Source: Verrucomicrobiota bacterium (GTDB lineage Bacteria; Verrucomicrobiota; Verrucomicrobiia; Verrucomicrobiales; Akkermansiaceae). Taken from it: a stretch of DNA of 64,000 bases. Each line of letters opens with the position of its first letter. The first letter of the stretch is position 1. This document shows, piece after piece, positions 1 to 64,000 of the stretch. Location: NCBI GenBank assembly GCA_026397725.1, contig JAPLUI010000266.1, forward strand, positions 1 through 64,000. Direction: 5' to 3'. Position numbers and translations under genes: made by a program. Below the pieces are notes generated by a model. That model did not search any database. It saw only the letters and a list, made by a program, of their open reading frames with translations, and was not told where the DNA came from.

Positions 1-1
1 A

Positions 2-190
2 CGCTCCGCGACCATCGACAACGCCGCCGCCCGGCGCCTGTTGCAGAATCTCACACTTCCTGGGCTGGACCTTGAATTGACAAGGAATTGGCAATGCCTC
101 CCGGAAAATGACTTGGCACACCCCGTGGGGTGCCGGGACCGTCATCCGGTCGGAGATGTTAGGCCATGGTTCCTCACTGTTGGCAGGTGA
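2..190 (+). CDS. 3' end of an unidentified gene (partial)
   Basis: An open frame enters from the left edge and stops at 188-190, giving about 62 residues of a C-terminus. The first half (TIDNAAARRLLQNLTLPGLD) looks like ordinary protein. The second half, rich in Pro, Arg and His, may be read-through past an eroded original stop. The other two forward frames stop by about position 119. I recognise no family. It lies next to a transposase fragment and repeats, so it may itself be broken. Confidence 0.3.
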   Translation, partial: RSATIDNAAARRLLQNLTLPGLDLELTRNWQCLPENDLAHPVGCRDRHPVGDVRPWFLTVGR

Positions 191-510
191 GGGTGCCAGT
201 TCCTTTTGCATGCCACAGGCGCGAGCCAAAGTCTGGAGTGCGATGGGAAGGGCGCAGCCCGCCACACCGCTTTTGGCTCAACCGTTAGAGTTGCGGGGTT
301 CCCATGAGGCACGCCGAAGATTTCAACATTCAACATTCAACTTCCAACATTCAATGATCAAGTAAGACAAAGAAATGTCACAGCCGCGTCCATTCTTATA
401 CTTGAAAATTCAATGATCAAGCAAGAGCAAGACATGACCCCGCATCGGCACTGCTGCCACCCGCAAACCCATGCGCGGATGATTCGCGAATTCGTCTGAA
501 ACGCCAACCA
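191..510. other. Gene-free stretch with short repeats
   Basis: No convincing gene. The stretch carries tandem-like CATTCAACATTCAAC sequence around 321-356. The phrase ATTCAATGATCAAG occurs twice, near 349 and 409. One copy of a 46-bp repeat lies at 361-406, and its second copy is at 2722-2767. The short frames here have no family resemblance. It reads as repeat-rich debris between two broken genes. Confidence 0.5.
361..406 (+). repeat. 46-bp dispersed repeat, copy 1
   Basis: Matches 2722-2767 at 42 of 46 positions. The shared core is ATGTCACAGCCGCGTCCATT and both copies end in CTTGAA. A shorter relative, GGCCATTCTTATACTTGAA, occurs near 23258. All copies are intergenic. It is a small dispersed element of unknown function. 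Confidence 0.7.
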
Positions 511-855
511 GTGCCAACTCATTTTCCGCCGGGATCAGGAACTGTGACGTTGCGCGTTGCCGATCCCTACGCCCAATGCCACGAGTTCGACGGCTGGGAC
601 ATTTACGCCGTTGACGGACACTATCACAAGGCCGCGTGTTACGATCCGAAGCTCGTGGCCTCCGATGGCACGCTCAGAGCCAAGGCAACCGGGCATTTCT
701 TCCGCATGAACATGCGCACCCACCACCCCGGTTGCCTCGCCATGGACGCGCCCAAGGACGGGAAGAAAATGGCACCTGACATGGCCGCCATCAAACGATT
801 CCCTCGGGAATCGGACTTGGCAGCAGTGCGGTGGTGTGGCACGTTCCCGCCATGA
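511..855 (+). pseudogene. Fragment of an IS4-type DDE transposase
   Basis: The frame of about 114 residues contains YAVDGHYHKAACYDPK, TGHFFRMNMRTHH and KDGKKMAPDMAAIKR. This pattern is what I recall from the middle of IS4-like transposases, where the D of the VDGHYH stretch is a catalytic-core aspartate. A full enzyme would be about 350-450 residues. Here the N-terminal and C-terminal parts are missing and no terminal inverted repeats are visible. The GTG at 511 is simply the first possible start. I read it as a dead insertion-sequence remnant. The family call is from memory of the motif. Confidence 0.5.
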
Positions 856-1196
856 GCATCATCGCGACTGTCGAGAATGACACGATCAAACTTCCACCGG
901 ACGTGCATCTGCCGGACGGGACGGAAGTGAACATCGTGACCAGAACGCCATCAAGCCGAGCCAAGGCCCCGCAGCAAACATTCGCGGAACGATACGCGGA
1001 ATTCATCGGAAGCTGGGAGGACGGTCCTGTTGACCTGGCGGCAGAGCATGACCACTGCGCCTCCGGCACACCCAAGCGGACGCCATGCAGGCGATCTTTG
1101 CGGACACCTGTTGTTTTCTCGTCCTTCTCGACCGGCGGGATGCGCATCACCGGAGGGTGGTGGATTTTGCGACCGGTTTCAACGGGGCGCTGGTGA
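852..1196 (+). CDS. VapB-like antitoxin with a run-on C-terminus
   Basis: The N-terminal about 35 residues (MSIIATVENDTIKLPPDVHL, then PDGTEVNIV) match the short beta-rich DNA-binding antitoxins of the AF2212/VapB type. A linker and the stretch AAEHDHCASGTPKR follow, and comparable antitoxins often end about there. This frame has no stop at that point. It runs on for about 35 more residues inside the toxin gene in another frame, ending at 1196. The natural stop has probably been lost. The toxin start (1085) lies directly after the conserved end, as expected for a VapBC operon. Confidence 0.55.
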   Translation: MSIIATVENDTIKLPPDVHLPDGTEVNIVTRTPSSRAKAPQQTFAERYAEFIGSWEDGPVDLAAEHDHCASGTPKRTPCRRSLRTPVVFSSFSTGGMRITGGWWILRPVSTGRW

Positions 1197-1600
1197 CGAC
1201 CCGTTGGGTGCTGGCGGAGGTGGCCAATGCGCTGAGCGCATCACCGGCACGTGCGGCGGTAGCGCGGTTGCTCCAACGGGTCGAGGAGGATGACAGCCTC
1301 CGCGTCATTCGGAGCAGCGATGAATTCTACGGACGGGGGCTCGCGCTGTTCTCCAAGCGCCCGGACAAGGACTGGTCGCTGACGGACTGCATTTCCTTTG
1401 TGGCGATGGCGGACGAGGGGCTGGCGGGTGCGCTGACGGGGGATCGACAAAGGTTTTCACGTCGTCGCGGTCTGCGCGGCCGGATTCCTTCTTGCGCTGC
1501 CGGATCCGTTCCGGTCCGGTCGTGTCGCCGGGAGCGGGACGGTTCAACATGGCTGCGCGGCCCGCGCCCGCGCCCGCGCCGCTTCCGCGGAGAATTTTGA
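1085..1600 (+). CDS. VapC-type PIN-domain toxin, C-terminus altered
   Basis: PIN-domain ribonuclease, the toxin partner of the preceding antitoxin. The four expected acidic positions are visible: D in FADTCCFLVLLD, E in WVLAEVANAL, D in DKDWSLTDCISF and D in ALTGD. After ALTGD a family member normally has a short HF..AGF ending and stops near 135 residues. Here the frame turns Arg- and Pro-rich and continues to 171 residues, which suggests a small frameshift near 1440-1460. The catalytic core is intact, so activity is possible but uncertain. Confidence 0.65.
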   Translation: MQAIFADTCCFLVLLDRRDAHHRRVVDFATGFNGALVTTRWVLAEVANALSASPARAAVARLLQRVEEDDSLRVIRSSDEFYGRGLALFSKRPDKDWSLTDCISFVAMADEGLAGALTGDRQRFSRRRGLRGRIPSCAAGSVPVRSCRRERDGSTWLRGPRPRPRRFRGEF

Positions 1601-1703
1601 AAGTTCGGGTTGGCGTGCTGCGTATGGGGATATCTCTCATGGACATGCGGCCATCATGGCCACCAGCCGAAGTGCAACGAACCAACACCGAACCATCAGC
1701 ATT

Positions 1704-2585
1704 ATGAATTCAAAATCGAAAACCCTGTGGCTGTTACTGGCCACTGCTGCAATCTCCCAGGGTGCCCCCCCGGCGACCGTCACTGTGGGCAAGCCCGGCA
1801 ACGCGGCTGACTCCACCGGCTACGGTGCCGTCGCCTACGAATACAAGATCGGCAAGTACGAGGTGACCAACGAGGAGTACTGCAAATTTCTCAACGGCGC
1901 GGCCAAGACGGATTCGTTTGAACTCTACGACGGCCGGATGGCCGAGCAATACGGCGGCATCTTCAGGAGCGGCGAGGCGGGCAGCTTCACATACAGCGTC
2001 AAGGACGGCATGGGCAAGAAGCCGGTGAACTTCGTGACCTGGCTGTCCTGTGTGCGCTTCGCCAACTGGCTGTCCAACGGCGGGGGCAGTGGCGACACCG
2101 AGACGGGTGCCTACACGATCAAGTGGGGGCAAGTGACCCCGCCGAATCACGCCACCCTGGCTGCGGGAAAGACGACGAAATGGGTGCTGGCCAGTGAAAA
2201 CGAGTGGTACAAGGCGGCATATTTCGACGCCGAAAAGCCGGGTGGTGCAGGCTATTGGCCCTATGCCGCCAAGGGCGGAAGCGCCCCGGCGTGCAACCTT
2301 AGCAGCGATGCCCCGAGCGAGGTCGGCAGCTTCAAGACCGCGCCCAGTCCGTGGGGCACCTTCGATCAGAACGGCAACATGTGGGAATACAATGACAGCA
2401 TGTCCGGTGACAAGGTGGGTCTGCGCGGGGGCTCATTCTACCTCAACGACAAGGACGCCTACCTGCTCTCGTCCACCCGCTACGATGTGCTGGGTGCCAA
2501 GTGGCCGAATTACGGCTTCCGCGTGGTGGCCCTCGGCTCCGGCAAGTCCGAGCCGGCCCCTGCGCCGAAACCTGCCGACAAATGA
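1704..2585 (+). CDS. Exported FGE-sulfatase (SUMF1-like) domain protein
   Basis: A 293-residue protein starting MNSKSKTLWLLLATAAISQG, a clear signal peptide, so I prefer this ATG to the one at 1656. The mature part carries SUMF1-type landmarks: IGKYEVTNEEYCKFLN, PVNFVTWLSCVRFANWLS, WVLASENEWYKAAYFD, NGNMWEYN, LRGGSF and the closing YGFRVVA. This is the C-type-lectin-like fold of formylglycine-generating enzymes. The usual active-site Cys pair is not evident, so it is probably a binding or structural relative rather than an oxidase. The tail is Pro-, Ala- and Lys-rich. It stands alone on the plus strand. Confidence 0.85.
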   Translation: MNSKSKTLWLLLATAAISQGAPPATVTVGKPGNAADSTGYGAVAYEYKIGKYEVTNEEYCKFLNGAAKTDSFELYDGRMAEQYGGIFRSGEAGSFTYSVKDGMGKKPVNFVTWLSCVRFANWLSNGGGSGDTETGAYTIKWGQVTPPNHATLAAGKTTKWVLASENEWYKAAYFDAEKPGGAGYWPYAAKGGSAPACNLSSDAPSEVGSFKTAPSPWGTFDQNGNMWEYNDSMSGDKVGLRGGSFYLNDKDAYLLSSTRYDVLGAKWPNYGFRVVALGSGKSEPAPAPKPADK

Positions 2586-2721
2586 AGTGGCGTGCCGCAA
2601 GGCGCTGCCAGGCATGGCATCCTGAGTGCGGAGGAAAGGCCTGATATCACGCGCAGCTTGGCGGCGGGCGGTCTGCCCGCGAACCCGGCAAACGAGATCA
2701 ACAAAGGCACCACCTCGAGCA

Positions 2722-2767
2722 AGTTAGACAAAGCAATGTCACAGCCGCGTCCATTCTCATCCTTGAA
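2722..2767 (+). repeat. 46-bp dispersed repeat, copy 2
   Basis: Second copy of the repeat at 361-406, with four mismatches in 46. It lies in the intergenic space between the FGE-fold gene and the convergent lipoamide dehydrogenase gene, right before a GC-rich hairpin. No coding potential. Confidence 0.7.
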
Positions 2768-2790
2768 CCCGGGCCTTTGCCAGCCCGGGT
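2767..2790. terminator. Possible bidirectional terminator hairpin
   Basis: Perfect 8-bp inverted repeat ACCCGGGC / GCCCGGGT with an 8-nt loop, between two convergent genes ending at 2585 (+) and 2828 (-). There is no T-run on either side, so it is not a classic rho-independent terminator. The position is what suggests the role. Confidence 0.35.
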
Positions 2791-2827
2791 CAGGGGCCTG
2801 AGGGATGTGAGGTGAATGGCGCGGCGG

Positions 2828-4210
2828 TCAGATGTGAATGGCGTGGCCTTCCGCAGCGAGGGCGGCTTCGTGAATCACCTCGGACATGGTGGGATGGGCG
2901 TGGATGGTGGCGTGGAGGTCCTCGGCAGTGAGTTCCTGATCCAGGGCGAGGCCCATTTCGGCGATGAGTTCGGTGGCGTTTTCGCCGATGATGTGGGCGC
3001 CGAGCAGTTCGCCGTGGGCTTTGCCGAAGAGCAGCTTGGCAAACCCTTCCGGCTCGCCGGAGGCAATGGCTTTGCCGATCGCCATGAAGGGGATCTTGCC
3101 GACGCGGTACTCGATGCCCGCTGCCTTGAGGTCGCGCTCGGTCTGGCCGACCGAGGCGACCTGCGGATGGCAATAGGTGCAGCCCGGGAAGTTCCTGACT
3201 TGGCGCGGTTGGTGGCCGTCGAGATAGAGGCCTTCGACCGCCTGCACCGCCTCAAACGACGCGGTGTGGGCCAACCACGGCGGGCCGGTGATGTCGCCGG
3301 CCGCATAGACTCCGGGCAGGGAGGTTTCATAACGCTCGCCGACGCTGATGTAGCCGCGCCCGGTGAGTGTGGGTTGCATGCCACCGGGCAGGACGGGCTG
3401 GATGCCGATGGCGACGAGGCAGATTTGGGCGCTGATGACGCCGGATTCCTTGGGTCCCTCGACGGTGATGTCAACGTGGCTGCCATGCTCGGAGGCGGCA
3501 ATCACCTTGGTGTTGGTTAGGCAGCGGATGCCCTGTTTGACCAGGGATTTTTCGAGTGCCTCGCCGACTTCATCATCCTCCACCGGCAGGATGCGCGGGA
3601 GCATTTCAACGAGAGTGACCTGGGTGCCAAAGGCATTGTAGATGTAGGCAAACTCGACGCCGATGGCACCGGCGCCGATGATGATCAGGTCCTTGGGTTG
3701 GGATTCGAGCACCATGGCCTCCTTCGAGCTGAGCACCGAGGTGCCATTGAAGGGCAGGAGCGGCAAGCCGCGGGACTGGCAACCGGTGGCGATGAGGATG
3801 TGGCGGGTTTCGAGTGTCCGGGTGCTGCCGTCCGCCGCCGTGACGCCAACCTGGCCCGGCGCCTCGATGGCACCAACGCCGCGCACGTAATCGATTTTGT
3901 TTTTCTTGAAAAGAAATTCGATGCCGCCCGCGAGACGGCTGGAAACCTTGCGGGAACGCCCGATCACCGCCGACCAATCGTAAGACAGCCCGTCGATTTT
4001 CAACCCGAACTCGGCCGCCTTATGGGTGAGCGTGGAATATAACTCGGCATTCTTCAACAGTGCCTTGGTCGGGATGCAGCCCCAATTCAGACAGGTGCCG
4101 CCCGCCCGATCAGCCTCGACACAGGCGACAGTTTTTCCAAGTTGGGCAGCGCGGATGCAAGCGACGTAGCCGGCAGGGCCGCCGCCAATGACAATAAGAT
4201 CGTAGGCCAT
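2828..4210 (-). CDS. lpdA: Dihydrolipoyl dehydrogenase (E3)
   Basis: FAD-dependent E3 subunit of 2-oxoacid dehydrogenase complexes and the glycine cleavage system; it re-oxidises dihydrolipoamide with NAD+. The 460-residue chain has the FAD-binding GGGPAG at residues 9-14 and the redox disulfide in GGTCLNWGCIPTK (Cys40, Cys45). The NAD-binding IIGAGAIGVEFAYIY is present, as are the second FAD motif VYAAGDITG and the C-terminal HAHPTMSE with the catalytic His439-Glu444 pair. Length and motif spacing are standard. The MAYDLIVIGGG start is chosen because the upstream 19 codons do not look like protein. No E1/E2 genes adjoin it. Confidence 0.96.
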   Translation of the reverse strand: MAYDLIVIGGGPAGYVACIRAAQLGKTVACVEADRAGGTCLNWGCIPTKALLKNAELYSTLTHKAAEFGLKIDGLSYDWSAVIGRSRKVSSRLAGGIEFLFKKNKIDYVRGVGAIEAPGQVGVTAADGSTRTLETRHILIATGCQSRGLPLLPFNGTSVLSSKEAMVLESQPKDLIIIGAGAIGVEFAYIYNAFGTQVTLVEMLPRILPVEDDEVGEALEKSLVKQGIRCLTNTKVIAASEHGSHVDITVEGPKESGVISAQICLVAIGIQPVLPGGMQPTLTGRGYISVGERYETSLPGVYAAGDITGPPWLAHTASFEAVQAVEGLYLDGHQPRQVRNFPGCTYCHPQVASVGQTERDLKAAGIEYRVGKIPFMAIGKAIASGEPEGFAKLLFGKAHGELLGAHIIGENATELIAEMGLALDQELTAEDLHATIHAHPTMSEVIHEAALAAEGHAIHI

Positions 4211-4304
4211 AGGATGATAGATTTCAGGGGTGCGCCCAAGTCTGCCGTGCGATGGCCGGCTTGTCAAAGCGGGAGCGTGCGGAAATCAGTCCCGCTGCCG
4301 GGTC

Positions 4305-6320
4305 TCAGGGCGTGGGCACCACTTCGAGGCAGACGAAGATGCGGGCGTGGCCGCTTGGCAGAGTGTATTCGACGGCGGTGCCGGTGTCCACCACGCCGCT
4401 GGTGGTGGGGCTCCAGGTGATGAGGTCGGTGGAAATCATGACGGAGTAGGTGCCGGTGGCGCTGGTGGCGTGTGGCCAGGTGAGCTTGCCATTCACGGGT
4501 GCGGGATGCGGGGTGAAACCGGAGCCGGATGCGCCCATGAAGTATTCGACGCCATTGGGCATGCCGTCGCCATCGTGGTCCAGATTGGCGGCTTGGCCGG
4601 GAGCGTTGGCGGCGGCCCAGGTGGCGTAGCTGGAGCCGGTCGCCAGGGTGAAGGCGGTGTTGGCAAAGGGCAGGTCCGGTGCAATCAGGTTGTTGTGCTG
4701 GTCGCCGGTGCCATCCTCCGCGAGCCAATTCGCAGGGTCGCCGATGGGCGCGAGATAGGCGGCGAAGCTGGTCTTGTCGCTGCGTGCTCCGATGTAGATC
4801 GCGACGTCCACGTCATTGGGGAGATAGACCAGGTGCGAGGCACTCAAGCCGGTGCCGGTGGTGGGATCCGCGCGGTGGGTGGCGATAACGGCGAGGAAAC
4901 CCGTGGGGGAGGCGGCGCTTCCCTGATAGGCATAGACGGTTTCGTTCTCACTGCCGAGATTGAAGCTGCCGGACGCGGTGACGGCACCCACGCTGGCGCT
5001 GCGTTCCGCGCTGGAGAGGCTGTTCAAAGTGACCACCGTGCCGACGCTCACCCCGCCAGCGGGTGCCGCCCAAGTGATGAGCCCTTCTCCGGGGGTGAAG
5101 GCTCCCCCCGCCCCGAGGTCCAAGCCGTTCCATTCGGTGTCGGTGATGAGAATCCGGTCGGTTTCCGTGATGCGAGCCAGCGCCACAAAGGCGAGGTCAT
5201 CGTCGCCATCGGCGTTGAAGCCGACAAAGGCGATCGCCCCGGGGCTGAGGGTGGCAGGCACATCGCCGTCATCATTGACCATGACCATGCAGGTGCCGGC
5301 GGTGTAGCCGCTGGCTGAGGCCGTGAGCGTGACCGCTTGGGAACCGTCCGCCACCAGGTCGTTCACCGCATCAATCGGGAAGCTTGCTGAAGTCTCGCCG
5401 ACGGTGATGGTGGCGGTGGCGGACACGCTGGCTTCGGTGGGGTCGGAGGATGCCAGATGGATCACGAGGTTGGTGCCCAAGGTGGCGGGAATGGTCACCG
5501 TGCCGGTGGCGGCGGCGGCACCGGCGTTTTCAGCGAAGGTGCTCGGGACGGCGCTCAGGGTGATGGCCACAGTGGCATCGGCGATCCACGAGATGGCCAC
5601 GTCGTCGATGGCCAGACCATGGTCGGTTTGAGGGTGGTCGATGTCCTTCCACCGGATCATGACATGGATGCCGTTAGGGACGCTGATGTTCGGATTGATT
5701 GCAATCGCGGTGCGGTTGGCGGGGTCGTTGCCGTCCAGGGCCGTCCCTGCGCCAATTTGGATCGGGCTGCTGAAATCGCCGGCTGCCAGCGCCGTCCAGC
5801 CGCTGTCGTCGGCCGGGTCCAGGGTGGTGATGGAGGCGGTGCCCGTCTTATACCACAAGGTGATTGCTTGGGCAGCGGTGTCACTGCTTTTTCGCCATTG
5901 TTCACCCGTGTATGCGAGGGCATTGATGGTGACGGCACTGCCGGAAGTGTTCCGGAGCTGCACTCCGTGCGCAAATCCCCCTGCCGTAGCGTTGCTTGAA
6001 CCAATCGACCCGAGGGCCCGATCCGTGGTGCTGGTCGCACCATAACTGTAGAGGTTGCCGCCGGTGCCGGATCCGGCGTCTGCCAGGATGCTGGTTCCGG
6101 TGCCGGTGCGTTGGGAATACCATCCTGCCAGCGTGGAGTCATCCGCCCAGGTGAGGGAGGGGCCGGAGCTTGGCAGTGCGTCAAAATCCTGCGAGTAGCT
6201 GCCGGTGCCGGTGAGGATGGGGATGGGCACCGCAAAAGCCGCAGGCAGGCTGGCCATGCCTAGCAGAATGTGGCGGGTGATGCGGCGCGGGCAGAAACTG
6301 GCGGTTGATGACGGATTCAT
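4305..6320 (-). CDS. Large exported protein with Calx-beta-like and calcium-binding segments
   Basis: 671 residues. The N-terminus is basic, then hydrophobic (HILLGMASLPAAFAVP), consistent with a signal peptide. The next about 240 residues are a beta-rich domain typical of secreted Verrucomicrobiota proteins. A Calx-beta-like stretch follows (ATVAITLSAVPSTFAENAGA with TITVGETSASFPIDAVND), then a segment like those annotated as lamin-tail or LTD-like. Near residue 581, LDHDGDGMPNGVEYFMG is a calcium-binding DxDxDG loop, common before the C-terminal domain in these proteins. No enzyme motif is visible. It is probably a cell-surface or extracellular protein. It is divergent from the next gene across about 200 bp. 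Confidence 0.7.
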   Translation of the reverse strand: MNPSSTASFCPRRITRHILLGMASLPAAFAVPIPILTGTGSYSQDFDALPSSGPSLTWADDSTLAGWYSQRTGTGTSILADAGSGTGGNLYSYGATSTTDRALGSIGSSNATAGGFAHGVQLRNTSGSAVTINALAYTGEQWRKSSDTAAQAITLWYKTGTASITTLDPADDSGWTALAAGDFSSPIQIGAGTALDGNDPANRTAIAINPNISVPNGIHVMIRWKDIDHPQTDHGLAIDDVAISWIADATVAITLSAVPSTFAENAGAAAATGTVTIPATLGTNLVIHLASSDPTEASVSATATITVGETSASFPIDAVNDLVADGSQAVTLTASASGYTAGTCMVMVNDDGDVPATLSPGAIAFVGFNADGDDDLAFVALARITETDRILITDTEWNGLDLGAGGAFTPGEGLITWAAPAGGVSVGTVVTLNSLSSAERSASVGAVTASGSFNLGSENETVYAYQGSAASPTGFLAVIATHRADPTTGTGLSASHLVYLPNDVDVAIYIGARSDKTSFAAYLAPIGDPANWLAEDGTGDQHNNLIAPDLPFANTAFTLATGSSYATWAAANAPGQAANLDHDGDGMPNGVEYFMGASGSGFTPHPAPVNGKLTWPHATSATGTYSVMISTDLITWSPTTSGVVDTGTAVEYTLPSGHARIFVCLEVVPTP

Positions 6321-6521
6321 ACGATGATTGTGTTAGTTCTTTTTCGAGAAAACGTGAGCATTGTGACGAATTTTTTAAAAAATGCCAGCAGAAAATCGTG
6401 ATCTGCAAAGATATGCAAAAAGATGCCGTCCCGCCGTGACCTGTGGGTCATGCCGCCGTTGGTGGGCAAGGCCGGGATTTGTCATTGCCGAATGGTTTGG
6501 ATGCGCTAGAACCGCGTGCCG

Positions 6522-8807
6522 ATGGAGAAGAGAAACCGGATATTGTTGCATGCGGGGCACTGGCTGGCGTGGTTGGGGGGGATCTGCATTGCCCTGACGC
6601 CCTTCGTGCGGGGGTGGTCGATTGTCCTTGGCGGCAACCGGACGCCGGTGCGGATATGGCCGGGGAATCTCATCGTCGAGTTGCTCGTCGCTGGCGGCTT
6701 GGTGGGATTGGGCGGGATGTTCGGGGGTTTATGGTGGCAGCGCGTCGGGTGTCGGCAGGGGCGGCGCGGCGGCCTGGGCGCGGCGATTTTGTTAGGGTGG
6801 GGTCTTGCCGGAGGATGCGGCTGGCTGGTGCCGTGGGTCTATTGGGCCGGGACGGCGGGCTTGCTGGTCTGGGCCGGGCTGGCGGGGGTGCGCACGGGCT
6901 GGAAGTGGCGGTTTCCGGGGACGCTGATGCCGTGGAACGGGGTGTTTTGGGGTTTGCTGCTGGTGTTGAGTGTGGTGAGCGATTGCATTCAGGTCGGCCA
7001 GGTCGAGGGCGGGGTGCCAGCGGTGTTGGGTTTGGTGATGGCGCGGGTGCTCACGCAGGTGGTGCTGCTGTGCCTGCTGTGGTTTTGCTGGAGCCTGTTT
7101 CGGCGTGCGTCGCCGCTCGGGTCGCGCTGGCTTGGCGGGATTGCCTTGGGCCTGGCGCTGCTGGTGCTGGGGGCGGAGATCGGCATGCGCAAGCTGTGGG
7201 GCAAAGGGCTGGTGTTGTTTTTCGGCGAACTGGCAGTCGGTGGAAAATTCGATTTGCTGCGAGTGATGGAAGGCGGCAACGTCCGGCTGTCCGTGGCGGG
7301 GTGGCTGGGAGTGGCCGGCGTGGTGCTGCTGGTGTGTGTGGGGTACCTCGGCGCGGCGCGGATTTCCAAGGGTTTGGGGCTGCAGGTGCGGCCCGGGCGC
7401 ATGCTGTGGGTCGCGTTGGGGGCGTGGTTGCTATTGCTGGCGGAACAAGGGTCGGAAACGCTTTGGAACAGCCGCATGGGGCGCTGGTGGCAACGCCGGT
7501 CCTGCCTGGTGCAGTTGTGCCCGGGTGAATTCTCCTCGCTGGAATTCGTGCCGGGAATGGCCTCGTTTGCCGTGCGATTCCGCGAGCCGCAGCGGTCCCC
7601 GGCGCTGGCCCCGACCCGGCGGCCGGACGTGTACTGGTTCATCGTCGAAACCTTGCGCGGCGATGCGGTGCGCCCGGAGATCATGCCCTTTGTCAGCCAG
7701 TGGCGCGACACCGAGTGCCAGCCGACGGGTGAAAGCCGGGCGGCCTCGAATGCGACCCATCTTTCATGGTATGCCATGTTGAGCGGCAAGCCGCCGGTGT
7801 TTTGGGACCAGGATCGGCAGGCGCAGCAGCCCGCGCCGCTCTTGGCGCTGCTGCATGCCGCAGGCTATCGCAACGAAGTGCGCTCGGCGGCCATCCTCAA
7901 CTATGCGGAGATGGACACCACCAACTTCGGCCACGGCGAGGCCACCGAGGTGCTGGTGAGCCTGACCCCCGGCAGTTCCGAGTGGCCGCCTGGGGTCGGC
8001 GAGCACGACCTCGAGGTGATGGCCCAGGTGCAAAAGTCGGTTCTAACGGAACCGGCCGGCGGGATCTTCCGGCTGGTGGCCGTTGAGTCGCCGCACTATC
8101 CCTACAACTGGGGTGCCTCCTTCACTCCGCCCTTCGCGGATTTTGCCCAATCCTCCTGGTTTCCCTTGCATCCGAGCCAACAGGATACGGACAAAGTGAA
8201 GCACCGTTACTGGAACTCCCTGGCCTGGGTGGACACGCTGGTCCGGGATTACGTCGGCTTCTTGAAGGAGCATGGCCGCTATGACGACGCCATCATTGTT
8301 CTAACAGGAGATCACGGGGAGGAGCTGCAGGAGCACGGCGTCTGGTTCCACGCCTCCGGCCTCACCACCGAACAAATCGCGGTGCCGGTGATTGTGAAAT
8401 GGCCCAAGGCCCTGGGTCGCGGCGAGCCGGTGGCGGTGGCCAGTCACCTGGACCTCATGCCCTCGCTGCTGGATGCGCTGGGTTGTCCGGAAGCGCAGTG
8501 GGGCGGCTTGGCCGGGCGCTCGCTGCTACGGGCGGGGGAACCCACGACCCTGGTCATGACCCACTTCGCATCGCAAAACGGCGAGGGCATGCTCTGGCGG
8601 CGCAACGGGTACGAGGCCGCCTTTGGATGGAAAAAAATCTGGGAGCCGGGACTGCCTGGCCGCGTCTGGGTGGCGCGGATTTCAGGGCCGCAAGGGAAGC
8701 TCGAGTTTGCTTCAGCCGCGGCTGCGGCTGCGGCCCTGCGCGAGTATTTTCCGGATGCGATCGGGCGCTGGTTTGAAAAGTTCGAGCTGGAGAAGTCGCC
8801 GGATTGA
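6522..8807 (+). CDS. Membrane-anchored sulfatase-family (LtaS/YejM-like) protein
   Basis: The N-terminal about 300 residues hold several membrane segments, for example WLAWLGGICIALTPFV, LGWGLAGGCGWLVPWVYWAG, VFWGLLLVLSVVS and LLCLLWFCWSLF. A C-terminal alkaline-phosphatase-superfamily domain follows: PDVYWFIVETLRGDA (metal site plus candidate Thr nucleophile), NATHLSWYAMLSG, then VLTGDHGEELQEHG and FHASG near residues 595-610. This is the plan of LtaS, the EptA type and YejM, which act on phospholipid or LPS head groups outside the membrane. The substrate cannot be told. Nearly the same start could be the GTG two codons upstream at 6516. It converges on the next gene with a 10-bp gap. Confidence 0.8.
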   Translation: MEKRNRILLHAGHWLAWLGGICIALTPFVRGWSIVLGGNRTPVRIWPGNLIVELLVAGGLVGLGGMFGGLWWQRVGCRQGRRGGLGAAILLGWGLAGGCGWLVPWVYWAGTAGLLVWAGLAGVRTGWKWRFPGTLMPWNGVFWGLLLVLSVVSDCIQVGQVEGGVPAVLGLVMARVLTQVVLLCLLWFCWSLFRRASPLGSRWLGGIALGLALLVLGAEIGMRKLWGKGLVLFFGELAVGGKFDLLRVMEGGNVRLSVAGWLGVAGVVLLVCVGYLGAARISKGLGLQVRPGRMLWVALGAWLLLLAEQGSETLWNSRMGRWWQRRSCLVQLCPGEFSSLEFVPGMASFAVRFREPQRSPALAPTRRPDVYWFIVETLRGDAVRPEIMPFVSQWRDTECQPTGESRAASNATHLSWYAMLSGKPPVFWDQDRQAQQPAPLLALLHAAGYRNEVRSAAILNYAEMDTTNFGHGEATEVLVSLTPGSSEWPPGVGEHDLEVMAQVQKSVLTEPAGGIFRLVAVESPHYPYNWGASFTPPFADFAQSSWFPLHPSQQDTDKVKHRYWNSLAWVDTLVRDYVGFLKEHGRYDDAIIVLTGDHGEELQEHGVWFHASGLTTEQIAVPVIVKWPKALGRGEPVAVASHLDLMPSLLDALGCPEAQWGGLAGRSLLRAGEPTTLVMTHFASQNGEGMLWRRNGYEAAFGWKKIWEPGLPGRVWVARISGPQGKLEFASAAAAAAALREYFPDAIGRWFEKFELEKSPD

Positions 8808-8817
8808 GGGTGGTCGG

Positions 8818-9798
8818 CTATTTGCCAGGTACCGGATTCGGGTTCACGGGGACTGCCGTGCAGGCCAGCCGGAAGCCCATGCTGTCGAAGTCGCTGCTCG
8901 GGAAGTCGTTGTAGCGATAGGCGGCGCGACAGGTACGGGCGTAGTCGCCCCAACTGCCGCCCCGGTTCACGCGGCGGGTGCCTGTGGCGGCACCCCGGGG
9001 ATCGGTTGATGGCTCGGTGGGGTAGGTGCCATACCAATCCCAGCACCATTCCCACACGTTGCCCGCCATGTCAAACAGCCCGTAGCCGTTTGCGGCGAAA
9101 CTCCCCACCGGCGAGGTGAAGGGAAAGTCATCGATGGCATAAGTCGGATGGTGGCCACGCGTCGGACTCTCGTCATACTTGTCAGCCACGTTGCTTTCGT
9201 AGTTGGCCTCGTTGTGGGTGATCGTATCGCCCCACGGAAAACGCTTTCCGCTCAAGCCACCCCGTGCTGCCTTCTCCCATTCCGCCTCCGTCGGCAGGCG
9301 ATATCCGTTCGCGCTCCACTTCACCATGGTATTGTCGAGTTTCGGGTTGCCCGTGCGCAAGACCGCCGTCTGCGCCGCATCCGTGTAGTAGCACGGGATC
9401 AGGCCCTCCTTTTCGCTCTTCGCGTTGCACCAACGCACCGCGTCAAACCAGGTGAGCGACTGCACCGGATGGTCTGCCGCCCTGCCTTCGCCGAGGGCGA
9501 GGTCCGGGTAACCATGCTGCTGGCTCCATGCCCGCACCTCATCCCACTGCGCCTTGGTCACCTCCTTCTTTTGCATGGAGAAGGCGCTCACGGTGACCGG
9601 GTGCGGAGTGGCCGTTTTGGTTCCATCGAGCGTATCGCCCATGGTGAATTCGCCGCCGGGAATAACGGCGAAGGCCGCCAGATCCGGTGACTTGGTGCCA
9701 GTACGGAGCTTGTTGGCCGTGACCTGGGCCTCGGCCGCCGGAGCGGCAGCGAGTGCCAGCGCAGCGAGCCAGGTGAGGAAACTGGGTGAGGTTTGCAT
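8818..9798 (-). CDS. Exported FGE-sulfatase domain protein with a possible variable C-terminus
   Basis: 326 residues from MQTSPSFLTWLAALALAAAP, a signal peptide ending near AEAQ. It has a full SUMF1-like domain: IPGGEFTMGDTLDG, MQKKEVTKAQWDEVRAW, DHPVQSLTWFDAVRWCNAKS, YRLPTEAEWEKAARGG, FPWGDTI, GLFDMAGNVWEWCWDWYG, NRGGSW and MGFRLA. It is a close paralogue of the gene at 21926-23116. Between GGSW and MGFR the codons GAC, TAC, ACC, TAC, AAC, GAC, TTC, AGC, AGC, GAC, TTC, GAC, AGC are all NNC and reachable from AAC. That is the pattern seen in DGR variable repeats, though high GC alone also favours C at third positions. Confidence 0.85.
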   Translation of the reverse strand: MQTSPSFLTWLAALALAAAPAAEAQVTANKLRTGTKSPDLAAFAVIPGGEFTMGDTLDGTKTATPHPVTVSAFSMQKKEVTKAQWDEVRAWSQQHGYPDLALGEGRAADHPVQSLTWFDAVRWCNAKSEKEGLIPCYYTDAAQTAVLRTGNPKLDNTMVKWSANGYRLPTEAEWEKAARGGLSGKRFPWGDTITHNEANYESNVADKYDESPTRGHHPTYAIDDFPFTSPVGSFAANGYGLFDMAGNVWEWCWDWYGTYPTEPSTDPRGAATGTRRVNRGGSWGDYARTCRAAYRYNDFPSSDFDSMGFRLACTAVPVNPNPVPGK

Positions 9799-10017
9799 GG
9801 GCGTCTTGGGGGGATGGGGGATTGATGGCGAAAGCTGGCAGCGCATCCAAGCGCTTCAAGACAAGCGGAGGTTACCTAACCGAGGGACCCGCGGCAAGCC
9901 GAAAAACCGGAAAAATCGCGAGGTGCGGGCGGGGCTGGTCAGGTCCGCCCTGTCCGCCGGGTTAGGGGATCGTGCGGCGGGCCGGGCGGCTGCCCGCGCT
10001 GGTGTCGGGGGAGGGTT

Positions 10018-12558
10018 TCAAGGCGGGTCAGCTTTGCCCGCGTCCGCCCCGGGCGGCGGCTGCGGGTCGAAGAAAATCCCGCTGAGGGTGACCGTGTCGC
10101 CGCGCACCTTGTTGATCCTGAATTTCGCCGATTTGTTATAAGCATACACCAGATAGGTACCGGCGGTGAAGTGCTTCACGATTTGGACGGGAGCGACGAG
10201 CTTGAGGGTGTCGGCGTCGAACATCTCCACGGCCTGGCGCCGGTCGTGCTGGTCCCAGTCCACAAAGTAGAGTGCCACCTGATAATTGCGGGTGCCCTTG
10301 ATTCCGAGTGTCACGCTCATGGTTTGGTCGGAGTTTGAAACACAGGCGGCGGTGCGGGCCGACTTGTTGCTGGAAACGGGTGCCAACGCCCGCGGATCAT
10401 CGGTACGCGGCTGCCACAGGGTGGCATCGGGCAGGCCTTGCTTGGGGAAGGCCCGGAAATAATCCACCGCGGTGACATAGGCGGGCAGGGACTTTTCGTC
10501 GCGGCCCTCGCCCTGATAGTTGCACAGGACATGCCCCTCGGTGCCGTAAACTCCACGCCAGTTGCCGCTGGTGACGGGGTCTTGTTTCACGCAGCACGCG
10601 GCATACTCCTCCGGCGGTTCGGCGTAGGCCGGCGTGGTGCCGCCATAAGATACCTCGAACGCATAACTTCCCGGCTGCACCGCCGTGAAATAGACAAACC
10701 CGTCATCCTGGCTCGCCCCGCCAAGCCCCGGCACGGCATGGTAGGTGCCATCCCAGGCCAGGGTCTTGTTGATGGATATGCGCTCGATGCGTTTCTCCAC
10801 CTTGGGGATGCCAACGCGGCCGAGGGTGCCCGCCGGGGCGGTCACCGCGCAGGTACCCGTGGCAACATCAAAGCTGGCGCGGATTGCACCCAATGGCGTG
10901 GGCGTGGCGCCCGCCACCCGGGTCAGCGTGCGGCCGAGATGCGGAATGATGTCATAGGTTTTGAAGCCGGGCGTGGTGGGGACGATGCCGAGCACCTCCT
11001 CATTGAGCCATTTGACCGGGCCGGCGCCCCAGGGATGACACAGGCTGACGATGCCGGACTGGCTGTTGGGAACGGCGCCATTCGGCCCGATCCCGGCATT
11101 CCATGATGGCCGGTAAACCTCGAAGGTGGTGCTGCCCCCATACGCCACCATGCCGCCCCACAGGTCGCGGATGGAACTCAAGGCGTCATCGTGCTTGCCC
11201 ATCCGGGCCATGGCCTGGATCACGAAGTATTGGTTGAATGGGGAGAGCGAAACGCGGTTCACGCGGTCGCGGAATTCCTTTTGAAACAACGCGTCCTGTT
11301 CCGCGCCCGACAACAGCCCGGTGGTCACGGCATCCGCCGCCGCATGCAGCCCGAAGGCCGCCGCCCAGTCCGGGTTCTGGCGCAGCTCGGCCATCTTGCC
11401 GTTGGCATAGCCGAGGTACTTGTCCCGCAAGTCATGCCGTCCCAGCTTGCCCATCGCCGTGGCAAAGTCCCGCCAGGCCCGGATCGACAACATCTGATAG
11501 GCATGCTGCGCCTCCGGGCACTCTCTGAACCAAATCTCAAAGCCCGCGCAAAGCCGTTCGTCCCAACCGTAAAACCTCAACTTAGGATCGGTGCCAAACA
11601 CCTGATAGGCCTCGTCGAGCTTCGCGCAGGCATTGGTTAGATAGCCTTCGAGGGTCGCCGCATCGCCGGTGTAATGGTAATAATCCAGCAGACTCAAAAC
11701 CCAATAGAGCGAGTAGCTGCGGATGCCGTTGCTTTGTTGCGAGGTGTTATCGAGGTTCTTCTTGATGAAATCGAAATTGCCGAAGGCGACCAGCGCGGCC
11801 GCCTGCGACGGGTGCGCGTCGCCGGTCCAGGAGATCCGGTCGCCGCGGTCCATCAGAATGGCCCCGAAGTAATCCTTGCACAAGGAGGCTTTCACGCCGT
11901 AAGCGGACATATACCAGATCTTGGTGAGCAGCGGGTCGCTGCAGGAGAAACTGCCGTTATAGTTCACCGGTTTGACCTGGCAGACGGCACGCACCCCCGT
12001 GAGATGCCATGGCCGGCTCACCGCTTTCACGGTGAGCCATGCGAACCGCAGACCTTCATATAACTCGCCATTCAGTTCCAGCCGGTAGGTGTTGCCGTGC
12101 TTCACCGGCACCTTGGTCTTGCCAACCCCGGGCTCGTTGTATTCGCTGAGGCTCATGGTAACCTCGCCCGGGCAATCCGGGCTGTCGAATTCCACCCACG
12201 CGGCATGGATGAGCCCGAAATCCAGCAGGATTGAGCCCGGACCCTTGACCGTTACCTCAGGGGACTTGCCAGTCAGGGATTGCAGCTTGTCGAACGATTC
12301 GGCATTATCGGCAGTCACCGCCTGCGGTTTGATTAGGTATATCTCCAGGCCGTCGGCCGCCTGCGGTGTTGCCCAGCGGTAGGCGACGAGCGGGTCGGGC
12401 GACTCTGGCACCGCGGTTCCGCTGAAGCGGCCGGCGGCGACATACGGATAGGGTTCCGGAATCGGCGATTCCCCCCAGATCGCGCCGGCATGGGCGCTGG
12501 CCAAGATGCCTTGCAGCACGGCGCCGCCGGACCAGAGATAGAATAAGATGTTCTTCAT
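10018..12558 (-). CDS. Alpha-L-rhamnosidase-like glycoside hydrolase (GH78)
   Basis: 846 residues with an N-terminal hydrophobic segment, so probably exported. After a beta-sandwich region, the (alpha/alpha)6-barrel begins at about residue 200 with NGSFSCSDPLLTKIWYMSAY, followed by MDRGDRISWTGDAHP (near residue 239). This corresponds to the GH78 motif usually written DCPQRDERLGWTGD. The Trp and the last Asp are kept, but the usual acid Glu is Asp and the leading Asp is lost. A related subfamily with KRDRL in this place exists, so this may be a subfamily trait. The C-terminus is a further beta domain. It lies 28 bp downstream of the GH127 gene, probably in one operon for plant-type pectic or glycoprotein sugars. 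Confidence 0.8.
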   Translation of the reverse strand: MKNILFYLWSGGAVLQGILASAHAGAIWGESPIPEPYPYVAAGRFSGTAVPESPDPLVAYRWATPQAADGLEIYLIKPQAVTADNAESFDKLQSLTGKSPEVTVKGPGSILLDFGLIHAAWVEFDSPDCPGEVTMSLSEYNEPGVGKTKVPVKHGNTYRLELNGELYEGLRFAWLTVKAVSRPWHLTGVRAVCQVKPVNYNGSFSCSDPLLTKIWYMSAYGVKASLCKDYFGAILMDRGDRISWTGDAHPSQAAALVAFGNFDFIKKNLDNTSQQSNGIRSYSLYWVLSLLDYYHYTGDAATLEGYLTNACAKLDEAYQVFGTDPKLRFYGWDERLCAGFEIWFRECPEAQHAYQMLSIRAWRDFATAMGKLGRHDLRDKYLGYANGKMAELRQNPDWAAAFGLHAAADAVTTGLLSGAEQDALFQKEFRDRVNRVSLSPFNQYFVIQAMARMGKHDDALSSIRDLWGGMVAYGGSTTFEVYRPSWNAGIGPNGAVPNSQSGIVSLCHPWGAGPVKWLNEEVLGIVPTTPGFKTYDIIPHLGRTLTRVAGATPTPLGAIRASFDVATGTCAVTAPAGTLGRVGIPKVEKRIERISINKTLAWDGTYHAVPGLGGASQDDGFVYFTAVQPGSYAFEVSYGGTTPAYAEPPEEYAACCVKQDPVTSGNWRGVYGTEGHVLCNYQGEGRDEKSLPAYVTAVDYFRAFPKQGLPDATLWQPRTDDPRALAPVSSNKSARTAACVSNSDQTMSVTLGIKGTRNYQVALYFVDWDQHDRRQAVEMFDADTLKLVAPVQIVKHFTAGTYLVYAYNKSAKFRINKVRGDTVTLSGIFFDPQPPPGADAGKADPP

Positions 12559-12586
12559 GCAGTTGTCTTTGGTTTGCTTGCCAGTG

Positions 12587-14650
12587 CTACTTGCTCGCGG
12601 CAGCCTGGTCGTTCCACACTTTCATCGCGCCCTGGTCCCGGTTTCCCCAGGCATAGTAGGGAATGGCGGTCACCGTGACGGGGCGCTGCCCGTCGGCAAG
12701 GGCCTGGCCCTGGAGGACGGTCACCCCGCCCAGCAGTTCGGCGCGATGCTCGGCGCGGAACTCCGCGTCCTGCGGCAGTGCCAGGTGTGCGAGGTCCGCG
12801 CCCGCTTGATCGCTCGCCTCAAGGCAATAGATCAGTGGCCCGCGCATCAGGGCGACCTTGCCCGTGTCATCCTTGACGTTCTCGTGGGCATAGACCCGTT
12901 GCACCGGCATCGGCAGGGCCAGTTCCACGACATCTCCGGCTTGCCACTTGCGTGGCAGATGCACATAGCCGTCCGCCTGTGGCGCGGCGTCGGCCGTCAC
13001 GCCGTTGACCATCAGTCCGATGGCTGGAACCTCCGGCTTGGCAAAGCGATAGAGGTCGCTGGGAACCGGGTGGCCCAGCGCCCAGCCCGGCAGGCGCAGG
13101 CACAGGGTGAAATCCGCAGCCTGCGCCGGGGTGATCGTTAGACGGACGCGTCCGTCCCACGGATACTCGGTCTGCTGGGTCAGCCTGACCGCGAGGCCAT
13201 CGTCCATCATGACCTTGGCCTCGCCGGCCGCATACAGGTTGACATATATCCGGTTCTTGCCGCGGGCATAAGCCAGCCCGCCGAGTTGTGGCAGGATGCG
13301 TGCGAGGTTGGTCGGGCAGCAGGACAGGCCGATCCACGGGCTGCGGCGGCCACCGTTCTCGCTGGCCAGCGGGTTCTGATAGAAGAACTTGTCACCGGCA
13401 ATGGAAATCCCTGCGAGCAGCCCGTTGTAGAGCGTCAGTTCCATCACGTCGGCATATTTGGCCTGCGCTTTGAGCAGGGCCATCCGGTGTTGCCACAGGA
13501 CGTTGGCGATGGCGGCGCAGGACTCGCAGTAGGCCGAGTTGTTAGGCAGCAGGTAAGCGTCGCCGAAACCCTCGTCATCGTATTGGCCGGTGCCGGTGCT
13601 GCCGGTTAGATACAACTTGCGGGCGACGACATCGTTCCACAGGTCGTCGAGGGCGGCAGCGTAGCCGGGGGCCTCCATGAAGCGGACGACATCCGTCATT
13701 GCCGAATACATATAGCCGGCCCGGACCGCATGGCCGACGGCGGTATGTTGGTCGATGACCGGTTTGTGATCCTGCATCCGGCCGTTGCGGAGTTTCAAGC
13801 GGGCGAGCCACAACTCGCGTTGTTGTTCCGGGGTCAGCTTGCCCTCTGGCTTGGGCGGCAGGACTGCGGTCTTGGGGTCAAAGGGCTGGCGTGACGTGCC
13901 ATGGGCGTAACCGCGCTCGTCGAGGAAGAACTTCGCCAGCTCCAGGTAGCGTCGCTCACCCGTGGCGCGATACAATTTGACCAGGGCCAGTTCCACCTCC
14001 TGATGCCCGTCCACGTCGTAGCGTTTGTTAGGGCCGAAGATGCCGTCGATGTGATCGGCGAAGCGCTTGGCGGCGTCGAGCACCTTGGGCTCGCCGGTCA
14101 ACTGCGCGTGAGCGGAGGCCATCTCGAAGAAGTGGCCGGCGTTGTACATCTGGTGTTCCAAGCGGAGGTTCTCCCAGCGCTGGTCCTGTTTTTGCACGAT
14201 GAAATAGGAGATCAGGAAGCCGTCCTGTTGTTGGGCGGCCAGGATGCGCCTGATGATGTCATCCACGCGCTGTCGCAACTTGGGGTCGTCGAAGTGTTGC
14301 AGGGAGCAGAGCGCGCCCTCCAGCGCCTTGTGGAGATCCGAGTCGAAGGCATGGTGGCCTTGCAGCGGGCCGTCGAAGGTGCCCGCCGCTTTGTCGAAGT
14401 TGGTGACGTGGCCGTCTTTCTCCAGGCAATCGAGGGCGTGTGGCACTGTCACCTCATGTTGGGTCTTCAAGCGTGGGCCCCAGAACCCCCCGCGCAGATC
14501 GACCTGCGCGTGGCCAACTTCCGTCAACCCGCGCAGTGGTGGCGGATCCAGCGGGGCGGCGACGAGTTGCCGCGCGGCCACCAGCGCCAGAACTGCCAGC
14601 AGGCAGGCGGGGTGGGGGCGGGTGTTAAACAGTTGGATGCGGGCGTTCAT
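12587..14650 (-). CDS. Beta-L-arabinofuranosidase-like glycoside hydrolase (GH127)
   Basis: 687 residues with a signal-like N-terminus. GH127 (formerly DUF1680) enzymes remove beta-L-arabinofuranose using a Cys nucleophile held at a zinc site. The expected residues are visible: the acid/base Glu in DDEGFGDAYLLPNN; sixteen residues later the zinc ligands of YCESCA (near residue 373); and the paired cysteines of LSCCPTNLAR (near residue 444), the first being the nucleophile. The substrate-region motif NLRLEHQMYNAGHFFEMA and the C-terminal beta domains are also present. It is the first gene of a two-gene operon with the GH78 gene. Confidence 0.9.
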   Translation of the reverse strand: MNARIQLFNTRPHPACLLAVLALVAARQLVAAPLDPPPLRGLTEVGHAQVDLRGGFWGPRLKTQHEVTVPHALDCLEKDGHVTNFDKAAGTFDGPLQGHHAFDSDLHKALEGALCSLQHFDDPKLRQRVDDIIRRILAAQQQDGFLISYFIVQKQDQRWENLRLEHQMYNAGHFFEMASAHAQLTGEPKVLDAAKRFADHIDGIFGPNKRYDVDGHQEVELALVKLYRATGERRYLELAKFFLDERGYAHGTSRQPFDPKTAVLPPKPEGKLTPEQQRELWLARLKLRNGRMQDHKPVIDQHTAVGHAVRAGYMYSAMTDVVRFMEAPGYAAALDDLWNDVVARKLYLTGSTGTGQYDDEGFGDAYLLPNNSAYCESCAAIANVLWQHRMALLKAQAKYADVMELTLYNGLLAGISIAGDKFFYQNPLASENGGRRSPWIGLSCCPTNLARILPQLGGLAYARGKNRIYVNLYAAGEAKVMMDDGLAVRLTQQTEYPWDGRVRLTITPAQAADFTLCLRLPGWALGHPVPSDLYRFAKPEVPAIGLMVNGVTADAAPQADGYVHLPRKWQAGDVVELALPMPVQRVYAHENVKDDTGKVALMRGPLIYCLEASDQAGADLAHLALPQDAEFRAEHRAELLGGVTVLQGQALADGQRPVTVTAIPYYAWGNRDQGAMKVWNDQAAASK

Positions 14651-14747
14651 GGGGTCGTGGTGGGCGGGAGCTAGCCAAACGCGAGTGCGGCGAGACAGCT
14701 TTCACCAAATCGCCAAAAAAGGGGCACCACTGATTTCAGCGTGAAGT

Positions 14748-17123
14748 TCAGCCGGTGCCGGGCTGCGGGGCTGCGGGAGTGGCGTCCGCCTGACTCGCCG
14801 TCGGCGGCACCCATTGGACCTGCAAGGGTTGGCCGGTGGCGAGGTGGACGTCGCGCTGCGGGAATGGCACCCTGAGGTCCAGTTCGGTGAGGCGTTTCTC
14901 GATCATGAGGCGCAGATCGCTGGTGACGATCATGGCGTTGGTCGAACCGCCGAGATCCAGCCAGAAATAGAGGCTGAACATCAGCGCGCTATCGCCGAAG
15001 TCGTCGAACACCGCGAAGGGCGCGGGCTCCTTGCAGACCAAACCGTGGCGGCCGGCGGCTTCCGTCAGCAGCTCCATCACCTTTGGCGGCGGGGTGTCGT
15101 AGGCGACACCCACCCGCAGGCTGCGGCGCATCTTGGTGTTAGAGAGCGTCCAGTTGGTCACCCGGTTTTCGAGGAACACCGAGTTCGGGATCATCGTTTC
15201 CACGTCGTCGGGGCTGCGCACGACCGAGGAGCGGGTGTTGACCTCGGTCACGGTGCCGACGATGCCATCCACATCCACCACGTCGCCAACGCGGACCTTG
15301 CGCTCGGCGAGCACGATGATGCCGCTGATGAAATTCTTGATCAGGGTCTGGGTGCCGATGCCCAGACCGATGGCCAGCGCGCCGCCGAAAAACGCAAACA
15401 CGGTGAGCGGGATCTTCAGGAATGCCAAGGTGCCGATGACCAGAAACAAGCCGACGACGATCATCCCCCAGTTGCGCAGCGTCCGGGCCTGGGCCTCCGC
15501 GATATGGCCGTGCGCGACCAGCCCCGCCTGGATGCGCCTGGCAATGAGTGAGGCGAGCCAGTAACCGATGAGGAAAAACAACGCGGCCCGCAACAACATG
15601 CCGAGGGTGACCGGGAGCTTGCCGGTGATCGTCTCACCGTCCACCTCCACCTTGTCTTCAAAAGTCATCACCTTGAAGGACCAGATTTTTTTCACGATGA
15701 CCCACGCGGAGGGGCCGAGCGAGGCGAGGCGGTCAAACAGTCCCACCGCGTTGGGATCCGGGGAGTATTCGAGGACCCAGCGCTTGACGAGTTTGCGCTG
15801 GGCCATGACCGCTTGCGAGACCCGCTGGAGCATGGCGAGCTTCTCGCTGGTGGCCGCCCGTTGCTCGTTGAGCAGTCCGAAGCGGGGGTCCTCGGAACTG
15901 ATGGAGGCGGCGCGTGCATCGAGCTTGCTGAGTGCGGCGCTGCTGTTGGATAGCTCATCGTCGAGCACGTTTTCCCAGGTCCAGAGCTGTTCGCGCGGCA
16001 CGCCGAGGGATTCGAGCGTCTTGGTCCGTTGCTGCGGGTTGCGGGCCTCGATGAGCGCCCGGCGGTCCTGATAGGCCTTGACACTGACGTTCTCCAGTTG
16101 GATCAGGCTCTCCAGCCCCTCGGTGAGCGACTGCATGGCTTCAACGCTGCCTTCGGCGACATCCAGTCGATACTTGGCGAGTTCCAGGCCCGGTGGCTCG
16201 GCGTTGGCGGGGGCGGCGGCAACCAGCGCGTCGAGGGCGGCTTGGGCCTGGGTGCGGGTGGTCATGGCCGCCTTGAGGCGTTTGGCAACACCATCGATTT
16301 CCTTGCGGATCGTCTGCTTGTGATCTTCCGAGATCTTGCCCAGCTTGGCCAGGTCCTCGTCGTTGAAACGGGACTTGGCCTTGGCGACCTTCACTTGGCG
16401 TTCGAGCAGCGTCAGATCGATCTTGGCGGCGGCGAGGCGGTCACTGAGGCTGTCGCAACTGCTCTGCATCAAGCCGGCCCGCGCGGCCAGCAGACGGGAT
16501 CTGGCGCGGGCCGCCTCAAGCCGCCACTTGGCTGTCTCGATGGTGCCGTCGCTGGCTTTTTGCACTGCGCTCAGGGCGCGGTTGACCGTCTCCTCCGCGG
16601 ACTTGGTTTCCACCACGATGCTGGCGTGGATGCGTTCGAAGTTGGACAACGAGGCTTCGGAGGATGAGATGTTAGCCTTGACCGCATCCCGATCATTGAG
16701 CAGGTCGTCGATCATCAACAGCGAGTAGGGCGGCTGGTGCTTGAAGCCAGTCCATGCGGCCTCGTCGGCACGGGAGGCCTCAAGGGTTTTGCGGGCATCA
16801 TCGACGGCGCTCAAGTTCTTGAGCGAGCGGGTGGATGTTAGGACCATCTGGTCCAGATCACGGCGGCGGTCATCGAGTTCCGCCGCGCTGATGCCCTCCG
16901 GCAGGGCGGTGGCGGCACCGGGCGCTTCCAGGCGGGCCAGCGTGTCGCGAGCCTCCTGATGCCACTGCACCAGCCTGGCGCGGTTGTCCTCCGGCTTTTC
17001 GGGGGGCGCGGGTTTGGCGGGCTCCAGGCTTTCAGCCGCCTTTTTCAAGGTGGAGATCTGGCCCCGGGCGGCGGGTGCTGGCCACATCGCCAGCACCCCG
17101 GAGATCAGCAACCACTTGAGCAT
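14748..17123 (-). CDS. MscS-family mechanosensitive channel with a long periplasmic N-terminus
   Basis: 791 residues from MLKWLLISGVLAMWPAPAARG, a signal peptide; this start is 5 bp after the stop of the upstream gene. About 480 residues of Ala-, Lys-, Glu- and Arg-rich helical sequence follow, probably periplasmic coiled coil as in MscK/YjeP-type channels. The channel part starts near residue 510: LLRAALFFLIGYWLASLIA, IVVGLFLVIGTLAFL, then the pore helix FAFFGGALAIGLGIGTQTLI. After that comes the MscS beta domain (VRVGDVVDVDGIVGTVTEVN, MIPNSVFLENRVTNWT). It gates solutes out on osmotic downshock. The pore helix pattern is intact. Confidence 0.92.
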   Translation of the reverse strand: MLKWLLISGVLAMWPAPAARGQISTLKKAAESLEPAKPAPPEKPEDNRARLVQWHQEARDTLARLEAPGAATALPEGISAAELDDRRRDLDQMVLTSTRSLKNLSAVDDARKTLEASRADEAAWTGFKHQPPYSLLMIDDLLNDRDAVKANISSSEASLSNFERIHASIVVETKSAEETVNRALSAVQKASDGTIETAKWRLEAARARSRLLAARAGLMQSSCDSLSDRLAAAKIDLTLLERQVKVAKAKSRFNDEDLAKLGKISEDHKQTIRKEIDGVAKRLKAAMTTRTQAQAALDALVAAAPANAEPPGLELAKYRLDVAEGSVEAMQSLTEGLESLIQLENVSVKAYQDRRALIEARNPQQRTKTLESLGVPREQLWTWENVLDDELSNSSAALSKLDARAASISSEDPRFGLLNEQRAATSEKLAMLQRVSQAVMAQRKLVKRWVLEYSPDPNAVGLFDRLASLGPSAWVIVKKIWSFKVMTFEDKVEVDGETITGKLPVTLGMLLRAALFFLIGYWLASLIARRIQAGLVAHGHIAEAQARTLRNWGMIVVGLFLVIGTLAFLKIPLTVFAFFGGALAIGLGIGTQTLIKNFISGIIVLAERKVRVGDVVDVDGIVGTVTEVNTRSSVVRSPDDVETMIPNSVFLENRVTNWTLSNTKMRRSLRVGVAYDTPPPKVMELLTEAAGRHGLVCKEPAPFAVFDDFGDSALMFSLYFWLDLGGSTNAMIVTSDLRLMIEKRLTELDLRVPFPQRDVHLATGQPLQVQWVPPTASQADATPAAPQPGTG

Positions 17124-17128
17124 GGGCT

Positions 17129-17695
17129 TCACTTGACGGTGAACACCCGGCCGCGACCGCTTTCCCAAGCGCTGCGGATGCTGGCATAAAGCGCAGTCAA
17201 CTCCTCAACGGAGAGGAGCCGGTATTCGATGCAGCGGGCGTGGGTGGTCTCCGGATATTTCTTCACCACCATGTTTTGGATATTGGTATTGGCGCGTTGG
17301 CCGGCGTGGTCGAGCAGTTCCTTGGCCCGATCGGTGAGATGACTGGCGGCATTGTTGGCGACGCCCTCAGTGACCGGGCGGAGGAAATAAAAGCGGGCCA
17401 AGCCCTGGCCATTGGTATCGATGGTGACTTCATCGACAATCAGGGCGCCATCCAAGACATAACTGTGGCGGCTGATCGCGGTGATGTGATCGAGTGCCAC
17501 CATGTAGTGGCCACCCGGCAGCGTGGTTTGCCAGAACCGGCGCGGGCCCTCGGATTCGCGCTCGGCGGCGTTGTCTTTGGTGGTCGTGGCCGGGGAGGCC
17601 GGCGTGGTCGGCGTGGCAGGTTTGGTTTGCGCGTTGACGTTGGTGGCGGCGGCAACCAGGAAGCAAGCAAGGGCGGGAATGAGCAGGACTTTCAT
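17129..17695 (-). CDS. Exported protein of unknown function
   Basis: 188 residues. The start MKVLLIPALACFLVAAATNVNA is a signal peptide and is preferred to starts further upstream, which overlap the divergent Nudix gene. A low-complexity Thr/Pro/Ala linker (residues about 25-45) leads to a compact domain with HYMVALDHITAISRHSYVLD, FYFLRPVTEG and MVVKKYPETTHARCIEYRLL. No family is recognised. It is 5 bp upstream of the MscS-type channel gene, so the two are probably co-transcribed. Confidence 0.7.
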   Translation of the reverse strand: MKVLLIPALACFLVAAATNVNAQTKPATPTTPASPATTTKDNAAERESEGPRRFWQTTLPGGHYMVALDHITAISRHSYVLDGALIVDEVTIDTNGQGLARFYFLRPVTEGVANNAASHLTDRAKELLDHAGQRANTNIQNMVVKKYPETTHARCIEYRLLSVEELTALYASIRSAWESGRGRVFTVK

Positions 17696-17800
17696 GGCGA
17701 GCAAGAGCGTAGCACGGGAAATGCGGGTTGGCCAGCATGAGTGTGGAAAATTCGTATGAGTTGCGATTGTCAGGCGGGGCGGGGGGTTGTAGGGTTCCGA

Positions 17801-18265
17801 ATGGTTCGTTTTCGACCCAATGTTGCGGCGCTGATGGTGAAACCCGAAGGCCAGTTGCTCATCTGCGAGCGCTGGATGATTCCGGGTGCCTGGCAGTTTC
17901 CGCAAGGCGGGGTGGATCCGGGCGAGACCCCGGAGCAGGCCCTGCGGCGCGAAGTGCGCGAGGAGGTGGGCCTGGCGCCTCACCACTACGAGGTCATGGC
18001 CCAACGGCCCGGCTACCGCTATCTTTATCCCACCGATGCACGCTCAAGGAAGCTGCGCAAACATGGCAGCCATGGCCAGGAGCAAACGTATTTCCTCTGC
18101 CGCCTGCGGGCTGGCGCCCCAACGGTCAATGTGAACCAGAAAGCCCGCGAGTTTTCCGCCTACCGCTGGATTGAGCCGATCGAGTTTGACCTCGACTGGT
18201 TGCCGGAATTCAAACGCGACGTTTACCGCCAGGTGTTGTGGGATTTTTTCCAGGTGGTGGTGTGA
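17801..18265 (+). CDS. Nudix hydrolase, RppH-type RNA pyrophosphohydrolase
   Basis: 154 residues. The Nudix box is complete at residues 36-58: G, then E at 42, then REVREEVGL. RppH/diadenosine-hydrolase features surround it: FRPNVAALMV at the start, WQFPQGGVDPGE, then GQEQTYFLCRL, and a C-terminal VYRQVLWDFF. Such enzymes remove pyrophosphate from 5'-triphosphate RNA and start decay, or cleave dinucleoside polyphosphates. The MVRFRPN start is chosen because family members begin at about this point and upstream codons are atypical. Confidence 0.88.
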   Translation: MVRFRPNVAALMVKPEGQLLICERWMIPGAWQFPQGGVDPGETPEQALRREVREEVGLAPHHYEVMAQRPGYRYLYPTDARSRKLRKHGSHGQEQTYFLCRLRAGAPTVNVNQKAREFSAYRWIEPIEFDLDWLPEFKRDVYRQVLWDFFQVVV

Positions 18266-18274
18266 CCGGGCGCT

Positions 18275-19075
18275 TCACAGCCGCCATACCTCCAGCACCT
18301 CGCCGCGACGGCAGGCGCCGGGGGTTTCATCGATCACGCCGCGGCGCAGCCAGCCGTCCTGCCACTCGACCCAATGGGCGCGGCCGGGATTGACAAAGGA
18401 GCCGGTGTTGATCACCAGGCGGCCATCCTGGCGCCAGCAGCCATGCCGATGGAAATGCCCGATGATCAAGACCTCCGCCTGCGGGAAGTAGCGTTTGCAG
18501 AACGCCACCCCAGTCGCCCCCAGACTCCACCAAACTTGCAGGATCCAGAGTGCCCGTTGGGGCGGGACGACCGCGTCCCACACGCGGTGCCACAGCCCCC
18601 GCCCGGTGGGTTGATCATGCGAGGGCAAGGCCCGCGCAATCTCGCGGGCCAGCCGCAGCCGATCCCCGGCATCCTGGTCCGCCAGCGGATGCCGTCGCCA
18701 CAGTTCGAGCACGCGTTCTTCGCCGGTTAGAATCTCGCGTTTCCACGGCGAGCCATCGAACCACAAGGCATCGCCATGGGTGATGACGATGCGTCCGCCC
18801 GCCAGTTCCATCCAGCCCGGGCCGGGCCAGCCGGGATCATGGTTGCCGGAGATGAACACCGCCTCGCAACCTTCTTCCGCACACAGCCCCTGCAACTCGT
18901 CTAACATTTCTGCCGAGCGCCCGACCACCGCCCGGGTCAATTCCTGCCAAGTGTCGCCATTGAACACCACCGTCCCCGCGCCGGCCAGCAAGGGCCGCAA
19001 CGTCGACACCCGTGCGATCCGCGACACCGGGTGTGCGAGATGCAAATCCGAAAGGATCCGCACGGGTTCCTTCAT
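18275..19075 (-). CDS. Metallophosphoesterase (LpxH-like calcineurin fold)
   Basis: 266 residues with the full metal-ligand set: ILSDLHL at 7-13, FNGDTW, FISGNHD, VITHGD and IIGHFHRHG. The final VINTGSFVNPGRAHWVEW is typical of the UDP-2,3-diacylglucosamine pyrophosphatase/YbbF group, which works in lipid A assembly. Length is somewhat over the family norm. It overlaps the upstream rRNA methyltransferase gene by 4 bp (ATGA), so they are translationally coupled. The LpxH assignment is inference; a generic phosphoesterase is also possible. Confidence 0.8.
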   Translation of the reverse strand: MKEPVRILSDLHLAHPVSRIARVSTLRPLLAGAGTVVFNGDTWQELTRAVVGRSAEMLDELQGLCAEEGCEAVFISGNHDPGWPGPGWMELAGGRIVITHGDALWFDGSPWKREILTGEERVLELWRRHPLADQDAGDRLRLAREIARALPSHDQPTGRGLWHRVWDAVVPPQRALWILQVWWSLGATGVAFCKRYFPQAEVLIIGHFHRHGCWRQDGRLVINTGSFVNPGRAHWVEWQDGWLRRGVIDETPGACRRGEVLEVWRL

Positions 19076-19686
19076 GGCGTGGTTCTCCGTTGGCGCACCG
19101 CCTCAAACAGGCAGACCCCGGCGGCCACCGAGACATTGAGGCAGGGGACTTTGCCCGCCATCGGGATCGAGGCCAGGAAATCGCAATGCTCCTCGGTTAG
19201 GCGGCGCATGCCGTTTTCCTCGGCTCCCAGCACCAGTCCGAGCGGACCTTTCAGATCGGTTTCGTAAACGGACTTGCTGGCCCGGTCGGAGGTGCCCACC
19301 AGCCACAGTCCGGCGGCTTTGAGTTTTTCCATGGTGCGGGCCAGATTGGTCACCTGGGCGAAGGGGACATGATCGGCTGCGCCTACCGAGACGCGCCGCA
19401 CGGTTTCGGTGATGCCCACGGCTTTGTCCTTGGTGGTGACCACGGCATGCACCCCGGCGGCATCGGCCGTACGCAGGATGGCCCCGAGGTTGTGCGGGTC
19501 CTGCACGCAATCCAGGATCAACACCAAGGGCATCGTTTGCGCCGCCACGATGGCCAGCAACTCATCCTCATCCAGCGCGGGCGTGATCTTCTCAGTGGCC
19601 TGGACATGGCGGTTCTCACGGGCCAGTCGGGGTGGCGGGCCGGGACGCCCCTGCGGAGCGGGATTTCCATGCGGACGGAGTTTCAT
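19072..19686 (-). CDS. TrmH/SpoU-family RNA 2'-O-methyltransferase (RlmB-like)
   Basis: 204 residues. The SpoU motifs are clear: motif 1 LDCVQDPHNLGAILRTADAA, motif 2 LVLGAEENGM, motif 3 IPMAGKVPCLNVSVAAGV. RlmB methylates G2251 of 23S rRNA with S-adenosylmethionine. The usual N-terminal substrate-binding domain is short here: about 45 residues of basic, Pro-rich sequence replace the roughly 75-residue domain. This makes it more like minimal TrmH-type enzymes, and the exact substrate is uncertain. First gene of a two-gene unit. Confidence 0.85.
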   Translation of the reverse strand: MKLRPHGNPAPQGRPGPPPRLARENRHVQATEKITPALDEDELLAIVAAQTMPLVLILDCVQDPHNLGAILRTADAAGVHAVVTTKDKAVGITETVRRVSVGAADHVPFAQVTNLARTMEKLKAAGLWLVGTSDRASKSVYETDLKGPLGLVLGAEENGMRRLTEEHCDFLASIPMAGKVPCLNVSVAAGVCLFEAVRQRRTTP

Positions 19687-19715
19687 CGGCGCAAGCCTTA
19701 GCCCGGCACGTCCTG

Positions 19716-20294
19716 TTAGTCGAGCGAAACCCGCTCGTATAGCTCCCCGAGCGCAATCTCCGCCTCGATCTCCGGCAAGGGAATCACGCTCTCCCGCCCC
19801 GCATACTCCTCCACCGCGAAACCTCCCTGCGGCAGGCTGCGGCGGTAGAGGATGACGCGAGCTTCATCCGGCTCGACGAAAATCAGCACCTTGAGCGTGC
19901 CGAGGGTGAGATAGGCGTCCCGCTTTTCGGTTAGATCAGCCCGTCGGGTGGACTCGCTGAGAACCTCGATGATGAGCACGGGATGATCCTGAAAATGGTC
20001 GGTTTCGGGATTGAGATGGCACACCACCATGGCGTCCGGGTAATAGAACCGGGTGTGATCGGGAAACGTGATCCGCACCTTCGTATCGCTGTTGAACGCC
20101 TGGCAGGGCTTGCCGCGCAGCCGGGTGACGAGCGAAACCAGAAAATTGGAAGCAATGGTATTGTGGCGGTTGCTCGCACCGGCCATCGCATGCACCACTC
20201 CGCCGAGGTATTCGTGCTTGCTTTCAGCCTGTTCCTCGCCGGCGAGGTAGTCCTCGATGCTGAGAAGATAGGAGGCCTGTCTGAGCGCTGTCAT
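19716..20294 (-). CDS. Uma2 (DUF820) family putative endonuclease
   Basis: 192 residues starting MTALRQASYLLSIEDYLAGE. Family landmarks are HEYLGGVVHAMAGASNRHN, KVRITFPDHTRFYYPDAMVV, HPVLIIEVLSEST and DLTEKRDAYLTLGTLKVLIF. This gives the PD-(D/E)XK-like arrangement: Asp in YPDAMVV, Glu in IIEVLS, Lys in TEKRDAY. Uma2 proteins are common in multiple copies in Verrucomicrobiota, Planctomycetes and cyanobacteria. Their biological role is poorly known. It stands as a single gene. Confidence 0.9.
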   Translation of the reverse strand: MTALRQASYLLSIEDYLAGEEQAESKHEYLGGVVHAMAGASNRHNTIASNFLVSLVTRLRGKPCQAFNSDTKVRITFPDHTRFYYPDAMVVCHLNPETDHFQDHPVLIIEVLSESTRRADLTEKRDAYLTLGTLKVLIFVEPDEARVILYRRSLPQGGFAVEEYAGRESVIPLPEIEAEIALGELYERVSLD

Positions 20295-20350
20295 GCCGGG
20301 ATGATAGTGGCAGACCTTGCGCTTGGCAAGCGGGAGAATCCGGCAATTCC

Positions 20351-21088
20351 TCACTCCCGCACGGACCTGAAATACCGCTTCGGAATTTCCTGCACGGAAT
20401 ACAACCTGGCGATCGTGCCGCCGGTGCCGGCGATGTGTTCCTCCACCGGTGCCCAGTTCACCAAATCCATGGACGACTCGACCCGGTAACTCTTGCCGAG
20501 GCCCGCGCCGAAGCGCACCTCCACCGCCGTGTAGATCACCAGTTGCGTGTCCGGCGAACTGTTCGGGTCGGTCGGGATGAAGCCGCTGGTGACCTCGTAG
20601 CCGTCGCTGAACCCGTCCCCGTCCGTGTCCCAGACGTCCGGGTTGCTGTGGTAAACGACGAGTTCCTGATAGTTCGTTAGACCGTCGCCATCGGGGTCGC
20701 GCCCGTCCGGGGCGAAGATGGCGTTGATGGTCTTGTTGAAGTCCAGCAAGACCGACAGCGGATTGGCGTTGCCGTTGGCGTCGCCGGTCCATTTGCTGAA
20801 CAGGTAGCCTGGGTCAGGGTCGCCGGCGCTGAGTTGGACCGTGGCGTTCGGGGCATACTGATGTTGGCCCGCGACGGGGTCCGTGATGCCGTGGGGCGAG
20901 GTGACTGTCAGATAGACCCAGTCACGGGTCTCGACGCTGACGTTGCTGGATTCAGCCAGGACCCAGCGGGTCTCGACGTTGATGTTGGATGACTCGGCGC
21001 TCACCCAGGTGGCGCGGGCCACCGGGGCGGGCAGGAACAATGCCGCCGCGAGGGCGGTCAGGGTGCGGTGGAATTTGGTAGCATTCAT
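20351..21088 (-). CDS. Small exported protein with calcium-binding DxDGDG repeats
   Basis: 245 residues from MNATKFHRTLTALAAALFLP, a signal peptide. An internal duplication follows, with SAESSNINVETR then LAESSNVSVETR. Next is a repeat-like domain (GYLFSKWTGDANGNANPLSV), then two thrombospondin-type-3-like calcium loops, DPDGDGLTNYQE and DTDGDGFSDGYE. A C-terminal domain ends in YRVESSMDLVNWAPVEE and RYFRSVRE, common at the C-end of secreted Verrucomicrobiota proteins. Extracellular or surface protein; no catalytic motif. The duplicated hairpin elements lie just upstream of its start. Confidence 0.75.
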   Translation of the reverse strand: MNATKFHRTLTALAAALFLPAPVARATWVSAESSNINVETRWVLAESSNVSVETRDWVYLTVTSPHGITDPVAGQHQYAPNATVQLSAGDPDPGYLFSKWTGDANGNANPLSVLLDFNKTINAIFAPDGRDPDGDGLTNYQELVVYHSNPDVWDTDGDGFSDGYEVTSGFIPTDPNSSPDTQLVIYTAVEVRFGAGLGKSYRVESSMDLVNWAPVEEHIAGTGGTIARLYSVQEIPKRYFRSVRE

Positions 21089-21120
21089 AATATTGGTTAG
21101 GGCGGGGATTGGAAATGGTG

Positions 21121-21202
21121 GCGTCGTTGCGAATGGGAGGAATTGTAGCGGCGCTCTGTGAGCGTCGTTGCGAATGGGAGGAATTGTAGCGGCGCTCTGT
21201 GA
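21121..21202 (+). repeat. Two tandem copies of a 41-bp unit
   Basis: Positions 21121-21161 and 21162-21202 are identical 41-bp units. Each ends in TTGTAGCGGCGCTCTGTGA, the arm of the hairpin elements that follow. This looks like slippage or a nested insertion at one edge of the element array. It lies 33 bp upstream of the exoprotein start, so it could affect that promoter. Confidence 0.85.
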
Positions 21203-21264
21203 GCGCCGATGCCAAAGAGATGCGCGATGCATTCGCCAGCGACGGTCACAGACCGCCGCTACAA
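21184..21264. mobile_element. MITE/REP-like hairpin element, copy 1 (81 bp)
   Basis: Bounded by TTGTAGCGGCGCTCTGTGA on the left and TCACAGACCGCCGCTACAA on the right. These are 19-bp inverted repeats with one mismatch. The interior shares GCGCCGATGCCAAAGAGATG with the next copy. No coding potential. Small palindromic elements of this kind are usually moved by a transposase encoded elsewhere. Confidence 0.75.
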
Positions 21265-21282
21265 CGCCGGCGCAGGATCGCC

Positions 21283-21382
21283 TTGTAGCGGCGCTCTGTG
21301 AGCGCCGATGCCAAAGAGATGCGCGATCCATTCGCATCGACTGTTCCCGCAGGGGAAAAGTAGTCACAGACCGCCGCTACAA
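21283..21382. mobile_element. MITE/REP-like hairpin element, copy 2 (100 bp)
   Basis: Same 19-bp inverted ends as copy 1, with the left half identical through GATGCGCGAT. The right half is longer and different, containing CTGTTCCCGCAGGGGAAAAG. The two copies sit 18 bp apart and in the same orientation. They occupy the place where a DGR reverse-transcriptase gene would be expected to begin. Confidence 0.75.
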
Positions 21383-21603
21383 CGCCGCGCAATGGCTTGG
21401 GAACGAATGGCTCGCCCAGTGGTAGCGTGCCATTACCGCCGAGGGAATCCCGCGCACCAAACCCGCCCGGAGCGTTCGCCGCAGCCTCCGCCGTTCCTAC
21501 CGGCACCGGGCGGGCATGCTGGTTTTGCCACGCCGCACCAGGCGGCGCGGACGGGATGGCAGCCGGGTCGGAGTGGTCATCCCGCGGCGGGGAGTCCTCT
21601 GAG

Positions 21604-21635
21604 CTGCGGACGGTGCGGAACCCGAGGTTGTTGTT
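21604..21635 (-). repeat. Template-repeat (TR) remnant of a DGR
   Basis: Read on the minus strand, this is three AAC codons followed by CTCGGGTTCCGCACCGTCCG. It matches the 3' end of the variable repeat in the FGE-fold gene (21930-21961) at 27 of 32 positions. Three of the five differences are at adenines of this copy (AAC to GAC, AAC to GGC), the expected result of adenine-specific mutagenesis. The other two are in the GFR-coding part. Only the 3' end of the TR is left; the part that would have matched the rest of the variable region is gone. Confidence 0.6.
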
Positions 21636-21644
21636 GCGATTGGT

Positions 21645-21734
21645 CAGAATCCGCTGCCCGCGCAGAAACCCGTTGAGTTCCTCCCCAAAGCCGCCGGCAT
21701 CATGCGCCGGAATCTTGAAAAATTCCAGTTGCAT
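21645..21734 (-). pseudogene. Truncated DGR accessory gene (first 30 codons)
   Basis: Encodes MQLEFFKIPAHDAGGFGEEL then NGFLRGQRIL. It resembles the N-terminus of the HRDC-type accessory protein that I recall beside reverse transcriptases in DGR loci. A full protein would be about 110-130 residues. Here the frame runs straight into the template-repeat remnant (TNRNNNLGFRTVRS), so about 300 bp have been deleted. It lies 190 bp downstream of the target gene on the same strand, the usual DGR order. The family call is from memory of the sequence pattern. Confidence 0.5.
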
Positions 21735-21740
21735 GAGTTC

Positions 21741-21774
21741 TTAAAGAAAATTCGCGGGGAAAGTTTCCCCCGCG
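21741..21774 (-). terminator. Hairpin followed by T-rich run downstream of the DGR target
   Basis: On the minus strand, CGCGGGGGAAA and TTTCCCCGCG pair with one bulge, followed by AATTTTCTTTAA. It fits a rho-independent terminator about 150 bp after the FGE-fold gene. DGRs often also need a GC-rich hairpin just after the variable repeat for retrohoming, which is an alternative reading. Confidence 0.45.
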
Positions 21775-21925
21775 ACCCCCTCATTGCTTTCATTGCCAGG
21801 ACGACCGAGGTGTCCTGAACCCTCACCCGCAGGGCGCTCGGAGGCTTCGTCCCTCAGCCTCCCGCCTGCCCTGCTAGCCATGACTGTCTATTCTGTTCTC
21901 ACCGGTGCTCAGAGGAAGACCACTC

Positions 21926-23116
21926 CTACCTGCGGACGGGACGGAACCCGAGGCCGTTGTCCTTGTTGCCCGGGCTGGAGTCGCCGCGGCGGGCCGCGCG
22001 GCAGCCGTAGGCGTCGTCGTACCAGGCGCCGCCGCGCCCCACGCGGTCCGAGCCGGACGGCCCGCCGGCAGGATCCGTTAGACTCGCGGGAGTGCCGTAG
22101 TAAGCGGCATCATACCAATCCCAGCACCACTCCCACACGTTGCCCGCCATGTCATGGAGGCCATAAGCGTTCGCCGCAAAACTCCCCACCGGAGAGGTGT
22201 AGGGGTAGCCGCCCACGGCGTAGGACGGATGATAGCCGGTGCTTCCAGTTTGATAGGTTTCGCCGCCAACGTTGTAGAAGTTCGCCTCGGTGTGACTGAT
22301 GATATTGCCCCATGGGAACCGCAGGCCCGCCAGGCCGCCGCGGGCCGCTTTCTCGCGCTCCGCCTCGGTCGGCAGCCGGTAGCCGTTGGCCGCCCATTTC
22401 ACCATGGTGTTGCCGATGCTGTTGGTGCCCGTCTTGAAGACCAGGGTCTGCGCGGCATCCGTGTAGTAGCAAGGCGTGAGCCCGTCCTGCTCGCTCCGCG
22501 CGTTGCACCATTTCACGACGTCATACCACGAGATCGTCTGCACCGGGTGGTCCGCCGCCTTGCCCGCACCGGCGGCCAGGTCCGTGTAGCCATGGACAAG
22601 TCCCCAGGTCCGCACCGCGTCCCAGTCCGCCTTGGTCACGCCCTTTTTCTGCATGTAAAACGCGCTCACGCTGACCGTGTGCGGCGAGGCATCGGTCATG
22701 CCGTCGAGCGGATCGCCCATGCTGAAGTTCCCGGCGGGGATGACCGCGAAGTCCGCCAGGGGCGGCATCCCGTCGCTTACCTTGAGGCGGAAGCGGGTCA
22801 ATGCGGAAGTCTGGTTGTTCCAATCCGCGCCGACGTTCCAGGTGATGCGCAGGTTGCTGCCGGGCGTGACATTGGCGCCGACCGCGCCGGTTATGATGGT
22901 GGTCGGCACCGCCCAGGTCGTGCCGCCATCGGCGGAGATTTCCAGCGCGACGATGACCGGGGTGGCGATGCCGGTGACATCATAGTCGATATCGACCAGC
23001 TTGGTGCCGGCGCGTTGGGCGGCACGGACATTGCCGACCGTGATTTGGGCCTGCGCCGGAGCGGCGGCCAAAGCCAGCGCGGCGAGCAGGGGGAGGAAGC
23101 GAGGGAGCGATTTCAT
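21926..23116 (-). CDS. Exported FGE-sulfatase domain protein, candidate DGR target
   Basis: 396 residues from MKSLPRFLPLLAALALAAAP, a signal peptide. An N-terminal beta domain of about 120 residues (ITVGNVRAAQRAGTKLVDID, with LRITWNVGADW) precedes the SUMF1-like domain: IPAGNFSMGDPLDG, MQKKGVTKADWDAVRTW, QTISWYDVVKWCNARS, YRLPTEAEREKAARGG, GLHDMAGNVWEWCWDWY. The last 40 residues, from RVGRGGAW to LGFRPVRR, are the typical variable region of FGE-fold DGR targets. This is the lectin-like ligand face that DGRs diversify. It is followed on the same strand by a DGR accessory stump and a template-repeat remnant. Confidence 0.85.
   Translation of the reverse strand: MKSLPRFLPLLAALALAAAPAQAQITVGNVRAAQRAGTKLVDIDYDVTGIATPVIVALEISADGGTTWAVPTTIITGAVGANVTPGSNLRITWNVGADWNNQTSALTRFRLKVSDGMPPLADFAVIPAGNFSMGDPLDGMTDASPHTVSVSAFYMQKKGVTKADWDAVRTWGLVHGYTDLAAGAGKAADHPVQTISWYDVVKWCNARSEQDGLTPCYYTDAAQTLVFKTGTNSIGNTMVKWAANGYRLPTEAEREKAARGGLAGLRFPWGNIISHTEANFYNVGGETYQTGSTGYHPSYAVGGYPYTSPVGSFAANAYGLHDMAGNVWEWCWDWYDAAYYGTPASLTDPAGGPSGSDRVGRGGAWYDDAYGCRAARRGDSSPGNKDNGLGFRPVRR
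21929..22055 (-). repeat. Candidate DGR variable repeat (VR)
   Basis: C-terminal codons of the FGE-fold gene. After GGAW the codons are TAC GAC GAC, then TAC GGC, then GGC GAC TCC AGC and AAC AAG GAC AAC GGC, before CTC GGG TTC CGT. Almost all are NNC, as expected from AAC codons changed at positions 1 and 2. The unchanged scaffold (RGG.W, C.RAARR, P.N, GFR) corresponds to a standard FGE-type template. The 3' 32 bp match the template remnant at 21604-21635. The left limit is estimated. Confidence 0.6.
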
Positions 23117-23397
23117 GGGGGATGCGGGGGGTATGAGGGAAGGCACCGCTGGTTGCTTCAGCCAGCGCCTCAAAACGAGTCGATTCGTCACAAAATCCAC
23201 CAAAGGTCAAATTCAAAAAACAATTTTTCGGGGCTTGGGGGATTGGGCGCGGTCGCGGCCATTCTTATACTTGAATGTTGAATGTTGAATGACGGGCCGG
23301 ATCATGGTCCGGCCGCAGCGAGCGCCGGGACTTAGCCACAGCGGTGTGGCGCTGCGCTTCCCACCGCACTCCATACCTTCACCTGTTCATGCGCAAC

Positions 23398-26300
23398 CTA
23401 TTCCACGCGGACGTTGAGGCGATAGAACTTTCCGGGCGCCTCGATGGGCAAGGTGACGATGACGGACTGGTCCTCACCGATCAGGTTGGTGAAGCCGCTC
23501 AGTCCCTGCCACGAGGCGGGGTTCGCGAGGTCGGAGCTGACCTCGACGGCATACTTTCGCGTCCGCCCGGCATAGCCCGCGCCACTTGCGCTGCGGGCGA
23601 CGAAGCGCAGGGTGAAGGTGTTGCCGGCGGGGTGCGTGAGCGCCAGGGGATGCGGGTTGAAGGTGCGCGGATCGGTGCCCAGGGTGTATTCGGCGAGGTT
23701 GCCGAAGCCGTCGCCGTCCGGATCGCGGTCGTCTGCGGCCAGGCCGGCGGTGATTTCAGCGGGCGTGAAATGGCTGGCCCGCCAGGAATCGAGATCCTCC
23801 ACCTTGATGAGCAGAGTGCCACTCGCCGTGCCAGTGTGGTTCATCTCGCGGATCGTCGCCAGCACGGCGTAGCTGCCCGCGGCGCTCGGGGAGGTCGGCG
23901 AGCCGTCATAGGTCAGGTTCACGGTCAGGCCCTCGGGCGTGGTCGTTGCGGACGCCGATTTCGGCGTGCCATCGTAAGTTTGGGTGAGGTCGCCGAGCGT
24001 GATGCTGGCGGCGGCCTGGTGAATCGTGCCGGTGGTGCAGTTCGTTAGGGTAACCGCATAGTTGGCGCCGCCATTGCCGTCGTCAAGCGTGATGCCCGGA
24101 ATGATCACCTTGTTGCCATCACCGGCATTGCCGTCCTGGAATGCCTGCGCGAGGGTGCTGGCCGCATCGCCGGTGGCCAGCGGCGGGGTAAGGATCGGGG
24201 TGCCCGCAGCGGTGCTCGTGCCATCATAGGTCTTGGTGGCAGGCACCGCCGCCACCGTGAGTGGCCGCGGCGTGAGGTTGGCAGTTAGACCAACCTGCCG
24301 GGTGAGGGTGTAGTTGCCCGCCTGCGCCCCGCCGAGGGTGATGCCGGTCACCGTCACCGGCCGGTTGGGGCCCGCGTGCTTGTCTGCAAACTCGGCGACC
24401 GCCGTGCCACCCAACGTTAGAGTGTCGCCAGTGTAGGGCTTGCCGTCGCTGCTCGTCCCGCTGCCTGCGGCCTGTGCCGGTGGCAACGCCGCGCTGCCCG
24501 TCAGGGCCACTGCGGGTGTGCCGTCATAGGTTTTGTCAGATGCGGCCAGGCCGTTCACCGTCAGGGCTTTGGGGGTGACCTGCAGCGATCCGGTGGCTCC
24601 GGTCAGCGTGTAGTTGCCCGCCGCCGAACCTGCCAGAGCCAAGGTGCCGGGAGTTATCGTTTTGAAGGTGGCAAGCGCCCCGGCCCACTGTGCCGTGGTG
24701 CTGAGGGTGCCGCCGGAGTAGGCGGTTCCGGTGGCGCTCACGATCCGTTCGAGCGCATACCCCTTGGCGTTGTTAGCAGCCGTGCCATGGGTTGACTGCG
24801 CACTGGCAACCGCAGTGAAGCTGTTGAGCACGGTCCCCAGGGTGGGCGTGCTGCTGATATAACCCATGCCGCCGATCCATAACTCGTTGGCCTGGGTGGT
24901 GCTTGGCGTGGTGCCGGTGAGCGCAGCGGTACTGTTGCCGGTGGCACTCGACGTTTGATCCAGCGGGCTGGCGCTCAGGACGCCGCGGTATTCCATCACC
25001 ACGGCGGCCGAGCGCAACAAGGCCTGGTTGATGGTGAGCGCCGCCGCCGCGTTAAGAATGTTAGGGGCCTGCCAGATCTCGGTGGTCGTGCCATTGGGAT
25101 TGGTGGCTTGCGCGGCACGCGACCAGGTGGCTCCGGTTTGGGTGATGCCGGTAACCCGGCCGGCAGAGCTGCCGCGGGTGGCGATCACGGCAATGAGGGT
25201 GTTGCCGTTCGCGGGCGCGGTGCTTAGGGTCACCGGAATCGTGGTGGAAGCATTTGGGCCGGTGTTGCCCGTCTTGCTTTGCACCCGGGCCGCAGCCGGG
25301 ATCGGTGCCAGCGCCTGGGCCCCTACCTCCTTGCCGGCCAGAGTGGTGCTGCCAGTTAATGTTAGGTTCGCCCCGTCGAGGTTGTTCTGGATTGTCAGAC
25401 TGGCTGCCGCCGCCACCAAGGTCCCGTCATAGACCCGTGTGCCGGCCAACTGGAGCGGTCGCGCGGTGATGCCGGCATTGGCCACGCCCGGTTGTGCCGC
25501 CAACGCATAGTTGCCCGCGTTGGCACCGCCGAGCGCATAGCCGGTGGCGGTCACCGGCCAGGTTCCCACATTGGCGCTGGCGAAGGCCCCGGTGCCAGCG
25601 ATCACAGTCACGGACTCGCCGCTGACCACGCCGGACACGGCACCGCCGGTTAGAGTGGCGGTGGCGGTGGCATCGTAAATCTTGTTGGCCGCCGTGACCC
25701 CGGTGATGGTTAGCATTTTGGCGCTCACCGTGAAGTCAAACGCGCCGGAGGCGCTGGGAGCATAGGTGGCGTCCCCCCCATAACTGGCGGTGATCGAATG
25801 GCCGCCCAGTGCCAGCGAACTCGTGGCAATGCTCGCCTGGCCGGAACTCAGCGTGCCCGTGCCTAACACCGTGGCCCCGTCCTTGAAAGTCACCGTCCCG
25901 CTCGCCCCCGCCGTCACCGTGGCGGTAAAGGTCACCGCCGAGCCATAGGCCCCGGTCGCGCCGAGCGACGACGCCAGGGTGGTGGTGGACGGCAGGGCGG
26001 AGGGCGTGGCGCTGACCTGGGTGGAGTTCGCGCCCTCACCCGCACCGTTGGTTGCCGATACCACATAATGATAAGGCGTGCCATTGATCGCCGTGGCATC
26101 GATATAACTCGTGGCGGCGGGACTGCCTAACGTGGTGTATGGTCCGCCACTGGTGAGGGAACGTTTCACGTTGTAGCCAAGCGCGCCGCTGGAGGCGTTC
26201 CACGTCAGGCCGACCGTGTTGCTACCCGGCGTGGCAGCCAGGCCGGTCGGTGCCGCGGGTGGCGAAGCCGGCACGGTCGGCAGGGCACTGGCCTGCGCCG

Positions 26301-29300
26301 AGTGCGGGGTTTCGCCCAGGGCGGTGATGGCGGAAATCACATAATAATAGCGGGTGCCATTGGTCAACCCGGGGTTGAGATACGTGGTGCCCGTCGGGTT
26401 GGCGATCACCGCATAAGGACCGCCGGTGATGGTGGCGCGTTTCACGGTGTAGCCGGTGGCACCTGGCGCGGGATCCCAGCTCAGGGCGATCTGCCCATCG
26501 CCTGCGGTGGCCACCAAGCCCGTCGGGCTCGGCTGGAATCCCGGCGTCACATCGTGCAGGGCGTAGGCGCTCGTTTCCATCTCGGGACTGCCTGTTCTGG
26601 TGAGCACCACATTGGCCACGTAATCCCCCGGGTTCTGCGTCCAACTCGCGGTCAAGATCCGGTTATTGCCCGACCACGACGAGGGAGCGAGCGCTTGTTC
26701 CACCGACACGCCTGCGGAGGCGCCGTCCGTCGAAACCAGTTGCAGCCGATAGGTGTGACCAGGGGTGAGCCCCGGGAGGTTCAAATAATGATAGGTTTCA
26801 GAAGACCACGCATAGGAGCGCATCAGCTTGCCGAAAGCCGTGGAACCGTTCAGCGACGGAACGTGACCATGCGTATCGGTGTCGGTGCGCTGATGACTGG
26901 CACTCAATCCGGTGGGGGACGTGTGACTCCAATCCGTGCCGAAGCTCAAACCGTTAGCCAGCGTGACCGGCGCCACCGCCGTGCTGCCGAAGTGATTGGC
27001 TTCGACCAGCGTGCCGGTGCTCAGGATTTCCGCCCCGGTCGCTGCGGCCGTGACCGCGAGCGCGGTGTTGGTGAAGACGACATTGGGGGCGACGGTGATG
27101 GTGACGGTATAGTCCTGATAGATCCCGCCGTTCTCGGCGGTGACCCGGTAGGTGACCGGGCTGGCGAAGTTTTGCGGGGTGGCCGGCGCGATGGTGGCGC
27201 CGGCGGCAGCGACCAAGGTCGGCGACAGCGCGCTGATGGCGGTGCCAAAGGGCACGGTGATGGTGATGTTGCGGTCAGTGATTTGGGCCGCGCCCAATGC
27301 CCCGAAAGTGCAGGTATCGATGGTGGTGTATGTGTTGGTGCCGGCGGCTCTAACGCCTTTGTCCAACAACTGCCAGCCATTGAGCGGAGCCCAGTCGTTG
27401 TTGACCTTGGCCTGGACGTGGATTTCGCCGGCGGCATTGGGGATCAGGCGATCGAGCACGGCATGGTTCGCGCCAGCCCTCCAATCCGTCGCGGTGCCGC
27501 CGTTTTCCACCGTGTGCTGCACCAGGCCGACCCGATACGAGGTGCTGCGATCATCGGTGTTGTATTGGCTGGCCAGCGCCAGTTGATAGATATGTGAAGT
27601 GTTCAGGCCGGTCACCTTGAACAAGGTGGTGTGGCTGAGCAAATTGGGACTTTGGCTCAGTTGCAGGCCGCCCTTGAGCAACCGCGCGCCGTTGGGAGCC
27701 ACTCCGAGGCCACCCCAGTCGCTGGCGGAGCCGTGCGCCACCAGGATCGCCGAGACCCCGATGGTGGTGGCCACCCCCTCGGAGTTCTTCATGTTAGTCA
27801 GGGCGGTGGTGCCACCCGCGCCCGCGTTCCAGCAATGCACCGCAGTGGACGCGGCGTTGATCCCGTCATAATCCAGCGGAGCCACGCGACTGGCCGTGCC
27901 ACTGCTGGCTGCGGAGTTAGATGCGGTTCCGTTCATCAGAATCGCGCTGCCGTGATAATCCAGGTTGACGGTCACCGGGGCCGTTACCGGCATGGCACTG
28001 GCCTCGTTGGAAGCCAAGCTGGTGCCACCGGCGCCGGTGGCCGTGACCACATAGTAATACGTGGTGCCATTGGTCACGGTGGCATCCCGATAGTTGGTGG
28101 TCGTGACATCCGGGAAGCTGGCATAGGGTCCGCCGGGCGCCGTCGCGCGTTGCACCGTATAACTGGTCGCGAACGGCGACAGCGACCAGGCCAGGGCGAC
28201 GGCGGAATCGAGCGGGGTGGCCGTGAGGTTGGCCGGGACCACCGGGGCGGTGCTGCCGACGCAGCGGAAGAAGGCGCTGGCCGGCACCCGGCCCGAAGCA
28301 CCCGGCCCGGACCAGTCGAGATAGAGGTAATTGTCGCCATAAGTTTCCACGAACTCCACCCGGATCCCGTGATAGCCGGCCGTCAGATACACGGGCATGT
28401 TGGACCACCCTGCTTGCCCGTAGATCGTCTTCATCACCCAGGTTTCATCCACAAACACCCTGGTATTGTCGTCCGCGCTGATGCTGAACGCATAGTAACC
28501 GGCGGTGGTGATTTTGACATAACCGGTATGCCGCGAGGAGAAATGGTCCTCGTAGCCGGTGGGAAAATCGGCATGGGCGAAACTGATCTGGGGGTCGATC
28601 CGGGTATCATTCGGCGCGAGGTGCGCCATGTCCGGCCAGGTGTACAAGTCCGGGGGTTGTTGATAGAACTCGGAATGGATCCCGGGTGAGATCGTGCCCA
28701 TGCTGAGGAACACCGTCGCAAGGGCGGAGTCCACCGTGCCGTCATTGACCTTGAAGGTGAAGCTGTCCGTCGAGTTGTAGCCGGCCACCGGCGTGAAGGT
28801 GAGGTTCGGCGCGGTGCCGCGCAGCGTGCCATGCGCGGGCTGGCTGAGCACGGTGAAGGTGAGCGGGTTGTTATCCGCATCGGTGCCACTCAGCACGATG
28901 GCGGTGGCAGTGCCGAGCGCGACCGGCAGGCTGCGGTTGAGCGCCACGGGGGCCTGGTTCACCGGGGTGACCGTTAGGCTAACAGTCGCCGCCGCCGAAC
29001 TCACCCCTTCGCTATCGGTGACGGTGAAGGCCAGGCTGTCGCTGCCATTGTAAAGCGGTGCCGGCGTATAGGTCAGGAACGGGACGACGCCGGACAAGGT
29101 GCCGTGGGTGGGAGCGGCGGTGAGTTTATAGGTGATGGCATATCCTTCCGGGTCGGTGCCGGCCAGCGTGATGGGAATGGCGGTATCCTCCACCGTGCTG
29201 AGCGTTTGCGCGATGGCCAGCGGCGCGTCGTTCACCGCCGTGACGTTGATGACCACCGTGGCGAGGGCCGAGTTGACTGTGCCGTCGTTAGCCACGAACG

Positions 29301-32300
29301 TGAAACTGTCCGTGCCATAGTAGTTCGCGGCCGGCGTGTAGGTGCGACTCGCCGCAGTGCCGGCCAGCGTGCCATGCGCAGGCGAGTCCACGATGCTGTA
29401 GGTCAGCGGGTTGCCATCCGCGTCGGTGCCGGTCAGCGTGATGATCTTGGCGGTGTCTTCCGCAGTGGACACGCTTTGGTTGTGGGCGACCGGCGTGATG
29501 TTGCCGCCGAGCCCCACCGCGATGGTGACCGTGGCAATGCTGGAGTCCACCTTGCCGTCGTTGGCCTTGAAGGTGAAACCGGTGTTGCCGGTAAAGCCGG
29601 CCACCGGGGTGTAGGTCAGGGCGGGCGGGGTGCCGGCGAGCGTGCCGCTGGCCGGGCCGGTCACCACGGTGTAGGTCAGCGGGTTGCCCGCATCGGCATC
29701 GGTGGCCGTCAGCGTGATGGCTTTCGCCGTATCCAATGCCGTGCTGACATGCTGGTTGAGGGCCACCGGCGGGCGGTTTGGATCCGCCACCACCGTGAGC
29801 GTGAGATCGCGGGTCACCGGGCCGTATTTGTTAGGATCGAGCACGCCATCCGTCACCCCCAGTCTGACGATATAGGAACCGGGCGTGTCGAAGGTGGCGA
29901 GGGTGGTGTTGCTGGTGGTGGTGCCGTTGGTGCTGAAGGTCACGGCCCCCGCGCCGCGGGGCTTGCTCCAGGAATACACGAGCGAGGCGCCGTTGCCATC
30001 AATGTCCGCCGCGGCGGCGCTGAGCAGGGCGGTGCCGAGCGGCAGGGTCACCGTGGTGGGCGTCGCGGTGCAGGTGCTGATGGATTTGAAATACACCAGC
30101 GTGTGCGCGGTGGTGTCGTTTTGAATGGTGGCAATGGTATCGGCCAGATCGTAGCCGTTGCCATTCCAATAATCCAGCGACGGCAGCGTGGCGGCGGCGG
30201 TGGAGCCATACTTCTTGAGGGCGTTCTTGCAGTCGTTGTTCCCGTTCGGCAACCACGAGCGACCGCTTTCAAGGTTTTCGAAAATCATGGCTGCCGGAAT
30301 GCCTTCGTCGATATTGTATTTTGCCAGCAAGCGGATGCAGGCGTCGGCCAGCCATTCATTGCAGATGGTGTGATCGCTCATGAGGGCCGTGGTGATGACC
30401 GGGGCCAGCGCCTGGACATTGGGGAGGGTCAGGGCGTTGTTGAAGGTGTTGATCAGGCTGTTGCGCCCGAGCGATCGGGACATGGCGGTGATGGCCGGAT
30501 AGAGCAGCCCGGTGGACACGCCCGAGACGGAACCGCCCAGTTGCGCCTCGAACGCCGCGCCGCCCAGGGTGCCATACGCGATTTGATAGGGGTCGGCCCA
30601 GTTGATCGGTTCGATGGGCTGCGCGGTGGCGACTATCTTGGTGAGCATGTCGGTCAGCGCCGGCTGGGCCACACTCCCCATGGCCTTGAGGGCCTCCGCC
30701 GCGTAGTAGCGCACATGGTAGTCGCTGTCGGAGAGCCGGTCCCGCAGCACGCTCACCGCCGTGGCTGGCTTGAGCTGGCCGAGGGCCTGGCAGGCGCCCT
30801 TGCGGGCATTCAGGTTGGTGAGGTCGGCCGCCATGGTCAGCAGCGTGGCGACCTTGGTGCTGGCGTCGGCGCGGGTGGCCAGTTCGGCAGCGGCCCAGTT
30901 GCGTTTTTGCGACGACCAACTGGAGAGTGCGGCGACCAATTGGTCGCTGGTCAGGGTGTCGAGGTCGGTGCGTAGCGAGTACACCCCGTCGGTGATGGCT
31001 TCGTTGACGTCGCTGGCATTGAGATGGTTGGCGGCGTTTGGGTTTTTGCCGGTGATGTAGAGCCGCTGGAGCGCCGTGGCATAGGTCAGGAGGAAGCAGG
31101 CCGTGTCACTGTCGGCGCCCAGGCCCATGGCGTCCTTGGTCGGGTCCGTGGCGTTGGCGCTCGCGCCGGTGGCCGAGTGATAGGCGAAGGAGCCATCCCA
31201 GCGGCGCACCATGTCGAGTTCCCATTGGATTTGCCGGAAGTAGGCGGCCATGGCGGTGGGGCCGCCGACGTTGACGCCGAGCGGTTGCCAGAGGTGGGCA
31301 TAGTAGGGGCCGGTGTGGCCCATTTCGCGCAGCGAGTAGGCGGCGGTGCAGGACTTGGCGAAGTACTGCGCCTGGGGGCTCATGTCGGCCTGGTCCTGCA
31401 GTGCCATGAGCAGCGAGGCGAGGCCGTTTTTGCCGTTGTCGTCATGCAGGTCTTCCGGCGGCGAGTGGCCGTAGGGGACCGAACCTTTGCCGGCGAAGTA
31501 GGCGAAATACTTGCGCCCGCGCTCGATGGCCGGCTCGATTTCCGGGTCCAGCGAGCCCCCGGACCGGGCAATCGCCTTGCGGCCCAACATGATTCCGAGA
31601 TTGACGGTTTCCCCGGCCTGATTGACGGGGCCATAGGTGGGCACATGGCCATGGGTCGATGAGCCATCGGATTTCGACCATGCCATGCCGTGGCCATAGG
31701 TGCCGAACACGCTCTGGCCGGCGGCGCAGGTGGCGGTGAGTTCGCGGATGGCGGGCAGCACCTGGGCGTCGTCGGTGGCGAGGTAATACTCGCTCAGGAA
31801 CACGTTGGTGTAGCCCCATGGCCACGCCACCATGGCATTCACGGGAATGGTCAGATCCAGGTACTGCGCCGCGACCTGCCGGGCATAGGTCTGCACCTTG
31901 GACTGGACCGTGGCGTAATACGGATCGGTGGGTGCCACGCAAGCCAGCAGCGCCAGCGCGATGACGGCGTTGCCTTCGGTGTAGCCGCTGTTGATAGAGC
32001 GGGACGCCAGGCGCGTGCAGGCCTTGGTGATGATGTTGGCTGATTTCGGACAACTGAAGGGGGCGGTCGCGCTGTAGCTTCCCATGACCGCAAGGGTGAT
32101 TTGGACATTGAGGGTGAGGCCACCCCGCCAGATGAGCAGCTTGAGGGCCCCGGCGTTGGCGGTCTTCTCGGCCTCGGCGATGGCCAGGCCGAGGCTCTTG
32201 CGGGCATCGCTGGTGAAGGCCACCGGCGCCGCCGCCGTGCCGCTCGCCCCCAGCATCACGTCGCCCGCCAGCAGGATGCCGGCCGCCGGTGAAGCCGCTT

Positions 32301-32544
32301 CAACGCGGGTCACCAGGATCTGGCGGCTTTCGGTGGTCAGCCCCTCCGGGGTGAACAACCACTCGTTGCCGGTGCTGTAGATCCAGCCGCGGGCACCGGT
32401 CGGGCCCAGGTTATAGGTGTCGGTGGTGTCGATCAGGACGCCCGGTGCCGTGGCATCCGGAGGGGTGGCCTGCACGCCTGCGGGCAGGGCCAGCAGGGAC
32501 ACCATCACCGCGAGTGCGGCACGCCAAGCAGCTTTGTGTTTCAT
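23398..32544 (-). CDS. Giant secreted multidomain protein (DUF6288-like, HEAT, Ig-like, PA14, FN3, YDG/MBG)
   Basis: 3,048 residues from MKHKAAWRAALAVMVSLLAL, a signal peptide. Residues about 40-560 resemble DUF6288, with a PDZ-like start (DVMLGASG, LKLLIWRGG), YSATAPFSCPKSANII and an alpha-toroid-like region. HEAT-like repeats lie at about 570-680 (DYHVRYYAAEALKAMGS). Several cadherin-like repeats follow at about 900-1285 (FTFKANDGKVDSSIATV type). A PA14 domain is at about 1288-1430 (IHSEFYQQPPDLYTWP). Then come FN3 domains, a Big_5-like domain, YDG and MBG repeats (ANKIYDATATATLTGG) and a final calcium loop DPDGDGFGNLAEY. It is a surface or secreted carbohydrate-associated protein. No catalytic site could be assigned. 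Confidence 0.85.
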   Translation of the reverse strand: MKHKAAWRAALAVMVSLLALPAGVQATPPDATAPGVLIDTTDTYNLGPTGARGWIYSTGNEWLFTPEGLTTESRQILVTRVEAASPAAGILLAGDVMLGASGTAAAPVAFTSDARKSLGLAIAEAEKTANAGALKLLIWRGGLTLNVQITLAVMGSYSATAPFSCPKSANIITKACTRLASRSINSGYTEGNAVIALALLACVAPTDPYYATVQSKVQTYARQVAAQYLDLTIPVNAMVAWPWGYTNVFLSEYYLATDDAQVLPAIRELTATCAAGQSVFGTYGHGMAWSKSDGSSTHGHVPTYGPVNQAGETVNLGIMLGRKAIARSGGSLDPEIEPAIERGRKYFAYFAGKGSVPYGHSPPEDLHDDNGKNGLASLLMALQDQADMSPQAQYFAKSCTAAYSLREMGHTGPYYAHLWQPLGVNVGGPTAMAAYFRQIQWELDMVRRWDGSFAYHSATGASANATDPTKDAMGLGADSDTACFLLTYATALQRLYITGKNPNAANHLNASDVNEAITDGVYSLRTDLDTLTSDQLVAALSSWSSQKRNWAAAELATRADASTKVATLLTMAADLTNLNARKGACQALGQLKPATAVSVLRDRLSDSDYHVRYYAAEALKAMGSVAQPALTDMLTKIVATAQPIEPINWADPYQIAYGTLGGAAFEAQLGGSVSGVSTGLLYPAITAMSRSLGRNSLINTFNNALTLPNVQALAPVITTALMSDHTICNEWLADACIRLLAKYNIDEGIPAAMIFENLESGRSWLPNGNNDCKNALKKYGSTAAATLPSLDYWNGNGYDLADTIATIQNDTTAHTLVYFKSISTCTATPTTVTLPLGTALLSAAAADIDGNGASLVYSWSKPRGAGAVTFSTNGTTTSNTTLATFDTPGSYIVRLGVTDGVLDPNKYGPVTRDLTLTVVADPNRPPVALNQHVSTALDTAKAITLTATDADAGNPLTYTVVTGPASGTLAGTPPALTYTPVAGFTGNTGFTFKANDGKVDSSIATVTIAVGLGGNITPVAHNQSVSTAEDTAKIITLTGTDADGNPLTYSIVDSPAHGTLAGTAASRTYTPAANYYGTDSFTFVANDGTVNSALATVVINVTAVNDAPLAIAQTLSTVEDTAIPITLAGTDPEGYAITYKLTAAPTHGTLSGVVPFLTYTPAPLYNGSDSLAFTVTDSEGVSSAAATVSLTVTPVNQAPVALNRSLPVALGTATAIVLSGTDADNNPLTFTVLSQPAHGTLRGTAPNLTFTPVAGYNSTDSFTFKVNDGTVDSALATVFLSMGTISPGIHSEFYQQPPDLYTWPDMAHLAPNDTRIDPQISFAHADFPTGYEDHFSSRHTGYVKITTAGYYAFSISADDNTRVFVDETWVMKTIYGQAGWSNMPVYLTAGYHGIRVEFVETYGDNYLYLDWSGPGASGRVPASAFFRCVGSTAPVVPANLTATPLDSAVALAWSLSPFATSYTVQRATAPGGPYASFPDVTTTNYRDATVTNGTTYYYVVTATGAGGTSLASNEASAMPVTAPVTVNLDYHGSAILMNGTASNSAASSGTASRVAPLDYDGINAASTAVHCWNAGAGGTTALTNMKNSEGVATTIGVSAILVAHGSASDWGGLGVAPNGARLLKGGLQLSQSPNLLSHTTLFKVTGLNTSHIYQLALASQYNTDDRSTSYRVGLVQHTVENGGTATDWRAGANHAVLDRLIPNAAGEIHVQAKVNNDWAPLNGWQLLDKGVRAAGTNTYTTIDTCTFGALGAAQITDRNITITVPFGTAISALSPTLVAAAGATIAPATPQNFASPVTYRVTAENGGIYQDYTVTITVAPNVVFTNTALAVTAAATGAEILSTGTLVEANHFGSTAVAPVTLANGLSFGTDWSHTSPTGLSASHQRTDTDTHGHVPSLNGSTAFGKLMRSYAWSSETYHYLNLPGLTPGHTYRLQLVSTDGASAGVSVEQALAPSSWSGNNRILTASWTQNPGDYVANVVLTRTGSPEMETSAYALHDVTPGFQPSPTGLVATAGDGQIALSWDPAPGATGYTVKRATITGGPYAVIANPTGTTYLNPGLTNGTRYYYVISAITALGETPHSAQASALPTVPASPPAAPTGLAATPGSNTVGLTWNASSGALGYNVKRSLTSGGPYTTLGSPAATSYIDATAINGTPYHYVVSATNGAGEGANSTQVSATPSALPSTTTLASSLGATGAYGSAVTFTATVTAGASGTVTFKDGATVLGTGTLSSGQASIATSSLALGGHSITASYGGDATYAPSASGAFDFTVSAKMLTITGVTAANKIYDATATATLTGGAVSGVVSGESVTVIAGTGAFASANVGTWPVTATGYALGGANAGNYALAAQPGVANAGITARPLQLAGTRVYDGTLVAAAASLTIQNNLDGANLTLTGSTTLAGKEVGAQALAPIPAAARVQSKTGNTGPNASTTIPVTLSTAPANGNTLIAVIATRGSSAGRVTGITQTGATWSRAAQATNPNGTTTEIWQAPNILNAAAALTINQALLRSAAVVMEYRGVLSASPLDQTSSATGNSTAALTGTTPSTTQANELWIGGMGYISSTPTLGTVLNSFTAVASAQSTHGTAANNAKGYALERIVSATGTAYSGGTLSTTAQWAGALATFKTITPGTLALAGSAAGNYTLTGATGSLQVTPKALTVNGLAASDKTYDGTPAVALTGSAALPPAQAAGSGTSSDGKPYTGDTLTLGGTAVAEFADKHAGPNRPVTVTGITLGGAQAGNYTLTRQVGLTANLTPRPLTVAAVPATKTYDGTSTAAGTPILTPPLATGDAASTLAQAFQDGNAGDGNKVIIPGITLDDGNGGANYAVTLTNCTTGTIHQAAASITLGDLTQTYDGTPKSASATTTPEGLTVNLTYDGSPTSPSAAGSYAVLATIREMNHTGTASGTLLIKVEDLDSWRASHFTPAEITAGLAADDRDPDGDGFGNLAEYTLGTDPRTFNPHPLALTHPAGNTFTLRFVARSASGAGYAGRTRKYAVEVSSDLANPASWQGLSGFTNLIGEDQSVIVTLPIEAPGKFYRLNVRVE

Positions 32545-32764
32545 ACGTGGAGCCGTCATACACCCGGCGGGTGATGGCTGGCTACCACCATTTGGCGCGG
32601 ATAAAATCAGGCTGGCTAAAAACGGGCTTGACATCCTGCCGCAGCGGGTTCACTTGCTTCCGGTAGCGCCGCAATGTAATGTGATCATCGGATGCCCACT
32701 TGATCTCGACTCAGCGCCGCCCGCCATTTCCAACTTTCTCCAACTTTCCTACCCCTCCTCTCAC
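32545..32764. promoter_or_regulatory. Divergent promoter region between two giant genes
   Basis: 220 bp between the divergent starts at 32544 (-) and 32765 (+). A TTGACA hexamer at 32628-32633 could be a -35 element for the plus-strand gene, but no good -10 follows at 17 bp. Positions 32725-32760 are pyrimidine-rich (CCAACTTTCTCC, CCTACCCCTCCTCTC). It must hold both promoters, and shared control of the two genes is likely but not shown. Confidence 0.4.
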
Positions 32765-35700
32765 ATGAACCTCCCGTCCACCCTTCGCTATCTTTGCCAC
32801 GGTTCCCTCGCCGTGCTCCTTGCGGCGCAGTCCGCCTCGGCCGCCAATGGTTATTGGAACTCGGATGCCAATGGCAACTGGGCGAGCGCCGCGGACCCGC
32901 CGTGGCTGGGGGCCGAGGTGCCGGGAGCCAACTCGGGCACGCTGAATTTCGACCTCGCGACCTTCGGGTTCGCGCTCACTGCGGACCGGATCGTCACGGT
33001 GGATGCCAATCGGAATATCGGCGGCATCACCTTTGCCAACCCCTCGTCGAGCAAATTCACCCTGAGCGGCGGCAGCCTGCTGTTGTCCAATGGCGGCGTG
33101 ATCCAGACCGCGGTGGATAATGGCGATCATACCGATACCATCAGCACGGCCATCGCGATTCAGGGCGACGGTGGTGGCGCCACCTTCACCGCGGGTGCGA
33201 ACTGGACCACGAGTATCATGAGCCTCGGCGCGGTGACGGGGGCCTCGACGGGAGCCAACGTCACCACGCTCGTCCTGAATGGCGGGAATGTCGGCGACAA
33301 CGTCATCACGGGGGTGCTTGGCAATGGCACGGGCGGGGGCAAACTGGCGGTGACCAAGAGCGGTATTGGCACCTGGATACTCGCCGGCTCGAACACCTTC
33401 GGCGGGCAGTTGAGCGTGGAGGAAGGCATCTTGAAAGTCGCCACGGTCAACGGTGCCAGCGCCGCCGGGGTGTTCGGCAACAGCACGCTTGCCGTGATCC
33501 TCGGCAGGGCCGGCGGCATCACCGGCACCCTCCAATACACCGGTGCCAGCACCAGCAGCTCCAAGAAGTTCACCATGGCCGCAGGCGGTAGCGGCGCATT
33601 CCTGGTGGATACGACCGGAGCCATCCTCACCGTCAGCGGCGTGATCGACGGCGAGGGCATTCTCGCCAAGGCCGGGACGGGAACGCTCAACCTCTCCGGT
33701 GCCAATACCTATACCGGCGGCATTGAGTTGTACGACGGCGTGCTGGCCTTGGGTAGCAGCGGTGCACTGGGCAACGGCGGCATGCTCACCTTCCGTGGCG
33801 GCACGCTCCAGTTCAGCGCCACTAACAAGGCCGACCACTCCGCCCGCTTCAGCACGACCGCCAACCAAGCCTTCAATTTCGACACCAACAGCCAAGCCGT
33901 CACCCTGGCGAGCGGCTTGACCAGCGCTGGCGGTTGGCTCACCAAATCCGGCACGGGCACGCTGACCCTCAGCGGTGTCAACACCTACGACTTTGGCACC
34001 ACGGTCAATGCCGGCACGCTGGCGTTGACCGGAGCCGGCACGCTCGGGGCAAGCACCGGGTCGCTCACGGTGGATGGTGCCACGACCATCGTCAGCCTGG
34101 GCTCGACCAATCAAACGGTCGGCGCGGTTTACTTGTGGAACGGGGCGCAGATTACCGGCACCGGCATCCTCACCGGCATGTCCTTCGACGCCAATAACGG
34201 CACCATCAGTGCCAAACTCGCAGGCCAGGATGCCATCCTGACGAAAAACAACAGTGGCACCCTGACCCTCACTGGTGCCAATACCCACGGCGGCACCACC
34301 GTCTATGAGGGGACGCTGACCCTCAGCGGGGCCGGCACGCTCGGGGCTCCCACCTGCACGCTCACGGCGAACGGCAGCGCGACCATCGTCAGTTTGGGCA
34401 CGACCAACCAGACGGTCGGCGCGGTCAACCTGTGGAACGGGGCGCAGATCACCGGCACCGGCACGCTCAGCGCCAGCACCGCCTTCAACGTGGACAGCGG
34501 CACCATCAGCGCCAAACTCGCGGGCCCCGGCACCTTGATAAAGGGCGACACCGCCACGGTGATCCTGAACGGAATCAACACCTACAGCGGGGCTACCCTG
34601 GTCAGTGCGGGCACGCTGCAGGTGGCGAAGCCGTCCTCGCTGCCAGGTCAGACGACGCCCGGGCTCATCTCGGTGGCCGACGGTGCCACCCTGGCGGTCA
34701 ATGTCGGCAGCAGCGGGGAATTCACCGCGACCGACATCAGCAATCTCCTGACCAACGCCACCTTCGCGGTCAACTCGATTCTGGGGGTCAACACCACGGC
34801 CGCGTTTGCCATGAGTTCGAGCCTTACCGGAGCCATCGGCCTCAGCAAGCTCGGCACCGGCGTGCTGACCCTCTCTGGCACTGGCAACACCTATAGCGGT
34901 GGCACCAGGGTCCTCGGCGGCACGCTGCTGCTCAGCGGGGTCGGCACGCTCGGGGAGAGCACCGGAGCGCTGACGGTGGACGGGGCCACCGCCATCCTGA
35001 GCATGGGTGCGACCAACCAGACGGTCGGCGCGGTCACGGTGTTGAACGGTGGGCAGATCACCGGCACCGGCACGCTCACCGGCACCACGTTCAACGTGGA
35101 GAGCGGCACCATCAGTGTCAAACTCGCGGGCACGGGTGCCATGCTGACCAAGAGCAGCATCGGCATGGTGACCTTGACCGGGGCCAACACCTACGACGGC
35201 GGCACCCTGGTCAACGACGGAACGCTGACCCTTTCCGGGAGCGGCAAGCTCGGGGCGGCCACCGGGGCGCTTACGGTGGACGGCGGCAGTGCCATCCTGA
35301 GTTTGGGCACGACCCTCCAGACGGTCAGCGCGGTCAGCTTGCTCAACGGCGGGCAGGTCACCGGCACCGGCACGCTCACCGGCACCTCGTTCAACGTGGA
35401 GAGCGGCACGATCAGTGTCAAACTCGCGGGCACAGGTGCCGTCCTGACCAAAAACAGTCTTGGCACGGTGCTCCTGACCGGAGCCAACACCTATACGGGT
35501 GGCACCCGGGTCACTGCCGGCACGCTGCAGGCTGCGACGATTGCCTCGCTGCCGGGTCAGACCACCCTCGGGCTGATCACGGTGGCCGACGGCGCCAGTC
35601 TGGTGCTCAACGCCGGCGGCACCGGCGAATTCGCCTCAGCCAACATCACCAGTCTGGTGACCAACGCCAGCTTCGCCGCCAACACCCTGCTGGGGATCGA

Positions 35701-38700
35701 CACGACCACCGCCACCGGCGGCGCGTTTGCCTGTACCTCCAACCTTATCGGCGCCTTCAGCCTCAGCAAGCTCGGCATCGGAACCCTGACCCTCTCCGGT
35801 GCCAACAACACTTACAGCGGCGGCACCACGGTCAGCGGCGGCACGCTGGCCCTGTCCGGCACCGGCAAGCTCGGGGCCAGCACCGGAGCCCTGAAAGTGG
35901 ACGGCTTCACGACCATCCTCAGTCTGGGCACGACCAGCCAGACGGTCGGCGCGGTCAGCTTGCTCAACGGGGCGCAAATCACCGGCACCGGCACGCTCAC
36001 CGGCACCTCCTTCAACGTGGAGGCCGGTTCGATCAGTGCCAAACTCGCGGGCACTGGCAGCATCCTGACCAAGACCACCGATAGCACCGTAACCCTGACC
36101 GGAGCCAACACCTATGACGGCGGCACGCAGTTGTACGGTGGCGTGCTGGCCTTGGGCAGCAGCGGCGCACTGGGCACCAGCGGCACGATCCAGTTCGGCG
36201 GCGGCACGCTCCAGTTCAGCGCCAGCAACAAAACCGACTATTCCGCCCGCTTTGGCACGGACCTCGGCCAAGCCTATAACTTCGACACCAACGGCCAAAC
36301 CATCACCCTGGCGGCGAACTTGACCAGCGTCGGCGGCTCACTCACCAAGTCCGGTGCGGGCTCCCTGACCCTCAGCGGCGTGAATACCTACGATGGTACC
36401 ACCACCATCAATGTCGGCACGCTGCTAGTCCCGCAGGTGGCCTCACTGCCGGGGCAGGCGGGCTACAGTCTGATCACGGTGGCCGACGGCACCACCCTGG
36501 TGATCAATGCCGGCGGGGCCGGGGAATTCGCCGATGCCGACATCACCAATCTCCAAACCAACGCCATTTTCGCTGCCAGCTCCACCTTCTGCATCGACAC
36601 CACGCATGGCGACTTCGACTACTCCGGCAATCTGATCCAGGCCCACACGCTGGTGAAACTCGGCAGCAACGTGCTCACCCTCTCCGGTCTCAACACCTAC
36701 ACGGGCGGCACCATCATCGGCACCTCGAACCAAGCCAACGCCGGCACCCTGCGCTTGTCCGGCGCGGGCACGCTCGGCACGGCCGGCACGGTCGTCGTGT
36801 ATGGCGGCACGCTCGACCTGAACGACACCACCCAGGCCATCACCACCCTGACCTTGGGCGCAGGCGCGGCCGGCAGCACCGCCGCCGTCACCATCGGCAC
36901 GGGCGAATTGCGGTTAGGGGGCAACGTGGATTACCGGGCCACCAACAATCCCAGCGGCGCGACGATCTCCGGCGCGGGTGGCGGCAGGCTGAGCCTGTTG
37001 GGCGACCGCACGTTCACGGTGGGCAATTCCACGGCCGCAGTCACCGATCTAACCATCAGCGCCAACCTCCAAAACGGCGATGCCACGGCCCGCAAACTGA
37101 TCAAGGACGGCACCGGCACACTGCTGCTCACCGGCACCAACACCTACACGGGCGTAACCACGATCAACGCAGGTACCCTGCAAGTCCTGACGGCGGCCTC
37201 GCTGCCGGTTCCGGCGTCGGGCGTGATCACCGTCGCCGCCGGGGCCACCCTGGCGGTCAATGCCGGCGGCCCCGGAGAATTCTCGGCGGCCGACATCAGC
37301 GCCCTCCTGGCCAAGGCCACCTTCGTGGCCACCTCCACTCTGGGCCTCGACACCACCAACGCCGTCGGTGGCAATTTGACCTACTCCTCGAACCTGACCG
37401 GTGGCATCGGCCTCAACAAGCTCGGGACCGGCACCCTGACCCTTACCGGCACGGGCAACACCTATAGCGGCATCACCACCATCTCCGCCGGGGCTATCCA
37501 GGTGAATGGCTCGCTGGGCAGCGGCGGCTTGGTGACCGTCCCCACAGGCAGCACCTTGGGGATCGGCACCGGAGCCACCGTCGCCCGCAGCGTGACCGTC
37601 AGCGGCGGGCTGCTCAACCTCGCGGGCACCATGGGAACGGGCAGCACGCTGACCCTCTCCGGCGGCACCGTCAACACCGTCGGCGCGGCTGCGACGGTGG
37701 CCATTGTGGCGCTGCCCGTGCCGGGTGCCACACCCGTTTTCAGCGCCCCGGTGGACCAGGAGCTGACCGTGACCAACAAGTTGACCCAGGCCCTGAGCAA
37801 TGGCTCCAACACGATCACCGCCGGCACCACGCCGTTCAAGGTGAGCGGCAGCAATCTCGTCACCAACCTCGACAAACTCTTCCTGCGGGGCGGCACCACG
37901 AAAATCGAACGCTTGAGTGGCAATTTCACGGCAGGTCTGGACGTGCGGGCCTGGCAGGGCTCGACCGGCCTGCTCGAAGGAACCATGTTCGACCTCCCCG
38001 GCTCGCCGAGCGCCGTCAGCCCGGGGGGCGTCGGCTATGCCACCGGAGCCATCCATACCGACGGTGGTGATTGGTTCACCAGCGCGGGCAGCGGCGTCTC
38101 GAGTGGCACGATGCCCACCGGCTATGTGGAAAACTTCACCGTGGAATACCGCGGAAAACTGCGCATCGCCACCGCCGGCAGCTACACTTTTTCCCTTACC
38201 AGCGACGATGGCAGCGCCTTGTGGATCGATCCTGCGATCACCAACCCGGCCCTGGCCGATGCCAAGGTCAATAACAATGGCAGTCATGGAATGCAGCAGG
38301 TCAATTCAACCGCGCTTAGCCTGACCGCAGGCGACCACGACATCATCGTGCGGGTCTATCAGGGCGGCGGCGGCGCCGGCCTCTACGTCCGCTGGGATCC
38401 GTTGGGTGGGACCAACTTCGTCGATATCCCGGGGGCCAATTATTTCCACGGCAGCCAGACCCCTGCGGCGGTGAGCCTGCCCACCACCGAGTTGGCGGTG
38501 ACCGGCACCAACACGGTGAATCTGGCCTTTGCCAGCGGCAAGGCGACGCTGGGCAACCTGAGTCTCGCGGCCAGCACCTTGACGTTCCAAACGAGTACCA
38601 GCGTGAGTTTGAACAACCTCACGGCCACCGACACCGCCTCCATCGCGAGCGGCCCGTCCCTCTCGTTCCGTACCGGTAACGTGACCGTTGCCGACACCAA

Positions 38701-41700
38701 GTCCTTGACGCTGACCCCGGCCATCATCAATGACACGGCTCCCACCGTGCTGAACAAGCTGGGCACCGGCACGCTGACCCTCAGCGGCATCAGTACCTAC
38801 ACCGGCGCAACCACGGTCGGGGCGGGCACCGTGATTCTGAACGGCACCCTGGGATCCACGGCGATCACCGTCAACAGCGGGGCCACCCTGACGGAGGGTG
38901 AACTCGGGACGATCGGCGGCAGCGCCTCCCTCACGGTCGCCGGTACGGTGACCCTCGGCGGCGTCAACACCCATACCGGTGCGACGATGCTCAACGCCGG
39001 CACGCTCACGGTAACCAACCCCGCCGCGCTCCAGCGCAGCATCCTCACTTTCAATGGCGGCGGGTTGGACACCGGCGCATTGACCAACGTCCCCCTGGGC
39101 GGCATCACGGCCAACGTGGACATCACGGTCAACTCCGTGTTGACCACGCTTTCCGGCTACGCGACCTGGAGCGCCGCCGCCGCCAAAACCCTGAACATCG
39201 ACGGCACCATTACCCGCAACCCGGGTGCCGCAATCAACTTCGGCACCACCGGCACGATCAGCGGAGCCGCCTTGGGCACCCTGCTGGGAACCAACACCAT
39301 CAACCCCTGGGCCATCGCCGGGGGAATCGATTGGGCCCTCTACGACGGCAGTAAAATCGCCGCTTACACCGGTTACACCGCAGCCACGGGCATCGCAACG
39401 GCTCCCACGCTCACGAGCGCGGCCAGCGCCAACTCCAGAATCGATAACACCACGACCAACAACGTGACCCTGGCCACCACCGGTACCATTGACCTCAATT
39501 CCCTGGTGGTCAACGGCAGCACCAGCCGCACCATCGACGTCAAGAATGGCACCACGCCAGGCATCTTGCGCCTGGGCACTGCGGGCAGCCTCCTCATGGG
39601 CGGCAGCACCCACACCATCGGCGTCAGCGGCACCGGCGGCACCCTGACCGCCGGCGGCGCCACTGACAACACTGCGGGTGCGCTGACGGTGATGACATCC
39701 AGCGACGGAACCATCAACTCGGTGATCGCCGACAACGGGACCGGCAAGGTCTCCCTGACCAAGTTCGGCCCCGGCACCCTGACCCTCAACGCCAGCAACA
39801 CTTACAGCGGTGACACCACGATCAACTCGGGCATCTTGAGCACCCTCAGCGGTGGCGGCAAGGATATCATTCCGAACGGTCTCGGCAAAGGCGATGTGTT
39901 CATCGGCACGACCGGAACTCTCGCCCTGGTCGCTGCCACGGAAACGATCAACGGCTTGAACGGGACCGGCACGGTGTACGGGGATGCCGCCGGCGCCGGC
40001 CGCCTGACGCTCGGCGATGGCAATGCCAGCGGCACGTTCGCGGGGGTCTTGCGCAATGGCGCCACCGGCATCCTGCATTTGACCAAAACGGGCAGCGGCA
40101 CACAGACGCTTACCGCTGCCAACACCTACACGGGCACGACGACCGTCAGCGCCGGCACCCTGGCCTTGAATTTCAGCGTCAACAACCCGACCAACGTCCT
40201 CGCCAACACCACTGCCGTGACTCTGAGCGGCGGAACCCTGAGCGTCAAGGGCAAGAGTACCGGAACCACGATCCAGACGGTGGGTGGGTTGGCCCTCAGC
40301 GTGGGCACCGTTGGCATCTCGGCACTCAGCGTTGATGCCAATGGCGGCGGCGGCACCTTGCTCGCCCTCGGCGCCATCAACCGGGCCGCCGGCGCACACC
40401 TCAGGATCACCCTGCCCGCCGGCACCCAATCCGCGAGCAACGGCATCACCACCACCACGGCCAATACCTCCAACGGCATCCTCGGCAACTACGCCACGAT
40501 CGGGAGCGATTGGGCCACGAAGAGCGGCTCTAACATCATCCCCCTGGCCACCTATACCAACCTCGCCGCCCTCGGCAGCACCATCACGAGTGGCGCCACC
40601 ACCAACGTCCGCCTCAACAGCGCGGGCACCGGTGCCAACATCGCCCTCAGCGCCGCCACCACGGCCATCAGCACCCTGCTGCAAAGCTCCACGACCGCCG
40701 CCACCGTGGACACGCTTAGCAAGACCCTGCTAACCAGCGGCATCATGCTCGGCAGCGACCAGGCCGCACTGACGATCGGCGCAGCGGCGGGCAACGGCAT
40801 CCTGACTGCCGCCACTGCCGGTGCCGAGTTGGTGCTGATTAACAACGCCACCGGCAGCAACCTGACCATCAACGCCGCCATCCAGAACAACGCGTCGGCG
40901 TCATCGCTGACGAAGCTGGGTCCCGGCACTGCGGTGCTCGCCGGCACCAACATTCACACCGGCACCACGGCGGTGAACGGCGGCAAGCTGAGCATCGATG
41001 CCACCGGCACGCTCAACACCACCAGCGGGATCTTGATCCGGGCGGGGGAATTCAACTATAACTCCGCCACCGCCCTGTCGCCAAGCATCACCTTCAGTGG
41101 CATCGGCGGCACCCTCAGCGGCACCGGCATCATCACCCCGGCGATCATCGTCACCCCCGGCAACACGCTGGCACCGGGCAACTCCGTCGGCAGCATGGGC
41201 TTCGGCACCGGCCTGACCCTCAACGGCATTTTCGCCGCACAGTTGGGCACGCCGGGCGCCACCCCCGCCGTCGGCCTGTCCGACCGCGCCGTGGTGACCG
41301 GAAACCTGACACTAACCGGCGGCACCCTCAGCCTGAGTGACAATGCCGGAGCCACCGGTCAGGGCGCGGCGGGGGCGGGGGCCTACCGCCTGATGACCTT
41401 CACCGGCACGCTCACCGGGACCTTTGCGAGCGTGACCAACCCGCTGGCATCGACGCTGCATGAGAGCGTGGTTTACAACGGCACGAGCAACGGGACCGTG
41501 GATCTGAATGTGTACCGCTTGGCGGCGGCCGGCACGCACACCCCCGAGCCGCTGAACCTCGGCACCTTCCATGTGGGGGCCACGGCCAGCACGGCGCTGA
41601 GCCTGACCAACACGGCGGCCAATGACGGGTTCAGCGAAAAACTCAGTGCCAGCATTGGCGCGACCACGGGAGATGTGGTGGCGAGCGGGTCCTTCAATCA

Positions 41701-43849
41701 GTTGGCAGCCCAGGCCACCAACAACACGAGCTTGCTGGCGGGATTCAGCACCGCCACCCTGGGCACCAAGAGCGGCACGGCGACGATCACGCTCAACTCG
41801 GACGGCACGGGTACCAGCGGCTACGGCACGGCGGGCCTCGGCACGCAGACGGTGAACGTGAGTGGCACGGTGTATTCGGGCCTGATGGCGTGGAGTGGCG
41901 CGTCCGGCGGGAATTGGAGCACCAACGCCAATTGGAACGACTCGCAAGCCGTCGGCGTCCATGCGGCACCGGGCCTGGATGCTGGCTACGCGGGAGTGGA
42001 CACCGCCACGTTTGGCAACACCTCCGGCAGCGTGACCGTCAACCTCGACGGCGCGGCACCCTCCCTCAATGCCCTGACGTTCAACTCCACCGGCAGCTAC
42101 ACGCTGGCCATGGGCAGCTCCACCACCGGCATCACGCTGGCCGGCACGACGCCCGGCGTCACGGCCACCGGCACCCATACCATCAGCGCCCCGCTCGCCT
42201 TGGCCAGCAACGCGACGATCACGCCGACCAACGCGGGCGACCGCCTGACGCTCTCCGGCGGGATCAGCGGCAGCGGCAAGAGCCTGACCAAGAACGGGGC
42301 CGGCACCCTGACGCTCGGCGGCACCAACACGTATGGCGATACCATCGTCAATGCCGGCACGCTGGCCATCAGTGCGGGTGGCAGCCTGGCCAGCGGCAAC
42401 GTCACCGTTTCCACCGCCGGCAGCCTGGCAGGGACCGGCACCATCGGCGGATCGACCACGCTCCAAGGCATCCACGCCCCCGGCAGCAACATCGCCGGAA
42501 TTCAGACCTTCAGCAACAGCCTGGCCTATGCCGCGACTTCCCGCCTCCAGTGGCAACTCACCGGCAACGTCAGCACCGGCCGCGGCACCAACTTCGACGG
42601 CGTGGACCTCACCGGCGGCGCATTCTCCATCGCCAGCGGTGCCACCCTTGATCTCAGCTTCGGCGGCGCGGTCGATTTCACCAACAGCTTCTGGAACTCC
42701 GACCAGGCCTGGACCTTGGTCGATCTCTTCAGCGGCACCACCGGCGACGGTGGCACCGGCGTCTTCACCCTGGGCGCGATCACCGGCGGCAGCTACAACA
42801 GCACGCTTGGCACTTTCACCGTCGCCCGCGTCGCCGATGCCGCCAGCAAGAACGACGTCGTCCTGAAGTGGAGCGCCGGCGGCGGCACCACCTCCCCCTA
42901 TCAAACCTGGATCAACAGCTTCACCAGCATCCCCGTCGCCGACCGCGACCCGCAAGACGATCCCGACCACGACGGCACCAGCAACCTCGCCGAGTTTGCC
43001 TTCAAGGGCGTGCCGAACGATCCCTCTTACAAGGGCCTGTTCTTCACCCAAACCAAGGACAACAACGCCGACGGCGCCAAGGAACTCACCTTCACCTGCG
43101 CCGTGCGCCGCTCGACGGCCGCCTTCACCGCCAACAGCGACCATGCCCAGAGCGCCGTTATCGACGGCGTGACCTACACCATCGAAGGCAGTGTCACCCT
43201 GACCGGCACTTGGAACAGCCCGGTTTCCTACCTCGGCAAGTCCGATGCGGCACCGCTCGGCAGCGGCCTGCCCAGTCTCGCGGCCACCGCTTGGGAATAT
43301 CGCACCTTCTCCGCCTTCAACGGTCTTCCCGCCGGCCGCGGCTTCCTCCGCACCAAGGTCACCATCGACTCCGGCAGCTCCACCTCCCCGTTTGAAACCT
43401 GGATCAACAGCTTCGCCAGCATCCCTGCGGCCGACCGCGACCCGGCCGACGATCCCGACCACGACGGGGCCACCAACCTCGCCGAGTTCGCCTTCAACGG
43501 CGACCCGACCAAGGGCGGTGACAAAGGCCGGATCTACGGCCTGACGGCGGACAGCAACTTCGATCCCGATACCGCCAAGGAACTGATCCTCACGATCGCG
43601 GTGCGTGCGGGCACGCCGGTCTTCAGCGCGGCCACCTCGCCCACGGCGTCGGTTGACGGCATCACCTACACCATTGAGGGCGGCACCACCCTCAACGGCT
43701 TCACCACCAAGGTCAACGTCGTGCCCACCGCCGTCACCACCGGGTTGCCGCCTGCCGGCAGCGGCTACGAATACCGCAGCTTCAGCCTCAATGGCTCCAA
43801 CGGCCTCCCCGCCACCGGCTTCCTCCGCGCCAAGGTCACCCTGCCGTAG
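32765..43849 (+). CDS. Giant exported PATR (autotransporter-associated beta-strand repeat) protein with PA14 domain
   Basis: 3,694 residues from MNLPSTLRYLCHGSLAVLLA, a signal peptide ending near SASA. Most of the chain is repeats of the type GTLTLSGVNTYDGTTT, the PATR signature, predicted to form a long beta-helix. A PA14 domain lies at about residues 1725-1900 (AGSYTFSLTSDDGSALWID). The C-terminus has two tandem copies of a 160-residue unit, each with SPYQTWINSF or SPFETWINSF and DDPDHDG calcium loops, ending FLRAKVTLP. No outer-membrane beta-barrel, LPXTG or PEP-CTERM signal is seen, so the anchoring mode is unknown. It is divergent from the other giant gene. Confidence 0.88.
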   Translation: MNLPSTLRYLCHGSLAVLLAAQSASAANGYWNSDANGNWASAADPPWLGAEVPGANSGTLNFDLATFGFALTADRIVTVDANRNIGGITFANPSSSKFTLSGGSLLLSNGGVIQTAVDNGDHTDTISTAIAIQGDGGGATFTAGANWTTSIMSLGAVTGASTGANVTTLVLNGGNVGDNVITGVLGNGTGGGKLAVTKSGIGTWILAGSNTFGGQLSVEEGILKVATVNGASAAGVFGNSTLAVILGRAGGITGTLQYTGASTSSSKKFTMAAGGSGAFLVDTTGAILTVSGVIDGEGILAKAGTGTLNLSGANTYTGGIELYDGVLALGSSGALGNGGMLTFRGGTLQFSATNKADHSARFSTTANQAFNFDTNSQAVTLASGLTSAGGWLTKSGTGTLTLSGVNTYDFGTTVNAGTLALTGAGTLGASTGSLTVDGATTIVSLGSTNQTVGAVYLWNGAQITGTGILTGMSFDANNGTISAKLAGQDAILTKNNSGTLTLTGANTHGGTTVYEGTLTLSGAGTLGAPTCTLTANGSATIVSLGTTNQTVGAVNLWNGAQITGTGTLSASTAFNVDSGTISAKLAGPGTLIKGDTATVILNGINTYSGATLVSAGTLQVAKPSSLPGQTTPGLISVADGATLAVNVGSSGEFTATDISNLLTNATFAVNSILGVNTTAAFAMSSSLTGAIGLSKLGTGVLTLSGTGNTYSGGTRVLGGTLLLSGVGTLGESTGALTVDGATAILSMGATNQTVGAVTVLNGGQITGTGTLTGTTFNVESGTISVKLAGTGAMLTKSSIGMVTLTGANTYDGGTLVNDGTLTLSGSGKLGAATGALTVDGGSAILSLGTTLQTVSAVSLLNGGQVTGTGTLTGTSFNVESGTISVKLAGTGAVLTKNSLGTVLLTGANTYTGGTRVTAGTLQAATIASLPGQTTLGLITVADGASLVLNAGGTGEFASANITSLVTNASFAANTLLGIDTTTATGGAFACTSNLIGAFSLSKLGIGTLTLSGANNTYSGGTTVSGGTLALSGTGKLGASTGALKVDGFTTILSLGTTSQTVGAVSLLNGAQITGTGTLTGTSFNVEAGSISAKLAGTGSILTKTTDSTVTLTGANTYDGGTQLYGGVLALGSSGALGTSGTIQFGGGTLQFSASNKTDYSARFGTDLGQAYNFDTNGQTITLAANLTSVGGSLTKSGAGSLTLSGVNTYDGTTTINVGTLLVPQVASLPGQAGYSLITVADGTTLVINAGGAGEFADADITNLQTNAIFAASSTFCIDTTHGDFDYSGNLIQAHTLVKLGSNVLTLSGLNTYTGGTIIGTSNQANAGTLRLSGAGTLGTAGTVVVYGGTLDLNDTTQAITTLTLGAGAAGSTAAVTIGTGELRLGGNVDYRATNNPSGATISGAGGGRLSLLGDRTFTVGNSTAAVTDLTISANLQNGDATARKLIKDGTGTLLLTGTNTYTGVTTINAGTLQVLTAASLPVPASGVITVAAGATLAVNAGGPGEFSAADISALLAKATFVATSTLGLDTTNAVGGNLTYSSNLTGGIGLNKLGTGTLTLTGTGNTYSGITTISAGAIQVNGSLGSGGLVTVPTGSTLGIGTGATVARSVTVSGGLLNLAGTMGTGSTLTLSGGTVNTVGAAATVAIVALPVPGATPVFSAPVDQELTVTNKLTQALSNGSNTITAGTTPFKVSGSNLVTNLDKLFLRGGTTKIERLSGNFTAGLDVRAWQGSTGLLEGTMFDLPGSPSAVSPGGVGYATGAIHTDGGDWFTSAGSGVSSGTMPTGYVENFTVEYRGKLRIATAGSYTFSLTSDDGSALWIDPAITNPALADAKVNNNGSHGMQQVNSTALSLTAGDHDIIVRVYQGGGGAGLYVRWDPLGGTNFVDIPGANYFHGSQTPAAVSLPTTELAVTGTNTVNLAFASGKATLGNLSLAASTLTFQTSTSVSLNNLTATDTASIASGPSLSFRTGNVTVADTKSLTLTPAIINDTAPTVLNKLGTGTLTLSGISTYTGATTVGAGTVILNGTLGSTAITVNSGATLTEGELGTIGGSASLTVAGTVTLGGVNTHTGATMLNAGTLTVTNPAALQRSILTFNGGGLDTGALTNVPLGGITANVDITVNSVLTTLSGYATWSAAAAKTLNIDGTITRNPGAAINFGTTGTISGAALGTLLGTNTINPWAIAGGIDWALYDGSKIAAYTGYTAATGIATAPTLTSAASANSRIDNTTTNNVTLATTGTIDLNSLVVNGSTSRTIDVKNGTTPGILRLGTAGSLLMGGSTHTIGVSGTGGTLTAGGATDNTAGALTVMTSSDGTINSVIADNGTGKVSLTKFGPGTLTLNASNTYSGDTTINSGILSTLSGGGKDIIPNGLGKGDVFIGTTGTLALVAATETINGLNGTGTVYGDAAGAGRLTLGDGNASGTFAGVLRNGATGILHLTKTGSGTQTLTAANTYTGTTTVSAGTLALNFSVNNPTNVLANTTAVTLSGGTLSVKGKSTGTTIQTVGGLALSVGTVGISALSVDANGGGGTLLALGAINRAAGAHLRITLPAGTQSASNGITTTTANTSNGILGNYATIGSDWATKSGSNIIPLATYTNLAALGSTITSGATTNVRLNSAGTGANIALSAATTAISTLLQSSTTAATVDTLSKTLLTSGIMLGSDQAALTIGAAAGNGILTAATAGAELVLINNATGSNLTINAAIQNNASASSLTKLGPGTAVLAGTNIHTGTTAVNGGKLSIDATGTLNTTSGILIRAGEFNYNSATALSPSITFSGIGGTLSGTGIITPAIIVTPGNTLAPGNSVGSMGFGTGLTLNGIFAAQLGTPGATPAVGLSDRAVVTGNLTLTGGTLSLSDNAGATGQGAAGAGAYRLMTFTGTLTGTFASVTNPLASTLHESVVYNGTSNGTVDLNVYRLAAAGTHTPEPLNLGTFHVGATASTALSLTNTAANDGFSEKLSASIGATTGDVVASGSFNQLAAQATNNTSLLAGFSTATLGTKSGTATITLNSDGTGTSGYGTAGLGTQTVNVSGTVYSGLMAWSGASGGNWSTNANWNDSQAVGVHAAPGLDAGYAGVDTATFGNTSGSVTVNLDGAAPSLNALTFNSTGSYTLAMGSSTTGITLAGTTPGVTATGTHTISAPLALASNATITPTNAGDRLTLSGGISGSGKSLTKNGAGTLTLGGTNTYGDTIVNAGTLAISAGGSLASGNVTVSTAGSLAGTGTIGGSTTLQGIHAPGSNIAGIQTFSNSLAYAATSRLQWQLTGNVSTGRGTNFDGVDLTGGAFSIASGATLDLSFGGAVDFTNSFWNSDQAWTLVDLFSGTTGDGGTGVFTLGAITGGSYNSTLGTFTVARVADAASKNDVVLKWSAGGGTTSPYQTWINSFTSIPVADRDPQDDPDHDGTSNLAEFAFKGVPNDPSYKGLFFTQTKDNNADGAKELTFTCAVRRSTAAFTANSDHAQSAVIDGVTYTIEGSVTLTGTWNSPVSYLGKSDAAPLGSGLPSLAATAWEYRTFSAFNGLPAGRGFLRTKVTIDSGSSTSPFETWINSFASIPAADRDPADDPDHDGATNLAEFAFNGDPTKGGDKGRIYGLTADSNFDPDTAKELILTIAVRAGTPVFSAATSPTASVDGITYTIEGGTTLNGFTTKVNVVPTAVTTGLPPAGSGYEYRSFSLNGSNGLPATGFLRAKVTLP
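33718..36720 (+). repeat. Modular tandem repeats of about 300 bp inside the giant PATR gene
   Basis: Three module types recur, each about 100 codons. Type A contains LGTTNQTVGAV and NGAQITGTGTLTG (starts near 34013, 34313, 34919, 35219, 35839). Type B contains SLPGQTT and ITVADGA (near 34620, 35530, 36430). Type C contains YDGVLALGSSGALG (near 33718, 36121). The observed order is C-A-A-B-A-A-B-A-C-B. Nucleotide identity is high enough to suggest recent duplication or recombination within the gene. Module edges are estimated by eye. Confidence 0.75.
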
Positions 43850-43982
43850 CGGTCATGAGTGCATCTCAAGTCATGCGAGCACTCATCCCCATCATGAAGA
43901 AGCTTCGGTCCCTCGCCGCGCTGTGCCCTACCGGCACCATGGCCAATACGGTTCGCATAGCGCTGGAGGACAGCCGTCCCGG

Positions 43983-44128
43983 CCAATCCTGTTCAATTAA
44001 GCGCGAAGGACAGATGAATCAGACCGCCGATGACACGGATGCACACGGATAAGAGAAAAATGCGCGGAGCACCATCCGTGCCAATCCGTGCAATCCGTGG
44101 TTGAAAATTCTTAATCGAACAGGATTGG
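43983..44128. mobile_element. MITE-like element, 146 bp, with 19-bp inverted ends
   Basis: The left end CCAATCCTGTTCAATTAAG and right end CTTAATCGAACAGGATTGG are inverted repeats matching at 18 of 19. Inside, ACACGGATGCACACGGAT faces a triple ATCCGTG motif (ATCCGTGCCAATCCGTGCAA), so the whole could fold into a long hairpin. No coding potential. It sits directly before the remnant of an exported-protein gene. Confidence 0.7.
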
Positions 44129-44317
44129 GCACCATGGTGGCGATCCGCCGGACTCGCGGCCCTCGCAATCGGTTGGGGCGGACTCGTTGTCACCGCGCAG
44201 GCAAGGTTGCTCGTCCATGAGCCGTTGGACTACGCCGCCGGAGTGGGGACGACCCTCAACGGCCAGAGCGGCGGGGTCGGCAGTCTTCGGTGTGACAGGC
44301 AGGAGCTGGCGAGTTGA
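44129..44317 (+). pseudogene. Remnant N-terminus of an exported protein gene
   Basis: The frame reads WRSAGLAALAIGWGGLVV, TAQARLLVHEPLDYAAG and TLNGQSGGVG before a stop at 44315-44317. A hydrophobic leader followed by a LL.HEP.DYA.G.TLNGQ.GG block is a common beginning of large secreted Verrucomicrobiota proteins. Only about 60 residues remain, with no Met start in frame close by. The mobile element joins it on the left. I call it a dead gene 5' end. Confidence 0.55.
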
Positions 44318-44420
44318 AACGTTAAGAAACGGCACGTCTGTGACGATTCACCACAGAAATCGCCTCTCGACATTCGAAATCTTCACACCTAGCTTCGGGG
44401 CGAGCAGAGCAATCCGAGCA

Positions 44421-45137
44421 ATGTCCGTAAACCAAGCCCCCAATCCCGAGCGGGAATCCCTCAGTGTGGTGTTTCTGGGATCTTTCAATCCCAGAATCTT
44501 CCACCCGGTGTGGTTTGAAAGGGAGGGGCTGACCCGCCCGGGTGAATTGGCCGCAGGCATTTCCAGCGATGCCACCGATTTGCTCGTGACCCCGGATCTG
44601 AGCCGGTGTGAGATTGGCCCTGAGGTTTCCATTGAATGCCTGAGCAACCGCCTGGCTCTGAACGCCGCCACCACCCTTGGCGAAGAACGCCTGCGCGAAT
44701 TGGCGACAGGGATCATCCTCAAGCTCCCCCACATTCCGATCAGCGCAGTGGGGCTCAACAGCGTCCTGGTGTACGAAGTTCCCAATCACGATGACTGGCA
44801 TCGGATCGGCGATATCTTGGCACCAAAGGCCGAGATATGGGAACCGTTGATGGAAGGGCGACCAGGCATGTCGGTTCTCCGCATCGAGGATTTCCGCCCG
44901 GGGCCGCCCCCGGTGCGGGTTTGGGCCACCGTTGAGCCGGTTCGCGAGCCGCATCCGCCCTATCGCTTCCAAATCCATATCAACTGGCATGGCGACATTC
45001 AACCGGAGCCACCGGAAGGGGCGAGTGCCACGGAAATGGCCTCTCGGTTCATGGTTTCCGAGTGGGACAAAGCCCGTGATTTCGGTGCCAAACTGGCCGA
45101 TAAAATCTTCGCAGTCCTCCATCATTCCATCCCATGA
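44421..45137 (+). CDS. Uncharacterised protein, first gene of a two-gene unit
   Basis: 238 residues. The start MSVNQAPNPERESLSVVFLG is chosen because upstream codons overlap the pseudogene debris. Notable segments are VVFLGSFNPRIFHPVWFE, ATDLLVTPDLSRCEIG, ISAVGLNSVLVYEVPNHDDW and FQIHINWHGDIQP. No signal peptide or membrane segment. I do not recognise the family. It overlaps the next gene by 4 bp (ATGA), so the two products are probably made together. The position at the edge of a defence-like region suggests, but does not show, a defence or toxin-immunity role. Confidence 0.7.
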   Translation: MSVNQAPNPERESLSVVFLGSFNPRIFHPVWFEREGLTRPGELAAGISSDATDLLVTPDLSRCEIGPEVSIECLSNRLALNAATTLGEERLRELATGIILKLPHIPISAVGLNSVLVYEVPNHDDWHRIGDILAPKAEIWEPLMEGRPGMSVLRIEDFRPGPPPVRVWATVEPVREPHPPYRFQIHINWHGDIQPEPPEGASATEMASRFMVSEWDKARDFGAKLADKIFAVLHHSIP

Positions 45138-45688
45138 ACGCACTCACCACTTCCACCTTGGATCGTCCCCGTTCCTGTGGCACGGGAACGCAAGGATCAC
45201 CGGTTTCCTGCGGTTTGGAGCCGGGCGTGAGCGATGCGGTGATTGTCCGGTCGCCGGATCAAGCCTCCGGCGCGGTCCGTTACGACAGCGCGACCGATGG
45301 TGGCGAGCCGATGCCTCCGCCCAGGCGGATTCAGGGTTTTCCCATTCCGAAGTCCGTCGCCAAGCGCCGCTATTTCAAGGAGACGGATCGCTGGGAGGGC
45401 CGGGTGGTCCATCTCTCGGCGCACGGAATCATCGCCGTATTGAGTTGCCGCTATCAGGACTTCCCGGCGGAGGAGGCGGCCATTCCATGGGACGAGATCG
45501 ATCCAGCGGACCGGGATCTGGTGCGGGAAGGGGCCACTTTTCACTGGAAGGTCGGTTACCTCGAGATCGACGGCCAGCGGTTCAGCGTCTCACACATCGA
45601 GTTCCGGCACGCTCAGAATTTCACGCCTCGCGAGCAAGCCACCGCCACGGCCAAAGCGGCGGAATACGCCTCATTGTTCGATGCCTGA
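45134..45688 (+). CDS. Uncharacterised protein, second gene of a two-gene unit
   Basis: 184 residues, overlapping the upstream stop (ATGA at 45134-45137). The first about 65 residues are low complexity. The conserved-looking core is RRYFKETDRWEGRVVHLSAH, YQDFPAEEAAIPWDEI, and GATFHWKVGYLEIDGQRFS followed by VSHIEFR. This small beta-rich domain resembles RNA- or DNA-binding cold-shock-like folds only in a general way. No family recognised. It is tightly coupled to the preceding gene. Confidence 0.65.
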   Translation: MNALTTSTLDRPRSCGTGTQGSPVSCGLEPGVSDAVIVRSPDQASGAVRYDSATDGGEPMPPPRRIQGFPIPKSVAKRRYFKETDRWEGRVVHLSAHGIIAVLSCRYQDFPAEEAAIPWDEIDPADRDLVREGATFHWKVGYLEIDGQRFSVSHIEFRHAQNFTPREQATATAKAAEYASLFDA

Positions 45689-45745
45689 ATGCGCAATTCG
45701 TCCCGCCATGCCGCAAAAAATGGACGCGCCCTCTTCTCGCGCCGA

Positions 45746-45961
45746 TCAGTCCGCGAACCCGCGCATCACCAACTCCTCGCTCCGGCGTCTGGCGGCTTCA
45801 ATAATCCGCATGTCGGCCGCGACGGCATTGGTGAATTCGTTGAAATAGGCCCGCACCTCTTCATCCGACGAGAAAACGGGCTGCCAGCCGGGATCAGTGG
45901 CAACTTTCTTTCCTGCGGTGGCAGCCTTTCGGACTGGTGTGCGTTTAATGGTGGTTTGCAT
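45746..45961 (-). CDS. Small protein partner of the downstream-coupled protease gene
   Basis: 71 residues from MQTTIKRTPVRKAATAGKKV. Its basic N-terminus is followed by PGWQPVFSSDEEVRAYFNEF and ADMRIIEAARRRSEELVM, probably helical. Its start lies 17 bp inside the 3' end of the protease-like gene, so the two are coupled. A small helical protein paired with a larger enzyme fits an antitoxin or regulator, which is inference only. Confidence 0.55.
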   Translation of the reverse strand: MQTTIKRTPVRKAATAGKKVATDPGWQPVFSSDEEVRAYFNEFTNAVAADMRIIEAARRRSEELVMRGFAD

Positions 45962-47552
45962 GGCTATTGGACGGTGTTGCCAAGTTCTTGGTGAGTGGAG
46001 CAAAAGTGGTAAACCTGGACTTCCCGCGGGGCAACGGCAAATTACGGATACCCCCAGAATTTGGTTCTATTGGTCGGTTGAAATGGGGTGCCGTGTTCAT
46101 GATCAGCACATTCGGGTAATGAGCGAAAAGAAAACCATGCGGATTTCGGGAAGGGGCAGTCGCATCCCAGACAACTTGACCAATACAGCAGTCAGGATAG
46201 TTGTCAATCAAATGAATTTCGGAAATCCAAACAAAATGCGGCAAACTGTAGTGCCGGAAGGCTTCGGCCGCCGATTCGGGGATGTTTCTGGTAGCCAGCG
46301 AGCCCTTCAGGTTGGCACCGGTGGTCAGGAAACTCCGGAGGGCGATCCGACCATCGTCAACTGCTGCGGAGAGAGCGGGGGAGCATTCCTTGATGCTGAA
46401 CTTCCCTGCCGAGAGCAACTGCGTGGCAAGTCGCATGTATCCGTCCGCCGGCAGAAATACCTTTTCAGGCATCGGGACGATAAACGCTTTGATCTCGGGA
46501 AACGAGCGGCTTCCGGATCCTCCTCCTATATCCAACAGAGTGTAGGGCAGTCGTGCGTCATCATGAAGCAGGATTTGCCGGTTCCAGGCGGACGAATGAA
46601 TCCATTTGTGGGCGGGCATCGCTGTCCGGGCGGGAGCGGCAGTATAATCCGAGGCGTGGCCAAAGGCGACGACTGCGTGGTCCGAGAAAACCACCAACAC
46701 GGGAATGCCCGATTCGATATAGGTGTAGAAGAGGTGCTCGAAAATCTTCGACCCGTCGGCAAAACCCAAGCCATCAGCGAGTTGGTTGAGATCGGTTTGA
46801 GCCAAACTGCCTCTGGCGTGAATGACCGGATGAAAGCCCAGCCGCTTCAAAATCTCCGATGCTTGCCATTCAGTGAGCCCGGTACTCGGAAACACCCGCC
46901 CAAGTGAAAAGTCGGACACCAGGCTACTCAGTTGGTGTGGACCCATTTCGCGGTATCGCGGATAGCTGCTACTGAAATACCGGGCCAGCATCCACAGCGA
47001 GGCTTGGGCACACAGTGCCACCTCCGTGTCCTGCCCGATGTAGGGGAAGCCGGTCACCCTGTATTCATTCCCCAGCAAATTGACCGTTTCTGAGCACAAC
47101 CTGGCATGAACGGTCAAGCCGGTCCGGGGAGTGATCAGGTCCACTGAAATAAGGGTCCTGCCCAGCCCCCCGGTATCGAGCGGACGCAATACGGAATAGC
47201 CCCGGTAGGCCTGCCCCGTGTCATCAGAGGGATGCTCGATCTCATTGAGGTGGCGAACCCCCTCGAAAAAGTGGAGTCGCACACAGCGGGACGAGGGTGT
47301 GTGAAATCGCTTTGAGAAATAGGCGCTGAAAGTGTCACGGTAGTCCTTGTCGATGTATTGCCGTTCGATGCAGATGGTAAGCGGATAGCTGCGTTCGAAG
47401 AGATGCCCCAGTCTGCTTCCCACGCATTCTGCCTCCGGAAAGCCAGGAATGTTCGCAGCGAGCCGATCCCAGTCCTCCGGCGTTCCGACGGCGACGATTC
47501 CGAACGAATCGAGCAGTTCCGTTGTGGAAAGGGCTGGCTGAGGAGAGGTCAT
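45945..47552 (-). CDS. Papain-like (C39-like) cysteine protease domain protein
   Basis: 535 residues, no signal peptide. The middle carries a papain-fold triad: Cys in ALCAQASLWMLARYF (near residue 181), His in VFSDHAVVAFGH (near residue 288) and a likely Asp in LLDIGGGSGS. Its arrangement is that of C39-like peptidases. The flanking regions, SYPLTICIERQYIDKDYRDT at the start and RHYSLPHFVWISEIHLIDNY near the end, are not recognised. It is coupled to a 71-residue protein and lies in a defence-like region, so an intracellular protease effector is plausible. Start at the first ATG; nothing upstream argues against it. Confidence 0.65.
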   Translation of the reverse strand: MTSPQPALSTTELLDSFGIVAVGTPEDWDRLAANIPGFPEAECVGSRLGHLFERSYPLTICIERQYIDKDYRDTFSAYFSKRFHTPSSRCVRLHFFEGVRHLNEIEHPSDDTGQAYRGYSVLRPLDTGGLGRTLISVDLITPRTGLTVHARLCSETVNLLGNEYRVTGFPYIGQDTEVALCAQASLWMLARYFSSSYPRYREMGPHQLSSLVSDFSLGRVFPSTGLTEWQASEILKRLGFHPVIHARGSLAQTDLNQLADGLGFADGSKIFEHLFYTYIESGIPVLVVFSDHAVVAFGHASDYTAAPARTAMPAHKWIHSSAWNRQILLHDDARLPYTLLDIGGGSGSRSFPEIKAFIVPMPEKVFLPADGYMRLATQLLSAGKFSIKECSPALSAAVDDGRIALRSFLTTGANLKGSLATRNIPESAAEAFRHYSLPHFVWISEIHLIDNYPDCCIGQVVWDATAPSRNPHGFLFAHYPNVLIMNTAPHFNRPIEPNSGGIRNLPLPRGKSRFTTFAPLTKNLATPSNSHANHH

Positions 47553-47679
47553 TGGCTTCCCGATAGGTGGGTGTTTGGTGCCGTCATCTTATCTCAATCA
47601 TCGGACCCATCAAGGCGAAAAAATCGGCAATGGCTCAAACCTGGCAGATCCTTCGTGATGTCACGGAGAGCTTGGTGTT

Positions 47680-48573
47680 CTAGGAAAGGTGCCGCCATTG
47701 CTTCGTGAACTCTCCGTGATTTGAAATGCCGATCTTCACGTCGCGGCAGGCACCGTCTTTATCGAACAAGTCAATTCCACGTCCAATATCGATGGTGAAC
47801 TGACATGCCCGAAGGAAACGATCATGCGGTTGCTCGGTTTCAAGGTGGCCAACGACCTTGATTGTGACCTTGGAGTCCGCAAGCTCAGCTTGGAATCTCA
47901 ACTTCACCCCATGAGCCTGTGCGTCCGTTGTATGAACAACAATCTCCAGCTTTCGGTCGAAACCTTTGAAGAACTTGCACCAGTGTGGGATCGCCTCGTA
48001 ATAATTGGCTCCGAAATCCTTTCCGATCTGACGATCATAAATTTCGATCGCTTCCGCATGCCTCACAAGGCGGCCAAAGGCCTCTTTGAGAAGTCCATGC
48101 GCAAACTTTGCTCCGGGTGCATAAATCAAGGCACATGCCGATCTGCTGCGACTCCGCGCAAAGTTGGAGCTGTTGAATCTCAGCGCAGAGATGAATTCCA
48201 AAACGCCACCATGCTTGGGAGTCTCGCAGATGGCCGCATCCAGCTCGGCATTGTCTCCCTGATTCGCGACGATTTCCGAAAGGCTGGTATCCCAATCGCT
48301 CTCATACCCATCAATCACTGAAACAAACCTGCTCTTGCTGGGATTCGCAAATGTCTCCATAACAGCAGAAACTCGCTTCTTGATGTCAGGGTCCTTGATA
48401 TAGCTGACGGTATCCTTCAGCTCGCCGCCCATCCTCCAGGTCACAGAGGTTTCAGCTAAAAGACAATTCTGAAGCAATGCTTCGAAAATTCCGAGAAGCA
48501 GCTCTTCTCCCACCTCGCCCCTTTCAATCAGGGTCAGAATGGACTGCGGATCGATGGCGACAACGAAGATCAT
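47680..48573 (-). CDS. Putative effector partner of the DUF3696-type ATPase
   Basis: 297 residues starting MIFVVAIDPQSILTLIERGE. The first about 110 residues are helical and acidic, with a PIN-like beginning. The rest contains HAEAIEIYDRQIGKDFGANY and HDRFLRACQFTIDIGRGIDL, a pattern I recall from phospholipase-D-like nuclease-fold or Abi-type proteins encoded next to ATPases. The single HDR and the missing second HxK make catalysis uncertain. The gap to the ATPase gene is 9 bp, so it belongs to that operon. Confidence 0.55.
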   Translation of the reverse strand: MIFVVAIDPQSILTLIERGEVGEELLLGIFEALLQNCLLAETSVTWRMGGELKDTVSYIKDPDIKKRVSAVMETFANPSKSRFVSVIDGYESDWDTSLSEIVANQGDNAELDAAICETPKHGGVLEFISALRFNSSNFARSRSRSACALIYAPGAKFAHGLLKEAFGRLVRHAEAIEIYDRQIGKDFGANYYEAIPHWCKFFKGFDRKLEIVVHTTDAQAHGVKLRFQAELADSKVTIKVVGHLETEQPHDRFLRACQFTIDIGRGIDLFDKDGACRDVKIGISNHGEFTKQWRHLS

Positions 48574-48582
48574 GACGCAGGA

Positions 48583-50487
48583 CTAAAAAAGTTCCTCCAA
48601 ACGCTCCTCGAAAAATCCCTCAGGCCATGCGCTTCGAATCCGGCCCTGCTCGTCGATCTTGATTTCTCTAACTTTCGACCCTTCCTCGCTTGGTTCCACG
48701 AAAAGAACCGCCACATCTTCTGGTCGGACTGGTTCCAAGCCATCCGGGAGCTTTCCCCGAGTCGTCTCCCTGATCCGCCGCAAGATCCGCAGAATCAGAT
48801 GCTCGCTGTGGGTTTCGATGAGGAAGGTGTTCTTGTTCCCTCCAAGTGCGGATTCGATGAAGAGATCGCCGAGTTCAGCCTGTAGCCGCGGGTGGATGTG
48901 GAGTTCAGGTTGCTCAATGGCAATGAGGCTTCCATCACCAATCATTGCCTCCATGAGAACGGGCATCACTTGGCTGATCCCGACTCCCACATCCTGAAGA
49001 CTCACCCAAACGCCGTGCTGGAGATCTCGCAGCCGGACTTCCATTCGGCTTCCTAGCATATCAGTCGCTGAACGGAGGCTACCAGCGAGTCTCTTTGCGT
49101 CGAGACCCGCTGAGATTGCCGCCCTCAGCTCAGGATCTTCCGCCAGCAGAATGCGCGTTCGTAACTCTTCGTGTACTTGATCGGTGTCGCCGATGAGGTC
49201 ATCGGCATATTTGCGAATCCACTCATCCGGCGGATAAGCTCCTTCCGGGTGCTGCTCTTCATAGTCATCAAAAGCTTCCGGAAAATGGTGTGGATTGCCC
49301 TTGATGGTGTCCTCCCAATAGTCGATCAACATCTCGTGGAATTCGGGATGTTCATATATCCACTCGTATCGATCTTCCATGGCTTCCCAACCTTCTCCCG
49401 CCCAATACTCGCTGCGGTCACGCAGCGGCCCACTAAGACCCTCCCAATATGCCCGGTGGGAGAAATGGCTTTTGAATCTGTATTCGCCCGGCTCAATATT
49501 TATTTCTGAATGGGCAACGGCTTCGGTCACCCACTCCAGAAGTTTCTCTTCCACGCGGTCAATGAAGGCATCCTCCGGCACGAGGCGGCGGAGGTGGACC
49601 TCATACGGAATCTTCATGGCGACGAGTTTGGCGTTGAGTGTCCTGAGAATGGACTCGCGCTCCGGGTGCATCATGAGGCGATGCCAGTGCCCGGAGCCAC
49701 CGTGACGAAAGTCGGTGCTCCGCGCGGGAACCTCCCGCAAGGGCGGCACGAAAATCATTTTCTGGATACGTGCATCGATCTCCACGCGGAACGCGTCAAA
49801 GAGCTTGGCAAACGCGCCGGGAATGGCCTCGGTGAGCAGCCAGCGATCAACCTCGTGGATGTCCGCGGACGGATTGAAGACGAGGTTGGTGGGCACAAAA
49901 TTCCGGATCTTCAAATCATAAAGTCCGGCGAAGATCGCTTGATCCATACGGTCCCGCCTGGCTGCGGATTGGTCGTCGCTGTTGATGCCGGCTGCTGCAA
50001 GCAGGCTCCGTAGTGCGGGATGTTCCCAGTCGAGGGTGTCGATTTTCCAGCCCCCTTGCGAACGCAATGACGCCCGGAACATCAAGCCATGAGGTGTGGA
50101 AATGGCGCAGGTTTGAAGCGCAACCTCACTCGGGCGGCGGTTGCAGCCGAGTTCAATGTCGAATCGTTCCAGATTCTCCCAACCCCCGAGTCCAGCTTCG
50201 ATTGAGCGACCGGGGATTGACCAGCCGACAACGGGCGTGTTACCCGGATCGTGGCGGTGAATCAATTGGTCAAAACCACCGAGATCGATGCCTTGCCTGC
50301 GGTCGGGCTGCTGCACATCAAGGTTCCCTTGGTTCAACCCGTGGCGGAGCCACAGCAGAGCGTGAAGAATCGAGGACTTGCCGGCGCTGTTGGGGCCGAA
50401 GATGAGGGTAATCGGTTTGAGCGGCACCGCTTGGGCTACCGGACCGAAAGCCTTGAAATTCGAGAGAGTGAGGTGGTTGGTGGGCAT
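48583..50487 (-). CDS. AAA ATPase of the DUF3696 / OLD-like type
   Basis: 634 residues. The N-terminal ATPase half has LSNFKAFG, Walker A GPNSAGKS at residues 31-38, and a large insert (about 60-440). The C-terminal half has the signature region DVGVGISQVMPVLMEAM, Walker B LIAIEQPELHIHP near residue 520, IETHSEHLILRILRRI, and the closing EGFFEERLEELF typical of DUF3696. Such ABC/SMC-like ATPases act as sensors or motors in anti-phage systems paired with nucleases. It starts 1 bp after the hsdS stop and is 9 bp ahead of the putative effector. Confidence 0.85.
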   Translation of the reverse strand: MPTNHLTLSNFKAFGPVAQAVPLKPITLIFGPNSAGKSSILHALLWLRHGLNQGNLDVQQPDRRQGIDLGGFDQLIHRHDPGNTPVVGWSIPGRSIEAGLGGWENLERFDIELGCNRRPSEVALQTCAISTPHGLMFRASLRSQGGWKIDTLDWEHPALRSLLAAAGINSDDQSAARRDRMDQAIFAGLYDLKIRNFVPTNLVFNPSADIHEVDRWLLTEAIPGAFAKLFDAFRVEIDARIQKMIFVPPLREVPARSTDFRHGGSGHWHRLMMHPERESILRTLNAKLVAMKIPYEVHLRRLVPEDAFIDRVEEKLLEWVTEAVAHSEINIEPGEYRFKSHFSHRAYWEGLSGPLRDRSEYWAGEGWEAMEDRYEWIYEHPEFHEMLIDYWEDTIKGNPHHFPEAFDDYEEQHPEGAYPPDEWIRKYADDLIGDTDQVHEELRTRILLAEDPELRAAISAGLDAKRLAGSLRSATDMLGSRMEVRLRDLQHGVWVSLQDVGVGISQVMPVLMEAMIGDGSLIAIEQPELHIHPRLQAELGDLFIESALGGNKNTFLIETHSEHLILRILRRIRETTRGKLPDGLEPVRPEDVAVLFVEPSEEGSKVREIKIDEQGRIRSAWPEGFFEERLEELF

Positions 50488-50488
50488 G

Positions 50489-51709
50489 TCAGATCCGGGA
50501 TTGGCGGTTCATCTCTTGCAACACTTCCTTCGCGGCCCCCTCGCGCCACTTGGCGGTGAGGCTGCCGTCGAAGGCGCGGTGGAGAAGGGTTTGGAAGAGG
50601 GTTTCAAGGGTAGTGGTAGAGGTGGCTTGATCGCCAACGGAACTTTCCAAGTTGGCAACACGCTCTGCGAATCTCTCGCGCAGGTCTCTTGGGGGAAGCG
50701 GGATTTTGAGTGCCTGGAACGTTGATTTGTTGATGATCGGAAGCGTCGTAGATGAGGCACCCGAGATTATCTGATCTCTGATTTGTTTCAGCGCTTCCAA
50801 GCCGTAGGAATCACAGGAATCGTCGAACCATTCGACCGCATTGATTTGCTGGTTGAACGCCGATTCCTGAATAGCCTTCCCCATTTTACCTATTGTGGCA
50901 CCGATGCAGCAAACAAATGCAGATCCAGATCTGACAGTCCGAGATTGAGCGGCACCCGCTCTTGTCAGGCTGCGATTGTGTCTCACCCAAGTTTCTTTCA
51001 AGTCTGCTGGAGTCACAAACGGAATAGGACCGTCATACATGTTGTCCAACTTCGATGGTGGCGTTGAACCAGTCACAACTCTCCCGAGACTTTGAAGCGT
51101 CTCCAGAGGCCAACTATGCGGGTTCAACCGCACATCCCCAAACATCCCATGAAACAGCGCGGGGAGGATTTTTTGGGAGCGTTGGTCGGCCTTGCGGCGT
51201 TGTTGGCGGAGGGTGTCGGCTTGGTCGAGGATCTCGACGATGCGGTGTTGCTCGGGAAGGGGCGGGAGGGGGATTTCGAATTCCCAGAAACGATCCATCA
51301 CCATGCGCGGCATCTTGGCGCCAGCCACCACTTGGCGGGCGAAGCCCATGTAATGCTCCGACCGGAGATAGTAGGTCAGGAAATTGCGGGAGAGCCGTTT
51401 GGGATCGGGGCACAGGCGAATCAACTCGGTGGTGCACAGTCCCGGTCGGTCTGGACAAACGACCTTGTTCCGATTGGGCCCGAGCTTTGAGTAGAGCACA
51501 TGATCGGTGGTGAAAACATACGTCGAAGGGGAGGCAGCAGAAGGATCGACGGATTCCACCACACTGAGGTAGCCGGTGTCCTTCTCGATTTTATCGAGAT
51601 TGAGGAGCCAGCAGGGATTCGGCGGCATCGCCGGAACCCGGCGACTTTCGGCGGGAGCAACCCGACCGATGGTGTCGGTGGGCCAGAGGTTGGTGGGCGT
51701 TTCAGTCAA
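50489..51709 (-). CDS. hsdS: Type I restriction-modification specificity subunit
   Basis: 406 residues, the usual HsdS length. It has two target-recognition domains, each followed by a helical spacer: FEIPLPPLPEQHRIVEILDQ with ADTLRQQRRKADQ after the first (near residue 145-180), and IPLPPRDLRERFAERVANLE after the second (near 345). TRD2 shows IPFVTPADLKETWV and the common C-terminal LLHRAFDGSLTAKW. It directs the methylase to a bipartite DNA site. It is downstream of hsdM after a 298-bp gap and 1 bp upstream of the ATPase gene. Confidence 0.93.
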   Translation of the reverse strand: MTETPTNLWPTDTIGRVAPAESRRVPAMPPNPCWLLNLDKIEKDTGYLSVVESVDPSAASPSTYVFTTDHVLYSKLGPNRNKVVCPDRPGLCTTELIRLCPDPKRLSRNFLTYYLRSEHYMGFARQVVAGAKMPRMVMDRFWEFEIPLPPLPEQHRIVEILDQADTLRQQRRKADQRSQKILPALFHGMFGDVRLNPHSWPLETLQSLGRVVTGSTPPSKLDNMYDGPIPFVTPADLKETWVRHNRSLTRAGAAQSRTVRSGSAFVCCIGATIGKMGKAIQESAFNQQINAVEWFDDSCDSYGLEALKQIRDQIISGASSTTLPIINKSTFQALKIPLPPRDLRERFAERVANLESSVGDQATSTTTLETLFQTLLHRAFDGSLTAKWREGAAKEVLQEMNRQSRI

Positions 51710-52007
51710 AGGTGGAGAGGTGGCGGAAGATGAATGAGCGACGACGCATTGGTCGTGGATGTGAACGTGAGGTGGAAGAGTTACGGTGGCGGTGTTGCGC
51801 CCTGTCAGGGCTTGGAAATATTGGGGAAGAAGGGGATCCAGGGCGTTGCCTAGGCTGGGGTGTGGCGGGCCGTCGGCCCTGGAGAATAAGGAGGGAGGAC
51901 ATTCTTGTCCTCCTGTCGATGGGATGGGAAAGCGAGGTCGTTCCGGCTTTGCTTTCGCCCTTCATCGGCTCTGCGGACAGAAATGTCCGCGCTCCTCATT
52001 GGACATT
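51710..52007. repeat. Intergenic repeat region between hsdM and hsdS
   Basis: No gene seen. It contains the palindromes GGAGGACATTCTTGTCCTCC (51894-51913) and GCGGACAGAAATGTCCGC (51973-51990), plus GGGCCGTCGGCCC near 51868. GGACA/TGTCC hairpins of this kind look like a dispersed genomic repeat. The gap is unusual inside a type I operon, where hsdM and hsdS normally touch. It may mark an insertion, or a lost gene. Confidence 0.6.
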
Positions 52008-53681
52008 TCATGCGCTGAGTTGCTCGCGGAGGGTTTGGATGCCGGCGGTGATGGAGGTTTCCAAAGCCAGCAATTCATCAACCAGCGCGAGCGGGTCTTC
52101 GGCGTTGGCGCGGGTGGGTGACGTGGGTTTGTAGGGGGCGGCGGAGAGGTTGTAGCTGGATTTCGCAATCCGCTCCAGCGTGGCCCACCAGCAGGCGGGT
52201 TCCGCTGTGTCGGGGGCGAGAAGGCTGTTGGCTTCGGGGCCGGGCGGGGCTTGGAAACCGCTGGCCTTGTAGGTTTTCCACGCGGCGAGCATGGCGGGGA
52301 TGCCGTTGTCGTTGGGCGTTTCCACGCGACCGCCACCGGGAACTTTGTCGGAATCGTAGCCATCGTTTTTGATTTCATAGAACCAAACCCTGCGTGAGTT
52401 TGAAGGTTCAAGTTTCAAGTTTTCAGTGGAAGAGACGGGTCGTTGGAAGACGAGGACGGAGGTTTTGACGCCGGCGTAGGGTTTGAACACGCCGGCGGGA
52501 AGGAAGACGACGGCTTGGAGGTGGAAGTTCTCGACGAGTTTCTGACGGAGATCGACGTGCGCCTCGGTGGAGCCGAAGAGCAGCCCCTCCGGGACCACAA
52601 CGGCACAGCGACCGCCGGGGGCGAGGGAGTCCATCATGATGGCGAGGAACAGCAGTTCGCTCTTTTTCGAGTTGGGCGGCAGGTCGGCGCGGATGGAGTC
52701 CCTCGGCAGGAGTCCGGCGAAGGGCGGATTGGCGACTACCACCTTGTATTTGCGGCTCTTGTCATCCTCGGTGAGACCGCCGGTTTCCGAGAGGGCATTG
52801 GCACGGCGGAGCCTGGCCCTGGGAACGCCATGGAGGACGAGGTTCATGAGAGAGACGCGGATCATCTGGGCAGAAACGTCGTAGCCATAGAAGGAAGCTT
52901 CGAGCTTCCCCCAATCGTCTTTGGCGAGTTTGTCGCCGATTCCGCGGGGGTAGGTTTGCAGGTTGGGGATTTTTTCCAGCGCCTCCTCGACCGATTTGAA
53001 GCCGTTTCTCTCCTCCCAGCCCTCGCCGTAGATGGGGATAAGGCGGGTGGTGGTGGAGTATTTGGCGAGGATGTGGTCGAGGGCTTCGACGATGAGACCG
53101 GCGGTACCGCAGGCGGGATCGCAGATGGCATCGCCGATGTCGGGATCGACCATCTGGATCATGACCTGGCGGAGCTGGCGCGGGGTGCGGTATTGGCCGA
53201 GGTCGGACTTGGCCTGGTTCTGAAGTTTGAGGAGTTGGTATTCGAAAATGTCGCCCTTCACATCCGGGCCGAGTTTGGCGAACTGGAAGGTGTCGAGAAT
53301 ATCGACGACCTCCTTGAACACATGTGGGTCCTCGAACTGAAAACGGGCATCGGCGAAGAAGGTGGCGACCGCCGGGGCCTCGCGGACAAGGGAAGCCATG
53401 TAGGGAAAGACCTCGTCGCTGACGAAATCGAGCAGCTCGCGGCCGGACTGGAAGCGCCATTCCGACCACCGATAACGCCGGGCCTGGGCGGGGAAGAGCG
53501 TGGGACGGTCCAGCGTGATGCCAAGCAGTTCGGCCTGGGTGTGCTGGTTTTCCGCCTCATCGAGGAGTTTCAGATAGAGCAGGTAGCAGAGTTGCTCGAC
53601 GTAGGTGATGGGGTTGGCCAAGCCGCCGGACCACATCACGTTGGTGATTCTATCGAGCTTCTGGCGGATTTCGGAATTCAT
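52008..53681 (-). CDS. hsdM: Type I restriction-modification DNA methyltransferase subunit
   Basis: 557 residues. The N-terminal HsdM_N helical domain (residues about 1-145) starts with QKLDRITNVMWSGGLANP. The N6-adenine methylase domain follows: SAM-binding motif I DPACGTAGLIVEALDHIL (near residue 185) and catalytic motif IV VVVANPPFAG (near 316). The region LFLAIMMDSLAPGGRCAVVV and the C-terminal helical part are complete. It methylates adenine within the site chosen by HsdS. Downstream of the ORF6N gene by 18 bp. Confidence 0.95.
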   Translation of the reverse strand: MNSEIRQKLDRITNVMWSGGLANPITYVEQLCYLLYLKLLDEAENQHTQAELLGITLDRPTLFPAQARRYRWSEWRFQSGRELLDFVSDEVFPYMASLVREAPAVATFFADARFQFEDPHVFKEVVDILDTFQFAKLGPDVKGDIFEYQLLKLQNQAKSDLGQYRTPRQLRQVMIQMVDPDIGDAICDPACGTAGLIVEALDHILAKYSTTTRLIPIYGEGWEERNGFKSVEEALEKIPNLQTYPRGIGDKLAKDDWGKLEASFYGYDVSAQMIRVSLMNLVLHGVPRARLRRANALSETGGLTEDDKSRKYKVVVANPPFAGLLPRDSIRADLPPNSKKSELLFLAIMMDSLAPGGRCAVVVPEGLLFGSTEAHVDLRQKLVENFHLQAVVFLPAGVFKPYAGVKTSVLVFQRPVSSTENLKLEPSNSRRVWFYEIKNDGYDSDKVPGGGRVETPNDNGIPAMLAAWKTYKASGFQAPPGPEANSLLAPDTAEPACWWATLERIAKSSYNLSAAPYKPTSPTRANAEDPLALVDELLALETSITAGIQTLREQLSA

Positions 53682-53699
53682 GGACGGCGTGGGAAGTGA

Positions 53700-54314
53700 T
53701 CAGCGGCTGTGGAAGCCGATTTCGCGTTTGGGCTGGGTCTTGGCGTCGGTGTCCGCGGAGATGAGTTGCTTGATGGCGTCGAAGACAATTTGGAAGTGCT
53801 GGTCGTGTTCGGCGTATTTTTCCTCCAGGGCCTCGATTTTCTCGGCGAGAAGGGCATTGGAGTCCATCAGGCGGCGGAGTTGGACGAAGGTGCGCATGAT
53901 GGCGATGTTCACCTGCACGGCACGGGGGGAACGGAGGACGCTGGAGAGCATGGCGACGCCTTGCTCGGTGAAGGCGTAGGGGAGGTATTTCCGGTGCTGG
54001 CCACGCTTTAAGATCGCAAATTGCGATCTTAAAGCTACCTCCGCGTTTTTTGAGGTCACAGTTTGTGACCGCAAGATTTCAATCTCATTTTCAGTGAGTT
54101 GAAACATGAAATCGGCGGGGAAGCGGTCGAGGTTACGCTTCACCGCCTCGTTCAGACGCCCGGTTGTCACACCGTAAAGCTCCGCTAGATCCGAGTCGAG
54201 AATGACCTTTTCGTGCCGCAGGTAGTGGACGAGCGGGGCGATTTTCTCAGGCACGAGCAGGCCATCGTTGGTAGCGGGCTTCGGTGCGGCGGGTGATTGC
54301 TTTTTCGCGGGCAT
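53700..54314 (-). CDS. ORF6N domain protein
   Basis: 204 residues from MPAKKQSPAAPKPATNDGLL. The ORF6N region is clear: VILDSDLAELYGVTTGRLNE, VKRNLDRFPADFMFQLTENE, then HRKYLPYAFTEQGVAMLSSV. A C-terminal coiled coil follows (LLAEKIEALEEKYAEHDQHF). ORF6N proteins are phage-derived DNA-binding regulators, often next to type I restriction operons. The linker holds two LRSQ segments, the second encoded by a long palindrome. First gene of the hsd operon; divergent from the LysR-type gene. The longer frame upstream has unlikely codons. Confidence 0.85.
   Translation of the reverse strand: MPAKKQSPAAPKPATNDGLLVPEKIAPLVHYLRHEKVILDSDLAELYGVTTGRLNEAVKRNLDRFPADFMFQLTENEIEILRSQTVTSKNAEVALRSQFAILKRGQHRKYLPYAFTEQGVAMLSSVLRSPRAVQVNIAIMRTFVQLRRLMDSNALLAEKIEALEEKYAEHDQHFQIVFDAIKQLISADTDAKTQPKREIGFHSR
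54005..54035. repeat. 31-bp perfect palindrome inside the ORF6N gene
   Basis: GCTTTAAGATCGCAA and TTGCGATCTTAAAGC pair over 15 bp around a single central base. A second, smaller palindrome, GGTCACAGTTTGTGACC (54054-54070), lies 18 bp away. Both fall within the coding sequence of the loop between the DNA-binding part and the YAFTEQG motif. Confidence 0.85.
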
Positions 54315-54585
54315 GGGATCAGGCGTTGGCGAGGATGGCGAAGACTTGAGTGAACGGCATTTTTGGCTCGCGAAAAAACTGGCTGTACGATCCCACCGAG
54401 GCAATGAGATAATCTGCGAAGGCGGCCGGCTGCGGGTGCCACCCGGACCTGGGTACCCGCCGCTGGTTTGAGGCAGTCGCCTGAAAGCGGGAGGTTTGGG
54501 TGGTGGGAGGAGGCGGGTCATTTGCGGGTGGCGAACGAGGAGGAGACTGCCACGGAATGGCAGTTCTTGCTATGGCGGGAATCAC

Positions 54586-55497
54586 ATGTATGATGACCGC
54601 ACAGTCATGACGGAGATTTTCTCACAGAATGGAGTTTCGCTGGAGCGCTTGCAGACCTTGGCGAAGGTGGTGCGGGCCGGCAGCATCGCGCGGGCGGCCA
54701 AGGGCGATCCGAACGCACAAAGCCTGATCAGCCGCCAGCTCGGCGAGTTGGAAAGGACGCTGGGCCTGGAATTGCTGGAGCGGACGAAGAAGCCGTATCA
54801 GCCGACCCCGGCGGCGCTGCGGTTGGCGGATTGCTGCGAGCGCTTTGTGCGGGAAGTCGGAGAGGTTTCCGCCGAAGCCGATGGCCGGTGCCGCCCGCTC
54901 AAAGTGGGTGCGGGCGAATGGGTGATCCGGGAACTCCTGGTCCCGCTGATCGGCAGGCGGACCCGGCAATGGGAGGGGATTTCATGGGTCATGCACAACC
55001 TGACATCGAGCCGGATTCAGGAAGGGCTGGCGGCGGAGCGGCTCGATGTCGGGCTGGCCCCACGCCTGCGGGCAGACGGCAGCGTGCGGGTGAAGGAACT
55101 TCCGGGGTATGGCATGAGGTTGCTGTTGCCGGTAGGGACGGCACCCGATCAAAGCGGTTGGAACCGCCTGACCGGGACCCCGGTGGTGGTGCTGGAGGGC
55201 GATGGAGGATTCCGGAAATTTCTGGCGGAATGCGAGCAGAAGCGAGGAGTGCGGCTGCGGATCGGGGCGGAATGCACGAGTTATCCGCAGGCGGTGGAAT
55301 TGGCGGAGGCGGCGGGTTGGGCGGTGTTTGTGCCGGAGTTGGGGTGGAAGCGGCATCAGGACTGGGCGGCCCGCCATCAGAAACTGCCCGGCCTCGAGGC
55401 CTATCGGCACACGCTTCAACTCGGATGGAACGAGCGGGTGAGCCAACGGCGGCCAGAGGTGGCGGGGTTGGTCAAGATCCTTGGGGGAATGAAGTAG
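54586..55497 (+). CDS. LysR-family transcriptional regulator
   Basis: 303 residues from MYDDRTVMTE. An N-terminal winged helix-turn-helix is at about residues 15-70: LERLQTLAKVVRAGSIARAA, LISRQLGELERTLGLELLER. A LysR-type effector domain follows (LKVGAGEWVIRELLVPLIGR), with C-terminal features such as PVVVLEGDGGFRKFLAECEQ. It is somewhat unlike typical LysR proteins in spacing. It is divergent from the ORF6N-hsd operon across about 270 bp, so it may control that operon, which is inference. Confidence 0.8.
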   Translation: MYDDRTVMTEIFSQNGVSLERLQTLAKVVRAGSIARAAKGDPNAQSLISRQLGELERTLGLELLERTKKPYQPTPAALRLADCCERFVREVGEVSAEADGRCRPLKVGAGEWVIRELLVPLIGRRTRQWEGISWVMHNLTSSRIQEGLAAERLDVGLAPRLRADGSVRVKELPGYGMRLLLPVGTAPDQSGWNRLTGTPVVVLEGDGGFRKFLAECEQKRGVRLRIGAECTSYPQAVELAEAAGWAVFVPELGWKRHQDWAARHQKLPGLEAYRHTLQLGWNERVSQRRPEVAGLVKILGGMK

Positions 55498-55599
55498 GTG
55501 CGGAGGCGAGCGATCAGGGCCTGTTCCGCCGACACCTGGCGGAACTGGAGCGGTGTTCTGCAGCGCACCCGGAAGAAGCCATGACTTCCGCGTGCCGCC

Positions 55600-56448
55600 T
55601 CAGGTCTTGAAATCCCGGGTCTGGAAGGCCGCCCAGCCGACGGTGAAGAGGGAGAGGTCGAGACCTATCAGAAAGGCGTAGGACTCGACGAGTTTGGGCC
55701 ACGAGAGGTGGGGCTCCATCAGGAACACCCAAGCGCTCATGCGCCAGGTGACGAAGTAGCTTTCGTAGGGTTTGAAGAACGGGAAGCCCTGCAGGATCAT
55801 GTCCACGAAGAGGATGGTCAGCGTGATGATGGTGGCCGCCGCCGGTTTGATCTTGAAGCACGAGAACATGAAGGCCACCGACGACAAGGTGATCATGCTC
55901 ACGCCGATGCCGGCCGCGGACAGCGCGAGGCGCGAGGCCCCTTCCCACCAATCCGGATAGGCGGCGAAGACCTTCATGCGCGGCTCCATCACGAACAAGC
56001 CGCCCTCCCAGCCGAGCGCCATCACCGCCATCAGGTAGCCCGAAATGCCGACGAAAAACACGAAGCTGAAGGTGTAGAGCGAGACGGCGGTGTATTTCAC
56101 CAACAGCAGGCGCAGGCGGCTCACCGGCCGCGCGAACACCATCCGCAGGTTGCCGTCCTCGCTTTCCTTGGCCACGATGTCGCCCGCCACCAGCGCGAAG
56201 TAGATCGAACCTAACAGGAACATGCTCACCAGCATGATCGTGAAGGTGATCGTCAGCGAACTGTAGAAGGTGCCGAACTCCAGGCCGTTGCGTACCATCA
56301 GTCCGCGCATGTGGCGCTGGCTGCCCTCGAGCTTGTACACAAACAGGATGAGCGCCTCCATGATGAGAAACGCGCCGTAACCCATCCAGGTGCGGGGACG
56401 GGCAAAGAGCTTGCGAAGTTCGCCGCGGAGTTGTTGAAGAAAGAGCAT
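55600..56448 (-). CDS. ABC-2 type transporter permease
   Basis: 282 residues from MLFLQQLRGELRKLFARPRT. About six membrane segments are visible, for example YGAFLIMEALILFVY, SLTITFTIMLVSMFLLGSIYF, TFSFVFFVGISGYLMAVMAL, GIGVSMITLSSVAFMF and IITLTILFVDMIL. The segment AGDIVAKESEDGNLRMVFAR is typical of ABC-2 permeases. The matching ATPase gene is at 57636-58535, but about 1.2 kb of restriction-like genes lie between them. Confidence 0.88.
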   Translation of the reverse strand: MLFLQQLRGELRKLFARPRTWMGYGAFLIMEALILFVYKLEGSQRHMRGLMVRNGLEFGTFYSSLTITFTIMLVSMFLLGSIYFALVAGDIVAKESEDGNLRMVFARPVSRLRLLLVKYTAVSLYTFSFVFFVGISGYLMAVMALGWEGGLFVMEPRMKVFAAYPDWWEGASRLALSAAGIGVSMITLSSVAFMFSCFKIKPAAATIITLTILFVDMILQGFPFFKPYESYFVTWRMSAWVFLMEPHLSWPKLVESYAFLIGLDLSLFTVGWAAFQTRDFKT

Positions 56449-56543
56449 GAGGAGGAAGGGTGGACGATTTGACAGACTAGAACATTCCCAAGCCATCGAA
56501 TTCGCCGAAGCGAAAGATCTTCTTTGGAAATTTCCAACGCTGC

Positions 56544-57131
56544 TCAATCCACATTCGATGAGGGTAACGACTGTAAAGTATAACCGGGTAAAATACAACG
56601 GGTTCTGATATATGCGTATTCATTAATTATGATTTTCCGCATGGCCGATTCCAAGGCCGGATGTGATTCTTTGACATCAAGCCGCAGCAACTTGAAGATC
56701 CATGCGTTACGATCCGAGCCCAATAGATCCGCTTGGTTCTCACGGAAATGGTCCAGATATTTGTAAATTCCAGAAAACCGCCACCGCTTATCTGGCGACC
56801 CGGCGGATTTGCGGTGGCTCATAAGTGAGAAAACATAGATCGGGAAGAAATCGTCACCCTGCTGGGTAATTCTCAGATTCTGGCCAGAAAGGTTCTGATC
56901 GCCAATCTTTCCGGTCCCGGTGTATGTGAGAATGGCCCCTTCCGTCCGATCTTGATAGGGATTCTCCTGAGGGTTTGCCTCCTGCTCCGATGTGGAAAAC
57001 AAAACCACTCTTGCCACCCTTTTTCCGCTGGCTGTGGAAACGCGGATCCCGCCGGAATTGCCAACCTTCAATTCCTTCATTATGAAATCGTGGGCGTAGA
57101 GGGAACCCACAACGAAAGGTATCGTGCTCAT
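56544..57131 (-). CDS. Short restriction-type protein with SRA-like domain
   Basis: 195 residues from MSTIPFVVGSLYAHDFIMKE. The segment EGAILTYTGTGKIGDQNLSG with QNLRIT and IYVFSLMSH is like the SRA/YDG-like DNA-binding domain found in some type II restriction enzymes. The expected C-terminal nuclease motif (HNH or similar) is not seen and the protein is short. It overlaps the upstream methyltransferase gene by ATGA, so the pair looks like a restriction-modification unit, possibly a degraded one. Confidence 0.55.
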   Translation of the reverse strand: MSTIPFVVGSLYAHDFIMKELKVGNSGGIRVSTASGKRVARVVLFSTSEQEANPQENPYQDRTEGAILTYTGTGKIGDQNLSGQNLRITQQGDDFFPIYVFSLMSHRKSAGSPDKRWRFSGIYKYLDHFRENQADLLGSDRNAWIFKLLRLDVKESHPALESAMRKIIINEYAYIRTRCILPGYTLQSLPSSNVD

Positions 57132-57535
57132 GATGTGCGGTAGGTGAGTTGGAGTCGAATGAACTCCACGTAATTGCGGAACGCCGGGCGAAGCAGGCCA
57201 CGGACGTTTTCGAAAACAAAGGCCAAGGGCTGCAATTCCCTGACGGCACGGACCGCCTGCGGAAACATGTCTCGCAGATCCGCGTGGCCATTGGCTTTGC
57301 CACCCATCGAGAAGGGTTGGCACGGCGGGCCACCCGCAACCAGCTCAACCGGCCCAAATGAGTCGAAGCGCAGGTTCCTCACATCCTCGCTGAGCACATT
57401 CCAGTTGGGCCGATTGTGGCGGAGCGTCTCGCAAGCGCTGGGATTCCGCTCCACCAGTGCGACAGGTTCAAACCCGGCGGCTTCGAGTCCGAGCGCCAGC
57501 CCCCCCGCTCCTGAATACAGTTCAAGTGAACGCAT
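57128..57535 (-). CDS. C5-cytosine DNA methyltransferase, truncated
   Basis: 135 residues from MRSLELYSGAGG. The conserved N-terminal motifs are intact: motif I LELYSGAGGLALGLEAAGF (residues 4-22), the catalytic loop GGPPCQPFS with Cys72, and motif VI FENV at 108-111. The chain stops soon after FRNYVEFIRLQLTYRTS, where a full enzyme (about 330-400 residues) continues into motif VIII, the recognition domain and motifs IX-X. Those are missing, so it should not methylate a specific site alone. Either it is a fragment, or the rest lies elsewhere. Overlaps the next gene by ATGA. Confidence 0.8.
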   Translation of the reverse strand: MRSLELYSGAGGLALGLEAAGFEPVALVERNPSACETLRHNRPNWNVLSEDVRNLRFDSFGPVELVAGGPPCQPFSMGGKANGHADLRDMFPQAVRAVRELQPLAFVFENVRGLLRPAFRNYVEFIRLQLTYRTS

Positions 57536-57635
57536 GCCAGAAAATCTCATTCGCGCGAAGAATGCCCAGCGGTTTTTGCAGATTCGGACTATCATATTTG
57601 TTCGCCACTCACCAATACTGAGATCAAGAGGGTTT

Positions 57636-58535
57636 TCAAAGGGTTGGGGCTGCCGCGCTGTGGTGGATTTCCATGTAGAGGTCCTCAAGCGAGCGGCGGA
57701 CGGGGACGAGGGCGCGGACACGAATGCCGGCGCGGACGAGGGCTGCCACCAGCGCCGCGGGGTCGGCCCCCTGCGGCAGGCGGATCCGGCCGGGCGCGAC
57801 CACCTCGCCGCCGATGGCGTGGAGCAGGCCGGGCACGCCGTCCCACGGCTCGAGATCGACGTCGAACAACGGCACCTCATCGCGCAAGCCGCCGAGCGCG
57901 CCTTCAAACACACACTTGCCGTCGCGCAGGATGGCCACGCGGTCGCACATCAGTTCGACCTCGGCTAACAGATGCGAGTTGAACAGCACCGTCATGCCGT
58001 GCTCGTGGCGGAGCGTGAGGATGAAATCGCGGAACCACTTGATGCCTGCGGGGTCGAGCCCGTCGGTCGGTTCGTCGAGCAGCAGCACCTCCGGTTCCGG
58101 CAACAGCGACTGCGCCAACGCGAGGCGCTGGCGCATGCCGTGGCTGTACGTCCGCACCTTCGAGTGGATGCGGCTGGTGAGGCCCACCCGCTCGACCGTG
58201 GCGCGGGCGGCGGCGGGATCGAAGCCGCCCGAGTAACCCATCAGGATGCGCAGGTTTTCCCAGCCGCTCAGGTAGTCGTAAAACGCCGGGGTCTCGAAGA
58301 TGGCACCCACTTTGCGGAGCGCCTTCGAGCGGTCCTTGAGTACCGAAACGCCGCCGATGGTGACCTCCCCGGCACTCGGCATGACCATGCCGAGGATGAT
58401 GCCGAGGGTGGTGCTCTTGCCCGCTCCGTTGTGACCTAACAGCCCATGGATTTCGCCGCGCCGGACCTTGAAGGAAAAGTTGTCGAGGGCGGGTTTGCCG
58501 CCGAAGGATTTGCACAGGCCGCTGACTTCAAGCAT
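57636..58535 (-). CDS. ABC-2 type transporter ATP-binding protein
   Basis: 299 residues. Walker A GHNGAGKS at residues 34-41, signature YSHGMRQRLALAQSLL, Walker B EVLLLDEPTDGLDP and the switch His in FNSHLLAEVE. The C-terminal about 80 residues (VDLEPWDGVPGLLHAIGG onward) are the extra domain common in CcmA/NatA-type proteins. The start MLEVSGLCKSFGG is standard. It is 16 bp downstream of a membrane-anchored protein gene. The permease is on the same strand but separated by the restriction-like genes. Confidence 0.95.
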   Translation of the reverse strand: MLEVSGLCKSFGGKPALDNFSFKVRRGEIHGLLGHNGAGKSTTLGIILGMVMPSAGEVTIGGVSVLKDRSKALRKVGAIFETPAFYDYLSGWENLRILMGYSGGFDPAAARATVERVGLTSRIHSKVRTYSHGMRQRLALAQSLLPEPEVLLLDEPTDGLDPAGIKWFRDFILTLRHEHGMTVLFNSHLLAEVELMCDRVAILRDGKCVFEGALGGLRDEVPLFDVDLEPWDGVPGLLHAIGGEVVAPGRIRLPQGADPAALVAALVRAGIRVRALVPVRRSLEDLYMEIHHSAAAPTL

Positions 58536-58551
58536 GGGGTGGGGAGGTGGA

Positions 58552-59250
58552 TTATTCCTGGTGGCGGGGGCCGAATTCGTTGCCACGGAGCCCTTGCACC
58601 GCCTCGTTGACCACCTCGATGAGCGGGGCGAGCTTGAGTTTGGTGTCGGCACTGGCGGCGCCGAGATACGCACGCATGTCTGCGACGCTGATTTTGGTTA
58701 GCATATCCGCATCGGGTACGGTCACCCGCGCGGGATTTTCCTCGGTGCTGCCTTCCGCGAACGCCTTGAGCCCCTGCTCGATGAATTGCCTCCGTTGTTT
58801 CGGCGGCATCGCCTCGAACGACTCCAGGAACCGGTTGATCGACCGCATGACCGTGAGTTCGACGAAGCGGTCTTTTTCCTGATGATCGAGCTTGCGAAAA
58901 AACGCCTCGTCGGCGCGGCTGCGGCGGTATTTGTCGCGTTCCAGGAAATCCAGCCGGTTCACCCAAGCCGCGATTTTGCGGAGTTCCTGGTCGCGACGCA
59001 CCGCCTCCGCGTCGTCCGGCGGCACGTTCCGGTCCGACCAATCAGCGAAGTTGGCCACGGCGATTTCCCGCTGGATCCGTGCCGCGGTGATGAGCTTGGA
59101 ACCCGCATAAATCCGGAGGCCCGAGACTCCCGCCCAGACGAGCACGAGGACTGAGGCGGCTTTGATGATAACGCTCCATCGGGTCACTGCGCCGGAGCCT
59201 AATTCAATTCCGCCGAAATGCAAGCGGGCAAAAAAATCCGCTGTTGGCAT
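58552..59250 (-). CDS. Membrane-anchored protein of unknown function
   Basis: 232 residues with one membrane segment, SVIIKAASVLVLVWAGVSGL, near residues 26-45. The rest is a charged, helical domain with RDQELRKIAAWVNRLDFLER, KLDHQEKDRFVELTVMRSIN and FEAMPPKQRRQFIEQGLKAF. No family recognised; probably periplasmic or cytoplasmic helical. It precedes the ABC ATPase by 16 bp and is likely in its operon. The start is the first Met; the first about 20 codons are less certain. Confidence 0.7.
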   Translation of the reverse strand: MPTADFFARLHFGGIELGSGAVTRWSVIIKAASVLVLVWAGVSGLRIYAGSKLITAARIQREIAVANFADWSDRNVPPDDAEAVRRDQELRKIAAWVNRLDFLERDKYRRSRADEAFFRKLDHQEKDRFVELTVMRSINRFLESFEAMPPKQRRQFIEQGLKAFAEGSTEENPARVTVPDADMLTKISVADMRAYLGAASADTKLKLAPLIEVVNEAVQGLRGNEFGPRHQE

Positions 59251-59336
59251 TGGAAATAGCTGCTACAATACCGGCGACGCTGCTGTCACCCGCGTGGCGA
59301 GCAGTCGGCACGAACCAACCAACCACCAAAGCAACC

Positions 59337-60623
59337 ATGTCCCACCAGCTTGAAACCATCGCCCTTCACGGCGGTTACCCCGGAGACCCCACCTCACGCG
59401 CTGCGGCCGTGCCGGTGTATCGCACCAGCTCGTTCGTCTTCAACAGCACCGAGCAGGCCGCGAATTTGTTCGCGTTGCGCGAACTCGGCAACATATACAC
59501 CCGCATCACCAATCCCACCACCGAGGTGCTGGAGAAGCGGGTTGCGCTGTTGGAAGGGGCGCCGGAACTCGGCGGGCTCGGCGTCGCGTCGGGGACCAGC
59601 GCGGTGTTTTACGCCATCATCAACCTGGCCAGGGTCGGCGACAACATCGTGTCCGCCCGCAACCTCTACGGGGGCACCTACACCCAGTTCAAGGACATCC
59701 TGCCGGATCTCGGCATCGAAGTCCGCTTCGTGGATTCCAACGATCCGGAGAATTTCGCCAAGGCCATCGACGGGAAGACCCGCGCGCTGTTCACCGAAAC
59801 CGTTTCCAATCCCGCCCTGGAAGTGGCGGATCTGGAGAAGATCGCCGCCATCGCCCACGCCCACGGGTTGCCGCTGATTGTGGATGCCACCTTCTCGACG
59901 CCCTATCTAACACGCCCGCTCGATTTCGGCGCGGACCTGGTCGTGCATTCGTTGACGAAATGGTTTGGCGGGCATGGCGCGGGCATCGGCGGCATCATCG
60001 TGGATGGCGGGAAATTCAACTGGGCGGCTGGCCGACATCCGCTCTACGATCAACCGGACAACGGCTACCACGGCCTGCGCTGGGGGCACGACCTGCCTGC
60101 GGCACTCGCCCCGCTGGCCTTCATCCTGCGGGCACGCACGGTGCCGTTGCGCAATCTCGGCGCGGCGATCGCACCGGACAATTCGTGGTTCCTGCTGCAG
60201 GGGATCGAAACTCTCGGGCTGCGCATGGAACGCCACACCCGGAACTCCCTTGCGGTCGCCAAGCACCTCCAGGGTCACCCCAAGGTCTCATGGGTGCGCT
60301 ACCCCGGATTGCCAGACGATTCGCAATACGAACTGAATCAAAAATATCTCAAGGGCAAAGGCGGCGGCATGGTCGTCTTCGGGATTCAGGGAGGCATGGA
60401 AGCGGGCAAGAAATTCATCGAGAGTCTGTGCATCTTCAAGCACCTTGCCAACGTCGGAGATGCCAAGAGCCTCGCCATTCACAGCGCCTCCACGACCCAT
60501 TCCCAACTCAACGAGGAACAACAACGCGCCGCAGGCATCACGCCGGATTTGATCCGCCTCTCGGTGGGCATCGAACATATCGACGACATCCTCGCGGACC
60601 TCGATCAAGCACTGGCGAAATAA
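59337..60623 (+). CDS. metY: O-acetylhomoserine sulfhydrylase (PLP-dependent)
   Basis: 428 residues from MSHQLETIALHGGY. This Cys/Met metabolism PLP enzyme makes homocysteine from O-acetylhomoserine and sulfide. The PLP Lys208 lies in HSLTKWFGGHG. Other signatures: ASGTSAVFYAIINLA, VDATFSTPYLTRPLDFGAD, and GIETLGLRMERHTRN and HSQLNEEQQRAAGITPDLIR of the MetY subgroup. Length and motifs are standard. Single gene with its own promoter region of about 85 bp, shared with the divergent membrane-protein gene. Confidence 0.93.
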   Translation: MSHQLETIALHGGYPGDPTSRAAAVPVYRTSSFVFNSTEQAANLFALRELGNIYTRITNPTTEVLEKRVALLEGAPELGGLGVASGTSAVFYAIINLARVGDNIVSARNLYGGTYTQFKDILPDLGIEVRFVDSNDPENFAKAIDGKTRALFTETVSNPALEVADLEKIAAIAHAHGLPLIVDATFSTPYLTRPLDFGADLVVHSLTKWFGGHGAGIGGIIVDGGKFNWAAGRHPLYDQPDNGYHGLRWGHDLPAALAPLAFILRARTVPLRNLGAAIAPDNSWFLLQGIETLGLRMERHTRNSLAVAKHLQGHPKVSWVRYPGLPDDSQYELNQKYLKGKGGGMVVFGIQGGMEAGKKFIESLCIFKHLANVGDAKSLAIHSASTTHSQLNEEQQRAAGITPDLIRLSVGIEHIDDILADLDQALAK

Positions 60624-60662
60624 GGGCCCTTCCCTAACACCCGAGTCAGCCACCTCCAGCGC

Positions 60663-62849
60663 ATGAAACTCCGCCTGCCGGCCGCGCTTCTTCTCACCCT
60701 CGTCATGTCCGCTCCCCTCGTTTCCTCCGCTCCCGCCAGGTATCCCCCGACCGACAAAATGCCGGTGTCCGACGCGTATCACGGAGTGCAGATTGTGGAC
60801 GACTACCGCTGGCTGGAGGAGGCGGGCACGCCTGCGGTGAAAGCGTGGACGGCGGCCCAGAACCGCCACGCCCGCGACTACCTCGACGGGCTCCCGACCC
60901 GCGCCGGCATCGGGGCGCGGCTGACCGGGTGGTTCGCCAAGGACACGCCGTCCCACGAGCATCTGGTGTCGCGCCCTGGCCGGCTCTTTGCGCTGAAGTT
61001 CCAGCCGCCCAAGCAGCAGCGGCTGCTCGTCATGCTGGCGTCGGCAGACGACCTGGCCTCCGAAAAGGTCGTGCTCGATCCCAATGAGATCGAGCCGAAG
61101 GGACAGGTGGCCATGGATTGGTTCGTACCTTCGCCGGATGGGATGCTGCTGGCCGTCTCACTCTCGGAACACGGCAGCGAGGAGGGCACCCTGCATTTCT
61201 TCAGGACGGACACTGGTGAACGCCTGCCCGACCGCATTGCCCGCGTGCAATATCCGACGGGCGGCGGCAGTGCGGCCTGGACCCCGGATGGCCAAGCCGT
61301 GTTCTACACCCGCTATCCGCTGGCAGACGAAAAGCCGCCTGCCGACCTGAATTTTTTCCAACAGATTTATTGCCACCAACTGGGCACGCCGGTCAGCGCC
61401 GATGTCTATTCCGCCGGGCGCGACTTCCCCCGCATTGCCGAAATCGATCTGGGGACCTCCCGCGATGGCCGCTGGTTGCTTGCCAGAGTGGCCAATGGCG
61501 ACGGCGGCGAATTCGCCCACTACCTGCGCGACTTGCAGGATGGCGACCACGCGACTTGGCGGCAACTGGCTTGCGGTGCCGACTCTATCAAAGAGGTTGC
61601 GTTCGGTTGCGATGGCAAGACGCTGTATCTCCGCTCGGTCAAGGATGCGCCACGCGGGAAGATCCTGCGCCTGCCGCTCGACGGCAGCAAGGGCCTGCCG
61701 GAGGCCGAGGTGATCGTGCCCGAGAGCGAGGCCGTCATCGAGGGGCTGACCCTCACCGCGTCCTGCCTGTTCGTTGCGGATCTGGTCGGCGGGCCGTCGC
61801 GGATCCGGCAATTCGATCTGGCTGGCAAGAACGGCCGGGTGTTGCCGTTGCCTGACAACGTCGGCGTCGCCCAACTGCTCGCGCTGGAGGATCGCCTGGA
61901 TGATGACCGCGTGCTGTTGCGCCAGACCAGCTACACCGCGCCCGCCGCATGGTATCTCTATCAACGAGCCGCAACCGGCGGGGACGGCACGCTGAGGAAA
62001 ACGGCCCTGTGCAACACGTCGCCGGTTGATTTCAGCGACATCGAGGCGTTGCGCGAGTTTGCCGTGGGCCTGGATGGCGCGAAAATCCCGGTCAATATCC
62101 TGCGCCGCAAAGGCACCCGGCTCGATGGCGGCAACCCCACGCTCCTAACCGGCTACGGCGGCTACGGGATCAGCCTGCGGCCCGTGTTCAATTTTTCGGA
62201 GCGGCTGTGGTTTGACCGTGGCGGGGTGATGGTCGTCGCCAACCTTCGGGGCGGCGGCGAATACGGCGAGGACTGGCACCTGGCCGGCAACCTCACCCGC
62301 AAGCAGACGGTCTTTGACGACTTCGCCGCTTGCGCCCGGCACCTCGTCGCACGCGGCTACACCCGGCCGGACAAACTCGCCGTCGAAGGCGGCAGCAATG
62401 GCGGCCTGCTGATGGGGGCCTTCCTCACGCAGCATCCGGACCTCGCCCGTGCCGTGGTCGCCCACGTCGGCATCTACGACATGCTGCGCGTCGAACTCGA
62501 TCCCAACGGTGCCTTCAACGTCACCGAATTTGGCACGGTCGGGGATCCCGAGCAGTTCCGGGCGCTGCATGCGTACTCACCCTATCATCGCGTCAGCGAC
62601 GGCACCCGCTATCCGGCCGTCTTTTTCCTCGCCGGGGAAAACGATGGCCGCGTCAATCCCGCCCACTCCCGCAAAATGACGGCACGCCTCCAGACCGCCA
62701 CCGGTTCCGCGCATCCGGTTCTCGTCCGACTCAGCTCCGCTTCCGGCCACGGCATGGGCACCTCCCTAACCGAACGGATCGCCCAGCAGGCGGATGTCTT
62801 CGCCTTCCTCTTCGACCAACTCGGCATGCCACCCGGCCCGGCCCCCTAA
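60663..62849 (+). CDS. Prolyl oligopeptidase family serine peptidase (S9A)
   Basis: 728 residues with a signal peptide (MKLRLPAALLLTLVMSAPLV), so exported. The N-terminal beta-propeller region begins DAYHGVQIVDDYRWLE. The C-terminal alpha/beta-hydrolase domain has Ser578 in EGGSNGGLLMG, Asp661 in GENDGRV and His696 in SGHGMG, with NLRGGGEYGEDWH before them. Cleaves short proline-containing peptides. A perfect 8-bp hairpin (62834-62857) covers its stop codon. Confidence 0.95.
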   Translation: MKLRLPAALLLTLVMSAPLVSSAPARYPPTDKMPVSDAYHGVQIVDDYRWLEEAGTPAVKAWTAAQNRHARDYLDGLPTRAGIGARLTGWFAKDTPSHEHLVSRPGRLFALKFQPPKQQRLLVMLASADDLASEKVVLDPNEIEPKGQVAMDWFVPSPDGMLLAVSLSEHGSEEGTLHFFRTDTGERLPDRIARVQYPTGGGSAAWTPDGQAVFYTRYPLADEKPPADLNFFQQIYCHQLGTPVSADVYSAGRDFPRIAEIDLGTSRDGRWLLARVANGDGGEFAHYLRDLQDGDHATWRQLACGADSIKEVAFGCDGKTLYLRSVKDAPRGKILRLPLDGSKGLPEAEVIVPESEAVIEGLTLTASCLFVADLVGGPSRIRQFDLAGKNGRVLPLPDNVGVAQLLALEDRLDDDRVLLRQTSYTAPAAWYLYQRAATGGDGTLRKTALCNTSPVDFSDIEALREFAVGLDGAKIPVNILRRKGTRLDGGNPTLLTGYGGYGISLRPVFNFSERLWFDRGGVMVVANLRGGGEYGEDWHLAGNLTRKQTVFDDFAACARHLVARGYTRPDKLAVEGGSNGGLLMGAFLTQHPDLARAVVAHVGIYDMLRVELDPNGAFNVTEFGTVGDPEQFRALHAYSPYHRVSDGTRYPAVFFLAGENDGRVNPAHSRKMTARLQTATGSAHPVLVRLSSASGHGMGTSLTERIAQQADVFAFLFDQLGMPPGPAP

Positions 62850-62857
62850 CCGGGCCG
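62834..62857 (+). terminator. GC hairpin over the stop codon of the S9 peptidase gene
   Basis: CGGCCCGG and CCGGGCCG pair perfectly around an 8-nt loop that holds the TAA stop (62847-62849). A second GC palindrome, GGCGGCCGCC, follows. No T-run, so termination is only a possibility. Confidence 0.35.
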
Positions 62858-62925
62858 CCGAGGCGCTCCGGCGGCCGCCGTTCAGTTAGCCGGGAGGGTT
62901 CTGGTGCTCGAAAGGAACCAGGAAT

Positions 62926-63522
62926 ATGGAAACCTCGGATTCGTGGGTCGTGCTTGCCAAGCCCGGCGGCGAGTGGTATCTCCCGGCCATGCATGTTCCT
63001 CTCGTGATGACCGTGATTGGCAAGGACCGGCCTGGCTTGGTCGAAACCGTGGCCCGCCTGGTGGCGGAGCACGGCGGCAATTGGCTCGAAAGCCGCATGT
63101 GCCGCCTGGGCGGCGAGTTTGCCGGCATCCTGCGAATTCACCTGGCCAAGGATGAGCAAGCGGCCTTGGAAATGGCGCTGCGGGACTTGGCGCGGCAAGG
63201 TTTGACCGTGTTCGTCCAAGAGGATCGCGGCGGGGATGCCGCAACCATGCAGCGCCTGGCCCGCCTGGAAATCATCGGTCAAGACCATCCCGGCATTGTG
63301 CGGCAGATCGCGGCGGCACTCGCGCAGCAAGGCGTCAACGTGGAGGAATTCAGCAGCGAATGCACCAGCGCCCCCATGTCCGGAGAGATGCTTTTCCACG
63401 CCAACATCACCATGCACATTCCCGCCACCTGCGAGCTGGCCGACTTGCGGCGGGAACTTGAAAAACTCGCCAACGATTTGGTTGTGGACGTGGCTTTCGA
63501 GGAACTCCCCGTTCCTTCCTAA
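62926..63522 (+). CDS. GcvR-like protein with two ACT domains
   Basis: 198 residues. Two ACT domains: residues about 24-95 (VPLVMTVIGKDRPGLVETVA, GGNWLESRMCRLGGEFAGIL) and 108-190 (LEIIGQDHPGIVRQIAAALA, GVNVEEFSSECTSAPMSG). This is the plan of GcvR, a regulator of the glycine-cleavage operon that binds small ligands and has no catalytic role. An AGGAAT lies just upstream of the ATG at 62926; a later start near 62989 would begin at MHVPLVMTVIG. Stand-alone gene. Confidence 0.85.
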   Translation: METSDSWVVLAKPGGEWYLPAMHVPLVMTVIGKDRPGLVETVARLVAEHGGNWLESRMCRLGGEFAGILRIHLAKDEQAALEMALRDLARQGLTVFVQEDRGGDAATMQRLARLEIIGQDHPGIVRQIAAALAQQGVNVEEFSSECTSAPMSGEMLFHANITMHIPATCELADLRRELEKLANDLVVDVAFEELPVPS

Positions 63523-63575
63523 CCATGACCCCAAGCCGCGAAAATCACCCGCGACCATCAGGAAATTCACTTTTT

Positions 63576-63589
63576 TGTTCGAGTGAACA
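63576..63589. promoter_or_regulatory. LexA-binding SOS box upstream of recA
   Basis: Perfect palindrome TGTTC-GAGT-GAACA in an AT-rich stretch, 60 bp upstream of the recA start. I recall TGTTC-N4-GAACA as the LexA motif of Verrucomicrobia. It is in the right place to repress recA. It is the only perfect copy noticed in the window. Confidence 0.75.
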
Positions 63590-63648
63590 TCTTTTTTCTT
63601 GCGTTCCGCTCGTTGCGGCTGTAATCAAGTGCCACCCCAATCACCCCT

Positions 63649-64000
63649 ATGGCCGCCAAACAATCCTCCGAAGAAACCGCCGCTGAAAAACTCGCCGAAG
63701 CCCGCAAGCGCAACCTCGATCTCGCCATCTCCAACATTCAAAAGGAATTCGGCGAAGCCGCCATCATGCGGATGGGGGACGGTCACCGGGTGGATGTGGA
63801 TGTGATCCCGACCGGCAATCTCCTGATAGATCGCGCTCTGGGTGTCGGCGGATTTCCACGCGGCCGGATGGTCGAGGTTTTCGGGCCTGAGTCTTCCGGC
63901 AAGACGACCCTCACGCTCACGGTCATTGCGCAGGCCCAGAAGCGCGGTGGCATTGCCGCCTTCATTGATGTCGAGCACGCCCTCGACCCCCAATACGCCA
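63649..64000 (+). CDS. recA: RecA recombinase (5' part, cut by window edge)
   Basis: First 117 codons, starting [20 protein letters not shown]. Walker [10 protein letters not shown] is at residues 79-87, with the preceding [20 protein letters not shown] and following [12 protein letters not shown] typical of RecA. RecA forms filaments on single-stranded DNA, does strand exchange and triggers LexA self-cleavage. The gene continues beyond the window. Regulated by the LexA box at 63576-63589. Confidence 0.98.

Follow-up and report, generated by a model that had tools for sequence, protein, structure and literature searches.

The locus described here is very probably the target of a diversity-generating retroelement (DGR) whose own cassette was lost by one internal deletion, and whose variable repeat (VR) may have continued to be written afterwards. 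In DGR mutagenesis the RNA of a template repeat (TR) is copied with random substitutions at adenines, and the cDNA homes into the VR. In the window, by which we mean the whole 64,000-nucleotide stretch of DNA that was analysed, we observe the parts of such an element and a scar where they are joined; we also observe a second copy of the scar on contig C205, and a pattern of VR differences of the adenine type. The features of the window are:

21926..23116, minus strand: DGR target gene coding for an exported FGE-fold (SUMF1-like) protein of 396 aa (PF03781 and 2y3c matches)
21929..22063, minus strand: VR, about 40 codons, mostly NNC (VR-confined differences relative to C205)
21823..21879, minus strand: post-VR hairpin with the 9-nt loop GAGGGACGA, candidate DGR target-recognition element (model R2, stem covariation)
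21642..21734, minus strand: stump of an accessory (HRDC-type) gene, first 31 codons (homology to the C470 accessory gene, copy on C205)
21604..21635, minus strand: 3' remnant of the TR (AACAACAACCTCGGGTTCCGCACCGTCCGCAG; unmutated AAC codons, match to the G025 TR)
21462..21569, minus strand: DNA matching the 3' flank of the TR in an intact DGR (C470:6934-7041)
20351..21088, minus strand: next gene downstream, a conserved syntenic anchor to G019 and G029, both of which lack stump and TR

Here C-numbers are contigs of the genome to which the window belongs (G000), and G019, G029, G025 and G036 are related genomes. The G000 assembly is a draft of 584 contigs and 12.6 Mb with an estimated contamination of 5.5%, probably a MAG; because it is so fragmented and partly contaminated, missing DGR parts may simply be unassembled. 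At least 132 FGE-domain hits occur in these 12.6 Mb, many of them with VR-like ends, while the relatives of the genus that were compared measure 1.5-7 Mb, so that an expansion of FGE genes or a mixed bin is possible.

The target gene and its variable repeat

The sequence-only reading had proposed an exported FGE-fold gene with an NNC-rich end, and the annotation agrees; the positions and letters it gave also proved correct. An HMM scan assigns the target to PF03781 (FGE-sulfatase, E=5e-52), its N-terminus is signal-peptide-like, and among PDB structures its top match is 2y3c, T. denticola variable protein 1 (E=8e-25), a known DGR target. At the 3' end of the gene 31 of the last 40 codons are NNC, compared with 50% across the remaining gene, and the protein ends in GLGFRPVRR; the VR thus sits at the 3' end of a gene of the C-type-lectin/FGE fold. 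The scaffold of the window VR reads CGCGTG..GCGCGGCGGC..CTGG, and in a matching TR the NNC codons would stand as AAC; the VR on C515 has the same scaffold.

Two side observations concern the window itself. A second FGE gene (8821-9708, minus strand) also has a VR-like end (GTRRVNRGGSWGDYARTCRAAYRYNDF...GFRLA), and beside it no exact hairpin loop, stump or TR was found. The segments 21566-21609, just after the TR end, and 21902-21930, just after the VR, are inverted complements of each other, with arms of 15-17 nt at 87-88% identity.

The deletion scar

A gene start fused to the repeat had been placed about 190 bp downstream of the target, and this arrangement holds: the stump, MQLEFFKIPAHDAGGFGEELNGFLRGQRILT, begins 192 nt past the target stop, runs for 31 codons, and its reading frame carries on through N-R into NNNLGFRTVRSSED and the TR remnant. 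It had also been argued that a stump unlike any DGR accessory protein would count against a retroelement. An HMM scan of the stump alone gave no family match, as expected, since HRDC occupies roughly residues 77-147 in the complete protein, past the end of the stump, but the stump does match the accessory N-terminus of the intact, HRDC-type DGR on C470 (60% over 30 aa, E=2e-4 genome-wide). The accessory gene of the Avd/HRDC kind that adjoins the target is therefore represented by these 31 codons, which on C205 recur at 97%.

The sequence AACAACAACCTCGGGTTCCG occurs once exactly (21635-21616, minus strand) and once more with three changes inside the VR (21961-), with no closer copy within the 64-kb window. 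Extended to CCGTCCGCAG, the repeat is 32 nt long. The earlier claim that all differences between the copies fall at template adenines is correct for the three in the AAC codons, but over the longer repeat one of the five differences between VR and remnant is C/T, the other four being at template A. Since the C205 copy reads CGT at this place, the C/T difference is suggestive of a later mutation of the window remnant. Counted within each locus, differences at A are 4/5 in the window and 3/4 on C205; when both copies are compared with the inferred ancestral remnant, all seven are at A, although only 8 of the 32 template bases are A (p=6e-5). The confinement of VR differences to template adenines is thus seen directly in the 32-nt remnant, and indirectly elsewhere through the codon positions. 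The remnant also matches the TR end of the DGR in G025 (89% over 38 nt).

Beyond the remnant, 21462-21569 matches the post-TR DNA of C470 (6934-7041) at 81% over 108 bp (E=9e-24). The only place where the flank after 21604 follows an FGE gene with no nearby TR is C576, which itself appears to be a VR joined to a TR flank. The scar is more than a chance juxtaposition, since the junction recurs on C205 and the DNA on either side of it matches an intact DGR. An array of palindromic REP-like repeats (TTGTAGCGGCGCTCTGTGAGCG, window 21121-21390) separates the scar from the next gene; such an array is also present on C205, C470 and C576.

An intact DGR in the same genome

The DGR on C470 has the order target, hairpin, accessory (HRDC), RT, TR. 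Its accessory protein matches PF00570 (HRDC, E=3e-17), its RT carries IGSLTSQ and YMDD motifs (phrog_1423, E=1e-92), and 13 of the 15 differences between its own VR and TR are at TR A. A relative holds another intact DGR, G036:C98, with the same parts in the same order and the same hairpin loop. In both of these the accessory gene, RT and TR are intact, whereas the window locus is decayed; both accessories are homologous to the window stump, the TR flank is homologous for C470 only, and neither TR matches the window VR scaffold. That a DGR here lost its RT, most of its TR and most of its accessory gene, as had been proposed, is borne out by the intact C470 cassette and the identical scar on C205.

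Direct matching of VR to TR outside adenines is seen for the C470 VR/TR pair and for the C194 VR with the G036 TR, with 0-1 non-A mismatches in 79-83 positions. Some targets in this genome lie away from a TR, since on C141, C255 and C52 the VR agrees with the C470 TR at 72-78 of the 79 positions that are not A. An RT and TR elsewhere in the genome had been suggested for the window locus; an intact pair is indeed present on C470, but its TR must be rejected as the template now supplying the window VR, with 22/84 non-A mismatches compared with two for its own VR and two for C141.

A full TR with the window scaffold is absent from the G000 assembly, where the pattern search returned VRs only; the last 32 nt are all that survives. 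When G000, G019 and G029 were searched with a pattern for AAC-rich templates, the C470 TR came up together with a single match that looks fortuitous, and nothing else. Neither the parent TR nor the RT of the window VR family was found in the G000 assembly: there is no DGR-type RT at or near the locus, and the sole DGR-type RT (IGxxxSQ) found in G000 is that of C470. The RTs on C99 and C235 resemble those of group II introns and that on C84 adjoins a Cas1-like gene; all three are of a type other than DGR. On C84 (L003 1297-3572) the RT gene overlaps the Cas1-like ORF and, judged by eye, is perhaps a CRISPR-associated RT. No DGR-type RT was found in G019 or G029, the partial RTs in G029 being of another type. 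A wide search of GTDB genomes with the TR/VR end as query gave one Luteolibacter target with the same hairpin and without a TR; two further matches were discarded, the first being an unrelated FGE end of actinobacterial type and the second falling in unrelated sequence.

A graded series of decayed cassettes

Other loci in the genome retain more or less of a cassette. After VR and hairpin, the accessory remnant amounts to about 14 codons on C141, 31 in the window and on C205, and 41 on C316, while on C173 the full accessory gene and the first 73 RT codons remain. C100 has a similar accessory start without the exact loop. On C576 the VR is followed directly by a TR 3' flank, which would fit a recombination between VR and TR. 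On C194 (L078 1320-4741) there are two VRs that agree with the G036 TR at 82-83 of 83 non-A sites; two degenerate TR copies lie beside them, and there is no RT. Another DGR template family (NNNMGFRPARSSDH) is represented next to the intact DGR of C470 by a TR piece in inverted orientation, on C325 by a further piece, and on C576 by the fusion:

L011 7212-7280 (minus strand), L073 2064-2353 and L080 2510-2569 (minus strand): fragments of the NNNMGFRPARSSDH template family, including the C576 VR/TR-flank fusion

The hairpin after the VR

About 70 nt past the target stop is a GC-rich hairpin (21823-21879, minus strand), which scores 63 bits with model R2. Its loop GAGGGACGA is found after the VRs on C205, C470, C141, C289, C255, C316, C173, C194, C114 and C128, and also after those of G019, G029 and G036, so that the same loop follows the VRs of the intact DGRs of C470 and G036. 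Inner-stem pairs are kept in 73% of the cells of the pair count, and five of the seven change on both sides, i.e., they covary. The outer stem is well formed in only part of the set, and C128, G036b and C325 keep the loop with little stem.

The hairpin model, built from 13 of the loop-bearing hairpins, gave 16 hits over 12.6 Mb, nearly all just after VRs. Hits outside the model-building set, on C147 and at two places in G036, are also just after VRs; a weak hit on C178 is not.

A hairpin is required in the DGR of phage BPP-1 (Guo et al. 2011, PMC3240598). The resemblance to that hairpin/cruciform lies in a GC-rich stem of free sequence and a conserved loop just after the VR. The phage-type element, however, has a 4-nt GRNA loop, a stem of 7-10 bp and a distance of 4-34 bp to the VR, a description that the window hairpin, with its 9-nt loop about 70 nt past the stop, does not fit, and part of the present set has a double stem, unlike BPP-1. 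By analogy, we infer a role for the hairpin in DGR targeting.

Apparent diversification after the loss

A second copy of the unit, with the identical scar, is found on C205. Between the window and C205, 32 of 132 VR nucleotides differ, 31 of them at codon positions 1-2 and only one at a third position; in the gene outside the VR 81 of 1059 differ, 40 at third positions. The relatives, whose comparison had been recommended, tell a similar story. The G029 and G019 orthologues have the downstream neighbour gene in common with the window and lack both stump and TR, and their VRs differ from each other at 25/129 nt compared with 14/999 outside (98.6% identical; p=1e-15). Because same-scar copies and RT-less orthologues differ in the VR in the DGR pattern, the sequences suggest, on the simplest reading, that writing of VRs of the window family went on after the cassette was lost, either in trans or via intact alleles in the population. 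The earlier proposal that the loss froze one variant finds no support in these comparisons.

Very probably, a single internal deletion took out the RT together with the larger part of both the accessory gene and the TR, so that accessory codon 31 now abuts the final 32 nt of the TR. It spared the FGE-fold target and its VR, the hairpin behind the VR, the first codons of the accessory gene, and the end of the TR along with the DNA that flanks it on the 3' side. That one deletion took the middle follows from the match of the stump to the C470 accessory N-terminus on one side and of the flank to C470 post-TR DNA on the other. VR writing after the deletion may then have relied on an RT and template in trans, now lost or unassembled, or on intact alleles in the population. 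Orphan target genes can apparently be served from elsewhere, and for the window locus we infer such a trans source. As nothing that fits remains in the assembly, the variant in this cell line may now be fixed.

Two alternatives accept the DGR and dispute the history. It is possible, though we do not favour it, that the decay is confined to this assembly, with an intact accessory-RT-TR in part of the population or on an unassembled copy and the VR diversified there in cis. Such a situation has a precedent in Thiohalocapsa PB-PSB1, where VRs without a matching TR were explained by long-read structural variants with intact RT and TR (PMC10907252), and G000 is a fragmented draft. The scar, however, is far from either end of its 82-kb contig, and another contig has a copy of it that has diverged by several percent, so it must be a real allele; moreover, the G029 and G019 orthologues have no cassette at all. 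We also consider it unlikely that the VR was frozen at the deletion, the difference between the C205 and window VRs being older than the loss and the scar being copied between the loci by gene conversion. The scar segment is indeed less diverged than the remaining unit (20/450, 4.4%, compared with 102/1331, 7.7%; p=0.02), so spread of the scar by gene conversion after VR divergence is possible, and the assembly contains no matching TR. On the other hand, divergence is fairly even, from 7.6% upstream of the gene to 8.7% in the far flank, which fits duplication of the whole unit, and the VRs of G029 and G019, with no DGR RT detected, are strongly different in genes otherwise 98.6% identical.

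Two others dispense with the DGR in whole or in part. Recombination among FGE paralogues, or diversifying selection, could draw on the very many paralogues with variable ends, but would have to place differences at codon positions 1-2 of mostly NNC codons while the scaffold stays fixed, even between orthologues that are otherwise nearly identical, and would leave the direct TR-A matching of the C470 VR/TR and C194 VR/G036 TR pairs unaccounted for; we hold this to be very unlikely. Least credible of all is that none of this is DGR debris: a degraded FGE gene would have left its conserved C-terminal motif (GFR) as the repeat, and the stump would be an ORF that arose by chance. GFRxxR is the ordinary end of FGE-domain proteins, of which the genome has so many, yet the stump is homologous to DGR accessory genes and in the right place, the AAC codons are unmutated, and the 3' flank is the TR flank of C470 and G025 rather than a post-VR flank.

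Relation to known systems

Loss of the RT with survival of targets is already known from T. denticola and Thiohalocapsa. In T. denticola an HRDC accessory gene overlaps the RT, targets are remote, and targets survive in strains without RT and TR (PMC4891356). That HRDC-type DGR with TvpA (variable protein 1) has exported targets of the FGE/C-type-lectin fold, as here; unlike it, the window locus retains the first part of the accessory gene and the last part of the TR as a deletion scar, this scar is found twice, and the post-VR hairpin has a 9-nt loop. Thiohalocapsa PB-PSB1 has many DGR loci, some incomplete, with some targets served in trans and some VRs without a matching TR (PMC10907252). 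The present genome is likewise a multi-DGR genome with incomplete loci, but its host is verrucomicrobial, the nearest named match being a Luteolibacter MAG, and alongside a single intact DGR RT it has several decayed cassettes that belong to different lineages. New here are a scar that two copies have in common, the series of decay stages, and a class of hairpin with the invariant loop GAGGGACGA.

DGR targets without a nearby RT are missed by RT-based metagenome surveys, a stated limit of that approach (PMC8144416), and the hairpin loop offers a simple sequence tag for finding them. The locus is an unusually readable fossil: the junction, both flanks, a same-scar sister copy and an intact relative are all present in one genome, and therefore DGR decay and post-decay diversification can be placed in order. 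As a tentative extension, which we put forward with some doubt, DGR cassettes may arrive, write their target and then be deleted from the far end, leaving hairpin-marked targets that can be addressed in trans. In this way one or a few transient RTs might come to be surrounded by a growing repertoire of orphan, still rewritable surface proteins, and the loop would then be a new class of DGR address tag.
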